A stretch of 64,000 bases of DNA. It comes from Geovibrio ferrireducens. Lineage in GTDB: Bacteria; Chrysiogenota; Deferribacteres; Deferribacterales; Geovibrionaceae. Of this stretch, positions 1 to 64,000 are shown one piece after another. The notes beneath the pieces are model-generated. The model searched no databases. It saw nothing but the letters and a program-made list of their open reading frames with translations, and had not been told where the DNA came from. The stretch is from contig NZ_JAJAPB010000004.1 of the NCBI RefSeq assembly GCF_026226615.1, forward strand, positions 124,001 through 188,000, given 5' to 3'. Numbering within the stretch: the first letter of the stretch is position 1; each line of letters begins with the position of its first letter. A program made the translations under genes and the position numbers.

Positions 1-1004
1 TGTCTGATATAGTTGTAAAGCACCTTGAACTTGTCATCGCTTTCGATTATGTAGGCAAGCTGCTCTATCCTGATGTTGGTCACGTTTTCAGGCTCTATCT
101 CCACTGTGAAAGGTTCCTTGGTCCATCTGGAAGCAAGTTCCGCCACCACGGGGGTGAGAGTTGCGCTGAAAAGCATTGTCTGCCTGTTCTCTTTCTGGGG
201 AAGGTAGTTGATTATCCTGCGGATGTCCGGAATAAAGCCCATATCCAGCATTCTGTCCGCCTCATCAATGATAAGTATCTCCACTTTGGAGAGATTAACC
301 TTGCTGTTCTGGCGAAAATCAAGGAGCCTGCCGGGTGTGGCCACAACTATATCCACAAGCTTTTCCTCAAGGGCTCTTTTCTGTTTTTCATACCCCATAC
401 CGCCGAATACAGCCAGAACCTCGATGTCGGTATATTTGGAAAGGCCGAGAGCATCCTTCTCTATCTGCAGCACAAGCTCCCTTGTGGGTGCGAGCACAAG
501 CACTCTGGGGTTTCCGGGCTTGCGGTTTTCGATGGGGTTTTTCTGGATGTGCCTGAGAGCCGAAAGGAGGAATGCGGCTGTTTTGCCTGTTCCTGTCTGC
601 GCTTTTCCGCTTACGTCCCTGCCCTCGAAAGCCTGCGGGAGTATTTCCGCCTGAATGTCCGTGCAGTACTTGAAGCCCTGATCATAAATAGCTCTTAAAA
701 GCTGTTCAGAAATGTCCAGATCATGGAAGCGGACTTTTCCTTCAGCAGATTCCACAGTGAATGACGAAGGATCCCACGGTTCAAATACCTTGGGCTCTTT
801 TTTGGGCTTAGGCTGAGCCTGTACAACCCTGATTTTTTCCTTAGGAGGCGCAGTTCTCACCTTCTCCCTTGTCGGTTTTACAGCAGGTTTATGATACTGC
901 TGCACTTCTTTTTTCGCATCCGGCATGATTTCTCTCACGCGGATCGCCGCTGCCTTCTTTCTTCCGAAAAGGGAGCGGATTTTTTGTTTTAAACGTCTTA
1001 GCAA
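1..1004 (-). CDS. DEAD-box ATP-dependent RNA helicase (partial, 3' end outside window)
   Basis: RNA helicase of the RhlB/RhlE type, likely acting in RNA unwinding or degradation. Reading the minus strand, motif I (AQTGTGKT), motif Ia (PTRELVLQ), motif Ib (TPGRLLDF), motif II (DEAD, near 258-266) and motif III (SAT) are all visible. The C-terminal helicase domain begins before the window edge. Upstream of the core is a basic, proline- and lysine-rich N-terminal extension of about 90 residues. I choose TTG at 1004 as start because AGAGG lies 6 bases before it and the reading frame is closed just upstream at 1014-1016; an internal ATG at 926 would drop the basic leader LLRRLKQKIRSLFGRKK. Repeat copy A lies directly upstream. 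Confidence 0.93.
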   Translation of the reverse strand, partial: MLRRLKQKIRSLFGRKKAAAIRVREIMPDAKKEVQQYHKPAVKPTREKVRTAPPKEKIRVVQAQPKPKKEPKVFEPWDPSSFTVESAEGKVRFHDLDISEQLLRAIYDQGFKYCTDIQAEILPQAFEGRDVSGKAQTGTGKTAAFLLSALRHIQKNPIENRKPGNPRVLVLAPTRELVLQIEKDALGLSKYTDIEVLAVFGGMGYEKQKRALEEKLVDIVVATPGRLLDFRQNSKVNLSKVEILIIDEADRMLDMGFIPDIRRIINYLPQKENRQTMLFSATLTPVVAELASRWTKEPFTVEIEPENVTNIRIEQLAYIIESDDKFKVLYNYIR

Positions 1005-1025
1005 ATGCCACCTCTACTTTACTGC

Positions 1026-1280
1026 TCGTGTTTACCGTCCATGGAAACACTCGCCACACGCTCGCGCCGTGATGAACACGGCTGCGCTTCGCACGGCGAA
1101 CTTCCTTCCATGGAAGTTTGTGAGCCTATATATAATCGTATTCCGTTCTCTGTTACGTTTGCTGCTCCCGCATACGCTGCGGTACGCACTCCGCGTGTGC
1201 CTCCATGCACATCAGGCAAGTTCCAGCTTCGCACGGCGGACTTCCTTCCATGGAAGTTTGTGAGCTTATATAAATCGTAT
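1026..1280 (-). repeat. Hairpin-array repeat, copies A and A' (tandem)
   Basis: Two tandem units of the dispersed hairpin repeat. Read on the minus strand, unit A has a hairpin with arms 1099-1105/1112-1118 and loop ATGGAA. It is followed by the core CGCCGTGCGAAGCG (1085-1098), a variable hairpin (1066-1071/1077-1082, arms GCCGTG/CACGGC) and a terminal hairpin (1028-1036/1043-1050) with loop ATGGAC. Unit A' repeats the ATGGAA hairpin (1240-1257) and part of the core (1227-1239), but its remainder is degenerate. The rest of the 500-base gap up to 1507 is AT-rich and shows no convincing gene. Confidence 0.85.
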
Positions 1281-1507
1281 TCCCGATCCCGGTTTATGCC
1301 GCAGCCCGCCGTCAGGAGACCGCAGACTTCAAATAACAAAATAATCCAGCAGGAGTGTAAAACTATATGAAGAAAAAGCAAAGGATTTTATACGATCCGC
1401 AGTACGATAACTTTTACAAATATACCCTTTAAAAAAATAAATAACTTCCTAAACTAATAGTTCTGAACTATATCTATCAAAAAAATAACCAATTTCTGCG
1501 ATGTTGA

Positions 1508-3847
1508 ATGGCTAATTTAAATGAACTTGTGAATACGGACAAACTGAAAAAGCAGCTGGAGCAGTTTTCGGATTTTTCAGGCTTCCCTGCCAGCGTACAC
1601 GGTGCTGACGGGGAAATCCTCGTAAAAGCTGACGGTAATACATTTGCCGAAATGCTCCCGGCAGTTTTTGCGAAGGCCGGGGCGGATAACATAATAAAAG
1701 GTATTCTGCGGACAAAAAACGGCGGGATATTCGCCATAAATTCCACAGAAATTGATAATTTTCCGAAAATCTTCTCTGCTGTTTACTCCGAAAGCGATAT
1801 TGAACCGGGCAGACTTAAATCCGCTGCCGCTTATGTCTCCACCCTCACTCAGGGATGCCTTGCGGACAATCTGGTCAGTGCTGCTCACTCCGACCTGTAC
1901 TGCGACAATGTCCGCATGCTCCGTACATTTTACGCCACTGTCGAACAGAGCCCTATATCAATTGCAGTTACAGACAGAAACGGAACCATAGAATATGTTA
2001 ACCCGTTTTTCAAAGAGCTTACCGGATTTTCACGGGAGGAGATAATAGGCCTCGGATTTAATGCACTCAAATCCGGCGAGCATGACAGAGAGTTTTATAA
2101 GGATCTCTGGCAGACGATCAGAAGCGGCAGGGTGTGGACAGGCAAGTTCATCAATAAAAAGAAAGACGGCTCCAAATACATAGAAGATGCCAAAATTGCC
2201 CCAATAATTGAAAACGGTGAAATAGTACGCTACATCGGCATTAAAACAGACATAACCGAACAGGAACGTCTGCATGAGCTTCTGGAGGAATCCAATCAGG
2301 CGCTTGAGGCCACAGTGCGCAAACGTACGGAGAAGCTCCGTACAGCCTACATCCGCCTCAAAGAGAACAGAGACCTGCTTAAAAAAACGCAGAAAGTCGC
2401 CAGAATGGGCGGCTGGATGCGTGATATGCGAACCAGACGCGGCTACTGGACTGATGAGGCGTTTGCCATCTTCGGAATAGAGCGCAGACCGGAAGCACCG
2501 ACTGTAAAGGAAATTCTCACCGCCACCCATCCGGAAGACCGCGATAAGGTGAGAGAATGGCTTGAAGCCCTGTTCGGATATACCCCGGAAAGGGAATTCA
2601 GTTTCAGAATAATACAGCCCGGCGGTGAGGAGCGGATCATCACCTCCATATATTCATACGATTTTGACTCAAACGGAAAACCATACAGAATAAACGGCAT
2701 ACACCACGACCAGACAGAAAAGATCCGCACGGCAGAACGCATAGAAAAGCATGAAAAACTTCTCAGCTCCATACTGCTTTCGGCTAATGTCGGTATATGC
2801 GTTCTGGACGGCGACTGCCGGGTTGAGATGGTGAACCCTGAGTTCGAGAAAATATTCGGACGCAGGACAACAGGCGCAGGCAGTCTTTTTACGGATGCCT
2901 ATCCTGAGATTTTAAACAGCAGCGATGCTGAAGCCCTCTGTGATGCCTTAAGATCAAAAACGCCTACGACAAGAATGGAATACAGATTTACACTCCCTTC
3001 CGGCAGGGAAAAAATACTCACCATCAGCGTTGCCGTGCCCAAGACAGACCATGATCCGGTAACACTTATCACCGCGTCTGATATTACTGAGCTCAGTGAA
3101 CTCCACAACAAACAGATTGAGCAGGAGGCGATGCTCATTCAGCAGTCAAAAATGGCTGCTCTCGGTGAAATGATAGGGGTAATAACCCACCAGTGGCAGC
3201 AGCCGCTGAACGCTGTGGGGATGTTCAGCCAGCTTATCGAATCGGAATTTAAAAGCAGTGATCTGAACGCTGAAAACCTGCGTGAGTACACAGCGGCCAT
3301 AATGAGCCAGCTTGATTTCATGTCTCAGACAGAGAAGGATTTCCGGAACTTTTTCAAACCCGGCCGCACTGATGACAGATTTGAGCCTGTCTCCGCTCTG
3401 GAGGAGATAATAGACCTCGTCTCTGTGCATTACGCCAACAGCAGAATCGAAATACGTCACCAACTCACCTGCGCCGCTGACACCCCCGTCCACGGCTCCA
3501 GAAATGAGTTTAAGCAGGTTATACTCAATCTTCTTGCCAATGCAAAGGATGCCATTACTGCCCATTCAGGAGGGGCTTCCGGAGGCTTGATTCATGTAAG
3601 CTGCGCGGAAACCGCTCAGGAAGTGATCATCAGAATAAAAGACAACGGCGGCGGCATACCGGAAAATGTTAAGGACAGTATTTTCAAATCATACTTCACC
3701 ACAAAAGGGAACAGCGGAACAGGCATAGGGCTTTATATATCGAAATTAATCACAGAAACCCACATGCACGGCAGCATATACGCTGATAATGAAGACAGCG
3801 GCGCAGTTTTCACCCTGCGCCTGAAAAAAGCCTCGCGGGAAGTTTAG
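1508..3847 (+). CDS. Multi-PAS sensor histidine kinase
   Basis: Cytoplasmic-looking two-component sensor kinase, 779 residues, with no obvious membrane segment. An N-terminal region of about 140 residues of unknown type is followed by three PAS-like domains (roughly 143-255, 298-407 and 411-535). The first and second are separated by a coiled-coil stretch rich in E, R and K. The dimerisation box reads GEMIGVITHQWQQPLNAV with His561 as predicted phospho-acceptor. The ATPase domain shows the N box (NEFKQVILNLLANAKDAI) and G boxes (DNGGGIP, GTGIGLYI). No partner regulator is adjacent. The start has no strong ribosome-binding site, so a different start is possible. The HQWQQPL form is typical of kinases in Campylobacterota, Deferribacterota and deltaproteobacteria. 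Confidence 0.92.
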   Translation: MANLNELVNTDKLKKQLEQFSDFSGFPASVHGADGEILVKADGNTFAEMLPAVFAKAGADNIIKGILRTKNGGIFAINSTEIDNFPKIFSAVYSESDIEPGRLKSAAAYVSTLTQGCLADNLVSAAHSDLYCDNVRMLRTFYATVEQSPISIAVTDRNGTIEYVNPFFKELTGFSREEIIGLGFNALKSGEHDREFYKDLWQTIRSGRVWTGKFINKKKDGSKYIEDAKIAPIIENGEIVRYIGIKTDITEQERLHELLEESNQALEATVRKRTEKLRTAYIRLKENRDLLKKTQKVARMGGWMRDMRTRRGYWTDEAFAIFGIERRPEAPTVKEILTATHPEDRDKVREWLEALFGYTPEREFSFRIIQPGGEERIITSIYSYDFDSNGKPYRINGIHHDQTEKIRTAERIEKHEKLLSSILLSANVGICVLDGDCRVEMVNPEFEKIFGRRTTGAGSLFTDAYPEILNSSDAEALCDALRSKTPTTRMEYRFTLPSGREKILTISVAVPKTDHDPVTLITASDITELSELHNKQIEQEAMLIQQSKMAALGEMIGVITHQWQQPLNAVGMFSQLIESEFKSSDLNAENLREYTAAIMSQLDFMSQTEKDFRNFFKPGRTDDRFEPVSALEEIIDLVSVHYANSRIEIRHQLTCAADTPVHGSRNEFKQVILNLLANAKDAITAHSGGASGGLIHVSCAETAQEVIIRIKDNGGGIPENVKDSIFKSYFTTKGNSGTGIGLYISKLITETHMHGSIYADNEDSGAVFTLRLKKASREV

Positions 3848-3895
3848 TTTTTTCTGTTATAATTAGAGACTTGTACTCATTTACACGGGGGGCGG

Positions 3896-4993
3896 ATGAT
3901 AAGGCAGATAATAACCGAACGGTTTGAGCGTATAACTTTCAGCGGGAAATATGATGAGAAGGCCGCAGCTCCCCTGCTGAAAGAGGCTGACGCACGCTTT
4001 GCCGTTCTCAGCGGACTGCCTGTCACGCCATATGCATACCCTTTTCTGGACGACCTTTGCGGCAGATGCATTTACTCATCCCTCACTGTGCAGAAGAACA
4101 ACATCAAAAGCGAGGATGCACTCCACCTTCTGCGCATCCTTCAGGACAGCTACCACCGCCCCGCAGCGGAAAAAGCACTTGCCAACCTGCGGATAGTCTA
4201 CGGGCTGATTGACTCAATTGTCCCCTCCCCTGAGCCTTTTATACTCACCCCGGACTTCATAAAGCGTCTGCACATGCACATCACATTTGATGTGCGCACC
4301 GAAGGGAATATTCCGGGCAGTTTCAGGACCAAGGCGGCGGACATTAAGTACTTTGCGCCGCCGGAAAGGGATATTGCCCGATTGGTAAAGGAGTTCTGCG
4401 ACTGGTTCAATACAGAGCAGAAATCAGTTCACCCGCTCATACGCGCATGTCTGGCTCATTACCACCTCAGCCTTATTCACCCGTTCGGTGACGGAAACGG
4501 CCGCACTGCGCGCAGCGTTGAGGCTGCGATTCTTAAAAAAGCCGGCTACAGATACCTTTACCGCTCCATAGGCATTTACTACAAAGAGAACAGAACCGAA
4601 TATTACCGCAGCTTCCGCAAAAGCGAAAAGACAGGCGGCTTTGACCTTACGCCGTTTATATGCTTTTTTCTGGAAGGGGTTTGCAGATCATTTGTGACAG
4701 TGACCGATATTCTGCTTGCCGGATTAAGAATAAGCGCCGTGAAGGACTTCTTTGAATGGCTTAAATCTGAAAATAAAATTACAGAGCGCCAGTACCGACT
4801 GCTTCACGCACTTCTGGAAGCGGACAGAACTGTCTCAGAGGAGGAGCTTTTCAGAAACAGGATTTTCTCCGGGCTCTACGAAACCGACTCAGCGGAGGAG
4901 AGAGAGGGAGATTTAAGGAATCTCGCTGATACAGGAATAATTTTCAGGCTCGAAGGCGGCTTTGAGCTTAACAGGAACCTGCCGCAGAGATAG
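3896..4993 (+). CDS. Fic family protein (probable AMPylase)
   Basis: Fic-domain enzyme of 365 residues, expected to transfer AMP (or another nucleotide moiety) to a hydroxyl of a target protein. The catalytic motif HPFGDGNGRTAR begins at His195. A C-terminal helical, winged-helix-like region follows (about 275-365). In the N-terminal helix, where related proteins carry the autoinhibitory (S/T)xxxE(G/N) motif, this one reads SSLTVQKNN (61-69); aligned with SxxIEGN, the inhibitory glutamate would be Gln66. The start is an ATG right after a G-rich stretch. The gene is 48 bases after the upstream kinase and overlaps the convergent kinase downstream by 26 bases. No separate antitoxin gene is evident. 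Confidence 0.88.
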   Translation: MIRQIITERFERITFSGKYDEKAAAPLLKEADARFAVLSGLPVTPYAYPFLDDLCGRCIYSSLTVQKNNIKSEDALHLLRILQDSYHRPAAEKALANLRIVYGLIDSIVPSPEPFILTPDFIKRLHMHITFDVRTEGNIPGSFRTKAADIKYFAPPERDIARLVKEFCDWFNTEQKSVHPLIRACLAHYHLSLIHPFGDGNGRTARSVEAAILKKAGYRYLYRSIGIYYKENRTEYYRSFRKSEKTGGFDLTPFICFFLEGVCRSFVTVTDILLAGLRISAVKDFFEWLKSENKITERQYRLLHALLEADRTVSEEELFRNRIFSGLYETDSAEEREGDLRNLADTGIIFRLEGGFELNRNLPQR

Positions 4994-6602
4994 ACTTCGC
5001 GTGTCTGTCCAGTATGATGCTGAAAACAGCGCCTGACTCTCCGTTACGCACACAGACTTTTCCCCCCATGCTGTTCTCCACAATTGCCCGCACCATGTAC
5101 AGCCCGATTCCTGAGCCGTGTTCGGAGCTTTTGGTGGTGAAGTAAGGATCAAATATTTTATTGAGAAGATGCTCAGGGATTCCGCCGCCGTTGTCTTCTA
5201 TATCTATGGAGATACGCCCGTTACTGTCGCCTATGTGTACGCATATTCTGCCGCTTTCAGTGAGCCTGCCCTGTTTTTTTGATGATTCTATGGCATCCTT
5301 TGCATTGTTGAATATATTCAGCAGAACCTGCATAAACTCATTTCTGTAACCCTCTATGTGCACATCGCTGCGTCCGCAGTTCTCACAATCTATAAGCACG
5401 TTGGGGCTGCCGATATTCTTCACGTGCTTCACATCTGAGCCGTTTTTCCCTTTTTTCCAGTCGCACTTCATCTCTATACGGAGGTCATGGGAAATAGCCT
5501 GATGCGAGAAAATTTTCAATGTCGGCCAGAGGGCATCCTCAATGGTAAACAGGCTCCTCTCCTTCGACGGGCGGAGGAAATCCATAAAATCCTTAACAGT
5601 TTCCGTCATATAGGAGATTTGCTCAGTGGAAGTATTATGCACCCAGTCGATATATTCCTTATCCAGCCCTCCGGCATCGTATGTACGCACCAGATCCTGC
5701 AAAAGCATGCTGACAGCACTGAGAGGCTGTTTCCACTGGTGTGCGATGGAACGGAGCATAGCGCCCATCTCCGCCAGTTTTGACTGCTGAACAAGAAGCT
5801 GTTCCTGCTCGTAACGTTTGATGGTCTCTTCCCTTACCTTTTCCTCAAGGCTGTTCTGGAGTTCTTTAAGGTCTGATATATCTATTGTGCTGCCTATCCC
5901 CGCGAACTCGCCGTCAATCATAACGGTGTTGGTAGCTACGCGGACAGTGCGGATTTCACCTGATTTTGTAATTATTTTGCGTTCGTGATACTTCTGATCA
6001 AAAACCTCTCCGGCCAGTCTGCGGAGAACATTTTCCTTAACAAACCGCCTGTCGTCCTCATGCACAATCTCCCACGGAGTCATCTGCTTGAGTTCTTCCA
6101 TCGTGTAGCCTGTCTTGGAGAGGTATTCAGGGTTGGCGTAGATATACTTATCTTTATAAATGTAGATTCCGGCGAATGAATTTTCGGTCAGAATGCGGAA
6201 AAGCTGCTCAGTTTCCGCAAGTTTTTTAACCTGCCTGTCCAGAGAAGTATTAGGGTCGAATATCACCATACAGGCATTCTTTCCTTCGAAATCTATGCTT
6301 TTGATCTCACCTTTAAGAGCAATAAGAGCGCCGGAAGCGGTCTGAAAATTGAACTCGCCTGCCATCTCACAGTCATAGATCTCCTCGAAAAGGCATGAAC
6401 TCAAAAGTTTTGAATCTACAGGGAAAATTTCGCTGGGGTCTTTGCCCTCAAGGCTTCCGGCAGGATAACCCAGAGAAGTTTCGGCAATGGAGTTGGAGTA
6501 AATAACCCTGCCGTTAAAAACAAGGATACCCTTACCTATTGAATCAAGTATAGAAATAAGCAGAGCAGCATTGCTGCCTGAAGAACAATTTTCACCAATC
6601 AT
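4968..6602 (-). CDS. PAS sensor histidine kinase with Cys-bearing insertion
   Basis: Soluble sensor kinase of 544 residues. Two PAS domains (about 15-115 and 125-245), a short coiled coil, then the phospho-acceptor box IAHQWKQPLSAV with His288. Between the H and N boxes is an insertion containing CENCG plus another nearby cysteine and a histidine, which is unusual and could bind metal. The N box (NEFMQVLLNIFNNAKDAI) and G boxes (DNGGGIPEHL, GSGIGLYM) are intact. The start ATG at 6602 has AAGGA about 10 bases upstream. It is convergent with the Fic gene and resembles the kinase at 1508 in its H box, but no response regulator is nearby. Confidence 0.92.
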   Translation of the reverse strand: MIGENCSSGSNAALLISILDSIGKGILVFNGRVIYSNSIAETSLGYPAGSLEGKDPSEIFPVDSKLLSSCLFEEIYDCEMAGEFNFQTASGALIALKGEIKSIDFEGKNACMVIFDPNTSLDRQVKKLAETEQLFRILTENSFAGIYIYKDKYIYANPEYLSKTGYTMEELKQMTPWEIVHEDDRRFVKENVLRRLAGEVFDQKYHERKIITKSGEIRTVRVATNTVMIDGEFAGIGSTIDISDLKELQNSLEEKVREETIKRYEQEQLLVQQSKLAEMGAMLRSIAHQWKQPLSAVSMLLQDLVRTYDAGGLDKEYIDWVHNTSTEQISYMTETVKDFMDFLRPSKERSLFTIEDALWPTLKIFSHQAISHDLRIEMKCDWKKGKNGSDVKHVKNIGSPNVLIDCENCGRSDVHIEGYRNEFMQVLLNIFNNAKDAIESSKKQGRLTESGRICVHIGDSNGRISIDIEDNGGGIPEHLLNKIFDPYFTTKSSEHGSGIGLYMVRAIVENSMGGKVCVRNGESGAVFSIILDRHAKSISAAGSC

Positions 6603-6805
6603 TAAAAATGATCCTTCCCGAAAGCTGATTTCACATTATTATAACAACATTATACCTGATGTACAGGTTTTTCAATTGCATATAATGAATTTTTTGTACT
6701 TCATAAAAACATTTTATGACAAGGAGGTAATTCCGATTTCAAATTAAAACAGAAATGAAAAGAATGCATGCCGATTACAAAATAAGAGATGAGTCCGGAA
6801 TTTCA

Positions 6806-6841
6806 AGAAAAAAAGAGGGGTGTCCGAAGACACCCCTCTTA
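6806..6841 (-). terminator. Rho-independent terminator of the kor operon
   Basis: On the minus strand a 12-bp stem (arms 6829-6840 and 6813-6824, AAGAGGGGTGTC/GACACCCCTCTT) with a TTCG tetraloop is followed by a run of Ts. It lies about 20 bases after the stop of the gamma-subunit gene. Confidence 0.93.
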
Positions 6842-6861
6842 AGGCATGAGCCTGTGTAATT

Positions 6862-7404
6862 TTACATTGCCGCTTTGGCGAGTTCTGCGCCCGCAGCGAG
6901 TGCTTTTCTGTTAAGCTCTTCTGTTCCTTTGGGAACACGGCTGAGAACCGCTTTCTCAAGGGTAGCAGGGTCAACAAGGTTGCAGAAAGTGTTAAGCGCG
7001 CCGAGGGTTACAACGTTTGCAACCATAGCTTTGCCGACTTTCTCAGCAGCGGTCACGATTATATCGAGGCCGACAACTTTGAACTTCCCTTCGGGAGCCT
7101 TTTTAACCATAAGGTTGTCTACTATGAGAAGACCGGTGTCTTTCAGGTCTTTGCAGTATTTATCAGCAGCTTCCTGAGTCAGAGCCACTACAACATCAGG
7201 GTACATTACTTTGGGGTAGTATATCGCATCATCACTGATGATAACCTCTGCCTTGCTTGCTCCGCCTCTTGCTTCAGGTCCGTATGACTGGGACTGAATG
7301 GCTTTTTTGCCTTCGTAAACGGAAGCAGCCATGGCAAGGATAATACCGGCAGTAATCATACCCTGTCCGCCGGAACCGCTAAGTCTTATCTCACTTCTAG
7401 CCAT
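6862..7404 (-). CDS. korC: 2-oxoglutarate:ferredoxin oxidoreductase, gamma subunit
   Basis: Gamma subunit of the CoA- and thiamine-dependent 2-ketoacid:ferredoxin oxidoreductase, 180 residues, full length for the family. The N-terminus MARSEIRLSGSGGQG and the segment QSYGPEARGGASKAEVIIS are characteristic. I place the start at ATG 7404 because AAGGAG sits 9 bases upstream; a TTG six bases earlier would leave only 3 bases. It is last in the order korD-korA-korB-korC with gaps of a few bases. The complex makes succinyl-CoA oxidatively or fixes CO2 reductively. Specificity for 2-oxoglutarate is inferred from the adjacent sucCD and mdh genes. Confidence 0.93.
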   Translation of the reverse strand: MARSEIRLSGSGGQGMITAGIILAMAASVYEGKKAIQSQSYGPEARGGASKAEVIISDDAIYYPKVMYPDVVVALTQEAADKYCKDLKDTGLLIVDNLMVKKAPEGKFKVVGLDIIVTAAEKVGKAMVANVVTLGALNTFCNLVDPATLEKAVLSRVPKGTEELNRKALAAGAELAKAAM

Positions 7405-7417
7405 TTTCAATCACTCC

Positions 7418-8224
7418 TTACTTCAAACCGACCTGAGCGTCGTAAGCTTCGACGTACTCAGGTTTCTGAACTTCATGCAGAACACCGATGGCGAATTTGC
7501 CTTCCATCTCTTCCGCGCTCATTTCCTTGGCTTTGTTAGCGGGAATCGCGTTCTCTTTCTGCCAGAGGATCATGTTTGCGGGTGAGCCCTGTTTGTTTTT
7601 ACGTCCGTAGCCTGTGGGGCAGCCGGCCATGATTTCCACAACGCTGAAGCCTTTGTGGTCAAGAGCCTGTTTGATAAGCTTTTCCATAGGAACAGCGTGG
7701 TAAGTAGTCGTTCTTGCAACGAAGGTTGCGCCTGCGCCTATTGCGAGCTGTGCTATATCAAACTGGTTGTCCGCGTTGCCGTAAGGTGCGGTTGTAGCTC
7801 TGGAGTTTTTAGGCGTGGTAGGTGAGTACTGACCGCCTGTCATTCCGTATATATAGTTGTTGAAAACAAAGCATGTTATGTCAATGTTTCTTCTGCACGC
7901 ATGGATAAAGTGGTTTCCGCCTATGGCTGTCATGTCGCCGTCACCGCCGAGAGCGATAACTTTCAGCTTGGGGTTTGCCACTTTCACGCCTGTGGCGAAA
8001 GCCAGTGAGCGTCCGTGTGTTGTGTGCAGGGTGTTGAAGTCCATGTAGCCGGGGAGACGGCTTGCGCAGCCTATGCCTGAGGTAAGGACTATTTCGTCCT
8101 TGTTGAGACCTGTGGCATCTATCGCCCTGATGAGGGACTTCATAATTATGCCGTAGCCGCAGCCGGGGCACCATATATGGGGGATTTTACCTGATCTGAG
8201 GTATTTGCTGTAATCGTAAGCCAT
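7418..8224 (-). CDS. korB: 2-oxoglutarate:ferredoxin oxidoreductase, beta subunit
   Basis: Thiamine diphosphate-binding subunit, 268 residues. It carries CPGCG near residues 19-23 and the ThDP motif from GGDGDMTAIG to NNYIYGMTGGQ (about residues 92-130). Its ATG overlaps the stop codon of the alpha-subunit gene (TAATG), and GGAGGG lies just upstream inside that gene, so the two are probably translationally coupled. Length and order match KorB/OorB of reductive or ferredoxin-dependent TCA cycles. Confidence 0.95.
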   Translation of the reverse strand: MAYDYSKYLRSGKIPHIWCPGCGYGIIMKSLIRAIDATGLNKDEIVLTSGIGCASRLPGYMDFNTLHTTHGRSLAFATGVKVANPKLKVIALGGDGDMTAIGGNHFIHACRRNIDITCFVFNNYIYGMTGGQYSPTTPKNSRATTAPYGNADNQFDIAQLAIGAGATFVARTTTYHAVPMEKLIKQALDHKGFSVVEIMAGCPTGYGRKNKQGSPANMILWQKENAIPANKAKEMSAEEMEGKFAIGVLHEVQKPEYVEAYDAQVGLK

Positions 8225-9357
8225 TACTTAGCCCTCCTGATTTCATCGATGATCTCAACGGGCGTAATCGGGTCGGAGTCAATTTTATTGATTCCCACAA
8301 CATTCGCCTGTCCTTTCACGACTCTGTCGACCTCAAACTTCATCATACCGAGGTTGAGCTCAGGAACGATGAACTTTTTGGCTTTGCCGACATATTTCTC
8401 AAGATGTTTCTCAGGGAAAGGCCACAGGGTAAGGGGTCTGAAAAGACCGGCTTTTATGCCTTCGGCTCTTGCCTTGATAACGGCTTCTTTAGCGGAACGG
8501 GCTGAGCTGCCGTATGCGAAAATGATGATTTCCGCATCTGAGCACTCAAACTCTTCTACCTTCACTATGTCGTCATAGTGGTGCATTACTTTGTTTTCCT
8601 GACGGATTTCATCGGCCTGAGCCATTTTACCGTTGTTGGAGGGGAAACCGTCTTCAGCGTGGTTAAGACCGGTGATGTGGTATCTGTAGCCTGAGCCGAA
8701 ATCAGCCATCGGGGGTACGAGGTCTGCGTCGGGTCTGTAGGGTTTATAGTCTTTCGGATCGCATGTGGGTCTCTTGCGGTCAATGACCTCAAGCTCGCCG
8801 GGTTCGGGAATTTCGATGGCTTCCCTCATGTGACCGATAATTTCATCAGTGAGAACGATTACGGGCATTCTGTACTTTTCTGAGAGGTTGAATGCGCGCA
8901 CTGTTTCGTTAAGCTGCTCCTGTACTGTTGAAGGAGTGAGGACTATTGCGGGGTGGTCTCCGTGAGTTCCCCATTTAGCCTGCATAACGTCGGACTGACC
9001 GGGTCCTGTGGGAAGACCTGTTGAAGGGCCGCCTCTCATAACGTTAACGATAACACAGGGCACCTCTGTAAGATACGCATAGCCGAGGTTTTCCATTTTA
9101 AGGGACATACCGGGGCCTGATGTTGCCGTCAGTGATTTTTTACCTGCGATTGAGCCGCCTATTGTCGCTGCCATAGCAGCAAGTTCGTCTTCCATCTGGA
9201 TGAAGCGTCCGCCTACCTTGGGCAGTGAAGCCGAAAGACCTTCTGCAATTTCGGTTGAAGGCGTAATAGGGTAGCCTGCATAAAATCTGCAGCCCGCATA
9301 AAGGGCACCTTCACATACTGCTTCGTTTCCTTGAAGGAATCTAATTTCTCTAGCCAC
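8224..9357 (-). CDS. korA: 2-oxoglutarate:ferredoxin oxidoreductase, alpha subunit
   Basis: Alpha subunit, 377 residues, with the pyrimidine-binding and transketolase C-terminal domains of the 2-oxoacid:acceptor oxidoreductase family. Recognisable segments are FLQGNEAVCEGALYAG at the start, YPITPSTEIAE, and GPGMSLKMENLGYA. The start codon is GTG at 9357, preceded by AGGAGGAATTT. It follows the ferredoxin-like subunit by about 12 bases. The order delta-alpha-beta-gamma is that of the four-subunit enzymes of Campylobacterota and Deferribacterota. Confidence 0.95.
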   Translation of the reverse strand: MAREIRFLQGNEAVCEGALYAGCRFYAGYPITPSTEIAEGLSASLPKVGGRFIQMEDELAAMAATIGGSIAGKKSLTATSGPGMSLKMENLGYAYLTEVPCVIVNVMRGGPSTGLPTGPGQSDVMQAKWGTHGDHPAIVLTPSTVQEQLNETVRAFNLSEKYRMPVIVLTDEIIGHMREAIEIPEPGELEVIDRKRPTCDPKDYKPYRPDADLVPPMADFGSGYRYHITGLNHAEDGFPSNNGKMAQADEIRQENKVMHHYDDIVKVEEFECSDAEIIIFAYGSSARSAKEAVIKARAEGIKAGLFRPLTLWPFPEKHLEKYVGKAKKFIVPELNLGMMKFEVDRVVKGQANVVGINKIDSDPITPVEIIDEIRRAK

Positions 9358-9369
9358 AAATTCCTCCTG

Positions 9370-9567
9370 TTAGCCTTTTTTATAAACTTCGATTGCAAAG
9401 TCGGGACACCTAAGCTCGCACTGCATGCAAGCTATGCACTTGTCAAGGTCGGCGACATGCGCTTTAAAGTCCTTCATATCAAGGACTTTGGTAGGACAGA
9501 GTTCCACGCAGATTTCGCAACCTTTGCAGTACTCTACAATAATGTTAATGCTTTCTGCCTTACCCAT
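9370..9567 (-). CDS. korD: 2-oxoglutarate:ferredoxin oxidoreductase, delta subunit (2x[4Fe-4S])
   Basis: Small ferredoxin-like electron-transfer subunit, 65 residues. Two cluster motifs are visible: CKGCEICVELCP and CIACMQCELRCP. The true start is ATG 9567, which has AAGGAG 9 bases upstream; the open frame runs 15 codons further without support. It is the first gene of the kor operon. The 110-base gap to sucD contains a strong hairpin (see 9682-9715), so kor may be partly read through from mdh-sucCD or have its own promoter near 9600-9680. Confidence 0.94.
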   Translation of the reverse strand: MGKAESINIIVEYCKGCEICVELCPTKVLDMKDFKAHVADLDKCIACMQCELRCPDFAIEVYKKG

Positions 9568-9681
9568 TAACTTCTCCTTTTGTAATTGCGGCAACTTATC
9601 AATCTGCCGCATTCAGAATACGCAGCCTTCCCTGAGCCGCTGAGATCGGGTTCCGGTACGTATCCTCTACTTTTATATTTA

Positions 9682-9715
9682 GGCCGTCCGCATACCCCAT
9701 ACGGACGGCCTTTTA
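9682..9715. terminator. Strong hairpin between sucD and korD
   Basis: Nine-base arms GGCCGTCCG/CGGACGGCC at 9682-9690 and 9702-9710. The T-run (TTTTATTT) is on the plus side; on the minus strand, where the genes lie, the tail is only TAAATATAAA. It may act as a leaky terminator after sucD. Confidence 0.65.
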
Positions 9716-9718
9716 TTT

Positions 9719-10600
9719 CTAAATTTTTCCAAGAACCTCAGCAACTTTTTTACCGATGTCCGAAGGTAACTCCACAACATGAACACCGCACTCGGCAAGC
9801 CTTTTCATTTTGGAGGCCGCCGTGTCGTCTCCGCCGGAGATTATTGCTCCCGCGTGTCCCATTCTTTTACCTTTGGGCGCGGTCTGTCCGGCTATGAAGC
9901 TGACTACGGGCTTCGTAAAGTTGTTTTTAATCCATTCCCCTGCCTTAACTTCTGCCTGGCCGCCGATTTCGCCGATCAGAACCACAAGCTCCGTCTGCGC
10001 GTCGTACTCAAACATTTCCAGCAGGTCGATATATTTAAGACCTATAACAGGATCTCCGCCTATTCCCACACAAGTTGACTGACCGAGACCGTATGCGCTT
10101 ACCTGCTTAACGGCTTCGTAAGTCAGTGTGCCTGATTTTGAAATAATTCCCACTGTTCCGGGAGTATGTATTTCACCGGGCATAATCCCCATCTTGCATT
10201 CGCCGGGTGTGATTACACCGGGGCAGTTGGGGCCTATGAGCATTGTCCTTGAACCTGTGGTTTTTATCATTCTCTTAACCGCAAGCATGTCCCTCACGGG
10301 TATGCCTTCGGTAATGCACACACAAACATCAAGGTTCGCATCCACCGCTTCCATAATGGAGTCAGCAGCATACGCGGGCGGAACATAGATGATAGACGCA
10401 TTGGCTCCTGTTGCTCTCACCGCTTCTTCTATGGTGTCAAACACCGGAGTGCCGTCTACACTTTCTCCGCCTTTGCCCGGAACGACACCGGCTACGATGT
10501 TGGTTCCGTATTCTTTCATTTTGGCTGCGTGGAATCTTCCCTGACTGCCTGTAAGGCCCTGTACAATCACCTTGGTTCTGTTATTTATAAGTATGCTCAT
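9719..10600 (-). CDS. sucD: Succinyl-CoA ligase, alpha subunit
   Basis: Alpha subunit, 293 residues, interconverting succinyl-CoA and succinate with formation of ATP or GTP. The CoA-binding N-terminus ([18 protein letters not shown]) and the phospho-histidine site RMGHAGAI with His249 are present. The start overlaps the sucC stop by 4 bases (ATGA), indicating coupled translation. In this context it acts directly after the kor-encoded oxidoreductase. Confidence 0.97.
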
Positions 10601-11814
10601 TTGTTACCCCCTTTCTTCCTTGCAGGAGCATCGGGTGCGGGTTCGTTCGCAAGTTTGACGGCAAGCTGGGCGGCGTCTGCCATCGTGTCTGCGGCGTAGA
10701 TATTCAGTCCTGATGCTTTGGCTTCTTCGTTGATGATTTTTTTGCCTTCAGCAACGTTTGTGCCGTCAAGTCTGAGTACCACGTGCTTATCGCCCGGAAC
10801 CTCGTTTGCTGCCTTAAGAACGCCTTTGGCTATTAAGTCGCAGCGGACAATACCACCGAAAATATTCACGAAGATAACCTTCACATTCGGGTCGGTAAGG
10901 ATGATTCTGAAAGCCTCCCTTACCTTGTTTTCGTCCGCTCCGCCGCCAACGTCCAGGAAGTTTGCGGGTTGTCCGCCGAAGGACTTGATGATGTCCATAG
11001 TGGCCATAGCAAGACCGGCTCCGTTTACCATGCAGCCGATATTGCCTTCCATGCTCACGTATGACAGGTCGTAAATGGATGCCCTTACTTCCTGAGGCTC
11101 CATTTCGCCGTAGTCCTTCATCTCTTCTATCTTGGAGTGACGGAAGAGTGCGTTGTCGTCCACAGTGATTTTTGCGTCAAGGCAGACGATTTCATTGTCA
11201 CTGTTTACAACAAGGGGGTTTATCTCAAGCAGCATGCAGTCATAATCCATGAAGACCTGATGCAGCTTAACCACAACCGCGGAAAACTTATTGAGAAGAT
11301 TGCCTTTAAGCCCAAGTTTTTTGGCAATTTTCCTTCCCTGATAGAAGCCCATGGCTTTTATAGCGGAGAGTTTCTCCTTTATAATAGCGTCCGGTCTGCT
11401 TTCAGCGAGAGTTTCAATCTCTGTTCCGCCTTCTGCGCTTGCTATTAAGATGTGCTGCTCGTTATCTCTGTCGACCATGAAGCTCAGGTAGATTTCCTGT
11501 TTGATGTTAGTCGCCTTCTCAACGAGAATCCTGCGGACGATTTTACCCTCTTCCCCGGTCTGGTGTGTAACCAGCTTCATACCGAGCATGTGGGTTGCCT
11601 CATCATAGACATCCGAGAATGACTGAACAATCTTAACACCGCCGGCTTTTCCCCTTCCGCCTGCGTGTACCTGAGCCTTAATGACCCATTTTTCTCCTTT
11701 CAACTCTTTTGCAACGCGAAGCGCGTCGCTGGCTGTGGATGCTACTCCTCCGTCCGGTACGGGAAGACCGTACTCGCGGAGAAGACCCTTAGCCTGAAAT
11801 TCGTGTAAATACAT
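10597..11814 (-). CDS. sucC: Succinyl-CoA ligase, beta subunit
   Basis: ADP/GDP-forming beta subunit, 405 residues, slightly longer than the usual 385-390 because of a charged, alanine- and proline-rich tail ([15 protein letters not shown]). The ATP-grasp domain starts with [33 protein letters not shown] and the C-terminal [12 protein letters not shown] follow. The ribosome-binding site (AAGGTGAG) and ATG lie in one arm of a perfect 11-bp inverted repeat whose other arm is 78 bases upstream, so translation may be controlled by structure. It is 127 bases after mdh on the same strand. Confidence 0.97.
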
Positions 11815-11911
11815 GGCTCACCTTCCAGCTGTTTTGTTTTACTTCGGGCTTAAAACACGAAAATAGTATTCCAAACCAATGCTAACTTCAAGCCTTAATT
11901 GGTGAGCCATG
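11812..11911 (-). promoter_or_regulatory. Inverted repeat sequestering the sucC start
   Basis: CATGGCTCACC (11812-11822) and GGTGAGCCATG (11901-11911) are perfect reverse complements. In the minus-strand transcript the 3' arm contains the Shine-Dalgarno sequence and the AUG of sucC. The 78-base loop has no recognisable riboswitch consensus. Confidence 0.6.
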
Positions 11912-11941
11912 TTAATATAGCCTTAAAATATAACAGTTATT

Positions 11942-12934
<993 letters not shown>

Positions 12935-13083
12935 TTATAATTTCAGAGCATCGAAGCTCCAATCTCTTCATAGTACACGCTTTTAAGACTATAATCAGCA
13001 GTTTTTCTGAACCTGCCCTATAAAAGTCCGTTTTCGTTACCGCGCACTCACACCGGAAAAGCGTTTTTAGAACCCCTTTCTGA

Positions 13084-13126
13084 TGTATACTGTATACAGT
13101 TATAATTATACACGGATTTTTGTCAA
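13084..13126 (-). promoter_or_regulatory. mdh promoter with palindromic operator
   Basis: On the minus strand TTGACA (13121-13126), a 16-base spacer and TATAAC (13099-13104) form a sigma-70 promoter. Directly downstream is the palindrome TGTATACTGTATACA (13084-13098), placed over the expected transcription start. The acnB promoter has nearly the same arrangement. The remaining 13130-13490 shows no gene or further signal that I can support. Confidence 0.7.
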
Positions 13127-13496
13127 GTATTATTGGCAACGCCGATAATAAAACATTTTTTAAATTTGATAAAGCTAAAAATAGATTTTTTTGCATATAA
13201 TAAGTGACAAAAAAAATAGCTCATGGTTCACGACATTTCAGAACCCTTGAAAATACGCTTTTTCAGAACAAATAGCACAGGAGTGCCTTTTTGCTTATTT
13301 TTCGATATATCGGTTTAAAAATTTCCAGATGACCTCCGCCGCATTCTGTTAGCGGGCTTAGGATTGCTTTCACCGATCTGCTGATTGATTATTCAAATAC
13401 GCATATCACTTTTATCTATCGAATTTATCAAACACTATTTTATGAACATAAATGCATTTGAAGCATAACGAAATAACAAAACGACTCCCCCTGCCG

Positions 13497-13842
13497 TCAT
13501 TCTGAACGCAGTGAAGAATCTCTCATTTAACAGAATATTGAGACTCTTCGCTCTGCTCAGAGTGACGCATCACAACATCACTGCGCCATAAGAAAAAAGC
13601 ACAAAATACACATGTTTTCCCGGAGGTCATTCTGAACGCAGTGAAGAATCTATCATTAAACAGAACATTGAGACTCTTCGCTCTGCTCAGAGTGACGCTG
13701 ACAGCATTACTGCGCCATGCGGCAAGACACAAAATACACACCCAAAAAGATGGAAAAACGATTCCCCCTGCGGTCATTCTGAACGCAGTGAAGAATCTCT
13801 CATTTAACAGAACCTGAGACTCTTCGCTCTGCTCAGAGTGAC
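13497..13842. repeat. Three tandem copies of a 70-bp inverted-repeat element
   Basis: Copies at 13497-13566, 13626-13696 and 13773-13842. Each begins GTCATTCTGAACGCAGTGAA and ends with an imperfect inverted copy (…CTCAGAGTGAC), so each could form one long hairpin. The spacers between copies also resemble one another (ACTGCGCCAT, ACAAAATACACA), giving larger units of about 130-147 bases. Related half-copies occur at 39892, 40185, 41883, 42023, 42083, 54961 and 55083. This looks like a non-coding MITE-like repeat; similar sequences are known in many bacterial genomes. Confidence 0.85.
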
Positions 13843-13862
13843 GCATCACTGTTTTGTGCCGC

Positions 13863-13890
13863 AAAAAAAAGGGGGCTCCCAAGAGCCCCC
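13863..13890 (-). terminator. acnB terminator
   Basis: Stem GGGGGCTC / GAGCCCCC (arms near 13871-13878 and 13883-13890) followed on the minus strand by eight Ts, 15 bases after the acnB stop. Confidence 0.93.
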
Positions 13891-13905
13891 TGTATCAAAA
13901 TCCTT

Positions 13906-16461
13906 TTAGAATGCCACTCTTTCGATGTATGAGAGTTCAAAATCCCCCATTTTGTCGAATTCGAGGTATTTGTACACCTCAGCCTGTTTCGGCTCAATTT
14001 TGCTTTTATACAGCATGAGGTATTCCGCCGGGGTGGGAAGCTCGCCCATAAGAGCGGTCACTGCCGTAAGTTCCGCAGATCCGAGGTAAACCTGAGACTC
14101 ATCCCCTATACGGTTGGGGAAGTTCCTTGTTGATGTTGAAAGAACATGAGCCTTGGGCTGTACACGCCCCTGATTGCCCATGCAGAGTGAGCAGCCGGGA
14201 ATCTCCGTTCTTGCGCCCACGCTGGCGTAGATTGAGTAGTAGCCCTCTTCCATAAGCTGCATCTGATCCATAAGTGTCGGAGGAGTGAGCCATATTTTTG
14301 TTTTGGGATAAGCTGCGCCTTCCCAGATTTTACCTGCGGCGCGGAAGTGACCTATGTTAGTCATGCAGGAACCGATAAAGATCTCATCTATTTTGTTCCC
14401 CGCGACTTCGCTGAGAAGCTTAACATCGTCAGGGTCGTTGGGGCATGCGAGAATCGGCTCAGTGATTTCGGCAAGGTCGATTTCTATAACAGCCGCATAT
14501 TCGGCGTTTTCGTCTCTTTCAAGAAGAACGGGATTGGCAAGCCATTTTTCAGCGTCCTCAATGCGTTTTTTCAGCGTGTCCGCATGCCTGTACCCTGCCG
14601 CAATCATCTTTTTCATCAGCGCTATGTTGCTTCTGAGAAAACCGGAAACAGACTTCTCGCTGAGCTTTATCGTACCGCCGGCGGCTGATCTTTCCGCTGT
14701 AGCATCAGTGAGTTCAAACGCCTGCTCAACTGTAAGATCCGGCAGACCTTCCATCTCAAGAATGCGTCCGTTGAAAATGTTCTTTTTATTCTGCTTGGGA
14801 ACAGTAAGCAGCCCCTGCTTGATCGCCCAGTAGGGGATAGCGTTTACTGCGTCCCTGAGAGTTATGCCGGGGTTGAACTTGCCCTTGAACTTCACAAGCA
14901 CGGATTCGGGAACATCAAGAGGCATAAAGCCGAGAGCGCCCGCAAAAGCGACAAGACCTGAGCCCGCAGGGAGAGAAAGCCCTATAGGGAAGCGTGTGTG
15001 AGAGTCGCCGCCTGTTCCCAGAGTATCGGGAAGAAGAAGCCTGTTAAGCCATGAGTGGATAACACCGTCACCGGGGCGAAGCGCCACGCCTTTTCTTAAG
15101 GTGACGAAATCGGGGAGAGATTTGTGCATAGCCACATCGGCTTTCTTGGGGTAAGCGGCAGTGTGGCAGAAGGACTGCATGAACATAGACGCCTGAAACT
15201 CAAGGCAGGCAAGCTCTGTGATTTCATCCCTTGTCATCGGTCCGGTGGTGTCCTGAGAGCCGACAGTTGTCATTACGGGCTCGCAAGCGGTTCCGGGAAG
15301 AACGCCTTCCACTCCGCATGCTTTTCCGATAATTTTCTGCGCAAGCGTGAAGCCCTGACCTTTTTTGGGAACAGGATTTACCGTTGCGGTGAAGACTGTG
15401 CTTTCAGGAAGACCGAGTGCTTTGCGGGCTTTTGCGGTAAGCTGGCGGCCGATTATAAGGTTAAGACGTCCGCCCGCCCTGTACTCGTCTTTTATAGTGG
15501 AGGGGGTAAGCTTAAAGGTGGAAATAACCTTGCCGGCCTCGTCCCTGACTTCGCATTTTTCTGTATCAACAGTTATAAGGTCGCCTGTTTTGATGCTGTT
15601 CACATCGCAGGTGATGGGCAGACCGCCGGAATCCTCAGTGGTGTTGAAGAAAATGGGGGCTATTACGCCGCCGAGTATTACGCCGCCGCGCCTTTTATTG
15701 GGAACAAAGGGTATATCCTGACCGATTTTCCACATAACAGAGTTGCATGCGGATTTTCTGGATGAACCAGTACCCACAACATCGCCCACGAAGCCGACTT
15801 CAAAGCCTTCCGCACGGAATTTGTCAATGGTGGCGTTCCCCTGAGGCCATGAGGTTTCACCCATGGCGAGAGCATGCAGCGGAATGTCCGGACGGCTCCA
15901 CGCGTGTTTAGCGGGGGAAAAATCGTCCGTGTTTGTTTCGCCGTCTGCTTTAAATATTTTCAACTTGAATGATCTGGGAAATTCGGGCTTGGATGTGAAC
16001 CACTCAGCATCCGCCCATGACTGAATAACAGCCTTGGCATTGGCGTTGGACTTGGAAAGAGCAAGCACATCTTCAAAAGAGCCGTAAATGAGTATGGTCT
16101 GTTTAAGAGCTTCGGCGGCATCAGCACCGAGTTCGGCGTCAGTGAGAAGATCCACAAGGGGTTTTACGTTGTAGCCGCCGAGCATTGTTCCGAGGAAGAA
16201 CACAGCATCTTTTTTTGTGATTACGGGGCATTTCACAGCGCCTTTGGCGACTCTTTCAAGCCAAGCTGCCTTGACTTCCGCAGCGGGGTCAACACCGGGA
16301 GAAACACGGTTAACTATAAGTTCCTTAAGGAAATCCGCCTGCTCCTTCGCCGGATTTTCCAGCATTTTACACACTTCTGCGGTAAATTCGGGCGACAGAG
16401 GAAGAGGAGGTATCCCCTGAGCCTTTCTTTCTTCAACATGCTTAAGATAGTCTTGCATCAT
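13906..16461 (-). CDS. acnB: Aconitate hydratase B
   Basis: Bifunctional aconitase / 2-methylisocitrate dehydratase type AcnB, 851 residues, normal length. The order is HEAT-like N-terminal domain, swivel domain (GSSRKSACNSVMWKIG) and then the catalytic domains with GTGGDSHTRFPIGLS. The [4Fe-4S] ligands are the Cys in IGSCMTNIGHFRAAGK and the pair in PGCSLCMGNQGR near the C-terminus. AAGGAG lies 8 bases before the first of two adjacent ATGs. It is monocistronic, with its own promoter/operator at 16574-16610 and a strong terminator. It isomerises citrate to isocitrate for the cycle continued by the genes downstream. Confidence 0.97.
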   Translation of the reverse strand: MMQDYLKHVEERKAQGIPPLPLSPEFTAEVCKMLENPAKEQADFLKELIVNRVSPGVDPAAEVKAAWLERVAKGAVKCPVITKKDAVFFLGTMLGGYNVKPLVDLLTDAELGADAAEALKQTILIYGSFEDVLALSKSNANAKAVIQSWADAEWFTSKPEFPRSFKLKIFKADGETNTDDFSPAKHAWSRPDIPLHALAMGETSWPQGNATIDKFRAEGFEVGFVGDVVGTGSSRKSACNSVMWKIGQDIPFVPNKRRGGVILGGVIAPIFFNTTEDSGGLPITCDVNSIKTGDLITVDTEKCEVRDEAGKVISTFKLTPSTIKDEYRAGGRLNLIIGRQLTAKARKALGLPESTVFTATVNPVPKKGQGFTLAQKIIGKACGVEGVLPGTACEPVMTTVGSQDTTGPMTRDEITELACLEFQASMFMQSFCHTAAYPKKADVAMHKSLPDFVTLRKGVALRPGDGVIHSWLNRLLLPDTLGTGGDSHTRFPIGLSLPAGSGLVAFAGALGFMPLDVPESVLVKFKGKFNPGITLRDAVNAIPYWAIKQGLLTVPKQNKKNIFNGRILEMEGLPDLTVEQAFELTDATAERSAAGGTIKLSEKSVSGFLRSNIALMKKMIAAGYRHADTLKKRIEDAEKWLANPVLLERDENAEYAAVIEIDLAEITEPILACPNDPDDVKLLSEVAGNKIDEIFIGSCMTNIGHFRAAGKIWEGAAYPKTKIWLTPPTLMDQMQLMEEGYYSIYASVGARTEIPGCSLCMGNQGRVQPKAHVLSTSTRNFPNRIGDESQVYLGSAELTAVTALMGELPTPAEYLMLYKSKIEPKQAEVYKYLEFDKMGDFELSYIERVAF

Positions 16462-16573
16462 AAATATTTCTCCTTAGTAGAGGTATTCTCTGCGCAGCCT
16501 CAGCTCCGCTCATTTTCATATTAATGATTCCGAACCCGCAAGCTTTCGGAGCGGAACCGTTCATAATTTAAGA

Positions 16574-16610
16574 TTGTATTCTGTATACAATTTTGAGCGC
16601 TTTTTGTCAA
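16574..16610 (-). promoter_or_regulatory. acnB promoter with palindromic operator
   Basis: On the minus strand TTGACA (16605-16610), a 17-base spacer and TATACA (16582-16587) form a good sigma-70 promoter. The palindrome TTGTATTCTGTATACAA (plus strand, 16574-16590) covers the -10 box, so a bound repressor would block it. It matches the mdh site closely. Confidence 0.75.
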
Positions 16611-17044
16611 AATATTTTAGAACATATTTTCGTATGCGCCATATATAAGCTTAAGCATAAATCAGACTCCCAGTAAATACAATGCGAAACCCTTTAATAT
16701 AAGGCGTTACCGGGCACACGCAAATGAAAACTGCGGTTACTTGTACAACGACGCATATTTAACCTGCAATAACTATCAGAAGAAATGAGAGCCTATTGTT
16801 CATAAACAGACCGAACATCAACGGAGATAAACAGTATTCGCGACATCTTTCCTTTTAATTGTAAAACAATTACCGCCTTATATTATATTTTAAAACCATT
16901 CAGGTATTTTAACAAAGAAAAAGATAGTGCGTTTATAATTTTTACCGGATTTTATTAGAGAAATTTTATTCATAATAAAATTTTTGAATTTGTAGTCCAA
17001 GCTACTATAATTTTCTGCACTTTATTTAAAATGCACATCTCAAA

Positions 17045-17145
17045 AGCTTTCATTTTTATACAGGTTAACCGTGAAAACTAGCTCTGCCTGCAAAGAGAAA
17101 CAGTAAAATGTTTCTCTTTAAACAGCAGCAACCTGTAAAAAAGCT
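17045..17145 (+). promoter_or_regulatory. Structured leader upstream of the Fnr-like gene
   Basis: Nested inverted repeats occur in the 780-base gap before the regulator gene. Inner arms are AAAGAGAAACA (17092-17102) and TGTTTCTCTTT (17109-17119), with loop GTAAAA. Outer arms are ACAGGTT (17060-17066) and AACCTGT (17130-17136). A further palindrome TTTGATTATTTCAAA follows at about 17177-17191 and could be a Crp/Fnr-type operator. I do not recognise a known riboswitch. The rest of 16611-17040 is AT-rich with no gene seen. Confidence 0.4.
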
Positions 17146-17242
17146 CTGTCTGCGTATATTTAAGGAGGTAGAAAGTATTTGATTATTTCAAACATAGTGA
17201 AATATTAGATAAGCAGACATATTTATTAAGGAGCATTCATTT

Positions 17243-17941
17243 ATGGCAGGTTGTATTTGCAACAATTTTATTTCCGGTTACCACAGTCACAGTAAAGCAT
17301 GTATCGGCAGCACATGGATTTTTCAGAATCTCTCTCCTGATGAGAAATCCTCTCTCGCTTCCTTCGCCGTGAGAAAGGAGTACAAAAAGGGCGAAGTCGT
17401 TTTTTCTCAGGGGGATACTGCGGATCAGATGTTCCTGATTAAAGCCGGGCTCGTGAAGATCTCCAAGGTCTCTGAAAACGGCAGTGAGATGATACTTGAT
17501 ATAAGAAAAATGGGTGACTTCATGGGTGAGCAGATATTCTGGGACGATTTTGAGTACCCCGGAACGGCGGTCTGTGTGGAAGACTCGTTCATATGCACTT
17601 TTTCAAAGAACGCTTTTGAAAAGCTGGTGCTGAGTAACCCTAACATCGGGCTTAATGTTGTTAAAAACCTCAGCAAGCATATCGAATTTCTAAGCTCAAG
17701 AAACTGCTATCTGCTGATCAGGGATTTGAAGGAGAAGCTTTACAACCTGCTTCTGAATATAGGAAACGAGCACGGAACAAATCACAGTGATCATTTTGAG
17801 ATCAATATACATCTCAGCCACGAAGAGCTTGGATTTCTGCTCGGCGCTCACCGTGTAAGCATTACCAAAACAATGAAAGCTTTGAGAAAAACAGGATTGG
17901 TTAAAAAAGAAGGTAAAACTCTTTATGTTTACCGAAGTTAA
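17243..17941 (+). CDS. Crp/Fnr family transcriptional regulator with Fnr-like cysteines
   Basis: Regulator of 232 residues with a cyclic-nucleotide-type sensor domain (about 25-140), a dimerisation helix and a C-terminal winged helix (ELGFLLGAHRVSITKTMKAL). Cysteines at 4, 6 and 20 plus Cys111 and Cys118 recall the cluster ligands of Fnr, though the spacing C-x-C-x13-C differs from E. coli Fnr. An oxygen- or NO-responsive [4Fe-4S] switch is therefore plausible but not proven. The start has AAGGAG 10 bases upstream. The octaheme cytochrome gene follows after 26 bases, so both are probably co-transcribed. Confidence 0.9.
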   Translation: MAGCICNNFISGYHSHSKACIGSTWIFQNLSPDEKSSLASFAVRKEYKKGEVVFSQGDTADQMFLIKAGLVKISKVSENGSEMILDIRKMGDFMGEQIFWDDFEYPGTAVCVEDSFICTFSKNAFEKLVLSNPNIGLNVVKNLSKHIEFLSSRNCYLLIRDLKEKLYNLLLNIGNEHGTNHSDHFEINIHLSHEELGFLLGAHRVSITKTMKALRKTGLVKKEGKTLYVYRS

Positions 17942-17967
17942 TTTTTTCTCTGAACAGGAGGTTACGC

Positions 17968-20085
17968 ATGTTCAAACTGAAAGCTTTCATTCTGATCGTA
18001 GCAGCACTTTTTATTTTTTCATCTGACGTTTACGCGGCACAGTACCCCATAGCGGGCAAAGTGGTCAACACAGCGGGAGAGCCTATTGAAAAAATCACAG
18101 TAAAGCTGATTAATGCCAAAGATAACTCCGTTGCTGCCTCAGCAATGACAGACAAAAACGGAAACTACACCTTCAAAAATATTATGTCCGGAACAAAGTA
18201 CTTTGTACAGACAGACAAATCCGCAGACGGCAAATACATACGCGGCGGGCTGAGAATGTCGGTGGAAGCCGGAATAAACACCGCTTCCCTCAGAAACATT
18301 CAGCTTTCCGGCAGACCGGGTGACAAGGCGGAATATGTGGGAAATAAAATCTGCATGGATTGCCATATGGACATGGATAAAAGCCACGATATGGCATCCG
18401 GTCACTCAGCATCCGCACATATGCGAATCATAATGCCCGGTCAGAAAGATGTCATTGAACCAATGAGCGGCTGGGGAGCGGATAATGATCCGCTCGGTAA
18501 AAAAACAGGCGTTTCGGCATCTCCCCCTGACGGCAGCGACAATGACCCTGTGCCGGTAACCGCATGTACCAAAAAAGGAATCAAAGGCTTCGCGTTCGGC
18601 GGAAATGGAAAGAACCCTTGTGTTACAGGTGTTTTTATACCCATAGCCGCCACAGTCGGCGGACAGGGTGATAAATACATTATGCCCGGGACAGACGAGA
18701 TGCACACGAATGTAGGAGTATTCAAACAGCACTATCTCGCCAAACTCAAGGATGTTCCGGCTACCTCCAGCTGGGAAATGTATCCTTATCCGGGCGCAGA
18801 TAAGGATTTTATAATGCTTCCGCTTTATGTGGCTCAGTCTGGAACTGATTCACCGAAATTCAAGCCCTTCCGCGCAGTACGTGCCGGCGGTGCGGCCAAA
18901 GCAGTCCAGAACGACGCTGTACAAGCCTTCCGTGCCAAAGGAACAGGCAATCTCCGGAACGCATGGGTTGATCAGGGGCAGCAGTATTCACAGGCATGTG
19001 CGGGGTGCCATGTTCTCGGCATTAAGATAAAAACCGGCGGGGAAAAAGGGGTCTACACCTCCGAATTTGACTTCCTTGAATTCGGTGTCGGCTGCGAAAA
19101 CTGTCACGGACCCGGCTCACAGCACACTGAAGATCCCGGAAAAAGCAAACACATAATCAATCCCGCAGCACTCACTGCAACTGATGAAAGAGAGATATGC
19201 GCCCGCTGCCACGGACTCGCTCTGCCCGCCAGCGCCAGCCCCGCCAATGCTCTCCTTTATCCGTGGAATGATAAATACGCAGGTTCCGTGGGTCACGGCA
19301 ACTTCATAGCCGGAATCCATAAGCTCGCTGATTTTATGCCCGGGTGGGAAAACGGAAAAGGTTTCTTCAGCTGGGACGGAGTGCACGGCAGACACCACAA
19401 GCAGCAGTCATATGAGTTTGAGCTCTCCGTACATGTAAACAACACAACCAGACCTCTGACATGCACAGCCTGTCACTCCTCGCACAGTCTCTATCAGGGA
19501 CCTGAAAACAGACGGGAAATGTCAATAGACGGAAAGGAATATAACTATCGCAACACCAAATTTAATAATAATACGGTATGCCTCGCCTGTCATGCGGAAT
19601 CAGGCAGCTTTGCATCCCTCTCCAAAAATGACATTGCCCTGCTCAGCGCAGGATACGGTCAGCCCACGTTCCTAAACGGTGATGCCAAGCCTCTCTACGA
19701 AGTCGGCGCAGCAGGAATAGGCAAGGCGCAGAACAAGACTGCCGCAGCGGTAATCAAACATATGAAGGATAAGGCAGGCATGGTCACTGCCGCCTATAAC
19801 CCTTTAGATGAGTCCAATCCTGTGGGCAGATGCCAGAGCTGTCACATGCCGAATACGGGTATGATGGGCGACTATACTTATGATGATGATAAGACGAACT
19901 CCTCAAGAGCAATGATTGAGGGAGATGTCGTGTCTCATGTGGGTGATGTGGTGTGTCCTGCCGATGTGTATTCCATGTTCAGAGGAGTGGAAGAGAAAAA
20001 GGCCGCACCTCTCACGAGATGGAGCAGTGTAATGCCAACCTCATGCGGTAAATGCCATAAAAGCAGCCGTTATTATCTTAAATAA
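17968..20085 (+). CDS. Octaheme cytochrome c with N-terminal carboxypeptidase-regulatory-like domain
   Basis: Exported multiheme cytochrome, 705 residues. A signal peptide (KLKAFILIVAALFIFSSDVYA) is followed by a beta-sandwich domain of the CarboxypepD_reg type (about 28-110). Eight CxxCH heme sites follow, from Cys129 to Cys693: CMDCH, CAGCH, CENCH, CARCH, CTACH, CLACH, CQSCH, CGKCH. Hemes 1 and 2 are separated by about 200 residues without a heme site, so that segment may be a separate functional domain. Location should be periplasmic or outer surface. The start has AGGAGG upstream. Function (respiratory reductase or electron conduit) cannot be told from sequence; the adjacent Fnr-like regulator suggests anaerobic expression. 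Confidence 0.9.
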   Translation: MFKLKAFILIVAALFIFSSDVYAAQYPIAGKVVNTAGEPIEKITVKLINAKDNSVAASAMTDKNGNYTFKNIMSGTKYFVQTDKSADGKYIRGGLRMSVEAGINTASLRNIQLSGRPGDKAEYVGNKICMDCHMDMDKSHDMASGHSASAHMRIIMPGQKDVIEPMSGWGADNDPLGKKTGVSASPPDGSDNDPVPVTACTKKGIKGFAFGGNGKNPCVTGVFIPIAATVGGQGDKYIMPGTDEMHTNVGVFKQHYLAKLKDVPATSSWEMYPYPGADKDFIMLPLYVAQSGTDSPKFKPFRAVRAGGAAKAVQNDAVQAFRAKGTGNLRNAWVDQGQQYSQACAGCHVLGIKIKTGGEKGVYTSEFDFLEFGVGCENCHGPGSQHTEDPGKSKHIINPAALTATDEREICARCHGLALPASASPANALLYPWNDKYAGSVGHGNFIAGIHKLADFMPGWENGKGFFSWDGVHGRHHKQQSYEFELSVHVNNTTRPLTCTACHSSHSLYQGPENRREMSIDGKEYNYRNTKFNNNTVCLACHAESGSFASLSKNDIALLSAGYGQPTFLNGDAKPLYEVGAAGIGKAQNKTAAAVIKHMKDKAGMVTAAYNPLDESNPVGRCQSCHMPNTGMMGDYTYDDDKTNSSRAMIEGDVVSHVGDVVCPADVYSMFRGVEEKKAAPLTRWSSVMPTSCGKCHKSSRYYLK

Positions 20086-20097
20086 AACCTAAATTTA

Positions 20098-20133
20098 CGC
20101 GCTGTCCGCCCTCCTTCGGGCAGCGCGCCTTTT
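20098..20133 (+). terminator. Terminator of the cytochrome gene
   Basis: Arms CGCGCTG (20098-20104) and CAGCGCG (20121-20127) followed by CCTTTTATT, 12 bases after the stop codon. Confidence 0.85.
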
Positions 20134-20211
20134 ATTACCTTATGCACAGTGTGATGTTAAGTATGAGATTCAGAAAGACACAGCGACGTTCACAGCTCTC
20201 TGACATAGCAA

Positions 20212-20394
20212 CTCCACGGATGGAGCTGCGCCGTGCGGAGCGAAGACCTGTCTTGCAGGGCGTGAGCGTATATACAAAATTTCCATGGAAGGCAAATTTT
20301 GGATTATCAAGACAAGACACTGCGCCGTGCGGAGCGAAGACCTGTCTTACAGGGCGTGAGCGTATATACAAAATTTCCATGGAAGGCAAATTTT
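20212..20394 (+). repeat. Hairpin-array repeat, copies B1 and B2 (tandem)
   Basis: Two units in direct tandem. A first hairpin CTCC-ACGGAT-GGAG (20212-20225) precedes core GCGCCGTGCGGAGCGAAG (20228-20245). Next come a variable hairpin at 20247-20259 and an AT-rich hairpin with loop ATGGAA (20276-20300). After a 20-base linker the core recurs at 20322-20339, with hairpins at 20341-20353 and 20370-20394. The variable stems differ by one base (GCAGG versus ACAGG), and both stay paired. The linker word AAGACAAGA also occurs between the two units at 39945-40132. Confidence 0.85.
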
Positions 20395-20404
20395 AAGCGG
20401 TAAG

Positions 20405-20662
20405 TCAGTAAAAATCTATATTCATTGAATTCCTTTTCTGCACAAACTCCGCTATGCTCTGTTTCGCTATGCGCCAGTGCCCCTTGCCATCTGTCCGTGT
20501 ATTCCAAGCAGGAAGCTCCACCCGCCAGATCCATCTTTTAACAGTAAGGGGGTTCACCTGAAGAATCTCAGCCGCCTGTGACACAGATAAAAAACCGTGC
20601 GGTATCTTCGCCAGTTCCTCTTTTATACTTTTTTCCTCCCACTCAAGCTCCCTGTACACCAT
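20405..20662 (-). CDS. Small helix-turn-helix protein (excisionase/MerR-like)
   Basis: 85-residue protein whose central segment LSVSQAAEILQVNPLTVKRWIWRVELPAW fits the winged helix-turn-helix of the excisionase/MerR-type (HTH_17) family. A charged N-terminal helix precedes it. The start ATG follows GGAGGCGG closely; GTG three bases later is an alternative. It is divergent from the XRE-type gene at 20770 across a 107-base region full of inverted repeats. It could regulate that promoter; an excisionase role is unlikely as no integrase is seen. Confidence 0.75.
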   Translation of the reverse strand: MVYRELEWEEKSIKEELAKIPHGFLSVSQAAEILQVNPLTVKRWIWRVELPAWNTRTDGKGHWRIAKQSIAEFVQKRNSMNIDFY

Positions 20663-20690
20663 CCGCCTCCATAATCACAAATAATATTTG

Positions 20691-20748
20691 TTATTACACA
20701 AATTGTGCGTAAAAATCAACAATAATTTTTTGTTATAATTTTACGCAA
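20691..20748. promoter_or_regulatory. Operator-like inverted repeats between divergent HTH genes
   Basis: CACAAATTGTG (20697-20707), then the arms TGCGTAAAA (20706-20714) and TTTTACGCA (20739-20747) with an inner AACAA/TTGTT pair. The region is AT-rich and holds the start of both genes, so it is a likely shared promoter/operator. Confidence 0.55.
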
Positions 20749-20769
20749 ATTTCATGTATCTTAATTTTT

Positions 20770-21150
20770 ATGGATTTAGCAGAAAGATTAAAAACCCTCA
20801 GAAGACATTTCAAGATTTCCCAGTCCGATATTGGAGACATACTCTCAGTGCGTCAGCAGGCTGTATCTCACTATGAAAAGTCCGGCAATATCGATGCCGC
20901 GAAGCTTGAGGTGCTGGCAGACCACTTCGGTCTGGATATAAAGTTTTTTTACGAAAAAGCGCCTCTGGAGTACTATCTCAACTCCAACAGACAGGCAGTC
21001 CGCCAGCTTTCAGCCTCCGGCGGCCCTGTTGTACCCGCAGGCTGGGACAGTCTTCTGGAACGGATAAGCCGCCTGAGCTACGCCAATATAAAAAACATAG
21101 AAAAAGTTATAGTACCTTTGGTGGAAGTCTTTGAGGGTTCAAAAGAATAA
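20770..21150 (+). CDS. XRE-family HTH regulator
   Basis: 126-residue protein with an N-terminal Cro/C1-type helix-turn-helix (LKTLRRHFKISQSDIGDIL, then VRQQAVSHYEKSG; about 6-60). A C-terminal helical region of unknown role follows. It lies 43 bases before the subtilase gene on the same strand and probably forms an operon with it. Such regulator-protease pairs often act as a controlled proteolytic switch; here that is inference. Confidence 0.85.
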   Translation: MDLAERLKTLRRHFKISQSDIGDILSVRQQAVSHYEKSGNIDAAKLEVLADHFGLDIKFFYEKAPLEYYLNSNRQAVRQLSASGGPVVPAGWDSLLERISRLSYANIKNIEKVIVPLVEVFEGSKE

Positions 21151-21193
21151 AACCCGGCCGCTTTGAAGCCGCATTTTTGCCGGAGTCCGAATA

Positions 21194-23350
21194 ATGGGGA
21201 ACATCTTCAAAAACCCCATACTATTCATGGAGTTTTCTGAAAACTTTGTAAAAACACGCCCTGCCTCCGGTGTTCCTCTTAAGCCGAGAACATCCGGGCA
21301 TCCGCCCCTGAGCAGGGGAACCATTGTCCGTATGATGGAGGAAGGGTTCGGTTTTTACAGAAATTTTGAGTACAACAGGGGTCTGCCTGTTGTGGAAAAG
21401 TTTGTGCTGCGGGAAAACTCACTGGCAAAATCCCTTCGCTACAGTTTTCTGGAAACAGCAAAAATCTCTCTCATAGGCTCAGTCGGGCAGTCAGGCTTCC
21501 TTTTCCCTGTTGCGGATGATTCCGAACTTTCGAGAATATGCACTGTGCTCCGGTTCAGCAGGAGCAAATCCCTTGAGGCGTCCCTTACCCATATTGAAAG
21601 CATCGGCGGATTTTACCCGAACGAAAAGCTGGAGCTTTCCCGCAGCTTTGTTCAGAAGGCGGTATTTGACAAATCTCCCGGCAGGCTTATACGCCTGCGA
21701 TGCTTCCCTTTCCATGACACAGCGGAAAAAGTCGCCTGTTTCCTCAATAATCTCGGTGCTTCCTCCGTGAGGGTACACCCCTTCGTAACCGATTCGGTCT
21801 TCATAGAGGCATACCTCAGCGACTACAAACCCAAACTCACCGCCATACTGAACCACAGCTATATAAGCGAGGTTTCTGAACCGGAAACTGTCGAAATAAC
21901 AGAGCATTACCTGCGCCATGAAGATCTGTTTGCAGACTGCGTAATGGAAAAATCCGCCGGCACGGCATATCCGGCTGTGGGGATAATAGATTCCGGCGTA
22001 GCGGAAAATTCCTTTCTGCGCAGGTGGGAAACCGGACGTGAGCTTTTTGTGGAGCCTGCGTTTCTGGACACAGCCCACGGAACCTTCGTAACCGGACGCG
22101 CCCTTGCCAGCGGGGAATGTTTCGGCGGCACGGAATTTCTTGATGTAACCGTTATGCCGGGACGGGCGGGTACTCCGCCGGATCTGGCACGGCTTGCAGA
22201 AATACTGCGCATTGTGATCCCCAAATACAGGAATAAGATAAAAATATGGAACCTCTCTCTGGGGACGAACATACGGGCAGGAGAGAACATCAGCCTGTTT
22301 GCCTATCTGCTGGACTGTATTCAGCGGGAGCAGGATGTGCTGTTTGTGCTGCCTGCCGGCAACTGCTTCCCTCTGCGCACATGGAGTACGGATGAACTGC
22401 AGACGGATGATTTAATCACCGTCCCCGCGGAGAGCCTGCTGGCACTCACAATAGGCTCCGTAAGTCATATGGACACCAACCTCACGCCGCTTCACAGCCC
22501 TTCCCTCTTCACACGCAGGGGCAGGGGAGCCTTCTCCTCCGTGAAGCCTGAGCTTGTGTATTACGGAGGAACCCATGAACTGAAATTCGGACGCAGCATA
22601 CCCAAAGGCGTTTTCTCGATAGGGAAGAATAATGAAATTGCGGAAGATACGGGAACAAGCCATGCAGCCCCCGTCATAGCCGGGATTGCTGCAAAGCTTT
22701 ATCAGCTTCTGGGCAGGGCGGCCAGTGTGGATGCGGTAAAAGCGCTGATTATACACAAGGCATACGGCGGTTTCGGCGACGGCATATACACAGGCTGGGG
22801 GCTGCCGGAAACACCGGAAGAGATGATGAGAACTGACGATGGCACAATTACCATAATACACACAGGAACATACGAAAAAGGCAGCCACATTGAGACCCAA
22901 CCTGTCCCCGTACCCCCGGAGATGATGCTGAACGGCCGCCTTACCGGAACAGTGCGAATCACCCTTTCCTACCGGCCTCCGGTGAGCATTAGCTTCTCAG
23001 GCTATTATACATGCATGAACCTGCGGGCATCCCTCGGCTTCTACAAAAACGGCAGATGGACAGGCCTCATAACTGACAAGGATATGAAATTCGCTCCGGA
23101 GGAGGCGAAAAGCAGGGCTGATTTTCTCTGGCTGCCGCTGAAGGACTATCAGGCCGAGCTGAACACAGCCTGTGCTTCTGACAAACTGTTCCTGAGAATA
23201 TCAGCATCAAGGCGCGATTTCTGGAAAGAGACCTCAGCCGTTCCTTATGCCGCTGTGATCTCTTTCATATGCGGCAGCAAGCAGAATTACCCCAGGTTTA
23301 AAAAAATCATGGAAGAGAACACTGACGATTTTTCATTTTTAGGGATATAA
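21194..23350 (+). CDS. Cytoplasmic subtilisin-like (S8) serine protease
   Basis: 718-residue S8-family peptidase without signal peptide or membrane segment. The catalytic triad is complete: Asp266 in GIIDSGV, His295 in AHGTFVTG and Ser489 in GTSHAAPV, with the oxyanion Asn in VLPAGN. About 250 N-terminal residues and 190 C-terminal residues flank the protease and match nothing I can name. The overall plan resembles the large intracellular subtilases found in some defence modules (for example IetS), but the AAA ATPase partner of that system is absent. GGAG lies 8 bases before the ATG. It follows an XRE regulator and precedes a receiver-domain protein. Confidence 0.88.
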   Translation: MGNIFKNPILFMEFSENFVKTRPASGVPLKPRTSGHPPLSRGTIVRMMEEGFGFYRNFEYNRGLPVVEKFVLRENSLAKSLRYSFLETAKISLIGSVGQSGFLFPVADDSELSRICTVLRFSRSKSLEASLTHIESIGGFYPNEKLELSRSFVQKAVFDKSPGRLIRLRCFPFHDTAEKVACFLNNLGASSVRVHPFVTDSVFIEAYLSDYKPKLTAILNHSYISEVSEPETVEITEHYLRHEDLFADCVMEKSAGTAYPAVGIIDSGVAENSFLRRWETGRELFVEPAFLDTAHGTFVTGRALASGECFGGTEFLDVTVMPGRAGTPPDLARLAEILRIVIPKYRNKIKIWNLSLGTNIRAGENISLFAYLLDCIQREQDVLFVLPAGNCFPLRTWSTDELQTDDLITVPAESLLALTIGSVSHMDTNLTPLHSPSLFTRRGRGAFSSVKPELVYYGGTHELKFGRSIPKGVFSIGKNNEIAEDTGTSHAAPVIAGIAAKLYQLLGRAASVDAVKALIIHKAYGGFGDGIYTGWGLPETPEEMMRTDDGTITIIHTGTYEKGSHIETQPVPVPPEMMLNGRLTGTVRITLSYRPPVSISFSGYYTCMNLRASLGFYKNGRWTGLITDKDMKFAPEEAKSRADFLWLPLKDYQAELNTACASDKLFLRISASRRDFWKETSAVPYAAVISFICGSKQNYPRFKKIMEENTDDFSFLGI

Positions 23351-23445
23351 TAGTATTAATATAAAAGACAGGGCTCTGTTGCAATATCGTTGATATATTC
23401 GTATTTCCATATTACAATTGTGAAACATATCACTTGGAGTGATGG

Positions 23446-23805
23446 ATGGTAAAAGACTTATCAAACCTGAGCATACTTTATGTCGAAGATGAATCCGTCA
23501 CAAGGATGGCGGTTACCCGTGTCCTGCAAAAGCGTGTGGGGAGTATCTACCCCGCCAAGGACGGAAAAGAGGGGCTCTCCATGTTTCTGGAGCACAGGCC
23601 GGATATGGTGCTGACAGATCTCCAGATGCCCGTTATGGACGGCTGGGAAATGATTTCGGAGATACGCAAGGTTGCTCCGTCCGTGCCCATTATTGTCATA
23701 TCCGCCTATGAGTACGACAACAGTGACTGCACCGTGAGCGATTCCATAGTCAAACCTGTTATCAAAGACACTCTCTTCGAAAAAATCGAGCACTGTTCAA
23801 AATAA
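23446..23805 (+). CDS. Single-domain response regulator
   Basis: 119-residue CheY-like receiver with no output domain. Acidic pocket residues are Glu14 and Asp15, the phospho-acceptor is Asp58 (LTDLQMPVMDG), and the conserved Lys is in IVKPV. It presumably relays a phosphoryl group or acts by protein contact; its kinase is unknown, though two orphan kinases lie at 1508 and 6602. It is separated from the subtilase by 95 bases, so co-transcription is uncertain. Confidence 0.9.
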   Translation: MVKDLSNLSILYVEDESVTRMAVTRVLQKRVGSIYPAKDGKEGLSMFLEHRPDMVLTDLQMPVMDGWEMISEIRKVAPSVPIIVISAYEYDNSDCTVSDSIVKPVIKDTLFEKIEHCSK

Positions 23806-23834
23806 AATCAGGGGGGTCTGCCCCCCCCCCTGCT
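23806..23834. terminator. Bidirectional terminator with ten-C tract
   Basis: CAGGGGGG (23809-23816) pairs with part of a ten-C run plus TG (23821-23832). On the minus strand the hairpin is followed by ATTTTATTTT; on the plus strand by TGTGTTTATT. It separates convergent genes. The C10 tract could vary in length by slippage. Confidence 0.75.
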
Positions 23835-23838
23835 GTGT

Positions 23839-25230
23839 TTATTCCTTCGGCGTAACCATCTCTTCCGGTATAACGTACTTATCAAACTCCTCTGCGGTCA
23901 GAAGACCAAGCTTAACAGCTGTTTCTTTCAGAGTTGAGTTCTCCTTATAAGCAGTTTTTGCGATCTTAGCCGCGTTCTCATACCCTATGTACGGATTAAG
24001 GGCGGTCACAAGCATCAGCGAGTTTTTCAGATAGCTGTCTATAACCCCTTTATTAGCCTCTATCCCCACAGCGCAATGCTCGTTGAAGGAGTCCATACTG
24101 TCCGCAAGCAGCCTCACAGACTGGAGGAAGTTATAAATTATCACAGGTTTGAATACATTAAGCTCAAAGTTCCCCTGACTTGCGCCGAAGGCTATGGCAG
24201 CATCATTACCGAATACCTGGCACGCAACCATAGTCACTGCTTCCGACTGAGTGGGGTTCACCTTGCCGGGCATTATTGAGCTTCCCGGCTCGTTTTCGGG
24301 TATTGTCAGTTCTCCGATTCCGCATCTGGGGCCGGAGGCAAGCCAGCGGATGTCATTCGCTATCTTCATGAGGTTTGCAGCCAGAGACTTTGCCGCACCG
24401 CTGGCATAAACAAGGGCATCGTGGGATGTGAGCGCCTGAAACTTGTTCGGTGCGGAGACGAAGCGCCTTCCCGTGAATGAGCTTATCTCCTCGGATGCCA
24501 TCACGCCGAGTTTCGGGTGAGCATTGATCCCTGTTCCCACCGCTGTTCCGCCTATCGCAAGCTCACGGACATATTCCAGCGAACGCTCAATCTGCGTGTA
24601 GTTGGTTTCAAGCATGGCCACATAACCGCTGAACTCCTGCCCAAGGGTGAGAGGTGTAGCGTCCTGAAGGTGGGTACGGCCGATTTTCACAATCCCCGCG
24701 AATTCATCCCTCTTCTTCGCCAGAGTCTCTGTCAGCCGTCTGACAGCAGGAAGAAGCAGATCCTCAACCTCAGCAACCGCAGCAATGTGCATGGCTGTGG
24801 GGAAGGTATCATTGGAACTCTGGGACATGTTTACATGGTCATTGGGGTGGATCAGCCTTTTAGTGCGGAAATCGCCGCCGAGGATCTCCGTTGCCCTGCT
24901 GGCTATGACTTCGTTAAGATTCATATTCGTCTGTGTTCCGCTGCCTGTCTGCCATACAGCAAGGGGGAACTGGTCTGCGAGCTTTCCTTCCAGTATTTCA
25001 TCGCAGGTTTTAACAATCGCCATTGTTTTTTCATCATCCAGCTTGCCCAGCTTGTTGTTCACCACTGCCAGAGATCTTTTCAGAACAGCGAAAGCCTTTA
25101 TAAGTTCCGCGGGCATCTTTTCCGTGCCTATACGGAAATTCTGAAGGCTTCTCTGAGTCTGCGCTGCCCAGTAATTTTCATTGGCAACTTTGATTTCTCC
25201 CATTGTATCTTTTTCGATTCTGAAGCTCAT
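23839..25230 (-). CDS. fumC: Fumarate hydratase, class II
   Basis: Oxygen-stable, cluster-free fumarase, 463 residues. The fumarase/aspartase signature [11 protein letters not shown] is present, as are [14 protein letters not shown] and [16 protein letters not shown]. The true start is ATG 25230 ([12 protein letters not shown]), preceded by GGAGG; the longer frame has no support. It is divergent from the class I fumarase genes at 25510, so the cell has two unrelated enzymes for the same step within 3 kb. Confidence 0.97.
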
Positions 25231-25509
25231 TGTTTTCCTCCGATGTTTTATTATAAAAAATCTGATACCTGTTTCCGCATAAAACAATACTTATCTGCCA
25301 TACATGAATTTTATCACACTTAGTTTCCTCTAACACAATAAAAAGCATTGTTTTAAAAGCTTGTATGCGCTTTATGAGCACTATGTTTATAATATAAATT
25401 AATACCTGATTAAAGCCGTTCTTGAAATATAACATTTTTTGGGTTACATATGAGTATAAGCGCAAAATAATGCTATTAATTTTTTCAATAGCTAAATAAT
25501 GAGGTGGCT

Positions 25510-26376
25510 ATGGAACTTAAAAACGCTATGCTGGAACTGCTCCGCAGAGCCTCCACTGACCTTGCACCGGATGTGGAGAAAGCGATCAGGCAGGCCTACA
25601 AAAATGAGGACGAGGGAACATCCGCGAAAAACGTTTTCGGCACTATCGTCGAAAACATCGAACTGGCAAGGGAAGCATCCACGCCCCTCTGTCAGGACAC
25701 GGGTTCGATAATCTGTTATGTTGACTTTCCCATTGGCGAAAGCGAAAAGAAATACCGTGAGGCTCTTGAGTGGGCAGCAATTGAGGCTACCAAGCTTCAG
25801 TACCTCCGCCCCAATGCGGTTGATCCCATCACAGGCAAAAACACAGGCAACAACATCGGCATAAACGCCCCCTACATGCACTTTCACCAGTGGGACAAAC
25901 CAGAAGTAAGAGTGAGAGTAATGCTCAAAGGCGGCGGCTCCGAAAACGTGGGCGCTCAGTACAGGCTGCCGGATGCTGCGCTTAAAGCAGGCCGCGACCT
26001 TAAAGGCGTTCGCAAAGTAATCATCGACGCAGTTCACAAAGCACAAGGCTACGGCTGCGCACCCGGAATAATCGGTGTCGGAATCGGCGGCGACAGGGTG
26101 ACAAGCTATGCCCTCTCAAAAGAACAGTTTTTCCGCACACTCGGCGAAAAGAGCGATAACCCCGAACTCGCCAAGCTTGAGGAAGGCCTCCTTGAGGATC
26201 TGAATAAGCTGAAAATCGGCCCCATGGGCTTCGGCGGCAAAACAACGGTTCTCGGAGTAAACATAGGCCTTCAGCACAGACACCCCGCCACCTACTACGT
26301 TGCAATATCATACACCTGTTGGGCTTACCGCAGGAAAACCATGATTATCAAAGGAAGCGAGGTGAGCTATGATTAA
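25510..26376 (+). CDS. Class I fumarase / tartrate dehydratase-type hydro-lyase, alpha subunit
   Basis: 288-residue N-terminal subunit of a two-subunit [4Fe-4S] hydro-lyase. Three cluster Cys candidates are in PLCQDTGS, GYGCAPGIIG and SYTCWAYRR. ATG 25510 is preferred because GAGG lies 5 bases upstream; a GTG two codons earlier overlaps that site. The beta subunit gene overlaps its end by 8 bases. Fumarate hydration is favoured over tartrate by the surrounding TCA genes. The enzyme should be oxygen-labile. Confidence 0.93.
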   Translation: MELKNAMLELLRRASTDLAPDVEKAIRQAYKNEDEGTSAKNVFGTIVENIELAREASTPLCQDTGSIICYVDFPIGESEKKYREALEWAAIEATKLQYLRPNAVDPITGKNTGNNIGINAPYMHFHQWDKPEVRVRVMLKGGGSENVGAQYRLPDAALKAGRDLKGVRKVIIDAVHKAQGYGCAPGIIGVGIGGDRVTSYALSKEQFFRTLGEKSDNPELAKLEEGLLEDLNKLKIGPMGFGGKTTVLGVNIGLQHRHPATYYVAISYTCWAYRRKTMIIKGSEVSYD

Positions 26377-26950
26377 GCTGAAAACTCCTATTTCTGAGGA
26401 AACGGCAAGAAGCCTCAAAGTCGGCGATGAGGTTCTTCTCACCGGAACAATAGTTACAGCAAGAGACGCCGCACACAAACTCATGGTTGAGGAAAGACCC
26501 GATTTCATAAGAGAGCATCTTTTCGGCTCCGTTATCTATCACTGCGGCCCTGTTGTGAAAAAAGATGAGAAAGGCAGCTACTCATTCGTAGCGGCAGGTC
26601 CCACCACTTCTTCAAGGGAAGAGCCTTATCAGGCTGATGTTATAGAGGAATACAAAGTCCGCGCCGTAATAGGCAAGGGCGGTATGGGCCCCAAAACAGC
26701 AGACGGCCTCAAAAAAACAGGCGCTGTTTATCTCCACGCAGTGGGCGGCGCGGGTTCTCTTATCGCTAAGAAAGTTACCAGCGTTGACACTGTTTACAAA
26801 CTTGAGGAATTCGGAACACCTGAGGCCTTCTGGGTTATTCAGGTTGAGGACTTCCCCTGCGTTGTGACTATGGACTCCCATGGCGGCAGCCTCCACAAAG
26901 ACATTATGGAAATGTCCGGCAGCATAGCCAAAGAACTCATGGAAAAATAA
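26369..26950 (+). CDS. Class I fumarase-type hydro-lyase, beta subunit
   Basis: 193-residue C-terminal (swivel) subunit. Family segments GDEVLLTGTIVTARDAAHK, IYHCGPVV, AAGPTTSSR and AVGGAGSLIAK are visible. The overlap with the alpha gene implies coupled translation and 1:1 assembly. A strong terminator follows at 26973. Confidence 0.93.
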   Translation: MIKLKTPISEETARSLKVGDEVLLTGTIVTARDAAHKLMVEERPDFIREHLFGSVIYHCGPVVKKDEKGSYSFVAAGPTTSSREEPYQADVIEEYKVRAVIGKGGMGPKTADGLKKTGAVYLHAVGGAGSLIAKKVTSVDTVYKLEEFGTPEAFWVIQVEDFPCVVTMDSHGGSLHKDIMEMSGSIAKELMEK

Positions 26951-26972
26951 AAATCAGCGGAAGATATACTGC

Positions 26973-27010
26973 AAAGCCCTGCTTAAGTTTACCTGAGCAG
27001 GGCTTTTTTT
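26973..27010 (+). terminator. Terminator of the class I fumarase operon
   Basis: AAAGCCCTGCT (26973-26983) pairs with AGCAGGGCTTT (ending about 27006) and continues into an eight-T run. Confidence 0.95.
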
Positions 27011-27014
27011 ACGG

Positions 27015-27046
27015 AAAAAACGGGTTCTTCATAATGAAAGAACCCG
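27015..27046 (-). terminator. Terminator of the membrane protein gene at 27094
   Basis: On the minus strand CGGGTTCTT (27046-27038) pairs with AAGAACCCG (27029-27021), followed by six Ts. It lies just downstream of the stop at 27094. Confidence 0.85.
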
Positions 27047-27093
27047 CCAATCCTTTGTCTGGTTATACCTATAACCGTATGATAACTGACGGC

Positions 27094-27540
27094 TTATGAT
27101 GAAAAACGCACCGTCACTATGGTTATGGGGATAACCACTGCAATAACATAAGCAAAATGAACCGCAAAAATTGTCAGTCCCTTGCTGAAACCGATGGGAG
27201 ATGAAGTCTCATCACGGCTGAATGCCCTGCCGTATATCCATCCCCCGACCGGAATAAGCAGACAGAAAGTCAAAAACATCACCCCTTTCACTGCGTATTC
27301 CGAAACTTCCTCACCTGCGAAATGCTTTTTGAAATAGTGGGCGGCGGTGGCTCCGGCCACGTATATTCCGCCTGCTGTGAGGGTTATCTTTCTGAAAGCT
27401 GCGTATTTGTCCGGCTCAAAGCTGCAAAGCTTCCTGCAAAGTTTGCAGATAAGCAGAACATTGCTGTACAAATACACAAAAATAAAACCCATTACCACTA
27501 TCATCAAGAGCATTCCGCCAATACTTGTCAGCAAACCCAA
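27094..27540 (-). CDS. Small membrane protein of unknown function
   Basis: 148 residues with four hydrophobic segments (about 9-30, 50-68, 80-102 and 122-144). A short loop carries CKLCRKLC after the first segment. I do not recognise a family. It is alone between two terminators, so it is probably a single-gene transcript. Confidence 0.75.
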   Translation of the reverse strand: MGLLTSIGGMLLMIVVMGFIFVYLYSNVLLICKLCRKLCSFEPDKYAAFRKITLTAGGIYVAGATAAHYFKKHFAGEEVSEYAVKGVMFLTFCLLIPVGGWIYGRAFSRDETSSPIGFSKGLTIFAVHFAYVIAVVIPITIVTVRFSS

Positions 27541-27730
27541 TGTCCACCTCCTGACACCTGTTACTCCGGGTTCTGCCGATTTTACGGGTTTTCAAACATC
27601 GTCCCGTAAGCGTGCAGACTTGCGGGTATCTGATTATAGCAGGCGGCGGGCGGATGTCAAAAGAAACCGGATAAATGCCTGATAATCAAGATAAAACACA
27701 GAAAAAGCTCAAAAGAACAGATTTACAGAT

Positions 27731-27765
27731 AAAAAAAACCCCCGCCTCGGCAGAGACGGGGGGTT
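27731..27765 (-). terminator. Terminator of the lipoprotein gene at 27819
   Basis: Minus-strand hairpin with GC-rich arms (CCCCCCGTCTC / GAGGCGGGGG region) followed by eight Ts. Confidence 0.88.
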
Positions 27766-27818
27766 TCCATATATAAAAGGGGTTTAGCACCCCTCTGGGT
27801 TAACAAATGAATGTTAAC

Positions 27819-28352
27819 TTACTTTACTACGGATTTGATAAGGGTCAGCACATAATCGGGATGTGCAAATGAACCGTGCATATCGGGGAAATTTTTGTAA
27901 AGCATGCCGTCGAAAACTTCCTGCTCGCCTTCAAAAACCTTAATCTTCACAGCGGGGTTGTTCTCTTCGCCGGATCTTGTTGTGTACGTGCCGTCCGCGT
28001 CAATGACGAATTCGGGCATGTAATGTTCAACAAGGATGGTAAAGGGAGTTCCCTGAATTTCGGATTTCTGACCGATGAGGACTTCCGTCTGCACATCTAT
28101 ACCTTGTTTCTCGTTCTTTACGCCGATAATGACGCTTTTGAACTTGTCAGCAATTTCTTTAGGAATAGATACTTTCTTATCCTTGGAAACTTTTATGCCG
28201 TGATCTGCGTCAGCCGGCATGCCTGTGCTGCCGTTTTCAGACTGCTGTCCCTGCGCCATAGGAGCGCCGGTTTCTTTTTTCTCATCAACAACACCCTGTG
28301 AGCAAGCGAAGATGACAAAAGAAACGAGTACCAGATAGAGTGCTTTTAACAT
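27819..28352 (-). CDS. Lipoprotein, DUF2155-like
   Basis: 177-residue lipoprotein. The signal peptide ends in a lipobox-like VIFAC with the modified Cys at residue 17. A low-complexity linker precedes a domain of about 100 residues ending FPDMHGSFAHPDYVLTLIKS, which resembles the DUF2155 family. The role is unknown. The signal peptide is nearly identical to that of the next gene upstream (28382-28612), which suggests duplication of the 5' part. GAGGG lies upstream of the ATG. Confidence 0.8.
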   Translation of the reverse strand: MLKALYLVLVSFVIFACSQGVVDEKKETGAPMAQGQQSENGSTGMPADADHGIKVSKDKKVSIPKEIADKFKSVIIGVKNEKQGIDVQTEVLIGQKSEIQGTPFTILVEHYMPEFVIDADGTYTTRSGEENNPAVKIKVFEGEQEVFDGMLYKNFPDMHGSFAHPDYVLTLIKSVVK

Positions 28353-28381
28353 AGTTTTTCCCTCTTATGCTAATTCAAGAA

Positions 28382-28612
28382 TTAGTTAGCAGAAGCGTTA
28401 TCAGCGGGTGCTTCTACAGCCATTCCCTCTGAAGCGTTGTCTGCCATAGCAGGTTCCTCAACGGTAAGGTTGTCAACTGCAGTGTAGTTATCTGCAACCT
28501 GTTCCTGAGTTACTGCGGGAGCTGCCGGCTCCTCAGTTTTTGTTTCTTCGGCTTTCTGTGAGCAAGCGAAGATAACAGCCGAAATGAGTAGTACATAGAC
28601 TGCTTTCAACAT
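28382..28612 (-). CDS. Short acidic lipoprotein
   Basis: 76 residues: signal peptide MLKAVYVLLISAVIFACSQ with predicted lipid-modified Cys17, then an acidic, low-complexity tail rich in Ala, Glu, Asp and Asn with no domain. It is the upstream member of a two-gene lipoprotein pair, 29 bases before the DUF2155-like gene. It may be a decayed or truncated paralogue, or a small envelope peptide. Confidence 0.7.
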   Translation of the reverse strand: MLKAVYVLLISAVIFACSQKAEETKTEEPAAPAVTQEQVADNYTAVDNLTVEEPAMADNASEGMAVEAPADNASAN

Positions 28613-28638
28613 AGTTTCTCTCTCCTTTATTAAAGTAA

Positions 28639-28731
28639 CGGAGGGGGAGGGATTTGAACCCTCGGTACGGTATAAACACCGTACACTCGCTTAGCAGGCG
28701 AGCGCCTTCGACCTAACTCGGCCACCACTCC
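28639..28731 (-). tRNA. tRNA-Ser(GCT)
   Basis: Class II tRNA with long variable arm. On the minus strand the anticodon loop reads CTGCTAA (anticodon GCT) and the T arm GAGGG/TTCAAAT/CCCTC. The acceptor arms GGAGTGG and CCCCTCC pair except for one T-C mismatch at 5:68; the discriminator is G. The 3' CCA is not encoded. Confidence 0.93.
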
Positions 28732-28748
28732 TTTCCTTACGTACAAAA

Positions 28749-28837
28749 CGGAGGAGGTAGGATTCGAACCCACGGATGGCTCACACCATCAACGGTTTTC
28801 AAGACCGCCTCCTTAAGCCAGACTCGGACACTCCTCC
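28749..28837 (-). tRNA. tRNA-Ser(TGA)
   Basis: Class II tRNA with perfect acceptor arms GGAGGAG/CTCCTCC, anticodon loop CTTGAAA (anticodon TGA) and a long variable arm. CCA is not encoded. It is 17 bases upstream of tRNA-Ser(GCT), so the two form a serine tRNA pair. Confidence 0.94.
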
Positions 28838-28849
28838 AAAGAACAAGCT

Positions 28850-29536
28850 TTATAAGACAACTTCCCTTATTTTGCAAGCGGTATCTTTATCGATCCCGAA
28901 TTTTTTTAAGGTATCTGTCATAAATCGGCTAAGTTCGGCGTATAGGATAACACGAGTGCCGTCTATGTCAATAAAATTCATATATTTTGCAAAAAGAGTC
29001 AGCTGTCTGTCGTCAGACCTGTCTCCGTAGAGCCAGTCAGATGCCAGAGGATGCCCGTGCGCCCTGAGATGCACCCTGATCTGGTGGGTTCTCCCGGTGT
29101 GAAGCTGCGCAGCGACAAGCGAGGCTCCGCCGCCATTCCCCAGAGGGAAGAAGGAAGTTCTGGCGCTGCGGCCGCTTTTAAAATTGATGCGGTAGCGCCC
29201 TTTCTGATTTTTGGCAGCGATGGGCAGCATCAGTGAGACAGGATGCGGGAATATTCCTTTGGTAATGGCTAAATACGCTTTATCCACCCTGCTCTCTTCC
29301 ATTTGAATGTTAAGATAACGGTGGGCGGCTGCATTCTTTGCAAGAAGCAGAATCCCGCCTGTGCCGGAATCGATCCTGTGGACAGTGTAGAGCTTTCCGT
29401 AACGCTCATGGAGAATATCGTGAACTGTCGGAATCGAACTGTCATATCTGTCCGGAAGAACGTGGAGGCCGTGGGGTTTGCTCACCGCCACCCAGTTTTC
29501 CGTTTCAGCTATGATGTCCGTACTGAAATCAATCAT
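28850..29536 (-). CDS. RluA-family RNA pseudouridine synthase
   Basis: 228-residue pseudouridine synthase. The catalytic motif HRIDSGTGG carries the essential Asp; KPHGLHVLP and LHTGRTHQIRVHLRAHGHPL are the other family blocks. There is no S4 domain, so it resembles RluA/RluC-like short forms; the RNA target is unknown. Its ATG begins one base after the stop of the response regulator gene, so the two are translationally linked. Confidence 0.92.
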   Translation of the reverse strand: MIDFSTDIIAETENWVAVSKPHGLHVLPDRYDSSIPTVHDILHERYGKLYTVHRIDSGTGGILLLAKNAAAHRYLNIQMEESRVDKAYLAITKGIFPHPVSLMLPIAAKNQKGRYRINFKSGRSARTSFFPLGNGGGASLVAAQLHTGRTHQIRVHLRAHGHPLASDWLYGDRSDDRQLTLFAKYMNFIDIDGTRVILYAELSRFMTDTLKKFGIDKDTACKIREVVL

Positions 29537-30100
29537 CTATATTTTTTCTCTGACAAACTTTTCGATTATCAAGGCTATCTCATCAGTTCCGGAAGCCGCC
29601 GGAGCACCGGGCACTATGTCCGCTATATCACGGAAGCGCGCCACAGTTTTCTGGAGCAGCGCTATCAGCGCATCCTTAACATCCTGATTCCGCTTGAGTT
29701 CTATATGGGTTTTCACTCTGGCGAGGAGCTCCTCGGAGTTGAATGGCTTTGAAATATAGTCAACCGCTCCGGTCTGGAAGCCCTTTTTTATATCCTCAGC
29801 GGCTGCGCGGCCGGTAAGAAAAATAATAGGAATCCCTTCTGTCACCGGGTTCGCCTTGATCTTCTCGCATACCTCGAAGCCGTCCATACCGGGCATAACT
29901 ATATCAAGGAGTATAAGCTCCGGGCTTATGCTCTCAAGCATTTCAAGGGCCTGTTCACCGCTGACCGCGAAGGCTATTTCGTAATTCTTCCGCGAAAGAA
30001 TCAGGCTGAGAAGCTGAATATTTTTCGGGACATCATCCACAATAAGCACAAGGGGCTTGCGCTCGTTCATTTCTTCCAGAAGGTCGCTCACTTCGTACAT
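29537..30100 (-). CDS. Response regulator with short C-terminal helix region
   Basis: 187 residues. The receiver domain (about 17-135) has the VDD acidic pair, phospho-acceptor Asp66 (LLDIVMPGMDG) and Lys in ISKPF. The remaining 50 residues are helical with no DNA-binding or enzymatic domain. It is directly joined to a pseudouridine synthase gene, an unusual pairing with no clear functional link. Confidence 0.88.
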   Translation of the reverse strand: MYEVSDLLEEMNERKPLVLIVDDVPKNIQLLSLILSRKNYEIAFAVSGEQALEMLESISPELILLDIVMPGMDGFEVCEKIKANPVTEGIPIIFLTGRAAAEDIKKGFQTGAVDYISKPFNSEELLARVKTHIELKRNQDVKDALIALLQKTVARFRDIADIVPGAPAASGTDEIALIIEKFVREKI

Positions 30101-30315
30101 TCTTCACCGCTTTTCTGAATTATCCATAAAATAGTCTATGGATATTAAAATTACAAATATAACTTAAGGCAGTGAGCAGCTTTTTCTCACTTGTCACATC
30201 ATTTCACAGTTAATTTTTTATAACCTGATGTAAAATTGTTAATAGATAAACGATTCTGTTCTGTGCACAGTTTTTGCTTTTAATATGCTACAGAAACTTT
30301 AAGGAGAATGTTCTT

Positions 30316-31149
30316 ATGTTTAAAAAGGTACTGCGGAAAACGGTTTCATTAACAGCTTTATTTTCATTCATTATTGTGGCATTCAGCGGAACAGTGATTA
30401 TGCTAACCCCTCCGGGGCGTCTGGCAGAGTGGGCAGTCTGGCGGGTGCTGGGTCTCACAAAGGAGCAGCACACTAATATACACCTTGCTGCCGCCTGTCT
30501 CTTTATTATCACCATGATTCTGCACATCTGGCTTAACTGGAAGTCCATATGGGCATATATCAAAGGCAGAAGCGCCGTAAAAGCCAGCGGGGAGCTTCTG
30601 TTCTCCCTTGTCCTCACGGCATTTGTCATATGGGGCACACTTGCCTACCTGCCGCCTTTCAGCACAGGTTTTCTGGCGCTGGAAAATTATCTGGATCACT
30701 ATGAGGACACCATAGAAAATCCTCCGTTCGGTCACGCGGAGCTTGCCCCCCTTGACGGCCTGATTAACAGAATGGGCTTTGATCAGGAGCAGTCACTCAT
30801 ACTTCTTGAGAAGGAAGGGATAAAAGTTGAAAGCCCTTCATCGACTCTCAAAAAGATTGCAGCGGAAAACAGGGTAAGCCCTGCGAAAATTTACGGAATA
30901 ATCAAAACAACAAAGAAAGAGCAGAACAGCACCGAACCTCAGCCTGCGCAGGAGGAACCTCTGTCGGGGCTGGGCAGAATGGGGCTTGGCACTCTGGCAA
31001 ACAAGATGGGCATGTCCCCGGAAAAGGCTGTGGAACTTCTTAAAGTAAAAGGTATTGAGGCCTCGGCTGATGAAAAGGTAAAAGATATAGCCGAAAAAGC
31101 TGGCATGCTGCCTATGGATGTTTATGATTATCTGAAAGAAAATATGTAA
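30316..31149 (+). CDS. Membrane protein with DUF4405-like cytochrome-b fold and two internal repeats
   Basis: 277 residues. Four hydrophobic segments at the N-terminal half contain two His in HTNIHLAAACLFIITMILH, as in DUF4405 proteins that may bind heme. The C-terminal half has two similar helical blocks, starting LDGLINRMGF and LGTLANKMGM, each about 50 residues, separated by a Gln/Glu/Pro-rich linker. ATG 30316 is chosen because AAGGAGA precedes it; an earlier in-frame start at 30274 lacks such a site. The function is unknown, possibly electron transfer at the membrane. Confidence 0.75.
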   Translation: MFKKVLRKTVSLTALFSFIIVAFSGTVIMLTPPGRLAEWAVWRVLGLTKEQHTNIHLAAACLFIITMILHIWLNWKSIWAYIKGRSAVKASGELLFSLVLTAFVIWGTLAYLPPFSTGFLALENYLDHYEDTIENPPFGHAELAPLDGLINRMGFDQEQSLILLEKEGIKVESPSSTLKKIAAENRVSPAKIYGIIKTTKKEQNSTEPQPAQEEPLSGLGRMGLGTLANKMGMSPEKAVELLKVKGIEASADEKVKDIAEKAGMLPMDVYDYLKENM

Positions 31150-31171
31150 GGGCCGCCGCCCTCCGGGGCGG

Positions 31172-31582
31172 CTATCCCGCTTTAGCGTGGTATATCTGTT
31201 TCATAAGCAGGGTTGACTTATACAGCTTGCCTTTATCCGCCAGAGAAGGGCTTATGAAAGGAGTGTAGCCTCTGGATTTGATATACGCATCAAGCGCCGC
31301 TAAGGATGCGAGAAGCTCCTCTTCATACTTTACGTCAATACCGGGCGAAACCAGAGATTCCATATACTTAAGAGCCTTGTCTGTGTAGTCGTTCACCAGA
31401 GAATCAAGCCCGGCATCATCCCCGCAGTTCGCAATAAGTTTCGTAAAAAGCCTGAGAGTTTCTGTTCTGCGCCTTCTGCTTCTCAATAAAAAGAAAACAA
31501 AAAACCACGCCGCCATTAAAACCGTAAGAGCCTGAATAATAAAAAAGCCCAGTGTAAACTGTGTAACATCCGCTCCCTGCAT
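31172..31582 (-). CDS. Single-span membrane protein of unknown function
   Basis: 136 residues. One N-terminal membrane helix (about 10-33) is followed by a basic stop-transfer run RSRRRR and a helical cytoplasmic domain. No family recognised. It lies 10 bases after galE on the same strand and ends next to a GC hairpin at 31153-31170, so it is probably the last gene of a galE transcript. Confidence 0.75.
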   Translation of the reverse strand: MQGADVTQFTLGFFIIQALTVLMAAWFFVFFLLRSRRRRTETLRLFTKLIANCGDDAGLDSLVNDYTDKALKYMESLVSPGIDVKYEEELLASLAALDAYIKSRGYTPFISPSLADKGKLYKSTLLMKQIYHAKAG

Positions 31583-31592
31583 TTATCCCCCG

Positions 31593-32555
31593 TTAAACCG
31601 TTTTCCAAACAGTTTTTATTATATCTTCAATATCGGTATATTCCGGCTGCCAGCCTAAAACATGTCTGGCCTTGGAGCTGTCCGCTACCAGCGAAGCCGG
31701 ATCGCCCGCTCTTCTGCCTTCGGTTTTTACTTCAAAATCCGTGCCGCTGACAAGCCTAACTTTATCTATAATCTCTTTGACCGAAAACCCGTTACCGTTT
31801 CCGAGGTTGAAATCCGCCGGTTCCCCGCCGTTCTCAAGATATTTTATCCCTGCCAGATGGGCTGCGCAGAGGTCATTTACGTGTATATAGTCGCGCACAC
31901 AGGTTCCGTCCGGCGTATCGTAGTCGTCACCGTAAAGAGCTATATGGCTTCTCTCACCCTTGGCAGCCTGAACCACAAGAGGCAACAGGTGGGTTTCCGG
32001 GCTGTGCCGTTCCTTAAGATCACCTGACTCATCATGTCCGGCGGCGTTAAAGTATCTGAATATCACATACCTGAGCCCGTAAGCCTCAGCATAGTCACCC
32101 AGCGCCTGCTCTGTCATCAGCTTGGTTCTGCCGTATGGGTTGACAGGGGTTTTCGGGTGCAGTTCGTCTATGGGCAGGTATTCGGGGTTTCCGAAAACTG
32201 CCGCTGTGGAGCTGAATATAAATCTGTCACAGGCGTGTCTGCGCATTGTATCCAGAAGGCTCAGAGTGCCGGATACGTTATTCCGGTAATATTTATCAGG
32301 CTTGCTTACAGATTCACCCACAAGGGAAAATGCGGCAAAATGGATCACCGCGGCCGGATTGTATTCCTCGAATATTCTGCCCATCCGCACCGAATCGGCT
32401 ATATCGCACTCCTCAAAATCGCCGTACAGAACCGAATCACGGTGTCCGGTGGAAAGATTATCCACGGTAACAGGATTAAACCCTGCGCTGCTGAGCATCT
32501 TCACCATGTGAGAGCCTATGTAGCCTGCTCCTCCGGCAACAATTATATTCTGCAT
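31593..32555 (-). CDS. galE: UDP-glucose 4-epimerase
   Basis: Short-chain dehydrogenase-type epimerase, 320 residues. The NAD motif GGAGYIGSH, the SSTAAVFG segment with the catalytic Ser/Thr, and the YGRTK active-site Tyr and Lys are visible. It interconverts UDP-glucose and UDP-galactose for LPS or capsule, in keeping with the transferase and export genes that follow. It is 4 bases after the amidase gene. Confidence 0.96.
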   Translation of the reverse strand: MQNIIVAGGAGYIGSHMVKMLSSAGFNPVTVDNLSTGHRDSVLYGDFEECDIADSVRMGRIFEEYNPAAVIHFAAFSLVGESVSKPDKYYRNNVSGTLSLLDTMRRHACDRFIFSSTAAVFGNPEYLPIDELHPKTPVNPYGRTKLMTEQALGDYAEAYGLRYVIFRYFNAAGHDESGDLKERHSPETHLLPLVVQAAKGERSHIALYGDDYDTPDGTCVRDYIHVNDLCAAHLAGIKYLENGGEPADFNLGNGNGFSVKEIIDKVRLVSGTDFEVKTEGRRAGDPASLVADSSKARHVLGWQPEYTDIEDIIKTVWKTV

Positions 32556-32559
32556 AGGA

Positions 32560-33297
32560 TTACCTCAGCCTGTCACGTCCGAAAGGGAAAAAGCTTCTTG
32601 TTTCGGCTGCTGCTGCAAAGTCAATGTCGGTGCTGAATACCCCTTCGGCGCTTCCGCATTCAAGCACAGCCTCACCCAGAGGGCTGTAAACGGCAGAATC
32701 GCCGGAGTATGACGCTTTCGGATCGCTGCCCGTTCTGTTCACACCTATGACAAAGGCCTGATTTTCTATGGCTCTGGCGCGCAGAAGGCTTTTCCAGTGG
32801 AGGCTTCTTGAAGCTGGCCAGCTTGCATTTACCAGAAATATATCTGTTTCCGCAGCCTTATCCCAGAATAGGTAAGCAAATCGGAGATCATAGCATATGA
32901 ACGGTGTTATCCTTGCTCCGTTAAGCTCAAAAGTCAGGGTTTCGCCCCCTTTTGAGTAAAACTTATCCTCACCGGCAAAGCTGAAAAGATGGATTTTTCT
33001 GTAGCAGGCAATGTCGTTTCCGTTTTTGTCCAAAGTGTGCTGGCAGTTAAAGCCGTTTTCGACTGAGCCATATGTCACGGCGCAGGAAAAGCGGTTTGCT
33101 ATGGCGGCAAAAAAGTCTCTGTCCGCTTCGTCACAGCCTGTCTTCGCACTGTCCATGGAAAATCCGGTAAGAGTCATTTCGGGAAATATCATCAGATCCG
33201 CATCAATATCGGCGGCACTCAGAAGGGCCTCTATCCGTTTTTTTGTTGCAGGTTTATCTTCCCAGCACATATCAGGCTGGACGAGGGAGATTTTCAT
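32560..33297 (-). CDS. Nitrilase-superfamily amidase (omega-amidase type)
   Basis: 245-residue carbon-nitrogen hydrolase. The catalytic triad is recognisable as Glu in FPEMTLTGF, Lys in YRKIHLF and Cys in FICYDLRF. The start is ATG 33297 (MKISLVQPDMCWEDK); the frame runs upstream without a good start. Length and motifs fit the YafV/NIT2 group that deamidates 2-oxoglutaramate or similar, but the substrate is inferred. Confidence 0.88.
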   Translation of the reverse strand: MKISLVQPDMCWEDKPATKKRIEALLSAADIDADLMIFPEMTLTGFSMDSAKTGCDEADRDFFAAIANRFSCAVTYGSVENGFNCQHTLDKNGNDIACYRKIHLFSFAGEDKFYSKGGETLTFELNGARITPFICYDLRFAYLFWDKAAETDIFLVNASWPASRSLHWKSLLRARAIENQAFVIGVNRTGSDPKASYSGDSAVYSPLGEAVLECGSAEGVFSTDIDFAAAAETRSFFPFGRDRLR

Positions 33298-33541
33298 ATT
33301 AAGCTTCTTCCGCGGCAGTCTTTTTATTTTGCTGCGCTGTCTTTCAGCAGAAGCCAGGCACAGCACCCAATTACAGGTCCGTTAACATAGTTCAGACAAG
33401 GTTAGCTTTTTCCTGACTAATAGTAAACAGCTTTTCCCGGAGTGTTCACAGACCTGCTCAATAAAAGGCAGGTAAAGCTGTCTGCATTATTATGGAAAAC
33501 ACTAATTCTGCCGGGCAGACAATACAGCCGCTCTCTTATTG

Positions 33542-34543
33542 CTACTTTGTGCTTTTCAGTGAAAATCCGAATCTTACCAGCTTTATATATGAAAAGTGAT
33601 AGCCTATGATAAAAGCAATAATGAAAAGCACAAGCACCGGTGATGACTTATAAAAGTGAACTGTGAGAAGCTGGTATGCGATATAAATAAGCAGAAGTAT
33701 GCCGGAAGCCACAGAGTTGGAAAATCTTGTTCTTTTATAAAGCAGAGAATGCAGATGAAGCCTGTCCGCACTTAAGGCATCCCCTTTTCTTATTACCTTA
33801 CGGCGGAAAATCGAAAAGATGACTTCCCATATCGGGAAAATGAGTACTGCAAGGGGAAACCAAACTGAAACTTCCTCATTTCTGTTAACAAGCAGGGTGG
33901 AGAAAACAGCGAGCATAAAACCCAGAAAATACGCGCCGCCGTCACCGAGAAATATTTTGCCCCATGGATAAACCCAGACAAAAAAGCCGCAGACACCTAT
34001 AATTATTATGGCAATAAGCCTGCTGAGCTGAACATCGCCGACATTATAAGCAACAGTGAAAAGAGCAAACAGCGCAACTATAGATGCCCCGGATGCCAGA
34101 CCGTGAAGCCCGTCGATAATATTGATGGAATTTGTAACCCCGACAAGGGAAAACAACGTGAATAACATTGCTATATAATAAGGAAATTTCAGAAAATCTA
34201 TCTGGCTTATCAGAACATCAAGAGTCATCACTGCGATGATGGAACCTATTATCATAAAAAGCAGCCGGATTTTAGGGGAAACAGCGCCTGAAATATCCTC
34301 AAACAGTCCGATGAGAAATATCGGTGACGAAGCAAGCAGAATCATTCTTCCCAAAGGGTCTGAAAGCATAAAAAGAGCGGCGGCCATAATGCTCACTCCG
34401 CCTACTCTGGGTGTAGCCGCAAAATGGAACTTCTGCGGCTTAGTGCTGTTCTCACAATCCATCATAAACTGATATTTTCTGGCCAGCACAATAATAACCA
34501 TATTTACTGCCAGCGAAATTAAAAAGACCATAAAATATTTCAT
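33542..34543 (-). CDS. Undecaprenyl-phosphate sugar-1-phosphate transferase (WecA-like)
   Basis: Polytopic MraY/WecA-family enzyme, 333 residues, about ten membrane helices. Conserved loops are GLFEDISG, NSINIIDGLHGLASG, FLGDGGAYFLG and the C-terminal HLHSLLY histidines. It starts O-antigen, enterobacterial-like or exopolysaccharide synthesis on undecaprenyl phosphate at the inner membrane. The neighbours galE, the Wzi-like barrel and the SLBB export protein support a surface polysaccharide role. Confidence 0.93.
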   Translation of the reverse strand: MKYFMVFLISLAVNMVIIVLARKYQFMMDCENSTKPQKFHFAATPRVGGVSIMAAALFMLSDPLGRMILLASSPIFLIGLFEDISGAVSPKIRLLFMIIGSIIAVMTLDVLISQIDFLKFPYYIAMLFTLFSLVGVTNSINIIDGLHGLASGASIVALFALFTVAYNVGDVQLSRLIAIIIIGVCGFFVWVYPWGKIFLGDGGAYFLGFMLAVFSTLLVNRNEEVSVWFPLAVLIFPIWEVIFSIFRRKVIRKGDALSADRLHLHSLLYKRTRFSNSVASGILLLIYIAYQLLTVHFYKSSPVLVLFIIAFIIGYHFSYIKLVRFGFSLKSTK

Positions 34544-34663
34544 ACGTTACCCGTAAATTGTGCGCATTAATCAAAACCCGTTTTCTGCATGAGGTTTTTA
34601 CGCTTTTAAGTGACATGTCCGGTATGTCCTTTTCAAAAAACAACTTTGTTGTCACAAGCATCC

Positions 34664-34690
34664 AGTTGTCTATACTCACTATATACAACT
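34664..34690. promoter_or_regulatory. 27-bp imperfect palindrome upstream of the WecA-like gene
   Basis: Arms AGTTGT (34664-34669) and ACAACT (34685-34690) with inner TATA/TATA around CTCAC. It lies 121 bases before the transferase start, a plausible operator; the binding protein is unknown. Confidence 0.4.
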
Positions 34691-34809
34691 ATTTAGTGAG
34701 CACAGAAAGTAATTATTACCATTCGGACTTGTAAAAAGAAAAAATTTTACCGCAAGCTTTCTGAACATAAGTCAGCAAATATAAGTTTGCCTGAGCTAAT
34801 AACTACCGA

Positions 34810-36336
34810 TTAAAAGATATATTTTAAATCAAATCCCGCAATATAGTTTTTAACGGAACTGCCTGAAAAATCATAATAAAATAATCTGTCATCCATATCT
34901 TCCTTATCCTGTTTGATATAGCGGACAAAAGCATTAAGTTCATAATCACTGCCGATGAAGACCTCAGCCCCTGCGGAGTACTGCTGCTCCTTCTGTTTGA
35001 CAGCGCTGTTCCTTGTCCCTTTCTTCACATAAGATGCCTTAAAATAAGGATGAACCTTATCGTTCAGTTCTGTATAAATTTCAAAATAATAACCTTCATT
35101 GTCTTTACCAAGCTGGTGACCTATTATATAGTCCTCAACGCTGTAGCCTTCCGGTATGTAGTTTACGTGGAGGTAGGTTGACCTTGATATTCTTGCTGTT
35201 TCAAACCGGAAATCAGTCTTCCCTGTTGTGAGAAACAGTCCGTAAATGTATGATTCGCCGAGGAGTTTGAGGCTTTTGCCCTTATCCTCTGTCTGCCACG
35301 GCGCAACAATATCATTCCAGTTGTACTCCACATAAAGCTTTCCGCCTTTGAGTATCCCCGTCTTTTTTAATAACGGCAGGTAAACAGACATCTCAGCACC
35401 CAGAAACTGGTCTGTGTCGTGCTCTGTTCCGCTGTTTTCATCCTTCGCTGTGAGCATATCCCAGTAATCGGACAGGCCGTATGAAGGCATCTCACTGCCC
35501 CCGTAAAAGCTTGCCCTGCTGACTGCCAGTTCAAGCCAGTCCGCAGGTTTTAATGAAAATCTGATCCCGATAAGCTGCGGATCTTTATTTTTGCGGTCAT
35601 CATCGTCAAACCAGAAATTGAATATGTAATACCTGAACTGTCCCAGAAAGCCCCAGTTATAGGGTAATTCGGTTTTTATCATAGCAAATTTCTGCGGGCG
35701 GATGTTGTCGCTCATGATAAGCTGGCCGAAATAGCCGGGACCTATCTGGAGGTTATCTATCGCGCCTACATAGGCGTTATGCTTTCCGGCAAGCTTAAAC
35801 TTTGCCCTTTCGATCTCCACCTCAGTTTCATCCGAGTTTCTGTAAACTCCCAGAGTATAATCAGCTGAGAGAAAGTTGGTCAGATACACACTGCCGCTGA
35901 GGCTGGCACGGTTAAATACATCGTCCCCTGTATCCTCGCCGAAATCGCCTGTAACCTGCATTCCCTCATCGGAGACATACCTGTTTTTGAGGGTTATCTC
36001 CCTCACAGGTATGAATCTGAACCCGCTCTTGCCGAATTCGTCTGTTCCATAGTATTTTCCAGCCTTCCGAGCAAATTCCTCCGTATCTTCCTCATTTCCG
36101 AAAAGATCGCGCATCTCCTTGCTGTTGCTGAAAAGAACCTCGGCCTCCCGCACTGAGACAGGCTTAAAGTTATCCGTGTAATGTATGCTGGGATTTACTG
36201 CCATGCTTCTTTCCGCAAGGCGGTAGAAATACCTGTTTGTCAGCGGTATGTCTGATGTTGCGTAGCGCCCTGCACCGAATGCGGGCAATGAAAACAGAAC
36301 AAGCACAAAGGCAAGGAGCAGAGCGGATCTCTTCAT
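34810..36336 (-). CDS. Outer-membrane beta-barrel, capsule assembly Wzi-like
   Basis: 508 residues. Signal peptide (MKRSALLLAFVLVLFSLPAFGA), a periplasmic helical segment, then alternating beta-strand sequence with frequent Tyr, Trp and Phe, ending in KYIF with the terminal Phe typical of barrels. The segment NLQIGPGYFGQLIMSDN resembles the Wzi family, which anchors capsular polysaccharide to the cell surface. It starts 9 bases after the SLBB protein gene, so both are co-transcribed. Confidence 0.87.
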   Translation of the reverse strand: MKRSALLLAFVLVLFSLPAFGAGRYATSDIPLTNRYFYRLAERSMAVNPSIHYTDNFKPVSVREAEVLFSNSKEMRDLFGNEEDTEEFARKAGKYYGTDEFGKSGFRFIPVREITLKNRYVSDEGMQVTGDFGEDTGDDVFNRASLSGSVYLTNFLSADYTLGVYRNSDETEVEIERAKFKLAGKHNAYVGAIDNLQIGPGYFGQLIMSDNIRPQKFAMIKTELPYNWGFLGQFRYYIFNFWFDDDDRKNKDPQLIGIRFSLKPADWLELAVSRASFYGGSEMPSYGLSDYWDMLTAKDENSGTEHDTDQFLGAEMSVYLPLLKKTGILKGGKLYVEYNWNDIVAPWQTEDKGKSLKLLGESYIYGLFLTTGKTDFRFETARISRSTYLHVNYIPEGYSVEDYIIGHQLGKDNEGYYFEIYTELNDKVHPYFKASYVKKGTRNSAVKQKEQQYSAGAEVFIGSDYELNAFVRYIKQDKEDMDDRLFYYDFSGSSVKNYIAGFDLKYIF

Positions 36337-36345
36337 GGCAGTTTC

Positions 36346-39300
36346 CTAAAACATCAGTTTTGTGACGGCGAACGTTGTCGCTATCTGGTACAGAATCTGC
36401 GTCACATCTTTTATATCACGCATATAACTGGGGAATTTCAGCCTTCTCGGAACAACCACAACATCCCCGGCGTTCAGTTTTACGTCATGAATGTCCTTCC
36501 ACCAGAAATTACTTTTTACAAACTGGTTTGAGACCACGCTGCCGTTTGCCCTGACAACGTAAATATTATTCTTATCAGCAGACTCTGTCATGCCGCCGGA
36601 GCGGTTGAGATAGTCCGCCACTTTATTTTTATCTTTGTCATAAGCGAAGCTGGTGGCGCGGAATACTTCTCCGACAACTGTGATTGTTGACTTTCTGGCA
36701 GGTATAAACAGTTCATCGCCGTTTTCGAGCTCAAAGTCATAGTTGCTCTTTTTCAGTTCATCAATATTTACCGCATCAATAACCACTCTTCCCTCAGGCT
36801 TAAGCTCATCCAGCTTTTTGATGGTATTCTCAAGGTTCTTACTGAGGCTCTCGTTAGCTGCTATATCCTGAGCAGAGAGAGATGAAGCTATCTCCTGCGA
36901 GGACATGGCTGCAATCATGCTCTCCAGCCTCATTTTCATTTCCCTGAGATTCTCTTCCTCAATCTGTCTGGTGGATTCGCGCAGGAACTTCATCCCGTTC
37001 AGGTAAGCGTAATCTGTTGTTCCGCCCGCCCTTCTCAGGAGGTTTGACAGCCTTTCGCCTTTGGTAATCGCATACTCTCCGGGGAAAAGCACCTCGCCGG
37101 TAACTTTAACAAGCATGTTTTCCCTGAACCCGGCTACTTCCTTGATATAAACCTGATCATACGGCTGCAGCTTAACGCTGTAGCGATCCTTCATCACTTC
37201 ATTGAGATTGACATCAATAACGCTGTATCTGGTTACCCCGTCAACAATTTCCATGCGGACTATCTCAGCGGAATCATAGTAGGCGTTGTCCTTGAGGTTT
37301 CCGGAGGAGATTATCAGATCTTTTATGTTCATGTCTGTTGCGTATATGTATTTTCCGGGCACGTTGACAGCACCGTTTATGCTGATTGTCTTTTTGGGAT
37401 TAAACTCAAAAACAGAGTGCACAAAAAGCTTATCACCGTCTCTAAGTATCAGGTTGCTCTCAGAATTTCCGTTCATGGCATCAGCAAGGGAGATTCTGGT
37501 GAGCGCATAGTTAAAGCTTTCGTCTTTAATGCGGAAGAGATGGGCAATGTCTCTGTATGCTTCTTTTTTCAGTCCGCCTGCTTTCTTTATGAGTTCGTTC
37601 ACCGTGAGGTTTTCGCTCAGGAGGTAGGAGCCTGAGTTGTTGACCTCGCCGTCCACCTCTATATAGCCTTTGGGCGAATCGGCGTACTTGGAATGAACAA
37701 CCACACTGTCATCAGCATTGAGTTCAAGCTTTCTTGCTGCTTCCGCATCTATAAACCTTGTGTAGAACTTGCCGCCTATTTTACGGACAACCTCAATATT
37801 TTCCATTGATGCATCGACCGCAAAACCTCCGGCCTTCATTATCGCATCCATAACATTTGCTATTTCGGGCATTTTGTATTTGCCGGCCGCATTTACCTCA
37901 CCGCTGACACTGACAAAATTCTGCGCCTTAACCTGCTCTGCCGTGAGAATGTTTATTACATCCATAGGCTGAACTTCCACGTTGTTTCCGTGATTCTGCG
38001 GGGTTTTAAGCACCTCGCCGAGGTTGAAACCTATTATCTGCTTTGTCTTTCCTTCGCCTGTGTAGCGCTCTATATATCCGTATTCAAGGGCTGTATTGCG
38101 TTTGAGCATATCTCTGTTGCTGAGAATGTCTGACAGTCTCATCCCTTTTTCAATGGAGTACATCCCGGTGAAATAAACATTCCCTTTAAGCTCAACCGAG
38201 TTTGAATCAGGAATGTCTGATTCCATAACAAAAACCTTGTCGCCGTCCCTCAGTTTTGCATTTTTGAGTGCTGTTCCGTAAACGTATGATTTTGTGACGA
38301 CCTTTCCGTCATCTGCGAAGCTTCTTAAAAATATATTCTTTTTATAGCCGCTGGCCTCTATTCCGCCTGCAAAGCGAATCAGATCGGACAGACTTTCCCC
38401 GCTTTTCATGTCGAAAAATGCAGGAGTGCGCACCTTGCCCTCAAGGGTGACACGCATTGCTGTGCGCGGCACGAAGACCGTATCACCGGGACGGAGCAGG
38501 AAATCGCCCGAACTGTCGCCGTGTATTATAAGGTTGTAGAAATCTATATTCCCAACAGTGTTTCCGCCGTTTTTAACCTGAACATTCCTGATGCTGGCAC
38601 GGTCGGTAAGCCCCCCGGCCATAACTATGGCGCTGGAAATATTATTAAAACTGCTGACGGTGTAATATCCCGGACGGGCAACCTCGCCCAGAACAAGCAC
38701 CCTGATGCTGCGGACATTTTCAACAAGCACTTCGGCGTAAACGCCTTCCATGCTTTCGAGTATGCCTTTTATTATGTACTGAACCTCTTCAAACCTTTTG
38801 CCGGAAACCTGTACTCTTCCTGTTTCCTGTGAAATGACAGAGCCGTCGGCATTAACAGGCAGGCTCAGCGTTTTAGTTAACCTTCCCCAGATATATACCT
38901 GGAGTCTGTCGCCCGGCCCCAGAACATATTCAGAGAAGTTTACAGCATTCTGATCGGGGATGAAGTTTTCCGTGCTGTTGAATATGTTATGCCCGAAGTT
39001 TTCAAGAGGTTTAATCTCTTCTGTTTTATTATCAGTCAGGTCTTCGTATCTGCCTTCAAGGATTACCGTGTCATTATCAAGCAGCTGATACTGTGACATG
39101 CGGTAGGTGTTCTTGGGTGTATAGGTGAAGTCGGCAACCTCAGCGCCTCTGCGGTAAACTGAGATCTTCTGGAGCTTTTCAAGTTCAAGGGGGCCGCCGG
39201 CTTCCGCCACTGAATCAAGGATATTAAAGTTTTTATCCACTTTATATTTATTAGGATACTTAACAAAACCGAACACACCTATTGTTTTTGTCTCATTGTC

Positions 39301-39717
39301 ACTCATGTATCTGAGCTGTTTTTTGACAAAAGGATCGGAAACCGGGGGCTTAGGCGGAAAGATTGATGTTGCATTATCCTGCAGAGGGAAGATAGTTCCG
39401 TTGTCATATCTCGGAAGATTGCGGAGGTGCGGATTACGCCTGTAGTCTTCTTCAGTCAGGTTGTCCATGTTCTTCGGAAGCTGGCTGTTCTTTATCTGGT
39501 TATTTCTGTCGGAAGCGTTTGTTTTGCTGCTTTTGTTATCAGTCTGAGTTTTGCCGCTGTTTAACTGCTCCTGATATTTCTCCAGCAAGCTGGGGTTATT
39601 GCGCATAATTTCGAGGGTTTCGGGGCTGACATCCGCCATATCCAAAGCATAAGCATTAGTGAAGCAGACAATAGACACGCAAATAAGAACAAATGATTTT
39701 AAAAGTCTGGCTGTCAT
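36346..39717 (-). CDS. Very large polysaccharide export protein with about nine SLBB domains
   Basis: 1123 residues, about three times a typical Wza. A signal peptide (RLLKSFVLICVSIVCFTNAYA) precedes one early SLBB-like block. A Poly_export domain (YVLGPGDRLQVYIWGRL) comes next, followed by about eight SLBB repeats (each with a G-x-V...G-x-Y and AGG pattern). No lipobox Cys is present at the signal cleavage site. ATG 39717 is preceded by GGAGG; the longer frame is unsupported. It is likely the periplasm-to-outer-membrane conduit for an exopolysaccharide or capsule, forming an operon with the Wzi-like barrel. Confidence 0.9.
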   Translation of the reverse strand: MTARLLKSFVLICVSIVCFTNAYALDMADVSPETLEIMRNNPSLLEKYQEQLNSGKTQTDNKSSKTNASDRNNQIKNSQLPKNMDNLTEEDYRRNPHLRNLPRYDNGTIFPLQDNATSIFPPKPPVSDPFVKKQLRYMSDNETKTIGVFGFVKYPNKYKVDKNFNILDSVAEAGGPLELEKLQKISVYRRGAEVADFTYTPKNTYRMSQYQLLDNDTVILEGRYEDLTDNKTEEIKPLENFGHNIFNSTENFIPDQNAVNFSEYVLGPGDRLQVYIWGRLTKTLSLPVNADGSVISQETGRVQVSGKRFEEVQYIIKGILESMEGVYAEVLVENVRSIRVLVLGEVARPGYYTVSSFNNISSAIVMAGGLTDRASIRNVQVKNGGNTVGNIDFYNLIIHGDSSGDFLLRPGDTVFVPRTAMRVTLEGKVRTPAFFDMKSGESLSDLIRFAGGIEASGYKKNIFLRSFADDGKVVTKSYVYGTALKNAKLRDGDKVFVMESDIPDSNSVELKGNVYFTGMYSIEKGMRLSDILSNRDMLKRNTALEYGYIERYTGEGKTKQIIGFNLGEVLKTPQNHGNNVEVQPMDVINILTAEQVKAQNFVSVSGEVNAAGKYKMPEIANVMDAIMKAGGFAVDASMENIEVVRKIGGKFYTRFIDAEAARKLELNADDSVVVHSKYADSPKGYIEVDGEVNNSGSYLLSENLTVNELIKKAGGLKKEAYRDIAHLFRIKDESFNYALTRISLADAMNGNSESNLILRDGDKLFVHSVFEFNPKKTISINGAVNVPGKYIYATDMNIKDLIISSGNLKDNAYYDSAEIVRMEIVDGVTRYSVIDVNLNEVMKDRYSVKLQPYDQVYIKEVAGFRENMLVKVTGEVLFPGEYAITKGERLSNLLRRAGGTTDYAYLNGMKFLRESTRQIEEENLREMKMRLESMIAAMSSQEIASSLSAQDIAANESLSKNLENTIKKLDELKPEGRVVIDAVNIDELKKSNYDFELENGDELFIPARKSTITVVGEVFRATSFAYDKDKNKVADYLNRSGGMTESADKNNIYVVRANGSVVSNQFVKSNFWWKDIHDVKLNAGDVVVVPRRLKFPSYMRDIKDVTQILYQIATTFAVTKLMF

Positions 39718-39891
39718 GGTTCCTCCGAAAATAAGCAATAACTCATTTTTAGCCCATAAACTACCTTAATACAACTGAAAATGGTGATAAACAATAGTGG
39801 GACAAGAATGATGTATTAAATTCATGAGAATGGGAACAGGATTATAACTCTCGTACTGCAAATGAAGTGATGCAAAAGCAAAGTCACTCTG

Positions 39892-40217
39892 AGCGGAAGC
39901 GAAGAGTCTCAAGATAAAGCAATGTTCAGACCGGAATTTTCCCACGGCTCCACGGAAGGAGCCGCGCCGTGCGAAGCGAAGGTTTGCTTTGCAAGCCGCG
40001 AGCGTGTATCTAAAATTCCCATGGATGGAGGATTTTAGATTGTTAAGACAAGATGCCGCGCCGTGCGAAGCGAAGGCTTGCTTTGCAAGCCGCGAGCGTG
40101 TGCCTCAAACTGACAGGATGTACGGTTTGAGGCTGGCAAACAAGAAGATTCTTCGGCTACGCCTCAGAATGACGCAATGAACACCGTCACTCTGAGCGGA
40201 AGCGAAGAGTCTCAAGA
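39892..40217 (+). repeat. Hairpin-array repeat, copies C1 and C2, with flanking half-elements
   Basis: Two tandem units read on the plus strand. C1 has a hairpin with 7-bp arms (39945-39951/39958-39964) and loop ACGGAA, the core at 39965-39980, a variable hairpin at 39981-39997 with one G-T pair, then a hairpin at 40010-40038 with loop ATGGAT. C2 has its core at 40059-40074, a variable hairpin at 40075-40091 and a 10-bp hairpin at 40103-40132 with loop ACAGGATGTA. Half-copies of the 13497 repeat family lie on both sides (39892-39915 and 40185-40215). The remaining 39718-39890 shows no gene. Confidence 0.85.
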
Positions 40218-40246
40218 TAAACGCAACGTTCAGCATGACTGGAAAC

Positions 40247-40279
40247 GAAAAAAGCCCGCCGGATTTCCCCGGCGGGCTT
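40247..40279 (-). terminator. Porin gene terminator
   Basis: Stem AAGCCCGCCGG/CCGGCGGGCTT on the minus strand followed by six Ts, about 35 bases after the stop. Confidence 0.93.
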
Positions 40280-40314
40280 GGGTAATTTTTAAGCTTTTCT
40301 CAGTTCAGAGTAGA

Positions 40315-41568
40315 TTAGAAAGCTACACTAAGCATGTGAGAAGCATAATAGATGGGGTCTGCATCGTACTGATCAGCGCCTGAACCGATTTCGTTAACCT
40401 GAAGGTAAGCTGCTTTAACTGTGTAGTTAAGAGCTTTGTTGATCTGGTATGAAACATACGCATCAAGTTCGTACAGGTTAATGTCTTCATAATCAGCATC
40501 ATCCCAGTTGGAGAATGCGTAAACGAAAGCTGCACCAAGAGTAAGAGCATCGCTGTGAGCATAGTCAGCATACAGTTTGAAAGCAGTGTAACCAGTAAGG
40601 TCATCATGTCCTTTTCCGGGTGCAAGAGCGTTGCCGCCAAGTTCGTCAACTATGTAAGTAGTATCGAAGTCGTCAGCAAAAGCGTAACCTTTGTTAGCAT
40701 CTTCGTCAGTGGAACCGTAAAGGAACACAAGACCCGCAGTTGTTTTGCCAAGCTTAGCAAAACCGTTAACATATGCACCGAAAAGGTTGTAGTCCTGACT
40801 AGCAGTAGCAGACTCGGAAACAAGTATGTCGCTTGTTACATCAGCATAAGCAAATTCAGACTCGAAGCCGAACATGCCAAGGTCGCCCTTAAGCATAACT
40901 TCAAGTTTAACCTGCTGAGTACCATCACTGTTATTAACAGTACTAGGATACTGAACGCCGCCGCTGTTTGTTACATAAGAGTTATTAGCGTAAGTAAGGT
41001 TAGCACCGTAAGTGAAAGCGCCGGTTTTGCCTACGAAGTCAACGCCGTAACCGTCGTTGTCATCTTTTTCAGAATCTTCAACTTCGTAATCGCCAGCTTC
41101 GTAGTTTTTAGTTGTCTGGAAAGTAAGTTTACCGGTTGCAACAGGAACTATAAGTTTAACTCTGTAGTTGCCTTCAACGTCGTTGCCGAAAGCTGTACCC
41201 CAGCCGCCAGTAGCCATAAGACCAGCATGGATAGCTGCTTTACCGAAGTCGTGCTCAAGGAAGGCTCTCTGGATAGTGAAGCCAGCTTCGCCGTCACCGG
41301 TTGTTTTGGCTTTCATTTCGGGATCGCCCCAAGTACCATCGTGGAAATCGCCTCTTACTGTGAAGGCTGTGCCTTTGTCAACGATGAATTTAGCCTGAAC
41401 GTTACCGTCCTGCTCCCACCATGATTTCTCACCGAGTGAGTCTTCGTTAGCTCCGCCGTTTTCAACGTAGATACCCTTTACTTCCATGTAGCCGCTGAGT
41501 TTGACATCGGCTGCGAATGCTGTTGCGGCAAAAGCCACAACCATGAGAACTACTAAAAGTTTCCTCAT
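40315..41568 (-). CDS. Outer-membrane porin
   Basis: 417 residues. Signal peptide MRKLLVVLMVVAFAATAFA, then an Asp/Gly/Tyr-rich beta-barrel sequence with no cysteine, ending SVAF with C-terminal Phe as required for barrel assembly. The strong ribosome-binding site (GGAGG), a TTGACA promoter and the terminator suggest high expression. It is probably a general diffusion or anion-selective porin; the substrate is unknown. Confidence 0.9.
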   Translation of the reverse strand: MRKLLVVLMVVAFAATAFAADVKLSGYMEVKGIYVENGGANEDSLGEKSWWEQDGNVQAKFIVDKGTAFTVRGDFHDGTWGDPEMKAKTTGDGEAGFTIQRAFLEHDFGKAAIHAGLMATGGWGTAFGNDVEGNYRVKLIVPVATGKLTFQTTKNYEAGDYEVEDSEKDDNDGYGVDFVGKTGAFTYGANLTYANNSYVTNSGGVQYPSTVNNSDGTQQVKLEVMLKGDLGMFGFESEFAYADVTSDILVSESATASQDYNLFGAYVNGFAKLGKTTAGLVFLYGSTDEDANKGYAFADDFDTTYIVDELGGNALAPGKGHDDLTGYTAFKLYADYAHSDALTLGAAFVYAFSNWDDADYEDINLYELDAYVSYQINKALNYTVKAAYLQVNEIGSGADQYDADPIYYASHMLSVAF

Positions 41569-41652
41569 TCTTTTTCCTCCTGTAGGTTTTTACTGTTTAA
41601 AAGGTTACCCTTTTTACTTCCACACCATTAACTCAAACTCAAATACTGTTAA

Positions 41653-41681
41653 AAACTAGCACAGCATTTGAGTAATGTCAA
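41653..41681 (-). promoter_or_regulatory. Probable porin promoter
   Basis: On the minus strand TTGACA (41676-41681), 17-base spacer, TAGTTT (41653-41658), about 85 bases before the porin ATG. Confidence 0.55.
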
Positions 41682-41882
41682 CACTAACAAGAACTACCAC
41701 ATACGCTGTTTGTAAGTCAACGTTTTTTTGGTCAGGACACGTTTACAGGGGAGTTTAGCCCAAACTTAAGTCTCCCACAATTCAAATTAATGTGAAGTTG
41801 CAGTGTCTATTGTTGAACACAGTGTTAAACCGCTTTGATACACTTCGGCAGGGATATTTGATTCTTTAGAGAAAATATACAG

Positions 41883-42049
41883 AAGATCCTTCACTGCGCT
41901 CAGGATGAAACTGTCACGGCTCCACGGATGGAGCCGCGCCGTGCGAAGCGAAGGCTTGCTTTGCAAGCCGCGAGAGTGTGCCTTAAACTGACAGGATGTG
42001 CAGTTTGTGGCTGGCAAACAGGGGATCCTTCACTGCGTTCAGGATGACT
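41883..42049 (+). repeat. Hairpin-array repeat, copy D, with flanking half-elements
   Basis: Single unit on the plus strand: hairpin 41917-41936 with loop ACGGAT, core 41937-41952, variable hairpin 41953-41969, and terminal hairpin 41981-42010 with loop ACAGGATGTG. The terminal stem has a C-A-G arm where copy C2 has C-G-G, so the pairing partner changes from U-G to U-A. Pieces of the 13497 family flank it at 41883-41908 and 42023-42049. Confidence 0.85.
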
Positions 42050-42082
42050 TGGCGGTGCGAATCAGGATGACCGGAGTCAACC

Positions 42083-42211
42083 GTCACTCTGAGCGACAGC
42101 GAAGAGTCCTGAACAAATCCTCCCCGACCCTCCTTTTATTAAAGGAGGGGGTTTTAGCTTTATTACCAAAAACTTCCCCCTTTAACAAAGGGGGACTGAG
42201 GGGGATTTATT
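42083..42211. repeat. Composite of two short palindromic repeats
   Basis: A half-copy of the 13497 family (42083-42113) is joined to a C/G-rich element with two hairpins. The first is built on CCCTCC-TTTT and AAAGGAGGG, the second on CCCCCTTTAACAAAGGGGG. The same C/G-rich element recurs at 55001-55080. No gene is present in the 41682-42219 gap. Confidence 0.75.
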
Positions 42212-42219
42212 AAAAATTG

Positions 42220-43824
42220 CTACTTTGTTTCTATATACTCTATCTGGCTGGTAGCCTTGCGGAAAACTCCGCCAGCGATGTTTCGGAGCATGAAGAGATA
42301 TGTCCTTCCGTATTCCTCATACATGTAATAATCCACAATAACGGGCTCTTTCAGGTCTGATTCCCATACTTTTGACATGGTTTTGCCTTCCCAGCCGTAG
42401 ACCGCGAAAGCGGAGCCCTTGTATGAAAAGGTGTTCGGCAGCATGTTGGACATAGACTGGTTTTTTATAAGATACAGCCGTCCGTCGGTATTTACAAAGA
42501 TGCGCCCTTTAAGATGCTGCCTCTGCTCCATAACCTCAAAAGCGTCTATATCCTTGATCTTCTGATTGACCTTCCTGTTTTCCTGCTCTTCCTGAAGATT
42601 GATGAACTTCGGGGTCTGACTGAACTGCTCAACGCTTTCAAAAACCTCTTCACCGTCCTTCTCCACAACAACCTTATAATCATCATTAATATATACAGGG
42701 TTGACACTGCCGTCCCTGTTGACATCCGCGTAACCAAAGCCGAAAAGCTTTTTATTCGCCGAATCAGGGATTGACTCGCCTCTCACGTAGCTGCCTTTAT
42801 ACTCAAGCTTCTGAATCTGTCCGACAAATGTTCCGTCGGTAGCGAGTCTCTGTGTGAGGACAACCTTTTTGCCCTTGTCGTAGCTGACTCTGGAAAAGAA
42901 GGGGAGCTTCTCTGCTTTCAGAACAAACCTTGCGCCGTCATACTCATAAACGTTTGTTTTCGCAAACTTGTCATACTCAAGCCATGAAACCAGCACTTCC
43001 TCTATGCCGTTGCCGTCCAGATCCGCACTGTCCACAGAAACAATGAAAGTTATCCCTGCGGGCTTGAGTTCTGCCTTTTTCTCAAAGGCTTTTCCGGTGA
43101 ATTTATAGAAATCCACCTGAGTCTTACTCGAAACAGCGGCGAATATCTCTTCCTTGTTAATCATATGACCGACTGTCATGGTGTCATATTCCGCCTCCAG
43201 AAACTCGCTCTGGAAGGAGTCTCTGGTGAGTCTGCCGGAATCAGCCGCCTCAATATCAGCGTAGTAGGCGCTTGCTATCAGGGTTCCGGATTTCGTGTCC
43301 CTCGCTTCAAGGGATATGCCGCCTTTTTCATCCTGAGTGAATACAAGAGCTATCGCTGCGGAATCCTTAAGGGTGATATTAGGAACCTTCGCCACATCCT
43401 CCTTAAGCAGGAGCTCGATACGGGTGGGAATATTTACCGTTTTTACGGCAACCTCAACCGGAGGATTAAGCACTGCGGCATCGCCGACTTTTACCACTGC
43501 TTTTTTATCGGAAAGCTCCAGCTCGGAGTAGCCTTCAAACACGTTTTTCACAACCGCATCGCTGATCAGGACTTTTTTCCTGCCAAGAACCTGCTTGGTT
43601 ATAGGGTGCGTTATCTCCTCGCCTTCTCTGTAAACTTTCAGGACAAGCCCCGGATAAACGTTTGAGGCAGAGCCCAGATCCGAATAGATCACGCTGCCGT
43701 CAACGCTGACCACATATCCGCCCATCCTGCTGAAAAGCGAATTTACATCCGAGGCGACTTTCTCAAACCTTGCCTGAGCGGCTAAGGGTAAGAGGATAAG
43801 AATAAGTACCAGTAATTTTCTCAT
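42220..43824 (-). CDS. Secreted FG-GAP/VCBS-like repeat protein
   Basis: 534 residues with signal peptide MRKLLVLILILLPLAAQA. Two calcium-loop-like motifs of the FG-GAP type appear (DSADLDGNGIEE and YADVNRDGS), with repeated beta-rich units from about residue 150 onward that suggest a beta-propeller. The N-terminal 130 residues resemble a flagellar-assembly-like or FlgT-like beta domain, but not convincingly. It is exported, function unknown, and starts 8 bases after hslU on the same strand. Confidence 0.75.
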   Translation of the reverse strand: MRKLLVLILILLPLAAQARFEKVASDVNSLFSRMGGYVVSVDGSVIYSDLGSASNVYPGLVLKVYREGEEITHPITKQVLGRKKVLISDAVVKNVFEGYSELELSDKKAVVKVGDAAVLNPPVEVAVKTVNIPTRIELLLKEDVAKVPNITLKDSAAIALVFTQDEKGGISLEARDTKSGTLIASAYYADIEAADSGRLTRDSFQSEFLEAEYDTMTVGHMINKEEIFAAVSSKTQVDFYKFTGKAFEKKAELKPAGITFIVSVDSADLDGNGIEEVLVSWLEYDKFAKTNVYEYDGARFVLKAEKLPFFSRVSYDKGKKVVLTQRLATDGTFVGQIQKLEYKGSYVRGESIPDSANKKLFGFGYADVNRDGSVNPVYINDDYKVVVEKDGEEVFESVEQFSQTPKFINLQEEQENRKVNQKIKDIDAFEVMEQRQHLKGRIFVNTDGRLYLIKNQSMSNMLPNTFSYKGSAFAVYGWEGKTMSKVWESDLKEPVIVDYYMYEEYGRTYLFMLRNIAGGVFRKATSQIEYIETK

Positions 43825-43832
43825 GAGTTATC

Positions 43833-45188
43833 CTATAAAACGTATTTGCTGAGATCCCTGTCTTCGACTATACCCCTGAGGTGATTCTCAACATATGTGT
43901 CGTCTATCATTATATCTTTTTCCGATGTGTCCGGAGCTTCGAAGGAGATCTCCTCCAGAAGCTTTTCAAGTATGGTGTGGAGCCTTCTGGCGCCGATGTT
44001 CTCCAGTGAGCGGTTGACCTCAGTGGCTATCTCAGCTATTTTCATTATGCCGGAATCCGCAAACTCAACACTCACTCCGTCCGCCCTGAGCAGCGCCTCA
44101 TACTGCCTTGTGAGGGCATTTTCCGGTTCTTTCAGTATGCGGATGAAGTCCTCCATTTCCAGTGAATCCATCTCAACCCTTATGGGAAAGCGCCCCTGAA
44201 GCTCAGGGATAAGGTCGGAAGGTTTCGCCATGTGGAAAGCTCCCGCTGCGATGAAAAGTATGTGAGAGGTGTTGACCATGCCGTGTTTGGTGTTCACTGT
44301 GGAGCCCTCGACAATAGGGAGCAGGTCCCTCTGCACACCCTCGCGGGAGACATCGCCCCCTTTGTGGGCAGCCCCTTCGCGGGCACAGATCTTGTCTATT
44401 TCATCAAGGAAGATAATGCCCGTCTGCTCCACACGGCGCAGGGCATCCTTTTTCACATCTTCCATATCTATAAGCCTGGCCGCCTCTTCCATTTCGATAA
44501 CGGTTCTGGCTTCCTTAACCTTCATTTTGCGTTTTTTCTTCCTGTTCGGGAACATGTTTTTCATCATGTCCCCTATATTCATCCCAAGCTCGTCCATGCC
44601 CATGTTAGTGAGCACTTCCACCTGCGGGCCCTGCTCCTCCACATCAGCTTCGATCTCGCGTTCGTCAAGCTCGCCCGCAGCCAGCATTCTGCGGAATTTC
44701 TCGCGGGTGGATGAATCTGAGCTTTCCTCCGAGAAGCCGGGCTTTTTGGGCAGGAGAATGTCAAGGAGCCGCTCCTCTGCGTTGCGCCTGGCCTTTTCCA
44801 GAACTGCGTCCTTTTTCTCAGCCTTTACCATGGCGATGGCTATCTCAACCAGATCGCGCACCATGCTCTCAACATCACGCCCCACATAGCCCACCTCGGT
44901 GAACTTGCTGGCCTCGATCTTCATAAACGGTGCTCCGGCAAGCTTGGCAAGCCTTCTGGCGACCTCGGTCTTACCCACACCTGTGGGGCCGATGAGGATT
45001 ATATTTTTCGGTGAAATCTCCTCCTGAAGCTTATCAGGAAGCTGAAGCCTGCGCCATCTGTTGCGCAGGGCAACAGCCACGGCCTTTTTGGCGTTTTTCT
45101 GGCCGACTACGTATTTATCAAGCTCTTCCACAATCTGTTTCGGCGTAAGCGCACCCTGCGCTGCCATCAGACTCTGATCGGTTTTCAT
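43833..45188 (-). CDS. hslU: HslU ATPase subunit of the HslUV protease
   Basis: AAA+ unfoldase, 451 residues. Walker [12 protein letters not shown], Walker [11 protein letters not shown], the sensor regions and the I-domain between them are present. It unfolds substrates and feeds them to HslV. The gene starts 2 bases after the hslV stop. Confidence 0.97.
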
Positions 45189-45190
45189 AT

Positions 45191-45721
45191 CTATAATTCC
45201 TCAACTATTATGTTCCTGTTGGTGTAGATGCAGATGTCGCCCGCTATCTCCAATGACTTCCTGACTATTTCCGCGGCGGAAAGTTCCGTGTTTTCCGTGA
45301 GCGCAACGGCTGCGGACTGTGCGAAAGGCCCGCCTGAGCCGATGGCAGCCACACCGTTATTCGGTTCCACAACATCGCCGTTGCCGGTGATTATGTACAC
45401 TGCGTCCCCTCCGGCGACAACCATCATCGCCTCCAGCCTGCGGAGGTATCTGTCCGTGCGCCAGTCCTTGGCGAGTTCCACTGCTGCGCGCAGAAGCTGA
45501 CCGCCGAATGTCTCAAGCTTAGCCTCGAAACGCTCCATAAGAGTGAAAGCGTCCGCCGTGGAGCCTGCGAAACCGCACAGCACTTTATCGTTATAGACTC
45601 TTCTTACCTTCTTCGCATTGTGCTTCATCACGGTGTTTCCGAAAGTGACCTGTCCGTCTGCACCTATGGCGGTTCTGCCGTTTTTTCTGACCGCTATGAC
45701 CGTTGTTCCTCTAATTTCCAT
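45191..45721 (-). CDS. hslV: HslV peptidase subunit
   Basis: Threonine peptidase, 176 residues. The N-terminus [11 protein letters not shown] is processed so that Thr6 becomes the catalytic N-terminal residue, as in HslV of other bacteria with a short propeptide. GADGQVTFG and the C-terminal [11 protein letters not shown] are typical. It is first in the hslVU pair. No convincing sigma-32 promoter was seen upstream. Confidence 0.97.
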
Positions 45722-45946
45722 AATCCGTTCCCTGCTGAGTTAAAAGCTGTTCCTGAGATTTTGACAAGCCCTAATAAGGTACAAAAAACCGCATCTTATG
45801 ACAAGCCGTTATATACAATATAGGAAATTTGGGCAGCATTTATGTTCAGAATCCGTCTGAAATCAGCGGTTTACTTTCAACATGAATAAAAGTATAGTTA
45901 GGGTTTGAGGAGATGCGGTATAAATGCGCGCTTTTACGGTCGGATA

Positions 45947-46591
45947 ATGAAAAAAAGACTTTTCCCCTTTGCCCTGTGGCTCTTCGGTAAATTTATGATG
46001 CTGTACGGAAACACTTTCCGCTACCGCGTAACCGGGAAAGAAAAACTTGATGAACTTTTCAACAGCGGCAGAAGTGTCGTGTTTTTCACATGGCACAATC
46101 AGATTTTCCCCATACTCCACTTTCACAAAGGGGTTAACCTCGCCATAATAATTTCCAGCAGTAAGGACGGAGACATTATGGCGCATGTGGCGGAATCTTT
46201 CGGCTACAGAGCCGTGAGAGGCTCATCCAGCCGCAACGGCTCCAAGGCTCTCCTTGAGATAAAAAAACTGATGAACGGCACATGGCACGCCGCCATTGCC
46301 GTGGACGGTCCCAAAGGGCCTAAATATAAAATGAAGCCCGGTGCGCTTTTCCTTGCGAAAAACACCCACGGCGTTATGATGCCTGTCATATTTGACTGCA
46401 AAAGCTTTAAACGCTTCGCAAGCTGGGACGGATTCATCCTTCCTTACCCCTTTGCGAGGATAGATGTCCATTACTGTGACCCTGTTTATGTTTCGGAAGA
46501 CACATCACCGGAAACCATGAAAGCAGAAATGGCCGAAATAGAGAAATCCACAATGGAGCAGACGCTTGTTTATTCTCCGAATATTGTATAA
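45947..46591 (+). CDS. DUF374-family acyltransferase-like protein
   Basis: 214 residues. Membrane-associated lysophospholipid-acyltransferase-like fold with FFTWHNQIFPI, VRGSSSRNG and VDGPKGPKYKMKPG, all hallmarks of the DUF374 family found beside LPS genes. I place the start at ATG 45947 (MKKRLFPFALWLFG), though a TTG at 45905 is possible. It is the first gene of an operon with waaA, an LpxL-like gene and gmhB, suggesting a role in lipid A acylation. Confidence 0.85.
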   Translation: MKKRLFPFALWLFGKFMMLYGNTFRYRVTGKEKLDELFNSGRSVVFFTWHNQIFPILHFHKGVNLAIIISSSKDGDIMAHVAESFGYRAVRGSSSRNGSKALLEIKKLMNGTWHAAIAVDGPKGPKYKMKPGALFLAKNTHGVMMPVIFDCKSFKRFASWDGFILPYPFARIDVHYCDPVYVSEDTSPETMKAEMAEIEKSTMEQTLVYSPNIV

Positions 46592-47789
46592 CCTGTTTAT
46601 AATTATACTTATTCCCTTTGCCGTGCCTATTGGGTTTCTCATTGCGCTCAGAAAAAAGGAGGATGCGGACTATTTTCAGCGGTTCGGCTTCATAACCTTC
46701 CCTGAGCCGCCCGCGAAAACCGTATGGTTTCACTGCGCAAGCGTGGGAGAAGTACGCAGCCTTAAGCAGCTTATAAACGCCTTCCGCAGACGCTATCCCG
46801 ATGCGGAGTTCATGATAAGCACCACCACAGCAACAGGAAAAGCCATCGCGGAAAAGGAGCTCAAGCCCTATTTCGCTTTTCTGCTCCCCATAGAAAACCC
46901 CATTGCCATTTCCTACATTCTGTACTGCATGAATGTGAAAGCAACAGTGATTATAGACACGGAGCTCTGGCCGAACTTCATATCAAGCACCTCAAAGCAT
47001 GCTCCGCTTTTCCTTGTAAACGCAAGAATATCAGACCGCAGCCTGGGCGGATACATGAAGATACGCAGGGTTATATCCCCGCTTCTCCATAAATTTGAGC
47101 ATATCTTTACCAAAAGCGAAGAGGATACCGCACGATTTGCCGCACTCAAGGGCAGTTCGGAGGGAATATCCACCCTCGGAAATATAAAATTCAGCGAATT
47201 TGACGGTGAGCCGGATCTTTCAGTGATAAAACCGCTCAATGACAGACCCTTCATCGCCGCAGCCAGCACTCACAAAAGCGAAGAGGAAGCAGCGGTAAAG
47301 GCTTTCAGAAAAAGCGGCTTTGCAGGAAGGCTTATCATAGCACCCAGACACCTTAACCGCACTGACGAATGCCTCGCGCTCCTGAAAAGCTCCGGCCTGA
47401 GGGCATGCACCCTGACAGAGTTTAATCCGGACTGTGATGCTGTTGTTGTAAATGTTTTCGGCCAGCTCGAAGCGCTTTACAGAACCGCAGACAGAATCTT
47501 CATCGGCGGTTCAATCGCAAATGTCGGCGGACACAACATTTTTGAGGCTCTGCGCTTCGGACGCCATGTTGCAGTTGGGCCCAATATGCAGAATTTCAGA
47601 GAAATTTATGAACTTGCCATTAAATACAACCTCGTAACAACAGTGAAAGGCGAAGAAGAGCTTGCCGCATTTTTTGCCGCACCTGAACCGGAGGGCAGCT
47701 TCGGAGATTTCAGGGCGGAGGTGCAGGCTTCCGCCGATGAGAGACTGTCTAAGTTCCTGGAGGCAATAAAAGTTGCACTTGCTGATTAA
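46566..47789 (+). CDS. waaA: 3-deoxy-D-manno-octulosonic acid (Kdo) transferase
   Basis: 407-residue glycosyltransferase that attaches Kdo to the lipid A precursor at the inner membrane. A membrane anchor (residues 5-27) precedes the GT-N domain with WFHCASVGEVRS and the C-terminal GGSIANVGGHNIFEALRFG donor site. The start is TTG 46566, with GGAG 7 bases upstream inside the preceding gene (26-base overlap). Confidence 0.95.
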   Translation: MFILRILYNLFIIILIPFAVPIGFLIALRKKEDADYFQRFGFITFPEPPAKTVWFHCASVGEVRSLKQLINAFRRRYPDAEFMISTTTATGKAIAEKELKPYFAFLLPIENPIAISYILYCMNVKATVIIDTELWPNFISSTSKHAPLFLVNARISDRSLGGYMKIRRVISPLLHKFEHIFTKSEEDTARFAALKGSSEGISTLGNIKFSEFDGEPDLSVIKPLNDRPFIAAASTHKSEEEAAVKAFRKSGFAGRLIIAPRHLNRTDECLALLKSSGLRACTLTEFNPDCDAVVVNVFGQLEALYRTADRIFIGGSIANVGGHNIFEALRFGRHVAVGPNMQNFREIYELAIKYNLVTTVKGEEELAAFFAAPEPEGSFGDFRAEVQASADERLSKFLEAIKVALAD

Positions 47790-48648
47790 GTTTTTTTATT
47801 TTCTTTTCGGAAAGCGGAGCCTGAAATTCCTCAGACGTATCGGCTGGCTGCTGGGCTCAGTTTTCTGGTATATTCTGCCCTCCAGACGGAAAACGGCAAT
47901 CGTAAACGCGGAAATTATCGGGGCAAAAGACCCTGTGAAATGCGCCCGCGAATCATTCCGCCATACATTCATGAGCTACATGGAAGCATTCTGCATAGGC
48001 AGAGTGGATCAGGCGTTTATGGATAAGCATATTAAAATTTCCTGCCGCGGAATAAAACCGGAACCCGTTTCAGGGGAGATTATAGTTTCAGCTCATTTCG
48101 GCTGTTGGGAGCTTGCAGCACCTGTGCTTGCCCTGATAAGTCCGCTTAAAATAGGGCTTCTGGCAAGAAAAATGAAAGACCCCAAGATCGATGATTTTGT
48201 TAAAAAAAGACGCGGCTTTTCCGACAAGCTCATATACCTGCACCACAGGGACTGTGCGGATGAAGTCAACAGACTTCTGGCCTCAAACGCCCACATAGCA
48301 GCCCTTCTGGATCATGCTTCTACGGAAAAGGATTCGATCTTCATTCCCTTCTTCGGTATCAAAACCACTTTTAACAAAGGGTTGCCTATGATAGCAGTCC
48401 GCAGGAATATCCCAATACGTCCTGCGTTTATGAAAAGGACTGAAGACGGAGCTGAACTGATTTTTCTTGAGCAGATTCTGCCTGATCCTAACCTGAAACC
48501 CAAAGAACGCATAAATGATATTGCTGTGAGAATCAACAGCGCCTTTGAAGAAGTGATAAAACAGAACCCCGAACAGTGGTATCTGCTCCATAAACGGTTT
48601 AAAAAGACAGAGGATGAGAATGGAAAAGTTTCCCGCAGTTTTTATTGA
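47773..48648 (+). CDS. Lipid A biosynthesis acyltransferase (LpxL/HtrB-like)
   Basis: 291 residues. N-terminal membrane anchor and the catalytic H-x4-E motif in SAHFGCWE, plus LDHASTEKDSIFIPFFG. It transfers a secondary acyl chain to Kdo-lipid A. The start is TTG 47773, with GGAGG 9 bases upstream, overlapping waaA by 17 bases. Confidence 0.92.
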   Translation: MHLLIKFFYFLFGKRSLKFLRRIGWLLGSVFWYILPSRRKTAIVNAEIIGAKDPVKCARESFRHTFMSYMEAFCIGRVDQAFMDKHIKISCRGIKPEPVSGEIIVSAHFGCWELAAPVLALISPLKIGLLARKMKDPKIDDFVKKRRGFSDKLIYLHHRDCADEVNRLLASNAHIAALLDHASTEKDSIFIPFFGIKTTFNKGLPMIAVRRNIPIRPAFMKRTEDGAELIFLEQILPDPNLKPKERINDIAVRINSAFEEVIKQNPEQWYLLHKRFKKTEDENGKVSRSFY

Positions 48649-49213
48649 CCGGGACGGCACAATGAACATCGAGGCCGGATATATTGACCACCCGGACAAC
48701 TTCAATCTGTACCCGTTTGTTCCGCAGGCAGTGCGCCTTCTCAACACTCACGGATTCCTTGTCATTGTCCTCACTAATCAGGCCGGAGTGGGCAGAGGCT
48801 ATTTCGGGGAGGATAATGTGGAAACCCTCCACTCAAAAATGCGCTCCGAACTCAGTAAAGGCGGAGCAAGGCTTGATGCCGTATACTACTGCCCCCACCA
48901 CACCTCATCCAAAGACCCGAAATACGCAGTGGACTGCAACTGCCGGAAGCCCCGGACAGGGATGATTGACAAAGCATTAAGCGAACTGCCCGTGGACACC
49001 GGAAGGATGTTCATCATCGGTGACAAAATGAGCGATATTAAGCTCGGCAGGAAAACAGGCTGCCGCACATACCTTGTAAAAACCGGCTACGGCCTCAGAG
49101 AGGCCGAGAAAAACCCCGGCGGTGCGGATGTCATAACTGATAATATCCTTTCCGCCGTTCTGGATATTCTGAAAATCAGTCAGCAAGCACAGCCGGATCA
49201 AACCCCAGCCTGA
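48620..49213 (+). CDS. gmhB: D-glycero-D-manno-heptose 1,7-bisphosphate 7-phosphatase
   Basis: HAD-family phosphatase, 197 residues, supplying ADP-heptose for the LPS core. The nucleophile motif is FIDRDGTMN; zinc ligands are in CPHH and CNCRKP; motif IV is IGDKMSD. ATG 48620 is preferred because GAGG lies 6 bases upstream; an ATG two codons earlier overlaps that site. It ends the LPS operon and overlaps the convergent MCP gene by 38 bases. Confidence 0.93.
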
Positions 49214-50972
49214 AAGCACCCCAATGCTTCCCGTTGACATATACGGGGAGCGAGAGGTCGTTCACCACCTCGCCCGTATCACGCACATAGGCCTGAAGCA
49301 GGAACTTCTTGGTGTTTTTCGCCGCTCTTATGCCTGTGTGATCATTAAAAATCCTTTTATCCCTGCTGGTGAGCATGTCAGCATCATGGTTCCCCGTGAG
49401 AGGTTTGGCAAACTTGCTGTTGTGAGTCGGCGCATAGCCGTTGGCATCAACACACAGGGCAAAAATACACCCTTTCACAGTTTTCAGGGCTTCGTCATAC
49501 ATTTTCTGAAACTCACCCTCCACCCTCTTGTCGTAATCGGTTGAATATTTCTGAGGATCTGTTCCTTTAACGGGGCGGTAGTTCCTGTCAAAAACATTAA
49601 CACCCTGAGCGGCGTAAGCGGTCAGCTTTGACTCAAAGGCACTTTTATAATCATCCGCTTTCAAAATTATCTGCTCAAAAGTACCCTTCCCTATTTTGAA
49701 ACGGGAAACAAGCTCCTGAATTATCTCGATTTTGCCGTTGAGATCATCCGTTGAGTACTTGGAATCACCCATCCGGTGTGTTACTTCGTTAGCTATACGG
49801 TGTATGTCAGAAACATTCTCATTGATCCGGTCATTGACTTTTGTGAGATCATCAAGGGAGCTTGTGATATTCTGGAGCCCGGCTGATGTCTGTTCAAAAT
49901 CAGTCACCATGGACATGAACTTGACAGATGTACGCTCAACAACATCCTTGGTGAGCCCCATATGCTGGTTTATGGTTTCGGTCTGAGTTGCGGTATTCTG
50001 CACCTGACCGACTATGCTGTCTATGTTTTTGGATATTTCCTCCGTCGCCGTCTTCACTCTTTCCGCCAGCTTGCGCACCTCGTCCGCCACCACGGCGAAG
50101 CCTCTTCCGGCTTCACCCGCTCTGGCTGCTTCAATAGCCGCATTCAGCGCAAGCAGGTTTGTCTGGTCGGAAATATCCTCTATGAGCGACACAACGGTTC
50201 TGATATGTCTGGAGTTTTCCGCAAGCCCGTTCACGGTGGTGAGGAATGAGCCTATCATCAGGCTAACTTCCTGTATTTTCTCCGTTACATTTTCAAGCTC
50301 TCTGTAGGAATCACGCGCGTGGGAAAGGTTGTTCACCGTTGTGGTGCTTATCTGCACTGAGTTTGCAGCCACTGTCTCTATGGCATCCGTAACCCGCTCA
50401 CTGGCTTCGAAAACCGTATTGGCGAGCACATCCTGAGTTTTGGCATCTTTAGAGGCGGCATCCACATTTTTCACAACCTTTGCTGATTCCACCCCTATAT
50501 TCACTCCAAGAACCCGAACCTGCCTTATAATATCCCGGAGCTTTTCCATGAATCTGTTAAAGTTTCCGGCAAGTTCGCTCATTTCATCATATGTAAGCTG
50601 GGGCATATCCAGAGAGAGATCCCCCTCCCCTTCGCTTACCTCTTCAAGAAGAATTGAGAGCCTTTTCACCGGCCTGACAATAAGCATACGCATAAAAATG
50701 GCTGTCAGAACAGCCGCTGTGACTGAAAATACTGCAAAGAAAACAATATTCCAGAGGCTCTGGCTCATTATTGCACCGCCGATACTCTCTGCCAGTGCAG
50801 GGTCCTTTGCCGAGATAAGACCGCTTATACTTCTGCGCTGATAAAAAGAGAACGCCGTCATAAGCAGAATCTGAAAACAGACGATGCCCAGTATATTACC
50901 GAAGATTTTTTTGGTCAGGCTGTTGAAAATATTCTTTTCCAGCCACTTGTATATGTTGTAGAAAATAGCCAT
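49176..50972 (-). CDS. Methyl-accepting chemotaxis protein with C-terminal sensor domain
   Basis: 598 residues. Two membrane helices (about 22-44 and 72-96) enclose only about 28 periplasmic residues. A HAMP domain and the signalling hairpin ([20 protein letters not shown], near 275) follow. The sensory part seems to be the cytoplasmic C-terminal domain (about 450-598), with YAPTHNSKF and [15 protein letters not shown] as in Cache-like modules placed after the hairpin. It would therefore sense an internal signal. No other chemotaxis gene is adjacent. Confidence 0.93.
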
Positions 50973-51243
50973 AGCTCACCATAACACTTTTATAAAATAA
51001 CCATTGTGTAAAATAAAATTTTTTGAATTTTTTTGCAAGTCAATAAAAATATTTATAAATTGCGGTAAAACAGAAAATTTTTCAACTAAGAGCATGTATC
51101 AATAATAAAACATAGGATATTTTTTATCCGCAATCCTTAATTTTTGTTTTTCAAAACAACATCTTTCAGTAAAGAAGTAAATTAAATACTGGACAAATAG
51201 CTGATACTTCCCATAATTACCCGAAATAGCATGAGGTTCATCA

Positions 51244-52335
51244 ATGACATTATTTCAGAAATCCAATATCAAGTCACTCGTACTCAAAAACAAAGCTGTG
51301 AGATCCGCAACATGGGAAGGCGGCGCGGATGCGGACGGAATCCCCTCTGATAAGCAGATAAATTTATATAAAGAACTGGCGGAGGGCGAAACAGGCCTGA
51401 TAATAACCGGGTACATAGTTCCCTGCACTGACGGAAGGCAGACCCCCGGACAGATGATGCTGAAAGATGAGGCAGCTGTGGAAGTCTACAGAAAGCTCAC
51501 TGACGCAGTGCATGCTTCCGGAGCAAAAATTGCAGGGCAGCTTGTACACTGCGGCGGACAGTCCTCTGAGCGCATGGCGGGCAGAAAACCCCTTGCCCCC
51601 TCAGCAGTGGAGGCTCCGCAGTACTCCGCAGTACCGGAAGAGCTGAGCACTGAGGAAATAATCAGGATAAAATCGGCTTTCGCAGAAACCGCAAGGTTCT
51701 GCAAAGAGGCAGGGTTTGACGCTGTGCAGCTTCACGCCGCCCACGGGTATCTGATGAATCAGTTTCTCTCCCCTGCACTGAACAAGCGCACGGATCAATA
51801 CGGTGGAACCCTTGAAAACAGAGCCCGCTTCATGCTTGAAGTTCTTGCGGAAGTGAAAATCTCCGCTGGGGCGGATTTCCCTGTGATGGTAAAACTTAAC
51901 GGTTCAGACAATCTGGAGGGCGGGCTTGATATTGAGGATGCGGTTCAGGCGGCAGTCCTCCTTGAAAAAGCGGGCGCTGATGCTATCGAAATAAGCGCAG
52001 GAACCCCTGCCTCCGGCAAAGACGGCGCACCAGTACGCACAGGGGTTAAAGCCGGTGCAGGAGAGGCTTATAACCTTGAATACGCTAAAAGAATACGCGC
52101 TGCCGTCTCTCTGCCCCTGATGACAGTGGGCGGATACAGAAGCTATGGGGAATGCCTCAGGGCGCTTGAAGCAGGCATGGACTTTGTCTCACTCTCTAGG
52201 CCGCTTATAAAGGAGCCCTCAATCATAAAAAGATGGGAAAGCGGAAACACAGCGCCTTCGGACTGCATTTCATGCAACGGATGTTTCAAACCCGGACTGA
52301 AAGACGGGCTGATCAGGTGCGTTATCAATAAATAG
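51244..52335 (+). CDS. Old-yellow-enzyme-type NADH:flavin oxidoreductase
   Basis: 363-residue TIM-barrel flavoenzyme. QLHAAHGYLMNQFLSPALNKRTDQYGG carries the active-site His pair and Tyr; LMTVGGYRS binds phosphate of FMN. A C-terminal tail with four cysteines (CISCNGC...C) recalls the Fe-S loop of 2,4-dienoyl-CoA reductase, but the second domain of that enzyme is missing. It is probably an ene-reductase of unknown substrate. Single-gene transcript with terminator. Confidence 0.9.
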   Translation: MTLFQKSNIKSLVLKNKAVRSATWEGGADADGIPSDKQINLYKELAEGETGLIITGYIVPCTDGRQTPGQMMLKDEAAVEVYRKLTDAVHASGAKIAGQLVHCGGQSSERMAGRKPLAPSAVEAPQYSAVPEELSTEEIIRIKSAFAETARFCKEAGFDAVQLHAAHGYLMNQFLSPALNKRTDQYGGTLENRARFMLEVLAEVKISAGADFPVMVKLNGSDNLEGGLDIEDAVQAAVLLEKAGADAIEISAGTPASGKDGAPVRTGVKAGAGEAYNLEYAKRIRAAVSLPLMTVGGYRSYGECLRALEAGMDFVSLSRPLIKEPSIIKRWESGNTAPSDCISCNGCFKPGLKDGLIRCVINK

Positions 52336-52341
52336 GCAGAT

Positions 52342-52370
52342 GCCCCGCCGGATGCGGGGCGCACTTTTTT
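52342..52370 (+). terminator. Terminator after the flavin oxidoreductase gene
   Basis: GCCCCGC/GCGGGGC arms (52342-52348 and 52354-52360) with a T6 run at 52365-52370. It separates convergent genes. Confidence 0.9.
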
Positions 52371-52631
52371 CTAAAGATGGTATTTAAGCCCGTCTATACG
52401 GCTTATCATTTCGTAAAAGCTTCTCAGCTCATTGTAGTTTTCCACATCCACAGTAATGGAGATCGAAACATACTTTCCGCTGCTGCTCCTTCTTTCCTGA
52501 ATGTCAATGACCTCTTTCAGTACAAAAACAGCCTTCACGCTGTCTCTGAAAGAGTCCGTATCGTCCCCCATCATCTTGTATGTGAATCTGGCGGGGTATA
52601 TCATTTCCGTAAAACTATTCTGCTCGCTCAA
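52371..52631 (-). CDS. DUF493 family protein
   Basis: 86-residue YbeD-like protein with an ACT-like fold; segments FTYKMMGDD and SGKYVSISITVDVEN are typical. The function in this group is unknown, possibly regulatory. It overlaps the end of the NfeD gene by 17 bases. Confidence 0.88.
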   Translation of the reverse strand: MSEQNSFTEMIYPARFTYKMMGDDTDSFRDSVKAVFVLKEVIDIQERRSSSGKYVSISITVDVENYNELRSFYEMISRIDGLKYHL

Positions 52632-53847
52632 TTTTTATCACCATCCCCTTAATTTCCGTGACTTTGACCTTATCGTCCTTTTCAAATGCCGAGCCGGATT
52701 CAGCGCTCCATATTTCCCCGTGGACAAATACCTTGCCCGCTGAACCGTTCCATGACATGACAGTGCCTGTTTCGCCTATCATCCCCTCCGCCCCTGTGGC
52801 AGGTTTTGCGAGAAAATCCCTTACAAGCAGCCTGCCTATGAGCCCGACAACGAGGATAACCACAGCCAGAACACCGATTATCATTCCCCATGAAACGCTT
52901 ATGCCCACGTTCCCTTCCCTGCTGAAAAGCAGATACATTCCAAAGCCCAATGCCACAACCGCGCCAAGGGTCAAAAGACCGAAGCTTGGAATAAAGACCT
53001 CGGCAAACATAAGCGCAAAGCCCGCGATGATCAGCAGCAGACCGAGCCAGTTTACAGGTATTATATTAATACCCATGAGGAAAAGCAGAATGGCACATAT
53101 GCCTATTCCGGCAAAAACAAACGTGCCGGGCATCTTAAATTCTAGGAAAATGGCGCCTATCCCGATAAAAAGCATCAGCATCAGCACATTGGGATCGCTT
53201 AAGAAAAATGCCACCCTCTGCAGAACCGTGGGTTCGAGATAAGTCCTTGCCGTCTGTTCACCGTACTTCTCAGCCAGCAGGGCAACAAGGCCGTCATCAC
53301 TGTTCACAACAGAGTCTATCAGGTTTGCCTCAAGGGCTTCCTGAGCGGTAAGGCTCAGTGAGTTTGTGACCATCTGCACTGATATATCAAGGTTTCTGCC
53401 CCTTTTCTCAGCTATGGAGCGGATGAAGGCCACGGTATCGTTCTCTATCTTTTTACCCATCTCGCCCTCTATGTTCTGCCCGGTAATATTGACCGGGTGG
53501 GCGGCGCCTATGTTGCTCCCCTCTGCCATTGCTGCGTAATGGGAGGCGAGGGTGATGAATGTGCCCGCGGAACCAGCTCTGGCTCCCTGCGGGGAAACGA
53601 AGGTGACTACCGGGGTTTCGCTTTCGAGTATAAGCTGGACTATCTTCCTTGTGGAATCAAGCACACCGCCCGGAGTATCAAGCTTAATAACCAGCACACC
53701 GTCCGCACCGGAAGCTTTGTCAAGGGACTGTTCTATATATTTCTCGGTATAGCCGCTGATTACGCCGTCTATCTCAACGAAAAAATACTCCTTTGCATCT
53801 GCGGCAACGGAAGCAAACAGCATCAGAAAAGCAAGCAAAAACCTCAT
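52615..53847 (-). CDS. NfeD family membrane serine protease
   Basis: 410 residues: signal peptide, ClpP-class protease domain (about 24-210) with Ser in GARAGSAGTFIT as nucleophile and a Lys downstream as general base. Several membrane helices (about 215-335) and a C-terminal OB-like NfeD domain follow. It probably degrades or processes membrane proteins such as stomatin partners; no stomatin gene is adjacent. It shares a transcript with DUF493. Confidence 0.92.
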   Translation of the reverse strand: MRFLLAFLMLFASVAADAKEYFFVEIDGVISGYTEKYIEQSLDKASGADGVLVIKLDTPGGVLDSTRKIVQLILESETPVVTFVSPQGARAGSAGTFITLASHYAAMAEGSNIGAAHPVNITGQNIEGEMGKKIENDTVAFIRSIAEKRGRNLDISVQMVTNSLSLTAQEALEANLIDSVVNSDDGLVALLAEKYGEQTARTYLEPTVLQRVAFFLSDPNVLMLMLFIGIGAIFLEFKMPGTFVFAGIGICAILLFLMGINIIPVNWLGLLLIIAGFALMFAEVFIPSFGLLTLGAVVALGFGMYLLFSREGNVGISVSWGMIIGVLAVVILVVGLIGRLLVRDFLAKPATGAEGMIGETGTVMSWNGSAGKVFVHGEIWSAESGSAFEKDDKVKVTEIKGMVIKIERAE

Positions 53848-53863
53848 CAGTACCTCCGTCAGG

Positions 53864-54532
53864 CTACTGTTTTATCATCCTGAAAAAGTAAACGCCCAAC
53901 TCAGGCGAAAACTTACGATAATATTTTGTTTCGTGGTAATCCACCAGTTCGTTTATAAATACAGTATCGTACGCACTCTTCAAATTTTCCACTGGTTTCA
54001 GGTTCAGGACAATCTCTTCGGCGTAGTCGACCTGATCTGTCGCCATGTACAGACTGCCCCCCTTCTTAAGCTTGGAGGTGAGAATTTCTATAAAGGATGT
54101 TTTAAGCAGCCTGCGCTTATTGTGCTTTTTCTTCGGCCACGGATCGGGGAAATTCACGTAAAAGTTGTCCACACTGCCGTCTTTGAACAGGCTTATGAAA
54201 AAAGTGGCATCGAAATGGATTATCTTTGCGTTTTTCACCTCAGCGGTGCGCACTTTTCTTATCGCCCTGTCGAAAATACGCTTCATTACCTCAAAGCCCA
54301 GATAATTCTGCTCCGGATGTTTTGTGGCGAAAGCGCTTATAAACTCGCCGTTGCCTATGCCTATCTCCACATTAAACGGAGCGGTCTTCTCAAAAAAGTC
54401 CGATGGGGTGAGCCTTTCATACCCCTCAAACCCGCCTCCGTGGGAAAATTTCTGAAATCTTTCGACCTGCGGGCGCAGGTCTTTGGCGTATATGTATATA
54501 TCTTCCTGAAAATTAAGCTCTAACTTTTTAAT
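53864..54532 (-). CDS. trmB: tRNA (guanine-46-N7-)-methyltransferase
   Basis: About 222 residues if begun at ATT 54532. SAM-binding VEIGIGNGEF and the family signature FPDPWPKKKHNKRR are clear. An upstream ATG (54598) exists in frame, but the stretch between contains a terminator-like hairpin. GGGAGG sits 6 bases before the ATT, so initiation at ATT, as in infC, is proposed. Confidence 0.85.
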   Translation of the reverse strand: MKKLELNFQEDIYIYAKDLRPQVERFQKFSHGGGFEGYERLTPSDFFEKTAPFNVEIGIGNGEFISAFATKHPEQNYLGFEVMKRIFDRAIRKVRTAEVKNAKIIHFDATFFISLFKDGSVDNFYVNFPDPWPKKKHNKRRLLKTSFIEILTSKLKKGGSLYMATDQVDYAEEIVLNLKPVENLKSAYDTVFINELVDYHETKYYRKFSPELGVYFFRMIKQ

Positions 54533-54546
54533 AAGAAACCTCCCTG

Positions 54547-54593
54547 ACAAAAATAATGCGCATTCAGCGCAAACACCCCCGGTTAAGGGGGTG
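54547..54593 (-). terminator. Terminator of the DUF1858 gene
   Basis: On the minus strand CACCCCC/GGGGGTG hairpin (54593-54574), then a second small hairpin GCGC/GCGC and ATTATTTTTG. Confidence 0.7.
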
Positions 54594-54632
54594 CGCATGT
54601 GCTCTGTCTATAACTGTAAGATACTGTATTTG

Positions 54633-54839
54633 TTAAGCTTTGCTGCCGGCAACAAACTTCCTCAGTTCCGTCAGAACCTCTTCGGGATCAAGTCCGTGCA
54701 TGCGTGAACCCTTTTCAATGCTTTCATTGGCAACGCCCATGCAGCTCATGCAGCCCATGTTGAATTTATCAAAAACTTCCACCGAAGCCGGACAGGCCTT
54801 CAGAACATCCGCTATTATTGTTTTTGCTGTTATTTCCAT
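54633..54839 (-). CDS. DUF1858 domain protein
   Basis: 68 residues. The pattern MEITAKTIIADVLKACP, then GCMSCMG, is the DUF1858 fold, often fused to or found beside redox and hybrid-cluster proteins. The CxxC pair may be redox active or bind metal. ATG 54839 has GAGG 9 bases upstream. Confidence 0.85.
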   Translation of the reverse strand: MEITAKTIIADVLKACPASVEVFDKFNMGCMSCMGVANESIEKGSRMHGLDPEEVLTELRKFVAGSKA

Positions 54840-54960
54840 AATATTTAACCTCATTGCTGATTTAAAATAAATACTGTTGTACACTTGCGGCAGGAAGAGC
54901 CTGCCTTCCATTTTTACTATCCAGAATTTTCCGTACGTGGGAACTGTCCGGTTATATACC

Positions 54961-55112
54961 CGTCATGCTGAACACAGTGAAGCATCCCGGACAGCGTTCA
55001 TAAATCCCCCTCTGTCCCCCTTTCCTAAAGGGGGAAGCCCGCCCACCCTCCTTTGGCAAAGGAGAGTCGGGGAGGATTAATCAGAGACTCTTCGCCTGAG
55101 GCTCAGAGTGAC
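54961..55112. repeat. Composite short-repeat cluster (C/G-rich element plus half-elements)
   Basis: A half-copy of the 13497 family (54961-54989), the C/G-rich palindromic element (55001-55080) and another half-copy (55083-55112) in a row. The arrangement is the same as at 42083-42211 but permuted. Confidence 0.75.
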
Positions 55113-55170
55113 GCAGATCGGCGTGTTCCCATGAAAAAAGAGAGCCTAAGCAAAAAAACTCTTGAGCCGA

Positions 55171-55276
55171 CTTACCAAGTGAAAAACCACATCCTGTGTT
55201 TTTCACTTACACGCTCACGCCGAAACAAGTTCGGCTACGCTGCGCACGGCGTGTTCCCTTCCATGGGAGCGTTTAC
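55171..55276 (-). repeat. Hairpin-array repeat, copy E
   Basis: Read on the minus strand: hairpin 55270-55253 with loop ATGGAA, core 55251-55237, variable hairpin 55235-55219 (arms GCCGAA/TTCGGC), and a perfect 11-bp terminal stem (55208-55198/55187-55177) with loop ACAGGATGTG. The gap from 55277 to 55414 shows only the rpmB leader. Confidence 0.85.
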
Positions 55277-55414
55277 CTCTTCCACGAAAAAAGAAGGTCT
55301 AAGCAAAAAAACTCTTGATCAGGTATATGGGTTATGTTAGCATTTCAAGCTCTTTAGATCAAGACTATTGAACATTGTAAAGGTTTAGAATTATCATACA
55401 TTCGGAGGATTAAC

Positions 55415-55603
55415 ATGGCCAGAAGATGTGAGGTTTGCGGTAAAGGACCGATGTTCGGTCACAACATAAGCCACGCTCACAACGTTACAAGAAGGGTTTT
55501 CCTTCCTAACGTGCACAAGATGAGAGTTATTGAAGACGGACAGGTTGTCAGAAAAAAAGTCTGCACAAAATGCCTTAAAGCAGGCAAAGTTCAGAAAGCC
55601 TAA
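55415..55603 (+). CDS. rpmB: Ribosomal protein bL28
   Basis: 62 residues, full length. The zinc-binding CxxC pairs CEVCGK and CTKCLK are both present (the C+ form). Ribosome-binding site GGAGG precedes the ATG. Monocistronic. Confidence 0.97.
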
Positions 55604-55622
55604 TCAACAGACATTGAACCCT

Positions 55623-55654
55623 GCCTGCGGCTTTTTTAGTCCGCAGGCGGTTTT
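55623..55654 (+). terminator. rpmB terminator
   Basis: GCCTGCGG (55623-55630) and CCGCAGGC (55641-55648) followed by GGTTTTG. Confidence 0.85.
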
Positions 55655-55782
55655 GTCCCTTTCTTCATTCTAAAAATCCGGACTTTCAAAAGATTTTTTC
55701 TCAAAAATTTTTCAGCGGATATTTTTGCGCCCATGCGTTCGCAATGACGCAGACAACTGCTGCGCCGACTGATCTTATCAAA

Positions 55783-57930
55783 TCAGTTGCTGCGTACTTC
55801 CTGAACACCGTCTATATTGAGAAGCTTGTTGATGACAGTCTTAAGCTCTTTTTTATCCTGAACCTCGATGGTAAAGTCCTGCTTGGACAGTCCGTCCGGC
55901 GCCTTGCCGGATGAAAGGTTTGAGATATTTATGCCCATCTCCTTCATGATATTTGCAATATCAAAAAGAACGCCGGGACGGTCGATAACCACTGTTTTTA
56001 TGGCAACAGGCATTCTGAACACCTTTTTATCGCTCCACTGAACAGGAGTGAGTCTCTCCTCGTTTATGCTGCCGTTCAGGATGTTTTCGCAGTCCTTTTT
56101 ATGGATGACAATACCCCTGCCCCTTGAGATATAACCGATAATATCGTCTCCGGGAAGCGGCATGCAGCATTTGGCGACCTTCACCAGCACATCATCTATA
56201 CCGTCAATTACAAAGGGCTCCTCGCTCTTCTTCGGAGCCGGAGCCTCCATGCTTTCAACAGCGTCCTTCTTTTTATCCTTAATTTCTGTAAAGTTATGAA
56301 CTATCTGTCTCGGCGATACCCTGCCGAACCCTACGGCGACATATATATCCTCAAGATCCTTAAGCTTATACTGGGAAGCGATCTTCCGGACATTGGCCTC
56401 CTTATTGAAGATCTCCCGGTAGTCCATAAAATACTGTTTGAACTCCCTGTCCAGAAAGTCGATACCCTGCGCCAGTGCGCGGTCACGCTCTTCCTTCCTG
56501 ATGAAGTTGCGTATTCTGACCTTTGCCCTGCTTGTTTTTACAAAGCCGAGCCAGTCACGGCTGGGTTTGTGGTTGGGCGAGGTGAGAACCGTTACCCTGT
56601 CACCGTTGCGCAGGCGGTATTTCAGCGGAACCATGCGGCCGTCAACCTTCGCTCCGGTGCACATATTCCCTATGTCAGTGTGGATGGAGTAAGCAAAATC
56701 TATGGGCGTTGAACCGACCGGAAGCTCCACCACATCCCCCTTCGGGGTGAAAACATAGATCTGTGTGGGAAGGATGTCCTCCTTCAGCGCCTCCACAAGG
56801 TCAATGGGACGTTTGAGATCATGCTGCTCAAGAAGCCCCCTGAGCCAGCGGAAGGTCTTATCCTCCTGCGGGTCGAAGACCTTGCCCTCTTTATATTTCC
56901 AGTGGGCGGCGATCCCTTCCTCTGCCACTTTGTGCATTTCGTGGGTTCTGATCTGGAACTCCACTGCCATACCCTTCGGCCCCACAACTGTTGTGTGGAG
57001 CGACTGGTAAAGGTTGGACTTCTGCATTGCGATGTAGTCCTTAAACCTTGACTGTATAGGCATCCACAGATTATGGATTATGCCCATGACAGCGTAGCAC
57101 TGGGGAACGTTATCCACCATAATGCGCAGGGCGAGAAGGTCATATATCTCCTCAAAGCTTGCGCCCTTTTTCACCATTTTATTGTAAATGCTGTAAAAAT
57201 GCTTCGGTCTACCCTGAATCTCGGCTCTTATGCCGTTTACCTCAAGCTCCTTCATCACTTTCTGCATTACTTCAAGGAGGTACTGCTCACGCTCACCGCG
57301 TTTGTACTTAACCTTCTCGTAGATCTCATAATACATCTTGGGGTTCAGGATGCGGAAGCAGCGGTCCTCAAGCTCCCACTTGATCCAGGCTATACCCAGC
57401 CTGTGGGCAAGGGGCGCATAAATATCCATGGTTTCCTGAGCTATGCGTTCCTGTTTTTCCTGTCTCAGGGAGTCTATTGTGCTTATATTGTGAAGCCTGT
57501 CGGCCAGTTTGATGAGTATTACGCGGACATCTTTTGACATGGAGACCAGCATCTTGCGGAAGTTTTCCGCCTGCTTCTCCTCTTTGGATTTAAACTCGAT
57601 CTGCCCTATCTTGGAGACACCATTGACGATAAACGCCACATCCTCCCCGAACAGCGAGGCCACCTCTTCATAGGTTGCGTCCGTATCTTCAAGAGTATCA
57701 TGGAGAAGACCGCCTATCACCGTGTCCACATCCATGTTCATCTCTGCGAGGATGTAGGCAACGTTCAGCGGGTGGGAAAGGTAGGGTTCGCCGCTGTGGC
57801 GTAACTGCCCCCTGTGCTTCTGCGCGGCATAGACATATGCCTTGTGCACTTTTTCAAGCCCGGTTGTGACACCGTTTTTTATCATTTTGTCCTGAATATC
57901 CATCAGGCGAATAATTTTCTTGTGTGTCAT
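55783..57930 (-). CDS. rsh: Bifunctional (p)ppGpp synthetase/hydrolase
   Basis: RelA/SpoT homologue, 715 residues. HD hydrolase domain (about 25-200) with HPLNVAYIL and LLHDTLEDT, synthetase domain with YQSLHTTVVGPKG, TGS domain (about 395-455) with YVFTPKGDVVELP, and a C-terminal ACT domain. As the only Rsh in the window and with an intact HD motif, it should make and destroy the alarmone. It overlaps recJ by 4 bases. Confidence 0.96.
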   Translation of the reverse strand: MTHKKIIRLMDIQDKMIKNGVTTGLEKVHKAYVYAAQKHRGQLRHSGEPYLSHPLNVAYILAEMNMDVDTVIGGLLHDTLEDTDATYEEVASLFGEDVAFIVNGVSKIGQIEFKSKEEKQAENFRKMLVSMSKDVRVILIKLADRLHNISTIDSLRQEKQERIAQETMDIYAPLAHRLGIAWIKWELEDRCFRILNPKMYYEIYEKVKYKRGEREQYLLEVMQKVMKELEVNGIRAEIQGRPKHFYSIYNKMVKKGASFEEIYDLLALRIMVDNVPQCYAVMGIIHNLWMPIQSRFKDYIAMQKSNLYQSLHTTVVGPKGMAVEFQIRTHEMHKVAEEGIAAHWKYKEGKVFDPQEDKTFRWLRGLLEQHDLKRPIDLVEALKEDILPTQIYVFTPKGDVVELPVGSTPIDFAYSIHTDIGNMCTGAKVDGRMVPLKYRLRNGDRVTVLTSPNHKPSRDWLGFVKTSRAKVRIRNFIRKEERDRALAQGIDFLDREFKQYFMDYREIFNKEANVRKIASQYKLKDLEDIYVAVGFGRVSPRQIVHNFTEIKDKKKDAVESMEAPAPKKSEEPFVIDGIDDVLVKVAKCCMPLPGDDIIGYISRGRGIVIHKKDCENILNGSINEERLTPVQWSDKKVFRMPVAIKTVVIDRPGVLFDIANIMKEMGINISNLSSGKAPDGLSKQDFTIEVQDKKELKTVINKLLNIDGVQEVRSN

Positions 57931-59672
57931 ATATTTTCATCCGCGGGGCGAATATCCTTGAGATTAAGCTGAATGAACTTGCCGCCGTACCACCCGTTGA
58001 GAACGGGGGTGAAAACTATATCAAATGAGCTGGAGGAACTTAGCATCTCCTCAGAATCCTTCATGTTATAGCCTATGCAGTCAAATACTCTGCCGTTTTT
58101 CTCAAGATATATCTTAAGATGTGTTTTCTCCTTGCCCACGTAGGAGAAGGGCTGGGATTTCCTCAGATTCCTCATACAGAACACGGGCTCCTTATTGCCC
58201 GCTCCGAAAGGCTGCATCCTGTCCAGCCAGCCGAGGAGTTCCTTATTAACGTCCTCCGGTTCCAGAAAAGCGTCAATAACCAGCTCCGGTATATAATCAT
58301 TCTCAGAAAGCAAAGTGTCAACAGCTTCGTTGAATTTTTCTCTCAATTCGGAAATATTATCCATCTGAACCTTGAGCCCGGCGGCGTATTTATGCCCGCC
58401 GAAGGTTATGAGCAGGCTCTCGACCTTTTTGAGCCCTTCATAAAGATGAAATGCGGGAATACTGCGGGCGGAGCCTTTGCCCACACCGTTTTCGGAAGTG
58501 ATTATGATGGTGGGTTTATGAAATTTTTCCACCACCCTTGAGGCGACTATCCCTATCACGCCCTGATGCCAGCTTTCGGAGTAGAGCACAAGCCCTTTGT
58601 ATCTCTCGTTAAGCTGCTCTGTTTCTATCATGTGGTATGACTCAAGGATAATTTCTCGCTCTATGGTCTGGCGGTATCTGTTCTCCTGATCAAGCTCGCG
58701 GGCGAGGTAACGTGCTTCATCCCTGTTATCTGTTATGAGAAGACGGAGCCCTTTGTCGCTGCTGCCCATTCTGCCCACGGCATTTATGCGCGGCGCAAGG
58801 GCAAAACCCACCTGTGACGTACCCACGCGGGAGCCGTCCAGTCCGGTGATTTTTTTAAGCTCGCTGACACCCGGCCTTGTGGATTTCTGAGACAGAAGCT
58901 CAAGCCCGTGGCGTACAAAAATTCTGTTCTCCCCCACAATGGGCACAACATCCGCCACAGTGCCGAGGGTTACAAGATCAAGGTATTTTTTTATGTTAGG
59001 AGCGCCCTTGCCGAAGCACCCCTGTTCCCGCAGGTAGTAGCGCAGACCCATTACAAGTTTGAAAGCTACACCTACCCCGGCAAGCTCTTTAAACTCGTAA
59101 TTATCTCCGGGCTGGAGAGGGTTGATTATACACAAGGCTTTTTCAGGCATGACCTCAGCGGGCTGATGGTGGTCAGTTACTATGACATCCATTCCGAGAG
59201 AGGCGGCATAGGCCACCTCATTCACGGCGTTTATGCCGCAGTCCACTGTTATTATGAGTTTGGTTCCCCTTGAGGCTATCTCGTCCATGGCTTCGCAGTT
59301 GAGGCCGTAGCCCTCCTCAAGCCTGTTGGGAATATAGTAATCCGCATTAGCTCCTATTTCGGTCAGGAAAAGGAACATCAGCGAAACAGAGGTAACGCCG
59401 TCCACATCATAATCACCGTAAATGCATATCCGCTCACCCTTTGCCAGGGCAATGCGTATACGCTCCACAGCGATTTTCATCCCCTTAAGGTTAAAGGGGC
59501 TGTTGAGCTCCCGAAGGGGTGTTTCCAGAAAGCATTCTATGGTTGAGTCATCAGTAAGATGTTTTTTGACAAAGACTTCGCAGAGACAGTCCGGAACCCC
59601 GATTCTTCGCAGAACCTCAAGGTGCGGAAGAGTATCCGCCCTTTTGTAGATCCACTTATACTTAGAACTCAT
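57927..59672 (-). CDS. recJ: Single-stranded-DNA-specific exonuclease RecJ
   Basis: DHH-family 5'-3' exonuclease, about 581 residues. GDYDVDGVTS, ITVDCGIN and VTDHHQP hold the metal ligands; the C-terminal DHHA1 and OB regions follow. ATG 59672 fits the family N-terminus (SSKYKWIYKRA), but an in-frame TTG at 59729 is possible; neither has a strong ribosome-binding site. It is the first gene of recJ-rsh. Confidence 0.94.
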   Translation of the reverse strand: MSSKYKWIYKRADTLPHLEVLRRIGVPDCLCEVFVKKHLTDDSTIECFLETPLRELNSPFNLKGMKIAVERIRIALAKGERICIYGDYDVDGVTSVSLMFLFLTEIGANADYYIPNRLEEGYGLNCEAMDEIASRGTKLIITVDCGINAVNEVAYAASLGMDVIVTDHHQPAEVMPEKALCIINPLQPGDNYEFKELAGVGVAFKLVMGLRYYLREQGCFGKGAPNIKKYLDLVTLGTVADVVPIVGENRIFVRHGLELLSQKSTRPGVSELKKITGLDGSRVGTSQVGFALAPRINAVGRMGSSDKGLRLLITDNRDEARYLARELDQENRYRQTIEREIILESYHMIETEQLNERYKGLVLYSESWHQGVIGIVASRVVEKFHKPTIIITSENGVGKGSARSIPAFHLYEGLKKVESLLITFGGHKYAAGLKVQMDNISELREKFNEAVDTLLSENDYIPELVIDAFLEPEDVNKELLGWLDRMQPFGAGNKEPVFCMRNLRKSQPFSYVGKEKTHLKIYLEKNGRVFDCIGYNMKDSEEMLSSSSSFDIVFTPVLNGWYGGKFIQLNLKDIRPADENI

Positions 59673-59790
59673 GTAGGTTTCAAAACTGTTCGGGTTCAAA
59701 AGCATCTCCGTGCTCAGACGTTTAATCAACTCGCCTGCGACCCCTGCATATCATTGCAGGAAAAAACACTTTCCGAACAGAAGAACGTGC

Positions 59791-60042
59791 CTAAAGGAAG
59801 CTCACCGGCTTTATCGGCTTGTATGACTTGGTAACAGGAAGGCTTTCAGGTGTCTGAAGTCTGTATTTGTCAACTATTTTGGTTTCGATAACCTTTCCCT
59901 CGCTGTCATACAGAGTCAGTTCATACTGACTGACAGCAGCGCTGTTCACAAGGGATGCCACAAGCCATGCCATACTGATTATAAATGCGACGTACCAGTA
60001 CTTCATGCTGGCTCCGCCGAAAATATCCCTTAATTCAGGCAT
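59791..60042 (-). CDS. Small membrane-anchored protein
   Basis: 83 residues with one N-terminal membrane helix (about 15-35) and a short periplasmic tail. No family recognised. Two possible starts, ATG 60042 and ATG 60006, both have purine-rich sites. It lies upstream of recJ with a hairpin CCTGCA/TGCAGG in the gap (59752-59769). Confidence 0.65.
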   Translation of the reverse strand: MPELRDIFGGASMKYWYVAFIISMAWLVASLVNSAAVSQYELTLYDSEGKVIETKIVDKYRLQTPESLPVTKSYKPIKPVSFL

Positions 60043-60211
60043 TATTCCACCGCCGAAATTTAATACTTTATTTATACTTCAATGAAAGTAAAAATACAAG
60101 TATGGTTAGGGAGTTTAATTTCAAATGAACCGCGGTTTACCGTTTATATATTAATTATTTCACCGTTAAACCATCATTGTGTTTAATACAGGAATCGGGT
60201 TATATATATTT

Positions 60212-61132
60212 ATGAGCGAAATTTTCTTTCTCGTGCTTCCGGTTTTTATAGTGCTTGCAACCGGAAACCTGCTTAAAAGAATGAAGATAGTTGACGACAG
60301 GTTCATAGCCTCGTCCAATACGCTTATCTTCAAGGTCACACTCCCCGCACTTCTTTTTCTCAGCATTTCCCGCTCAAACCTCAAGGCTGTGTTTGACTGG
60401 CGGCTTGTGGCAATAATTTTCGCATCTGTCTTCCTTGTTGCCGTTCTGAGCTTTATCACGGCAAAAATCCTCCGCCTCAGCCCGGATATAACAGGCACAT
60501 TCGCCATGAACAACTTCCGCGGCAATTACGCGAACATGGGGCTGCCCGTGTTCTTTTATGTCTTCGGGCAGGAAGGACTTATGTACGCCAGTGTCCTCAT
60601 GGCGTTCATTGTGCCTTATGTAAGCATGCTGGCGATAATCGGCCTCAGCCTCACCTCCGGCGACAGAACCAAGATAGCCCCCATGATGAAAAACGCGGTG
60701 CTGAACCCCCTCGCCATTGCCTGTATGGGCGGACTGCTCTATTCATACATCGGCATACCCATGCCCGCATTCATCAACAAGTCCATCTCCATTATCAGTG
60801 ACGTTACGCTCCCCCTCGCACTGTTCTGCGTGGGCTCCACAATCACGCTGGAATCAATGAAGAATGACTTTTTCCTCAGCTCCCTGAGCTCGTTCTTCAA
60901 AATGCTCGTCGGACCCGCCATAGCCTTCTTCATGCTGAAAGCATGGGGGATTGAGATGACCATCGGCGCTAAGGCACTAGTGGTTCTGCTCTCCTCCCCT
61001 TCCGGAACGGTAAACTACGTGTTCGCCGCAGCAATGGGGGGTAACACACGCCTCACCGCAAGCACCATAGTCACCACACACAGCTTCTCTATCCTCACAT
61101 TCATCATGTGGATTATGATAGTCGGCGTATAG
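60212..61132 (+). CDS. AEC family transporter
   Basis: 306-residue auxin-efflux-carrier-type permease, ten predicted membrane helices, with NNFRGNYANMGLPV in the middle. Related proteins move malate or other carboxylates, which would fit the TCA setting, but the substrate is not evident. An upstream GTG at 60179 is in frame. Its end overlaps the convergent DUF167 gene by 20 bases. Confidence 0.9.
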   Translation: MSEIFFLVLPVFIVLATGNLLKRMKIVDDRFIASSNTLIFKVTLPALLFLSISRSNLKAVFDWRLVAIIFASVFLVAVLSFITAKILRLSPDITGTFAMNNFRGNYANMGLPVFFYVFGQEGLMYASVLMAFIVPYVSMLAIIGLSLTSGDRTKIAPMMKNAVLNPLAIACMGGLLYSYIGIPMPAFINKSISIISDVTLPLALFCVGSTITLESMKNDFFLSSLSSFFKMLVGPAIAFFMLKAWGIEMTIGAKALVVLLSSPSGTVNYVFAAAMGGNTRLTASTIVTTHSFSILTFIMWIMIVGV

Positions 61133-61379
61133 CCTCCAGAACATCCCCGTCAGTCAAATCAGCATCTATCTCAATGGTCTTATGCCGTGAAAGCCCGCCC
61201 GCGCATATCCTCACCGATGACTTGGGCAGCTTCAGCGCCTTAGCGAAAAACTGAACCACCGCCTCATTCGCCGCACCCTCAACAGGCGGTGCTGCGACCT
61301 TTATCTTCGCCTTTCCGTCAAACTCCCCGGCATACCCGCTCTTCTTCGCGCCGGGCTGGATATAAACATGAAATTTCAT
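61113..61379 (-). CDS. DUF167 (YggU) family protein
   Basis: 88 residues. IYQPGAKK-type start (VYIQPGAKKSGY) and VAAPPVEGAANEAVVQFFAK are the family signature. Function unknown, conserved across life. ATG 61379 chosen by homology; the frame extends to 61400. Confidence 0.88.
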   Translation of the reverse strand: MKFHVYIQPGAKKSGYAGEFDGKAKIKVAAPPVEGAANEAVVQFFAKALKLPKSSVRICAGGLSRHKTIEIDADLTDGDVLEAIRRLS

Positions 61380-61482
61380 ACAAATATAATACATCATCAC
61401 CCCTTGCGGATAAAACAGGTATCTTTACATTTAATATAACGGGTGCTAATATCCTGCACTGACAAGCCTTCGGAGGTCTATT

Positions 61483-62487
61483 TTGAAAATCGGAATTATC
61501 GGAGCCACCGGGTACACCGGATTTGAACTGGTGAAAATTCTTGCGAAACACCCTGAATTTGAAATAACGGCACTTACCAGCACCACCCTTGCAGGTACGC
61601 CCTATTCCTCAGTTTATCCCCAGCTCCGAGGCGTTGTCGATAACATCATAGAAGCCGATGACTATGAAAAATGCGCTCAGAAAATCGATGCGGTATTCCT
61701 CTGCCTGCCCCACACGGCAAGTCAGGAAGCGGCTGCCTTCTTCCTCTCCAAAGGGAAAAAAGTAGCTGACCTCAGCGCCGATTTCAGGCTGGGTAGCAAA
61801 GACCTGTACGAGTTTGTGTACAAAGTGCCACACAAAAAAGAGGAACTCTTCGCAGAAGCCGTTTACGGCATGCCCGAAATATTTGGTGAGCAGCTTAAAA
61901 CCGCAAAACTGGCAGCCATACCCGGCTGTTATCCCACTTCAGTGATTATGCCCCTGTTTCCCCTTCTGAAAGAAGGACTTATAGACGGAGAGTTCATAGT
62001 TGCGGACAGCAAATCCGGCATAACCGGCGCAGGCAAGACACCCTCAGAAAAAACACACTTCTGCAATGTGCAGGAAAACTTTCAGGCATACGGCGTACTC
62101 AGCCACAGGCACAACCCCGAAATTAACTTCATTCTCGGCAAAGCGGGCAAACCCGTGGACGTAACCTTCACACCCCACCTCGCACCTATAAATAAAGGTA
62201 TCGAAAGCACCATATACGCACGGTCACACACAGATATATTCCAACTCGCTGAATGCCTCAAAACATTCTACAAAGGCAGGAGATTCGTCCGAATACTCGA
62301 CTTCGGGAACGTCGCCGCCACAGCAAATGTCCGCGATACCAACTTCATAGACATCGCACTGTTTAAAAAAGCAGATAAACTCGTCATTACCTCCGCCATT
62401 GATAACCTCGTGAAAGGCGCAAGCGGAGCCGCAGTGCAGACCATGAACGTAATGTGCGGACTGGATGAAACAACAGGACTGATATAA
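61483..62487 (+). CDS. argC: N-acetyl-gamma-glutamyl-phosphate reductase
   Basis: 334 residues, third step of arginine synthesis. NADP motif GATGYTG at the N-terminus and catalytic Cys149 in IPGCYPTS. The start codon is TTG 61483, with GGAGG 7 bases upstream. argJ lies downstream on the same strand, now separated by a 379-base insert. Confidence 0.96.
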   Translation: MKIGIIGATGYTGFELVKILAKHPEFEITALTSTTLAGTPYSSVYPQLRGVVDNIIEADDYEKCAQKIDAVFLCLPHTASQEAAAFFLSKGKKVADLSADFRLGSKDLYEFVYKVPHKKEELFAEAVYGMPEIFGEQLKTAKLAAIPGCYPTSVIMPLFPLLKEGLIDGEFIVADSKSGITGAGKTPSEKTHFCNVQENFQAYGVLSHRHNPEINFILGKAGKPVDVTFTPHLAPINKGIESTIYARSHTDIFQLAECLKTFYKGRRFVRILDFGNVAATANVRDTNFIDIALFKKADKLVITSAIDNLVKGASGAAVQTMNVMCGLDETTGLI

Positions 62488-62666
62488 GTTTCGGTTTTTT
62501 CTTTTATAATTGAAAGAACCCTTTCTTTAACAGAAAAGAACGGGTTCTCTCAAACTCTCTCCCAAAGAAACTGAATTTGTGTTGAGAAACAAGTGAGTTT
62601 TTGAAGGGGTTTAGGGATACTTTGTTCCTAAAAAGTTTCCCTAAGAAAATCATAATAAAAATATAT
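62488..62666 (+). other. Intergenic region with two hairpins after argC
   Basis: AGAACCC/GGGTTCT hairpin (about 62515-62544) and a larger one built on TTAGGGA/TCCCTAA (about 62609-62642) with an inner ACTTT/AAAGT. Neither has a long T tail, so termination is uncertain. No gene is seen. Confidence 0.5.
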
Positions 62667-62682
62667 TTAAGGAGAATTTATC

Positions 62683-62751
62683 ATGGAACATATAAAAGGC
62701 GCAGGAGTATGCGGCTCTTGTTTTACCGGCTCGGATTTCACATCCGTGTAA
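62683..62751 (+). pseudogene. Truncated duplicate of the argJ start (22 codons)
   Basis: The first ten codons of argJ with their ribosome-binding site, then 12 unrelated codons and a stop. It arises from the 47-bp direct repeat (62667-62713) and would be translated as a short peptide, since AAGGAG is intact. Confidence 0.7.
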
Positions 62752-62822
62752 TTCCTCGCCACATGCTCGCGGGCGGGTAAACCGCCCTTCGCTTCGCACG
62801 GCGTGTTTCCATCCATGGGAAC
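62733..62822 (-). repeat. Hairpin-array repeat, copy F
   Basis: Read on the minus strand: hairpin 62822-62805 with loop ATGGAT, core 62803-62788, GC-rich variable hairpin 62787-62771 (arms GGGCGG/CCGCCC), and a weaker terminal hairpin 62755-62733 with loop ACACGGATGTG. Confidence 0.85.
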
Positions 62823-62866
62823 TTAAAAGGTGCGCATTACAAATTACAGATTAAGGAGAATTTATC

Positions 62867-64000
62867 ATGGAACATATAAAAGGCGCAGGAGTATGCGCAC
62901 CTTTGGGATTTTCGGCATCGAGTGCGGTTGCGGATATTAAGGGGAACGGCAGGGGGAGGAAGGACATGGCTCTTCTTTATTCCGAGGTTCCGTTTAATGC
63001 GGCGGCTGTTTTCACATCCAACAAATTTTGTGCTGCTCCGGTTATTCATGGGCGGGAGCTTATCGGGAAGAAGGGTAAATTCAGCGCGATAGTTGTAAAC
63101 AGCGGCAACGCCAATGCCTGTACAGGTGAGAAGGGGCTTGCGGCCTGCGGTGAGATAACGAAGTCTTTTGCCTCTGAGCTTGGGATTGATGAAAGGGCTG
63201 TGCTTATTTCGTCCACGGGTGTAATCGGCGTTCAGCTTCCTGCGGGAAAAATGACGGCTAAGGCGGCTGAGCTGATAGACGAGCTTGATTCCTCAAACTC
63301 GAATGAGTTTGCGGAAGCGATCATGACTACTGATGCGGTGAAAAAGGAATATGCCGTGCTGGTGGAGACGCAGAACGGCGCTTATGTTGTTGCGGGTGCG
63401 GCGAAGGGTGCGGGGATGATTGCCCCGTCCATGGCCACTATGCTCGGCTTTATCACAACAGATGCGGCGGTGAAGACAGACGCATTGCAGGAAGCGCTGA
63501 ATTACGCAGTGGCTGACAGCTTCAACTGCATCACCGTTGACGGGGACATGAGCACCAATGATACGGTATTCCTGTTTGCAAACGGCATGAGCGGCATCAT
63601 CCCTAACAGGGAGGAGTTCTTCGAGGCGGTGAAGACCGTGTGTGTTGAACTTGCAAAAATGATCGTGAGGGACGGCGAAGGCGCTACCAAGTTCTGCACG
63701 TTTAAGGTCGTGAACGCGGCAACAGAAGAGGATGCGAAGAAGTGTGCCTTTGCCCTTGCCAATTCGCCTCTGGTGAAAACCATGCTCCACGGGGAAGACC
63801 CGAACTGGGGAAGAATTTTCGCAACGGTGGGTGCATGCGGCATAGCGTGCAGACAGGACAATGTTGATCTGTATTTTGAAGACCTGAAATATGCGACAAA
63901 CGGCGTGATAGTGGACTATGCCCTTGAACCGAAGGCTGCTGCGATCATGAAAAAGAAGGATATAGAGATCACTGTGGATCTGAAAGAGGGCTCGGCTTCG
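62867..64000 (+). CDS. argJ: Glutamate N-acetyltransferase / amino-acid acetyltransferase ArgJ (partial)
   Basis: 378 codons of the gene before the window edge. The autocleavage site is AT-ML with Thr191 (SMATMLGFITTD), generating alpha and beta chains; GEDPNWGRI near residue 307 is typical. It recycles acetyl groups between N-acetylornithine and glutamate, and may also use acetyl-CoA. AAGGAG lies 9 bases before the ATG. Its 5' end is duplicated upstream. Confidence 0.96.
   Translation, partial: MEHIKGAGVCAPLGFSASSAVADIKGNGRGRKDMALLYSEVPFNAAAVFTSNKFCAAPVIHGRELIGKKGKFSAIVVNSGNANACTGEKGLAACGEITKSFASELGIDERAVLISSTGVIGVQLPAGKMTAKAAELIDELDSSNSNEFAEAIMTTDAVKKEYAVLVETQNGAYVVAGAAKGAGMIAPSMATMLGFITTDAAVKTDALQEALNYAVADSFNCITVDGDMSTNDTVFLFANGMSGIIPNREEFFEAVKTVCVELAKMIVRDGEGATKFCTFKVVNAATEEDAKKCAFALANSPLVKTMLHGEDPNWGRIFATVGACGIACRQDNVDLYFEDLKYATNGVIVDYALEPKAAAIMKKKDIEITVDLKEGSAS

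Follow-up and report, generated by a model that had tools for sequence, protein, structure and literature searches.

GGA-Hairpin Units in the Window

The window, the whole 64-kb stretch of DNA analyzed here, is part of contig 4 of a genome of 2.97 Mb. It contains six loci of a repeat with a total of eight units, two of the loci being tandem, and one additional degenerate copy (Table 1). On the strand that carries GGA, a unit consists of hairpin HP1, a linker (CGCCGTGCGNAGCGAAG), hairpin HP2, a second linker (CGCGAGCGTGT) and hairpin HP3, followed by a short AU-rich tail. HP1 is often missing from the second unit of tandem arrays, so that HP3 of the preceding unit takes its place. The segment at 40103-40132, singled out in the preliminary description, is real but is only HP3 of the second unit in the tandem pair at 39944-40142. 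An intrinsic terminator was considered and rejected, because the AU-rich tail that follows HP3 contains no T run.

Table 1. Repeat units in the 64-kb window, with the positions of their hairpins and linkers, loop sequences (in brackets) and covariance model scores
Unit	Position	Strand	Parts and loops	Score with model R1
Full unit	1014..1119	-	HP1 1099-1119 (ATGGAA); HP3 1023-1055 (ATGGAC)	78.2 bits
Degenerate unit, upstream of the 1014-1119 copy	1157..1259	-		26.0 bits, E 0.0008
Full unit	20208..20314	+	HP1 (ACGGAT); HP3 20272-20304 (ATGGAA)	76.6 bits
Second tandem unit, without its own HP1	20323..20398	+	linker 20323-20339; HP2 20340-20354; linker 20355-20365; HP3 20366-20398	
Full unit, first of the tandem pair 39944-40142	39944..40050	+	HP1 39944-39964 (ACGGAA); linker 39965-39981; HP2 39982-39996; linker 39997-40007; HP3 40008-40040 (ATGGAT); tail	101.4 bits
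Second tandem unit, without its own HP1	40055..40142	+	linker 40059-40075; HP2 40076-40090; linker 40091-40101; HP3 40102-40133 (loop ACAGGATGTA, 40113-40122)	
Full unit	41916..42021	+	HP1 (ACGGAT); HP3 (loop ACAGGATGTG, 41991-42000)	110.5 bits
Full unit	55167..55272	-	HP1 55252-55272 (ATGGAA); HP3 55176-55208 (loop ACAGGATGTG, 55188-55197)	99.3 bits
Full unit, copy F	62718..62824	-	HP1 (ATGGAT); HP3 62728-62760 (loop ACACGGATGT)	78.2 bits

The positions that the preliminary description gave for three HP3 loops (one ACAGGATGTA loop and two ACAGGATGTG loops) are exact, its sequence for the HP3 loop of copy F was confirmed, and the remaining outer loops are ANGGAN, as it stated (ACGGAA, ACGGAT, ATGGAT, ATGGAA and ATGGAC). 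It had likened the three named loops to a CsrA motif, ACA-N-GGA, with GGA in a hairpin loop. The GGA hairpin loops are there, but the three loops read ACA-GGA without the N; they fit the CsrB repeat CAGGA(U/A/C)G and not the SELEX consensus RUACARGGAUGU. The sequence ACAGGATGTR has three exact matches in the window, when compared with 0.1 expected under a first-order Markov model, and all three sit in the last hairpin of a unit.

Other interspersed repeats abut the GGA-hairpin units and form mosaics with them, at 39883-39918, 40186-40221 and 42083-42118, at 41879-41908 and 42018-42047, and at loci L005, L009 and L177. The repeat types found in these mosaics are GTCACTCTGAGCGGAAGCGAAGAGTCTC, ATCCTTCACTGCGCTCAGGATGA and GCAATGACG...GAAGCAATCTC.

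The Stems Vary in Sequence and Stay Paired

The three stems of the unit vary in sequence while their pairing is kept. With RNAalifold, the linkers that flank HP2 pair with each other, and a GNA/GA internal loop stays open between them. Below its apical stem of 2-3 bp, HP3 in most cases carries a single bulge on the 3′ side, and the bulged base is usually a purine. The covariation model came from the genome of the window and the rows were taken from sister species, so that the score is a test on other genomes. Among 109 distinct rows from two sister species, with the alignment fitted to the model, 97.1% of cells were paired, both partners had changed in 24 of the 33 stem pairs, and the covariation score was 0.622, vs. 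0.167 for shuffled rows; slid partners reached no more than 0.096. G-U pairs were rare in the variable stems, and Watson-Crick pairing was near-perfect.

How the stems change was analyzed at 31 orthologous site pairs (G000, G001 and G002), whose flanking proteins are mostly 75-100% identical. Whole hairpins were often swapped for other paired ones, the outer ones again with a GGA loop (e.g., L037/L170 and L154/L162), and a local tandem array in one species often matched a single unit in the other. Hairpin turnover looks like DNA-level exchange or template switching between copies, with loops and pairing under selection, and not like stepwise compensation; the rarity of G-U pairs, with the exchange of whole hairpins, suggests that a process at the DNA level is also at work.

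GGA Is Kept in the Outer Loops

Loop statistics were obtained from 219 distinct units gathered via their linkers alone, so that the loops played no part in finding them. GGA lay within the apical loop in 180 of the 206 HP1 that fold and in 202 of 219 HP3, and in none of 218 HP2, which served as the internal control. HP1 was CANGGANG in 148 of the 219 units, and HP3 was CAGGANG in 159 and CANGGANG in 39 (together 198 of 219); the N of ANGGAN is absent from many HP3 loops. In 152 HP1 loops the C, the A, the first G, the second A and the closing G were invariant, and each N could be any of the four bases. The middle G was kept in 148 of the 152, at a position where the search pattern also allowed A.

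CsrA-type patterns include the ANGGAN hexaloop, to which RsmE binds, and CAGGA(U/A/C)G, the repeat of CsrB; the SELEX consensus for CsrA is RUACARGGAUGU (PMC7652899). The repeat carries the CsrA target pattern, ANGGAN or CAGGANG inside a hairpin loop, and at the sequence level its loops are the CsrA pattern. Loop-loop kissing was rejected, because ANGGAN is not self-complementary and its N is variable. Mimicry of a Shine-Dalgarno sequence by the loops was also rejected, since a G rarely follows GGA (7 of 152).

csrA, fliW and Flagellin Leaders

The gene csrA was present in 23 of 23 element-bearing genomes, and elements were found in 0 of 14 genomes without csrA (Fisher p = 0.0004, and 0.0015 within the order, with genomes counted as independent and kinship ignored). 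The preliminary description had proposed a check for csrA and fliW, and the window's genome has both: its single csrA adjoins fliW and an upstream reading frame resembling a flagellar hook-associated protein. The CsrA encoded there aligns to RsmE (2jpp) and to CsrA of entry 5dmb, the FliW-CsrA complex.

About 33-45 nt ahead of the start codon, the flagellin leaders of the window's genome and of sister genomes have a short hairpin whose loop is C(ANGGAN)G, and their Shine-Dalgarno sequence also contains GGA, providing an internal positive control for the repeat hairpins. Several flagellin paralogues have both the leader hairpin and the GGA Shine-Dalgarno sequence (L247, L248, L249, L253, L254, L259 and L260). 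The flagellin leaders of this lineage are likely to be CsrA-regulated. The C. jejuni flaA leader binds CsrA and has two ANGGA stem-loops, the second over the ribosome-binding site (PMC4894983). The GGA-hairpin reading and the RNA strand chosen for it in the preliminary description are supported by the sequences: GGA is kept only in the outer hairpins, the N is free, and the same hairpin is found in the flagellin leaders.

Distribution of the Repeat Among Genomes

We searched 60 genomes, with 65 candidates scored in each, and read the stretches around the matches; copy numbers are lower bounds. At least 65 copies, often tandem, were found in each of three genomes (three species) of the window's genus (Deferribacterota). 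Diverged matches from another family served to build a second model, with which at least 65 copies were found in G023, 9 to 35 in its congeners, and one or more in all genomes of the window's family. In diverged relatives, from the window's family and another family, the linkers differ and the two GGA hairpins are kept in most copies read. In G023, from the other family, most HP1 read CAGGA(C/T/A)G and most HP3 read CANGGATG, and N can be any of the four bases; the fold of that family was again strongly supported, 92.7% paired and with a covariation score of 0.341 vs. 0.115 for shuffled rows.

At 65 or more copies per genome, these dispersed intergenic palindromes have the high copy number of REP-like elements. 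A selfishly spreading DNA repeat of the REP/BIME kind, in which the GGA loops serve mobilization or replication at the DNA level and CsrA is uninvolved, would account for that number, for the tandem arrays, the mosaics with other repeats and the copies abutting stop codons, and also for the near-perfect Watson-Crick stems and the exchange of whole hairpins. However, the Y1 transposase (PF01797) count was 0 in G000, G001, G002, G003 and G023, and a DNA palindrome leaves unexplained the CsrA-pattern loops with a free N in two families. We regard such an origin as unlikely. A csrA-less relative without these repeats has 17 identical Y1 transposase copies (G025:C2). A literature search found nothing relevant on CsrA in connection with REP elements or with the genera Mucispirillum and Deferribacter.

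Placement Relative to Genes

Placement was scored for 122 arrays from three species, with genes called by a simple codon model. In the window the majority of copies are not sense to any neighboring gene, and the earlier statement that copies are mostly antisense is partly right there. Genus-wide it is reversed: of the arrays at co-directional sites, 59 were sense and 12 antisense. Up to 100 nt from a start codon, the sense count was 34 and the antisense count 0; up to 10 nt from a stop codon, the counts were 33 and 12. Leader copies peak 18-28 nt upstream of the start codon, with the Shine-Dalgarno sequence inside the tail, and precede genes whose predicted proteins we read as, among others, an xerC-like recombinase, recA, pilT, dnaG, lexA, cmk, carA, guaA and proB. 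In G023, a sense bias at co-directional sites was sought and was absent (6 sense vs. 8 antisense), so that the sense rule is shown for the window's genus only.

Convergent gaps exceeded divergent gaps in the window's genus (37 vs. 9), and in G023 the copies lie mostly in convergent gaps (17 vs. 2 divergent), both in line with a REP/BIME-like repeat; what a DNA palindrome leaves unexplained is that near start codons 34 arrays are sense and none antisense, at a fixed spacing.

Sense-strand placement between cistrons and in 3′-UTRs, together with the long central stem and its internal loop of G and A, would also suit an element of mRNA processing or stability, either an RNase III or RNase E site or an intergenic protector of 3′-ends, whose loops are bound by a factor other than CsrA or by nothing. 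Such an element does not require GGA in both outer loops with HP2 free to vary, and it leaves unexplained the leader copies 18-28 nt ahead of start codons; we consider it improbable.

In two species of the other family, a unit lies 11 nt before a gene whose product starts MSKEILINSG(M/I)REVRAAVLT (G043:C133:1362-1464, L138; G042:C12:61734-61836, L135), presumably ribonuclease G.

Tandem Arrays and Possible Sponge RNAs

The longest array observed, eight tandem units in ~1 kb between two genes, is that at L164:2914-3910 (G002:C1, about 571913-572909). Several others have 4-5 units, and the majority have one to three units and lie sense in UTRs. The preliminary description had proposed that a unit acts as a small CsrB/RsmZ-like sponge with its own promoter. 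Arrays of up to eight units, with many GGA hairpins per RNA, would favor stand-alone CsrB-like sponge RNAs, as would a sub-threshold RsmV match for one array (21.9 bits, E 0.005). Promoter consensus scans of the window copies and upstream of the eight-unit array in the sister genome G002 were not above chance, however, and sites resembling promoters or terminators, both in the window and at the L164 array, did not clearly exceed the shuffled expectation. Rfam scans gave weak, non-recurring matches, of which that RsmV match was the best (gathering score 100), and it was absent from the other arrays. With most copies of the genus placed sense in mRNA UTRs, the idea of a sponge with its own promoter was not supported, and stand-alone sponges are very improbable as a general account of the repeat; the L164 array is the best candidate for one.

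A Putative CsrA-Binding UTR Module

The most probable reading, to which we give a probability of roughly 0.6, is that the repeat is a dispersed CsrA-binding UTR module acting as RNA, and that the segment at 40103-40132 is one of its hairpins. Its basis is the structure, the covariation, the conservation of the loops, the sense placement at the level of the genus, the presence of csrA and fliW, and the flagellin-leader hairpin. Counting against it are the lack of a sense bias in G023, where convergent gaps hold most copies, the many HP3 loops without the N, the signs of a DNA-level process, the neglect of kinship in the csrA association, and the window copies that are mostly not sense to a neighbor. 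We infer CsrA binding, transcription, the direction of the effect, and cis repression as opposed to titration. Two GGA hairpins, HP1 with ANGGAN and HP3 with CAGGANG or CANGGANG, spaced by a central stem and invariant linkers, would fit one CsrA dimer. Copies would be transcribed in the mRNA sense strand, after stop codons, between genes or right before the Shine-Dalgarno sequence. CsrA bound to a leader copy would block translation in the manner of flagellin mRNA; in 3′-UTRs and arrays, competition of the hairpins for CsrA would make the copies a sponge spread across many transcripts, beside the protein antagonist FliW.

These sequences suggest that repeats across the Deferribacterales may wire many genes, or CsrA itself, into one control circuit. 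With somewhat less than even odds, a movable CsrA-response module has, through amplification, hairpin exchange and tandem expansion, brought many transcripts of several genera in one order under CsrA control, and its copies, as a sponge spread over mRNAs, jointly buffer CsrA alongside FliW. If true, a post-transcriptional regulator would owe binding sites all over a bacterial genome to an interspersed repeat. Sponges of CsrA are established in Gammaproteobacteria only, FliW is the known antagonist elsewhere, and joint action of FliW and sRNAs on CsrA in any species was still to be determined according to a 2020 review (PMC7652899). A FliW/CsrA lineage in which a repeat supplies each genome with >100 hairpins of the CsrA type makes this question directly testable.

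The repeat is set apart from CsrB, TwoAYGGAY and REP by having no convincing Rfam match and no Y1 transposase in copy-rich genomes, and its CsrA binding is putative. Like CsrB/CsrC and RsmX/Y/Z of Gammaproteobacteria, its RNA would present several GGA hairpins (two for a single unit and more for an array), and its HP3 loop equals the CsrB repeat CAGGA(U/A/C)G (PMC7652899). Unlike them, it is scattered over the genome in at least 65 copies, most of which lie in mRNA UTRs; each unit joins two GGA hairpins to a conserved central scaffold, and the phylum is a FliW-bearing one. The hag/flaA leaders of FliW bacteria share with it the ANGGA(N) hairpin upstream of a GGA Shine-Dalgarno sequence (PMC4894983; flagellin leaders above), whereas the repeat stands before or behind many unrelated genes and has a second hairpin and fixed linkers. 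REP/BIME and similar palindromic repeats are likewise dispersed, palindromic, tandem, mosaic and often beside stop codons, but lack its conserved GGA loops and, in the window's genus, its strong sense bias and fixed start-codon spacing.

By analogy, the nearest idea would be TwoAYGGAY (RF01731), a predicted CsrA-binding RNA beyond Gammaproteobacteria. It was predicted in Clostridia, with tandem G-A reported in one stem (PMC4333381). Both have two AYGGAY-type hairpin loops, and its tandem G-A may be compared with the GNA/GA internal loop of the repeat. In contrast, the repeat is dispersed at high copy in a different phylum, and the TwoAYGGAY covariance model gave no match at E up to 5.

In the sister genus (G003), a second, shorter GGA-hairpin repeat (AAGCTTTCATGGATGAAAGCT...) lies in opposite orientation beside the longer one (L125:1343-1444, L125:1678-1779 and L131:1364-1467).
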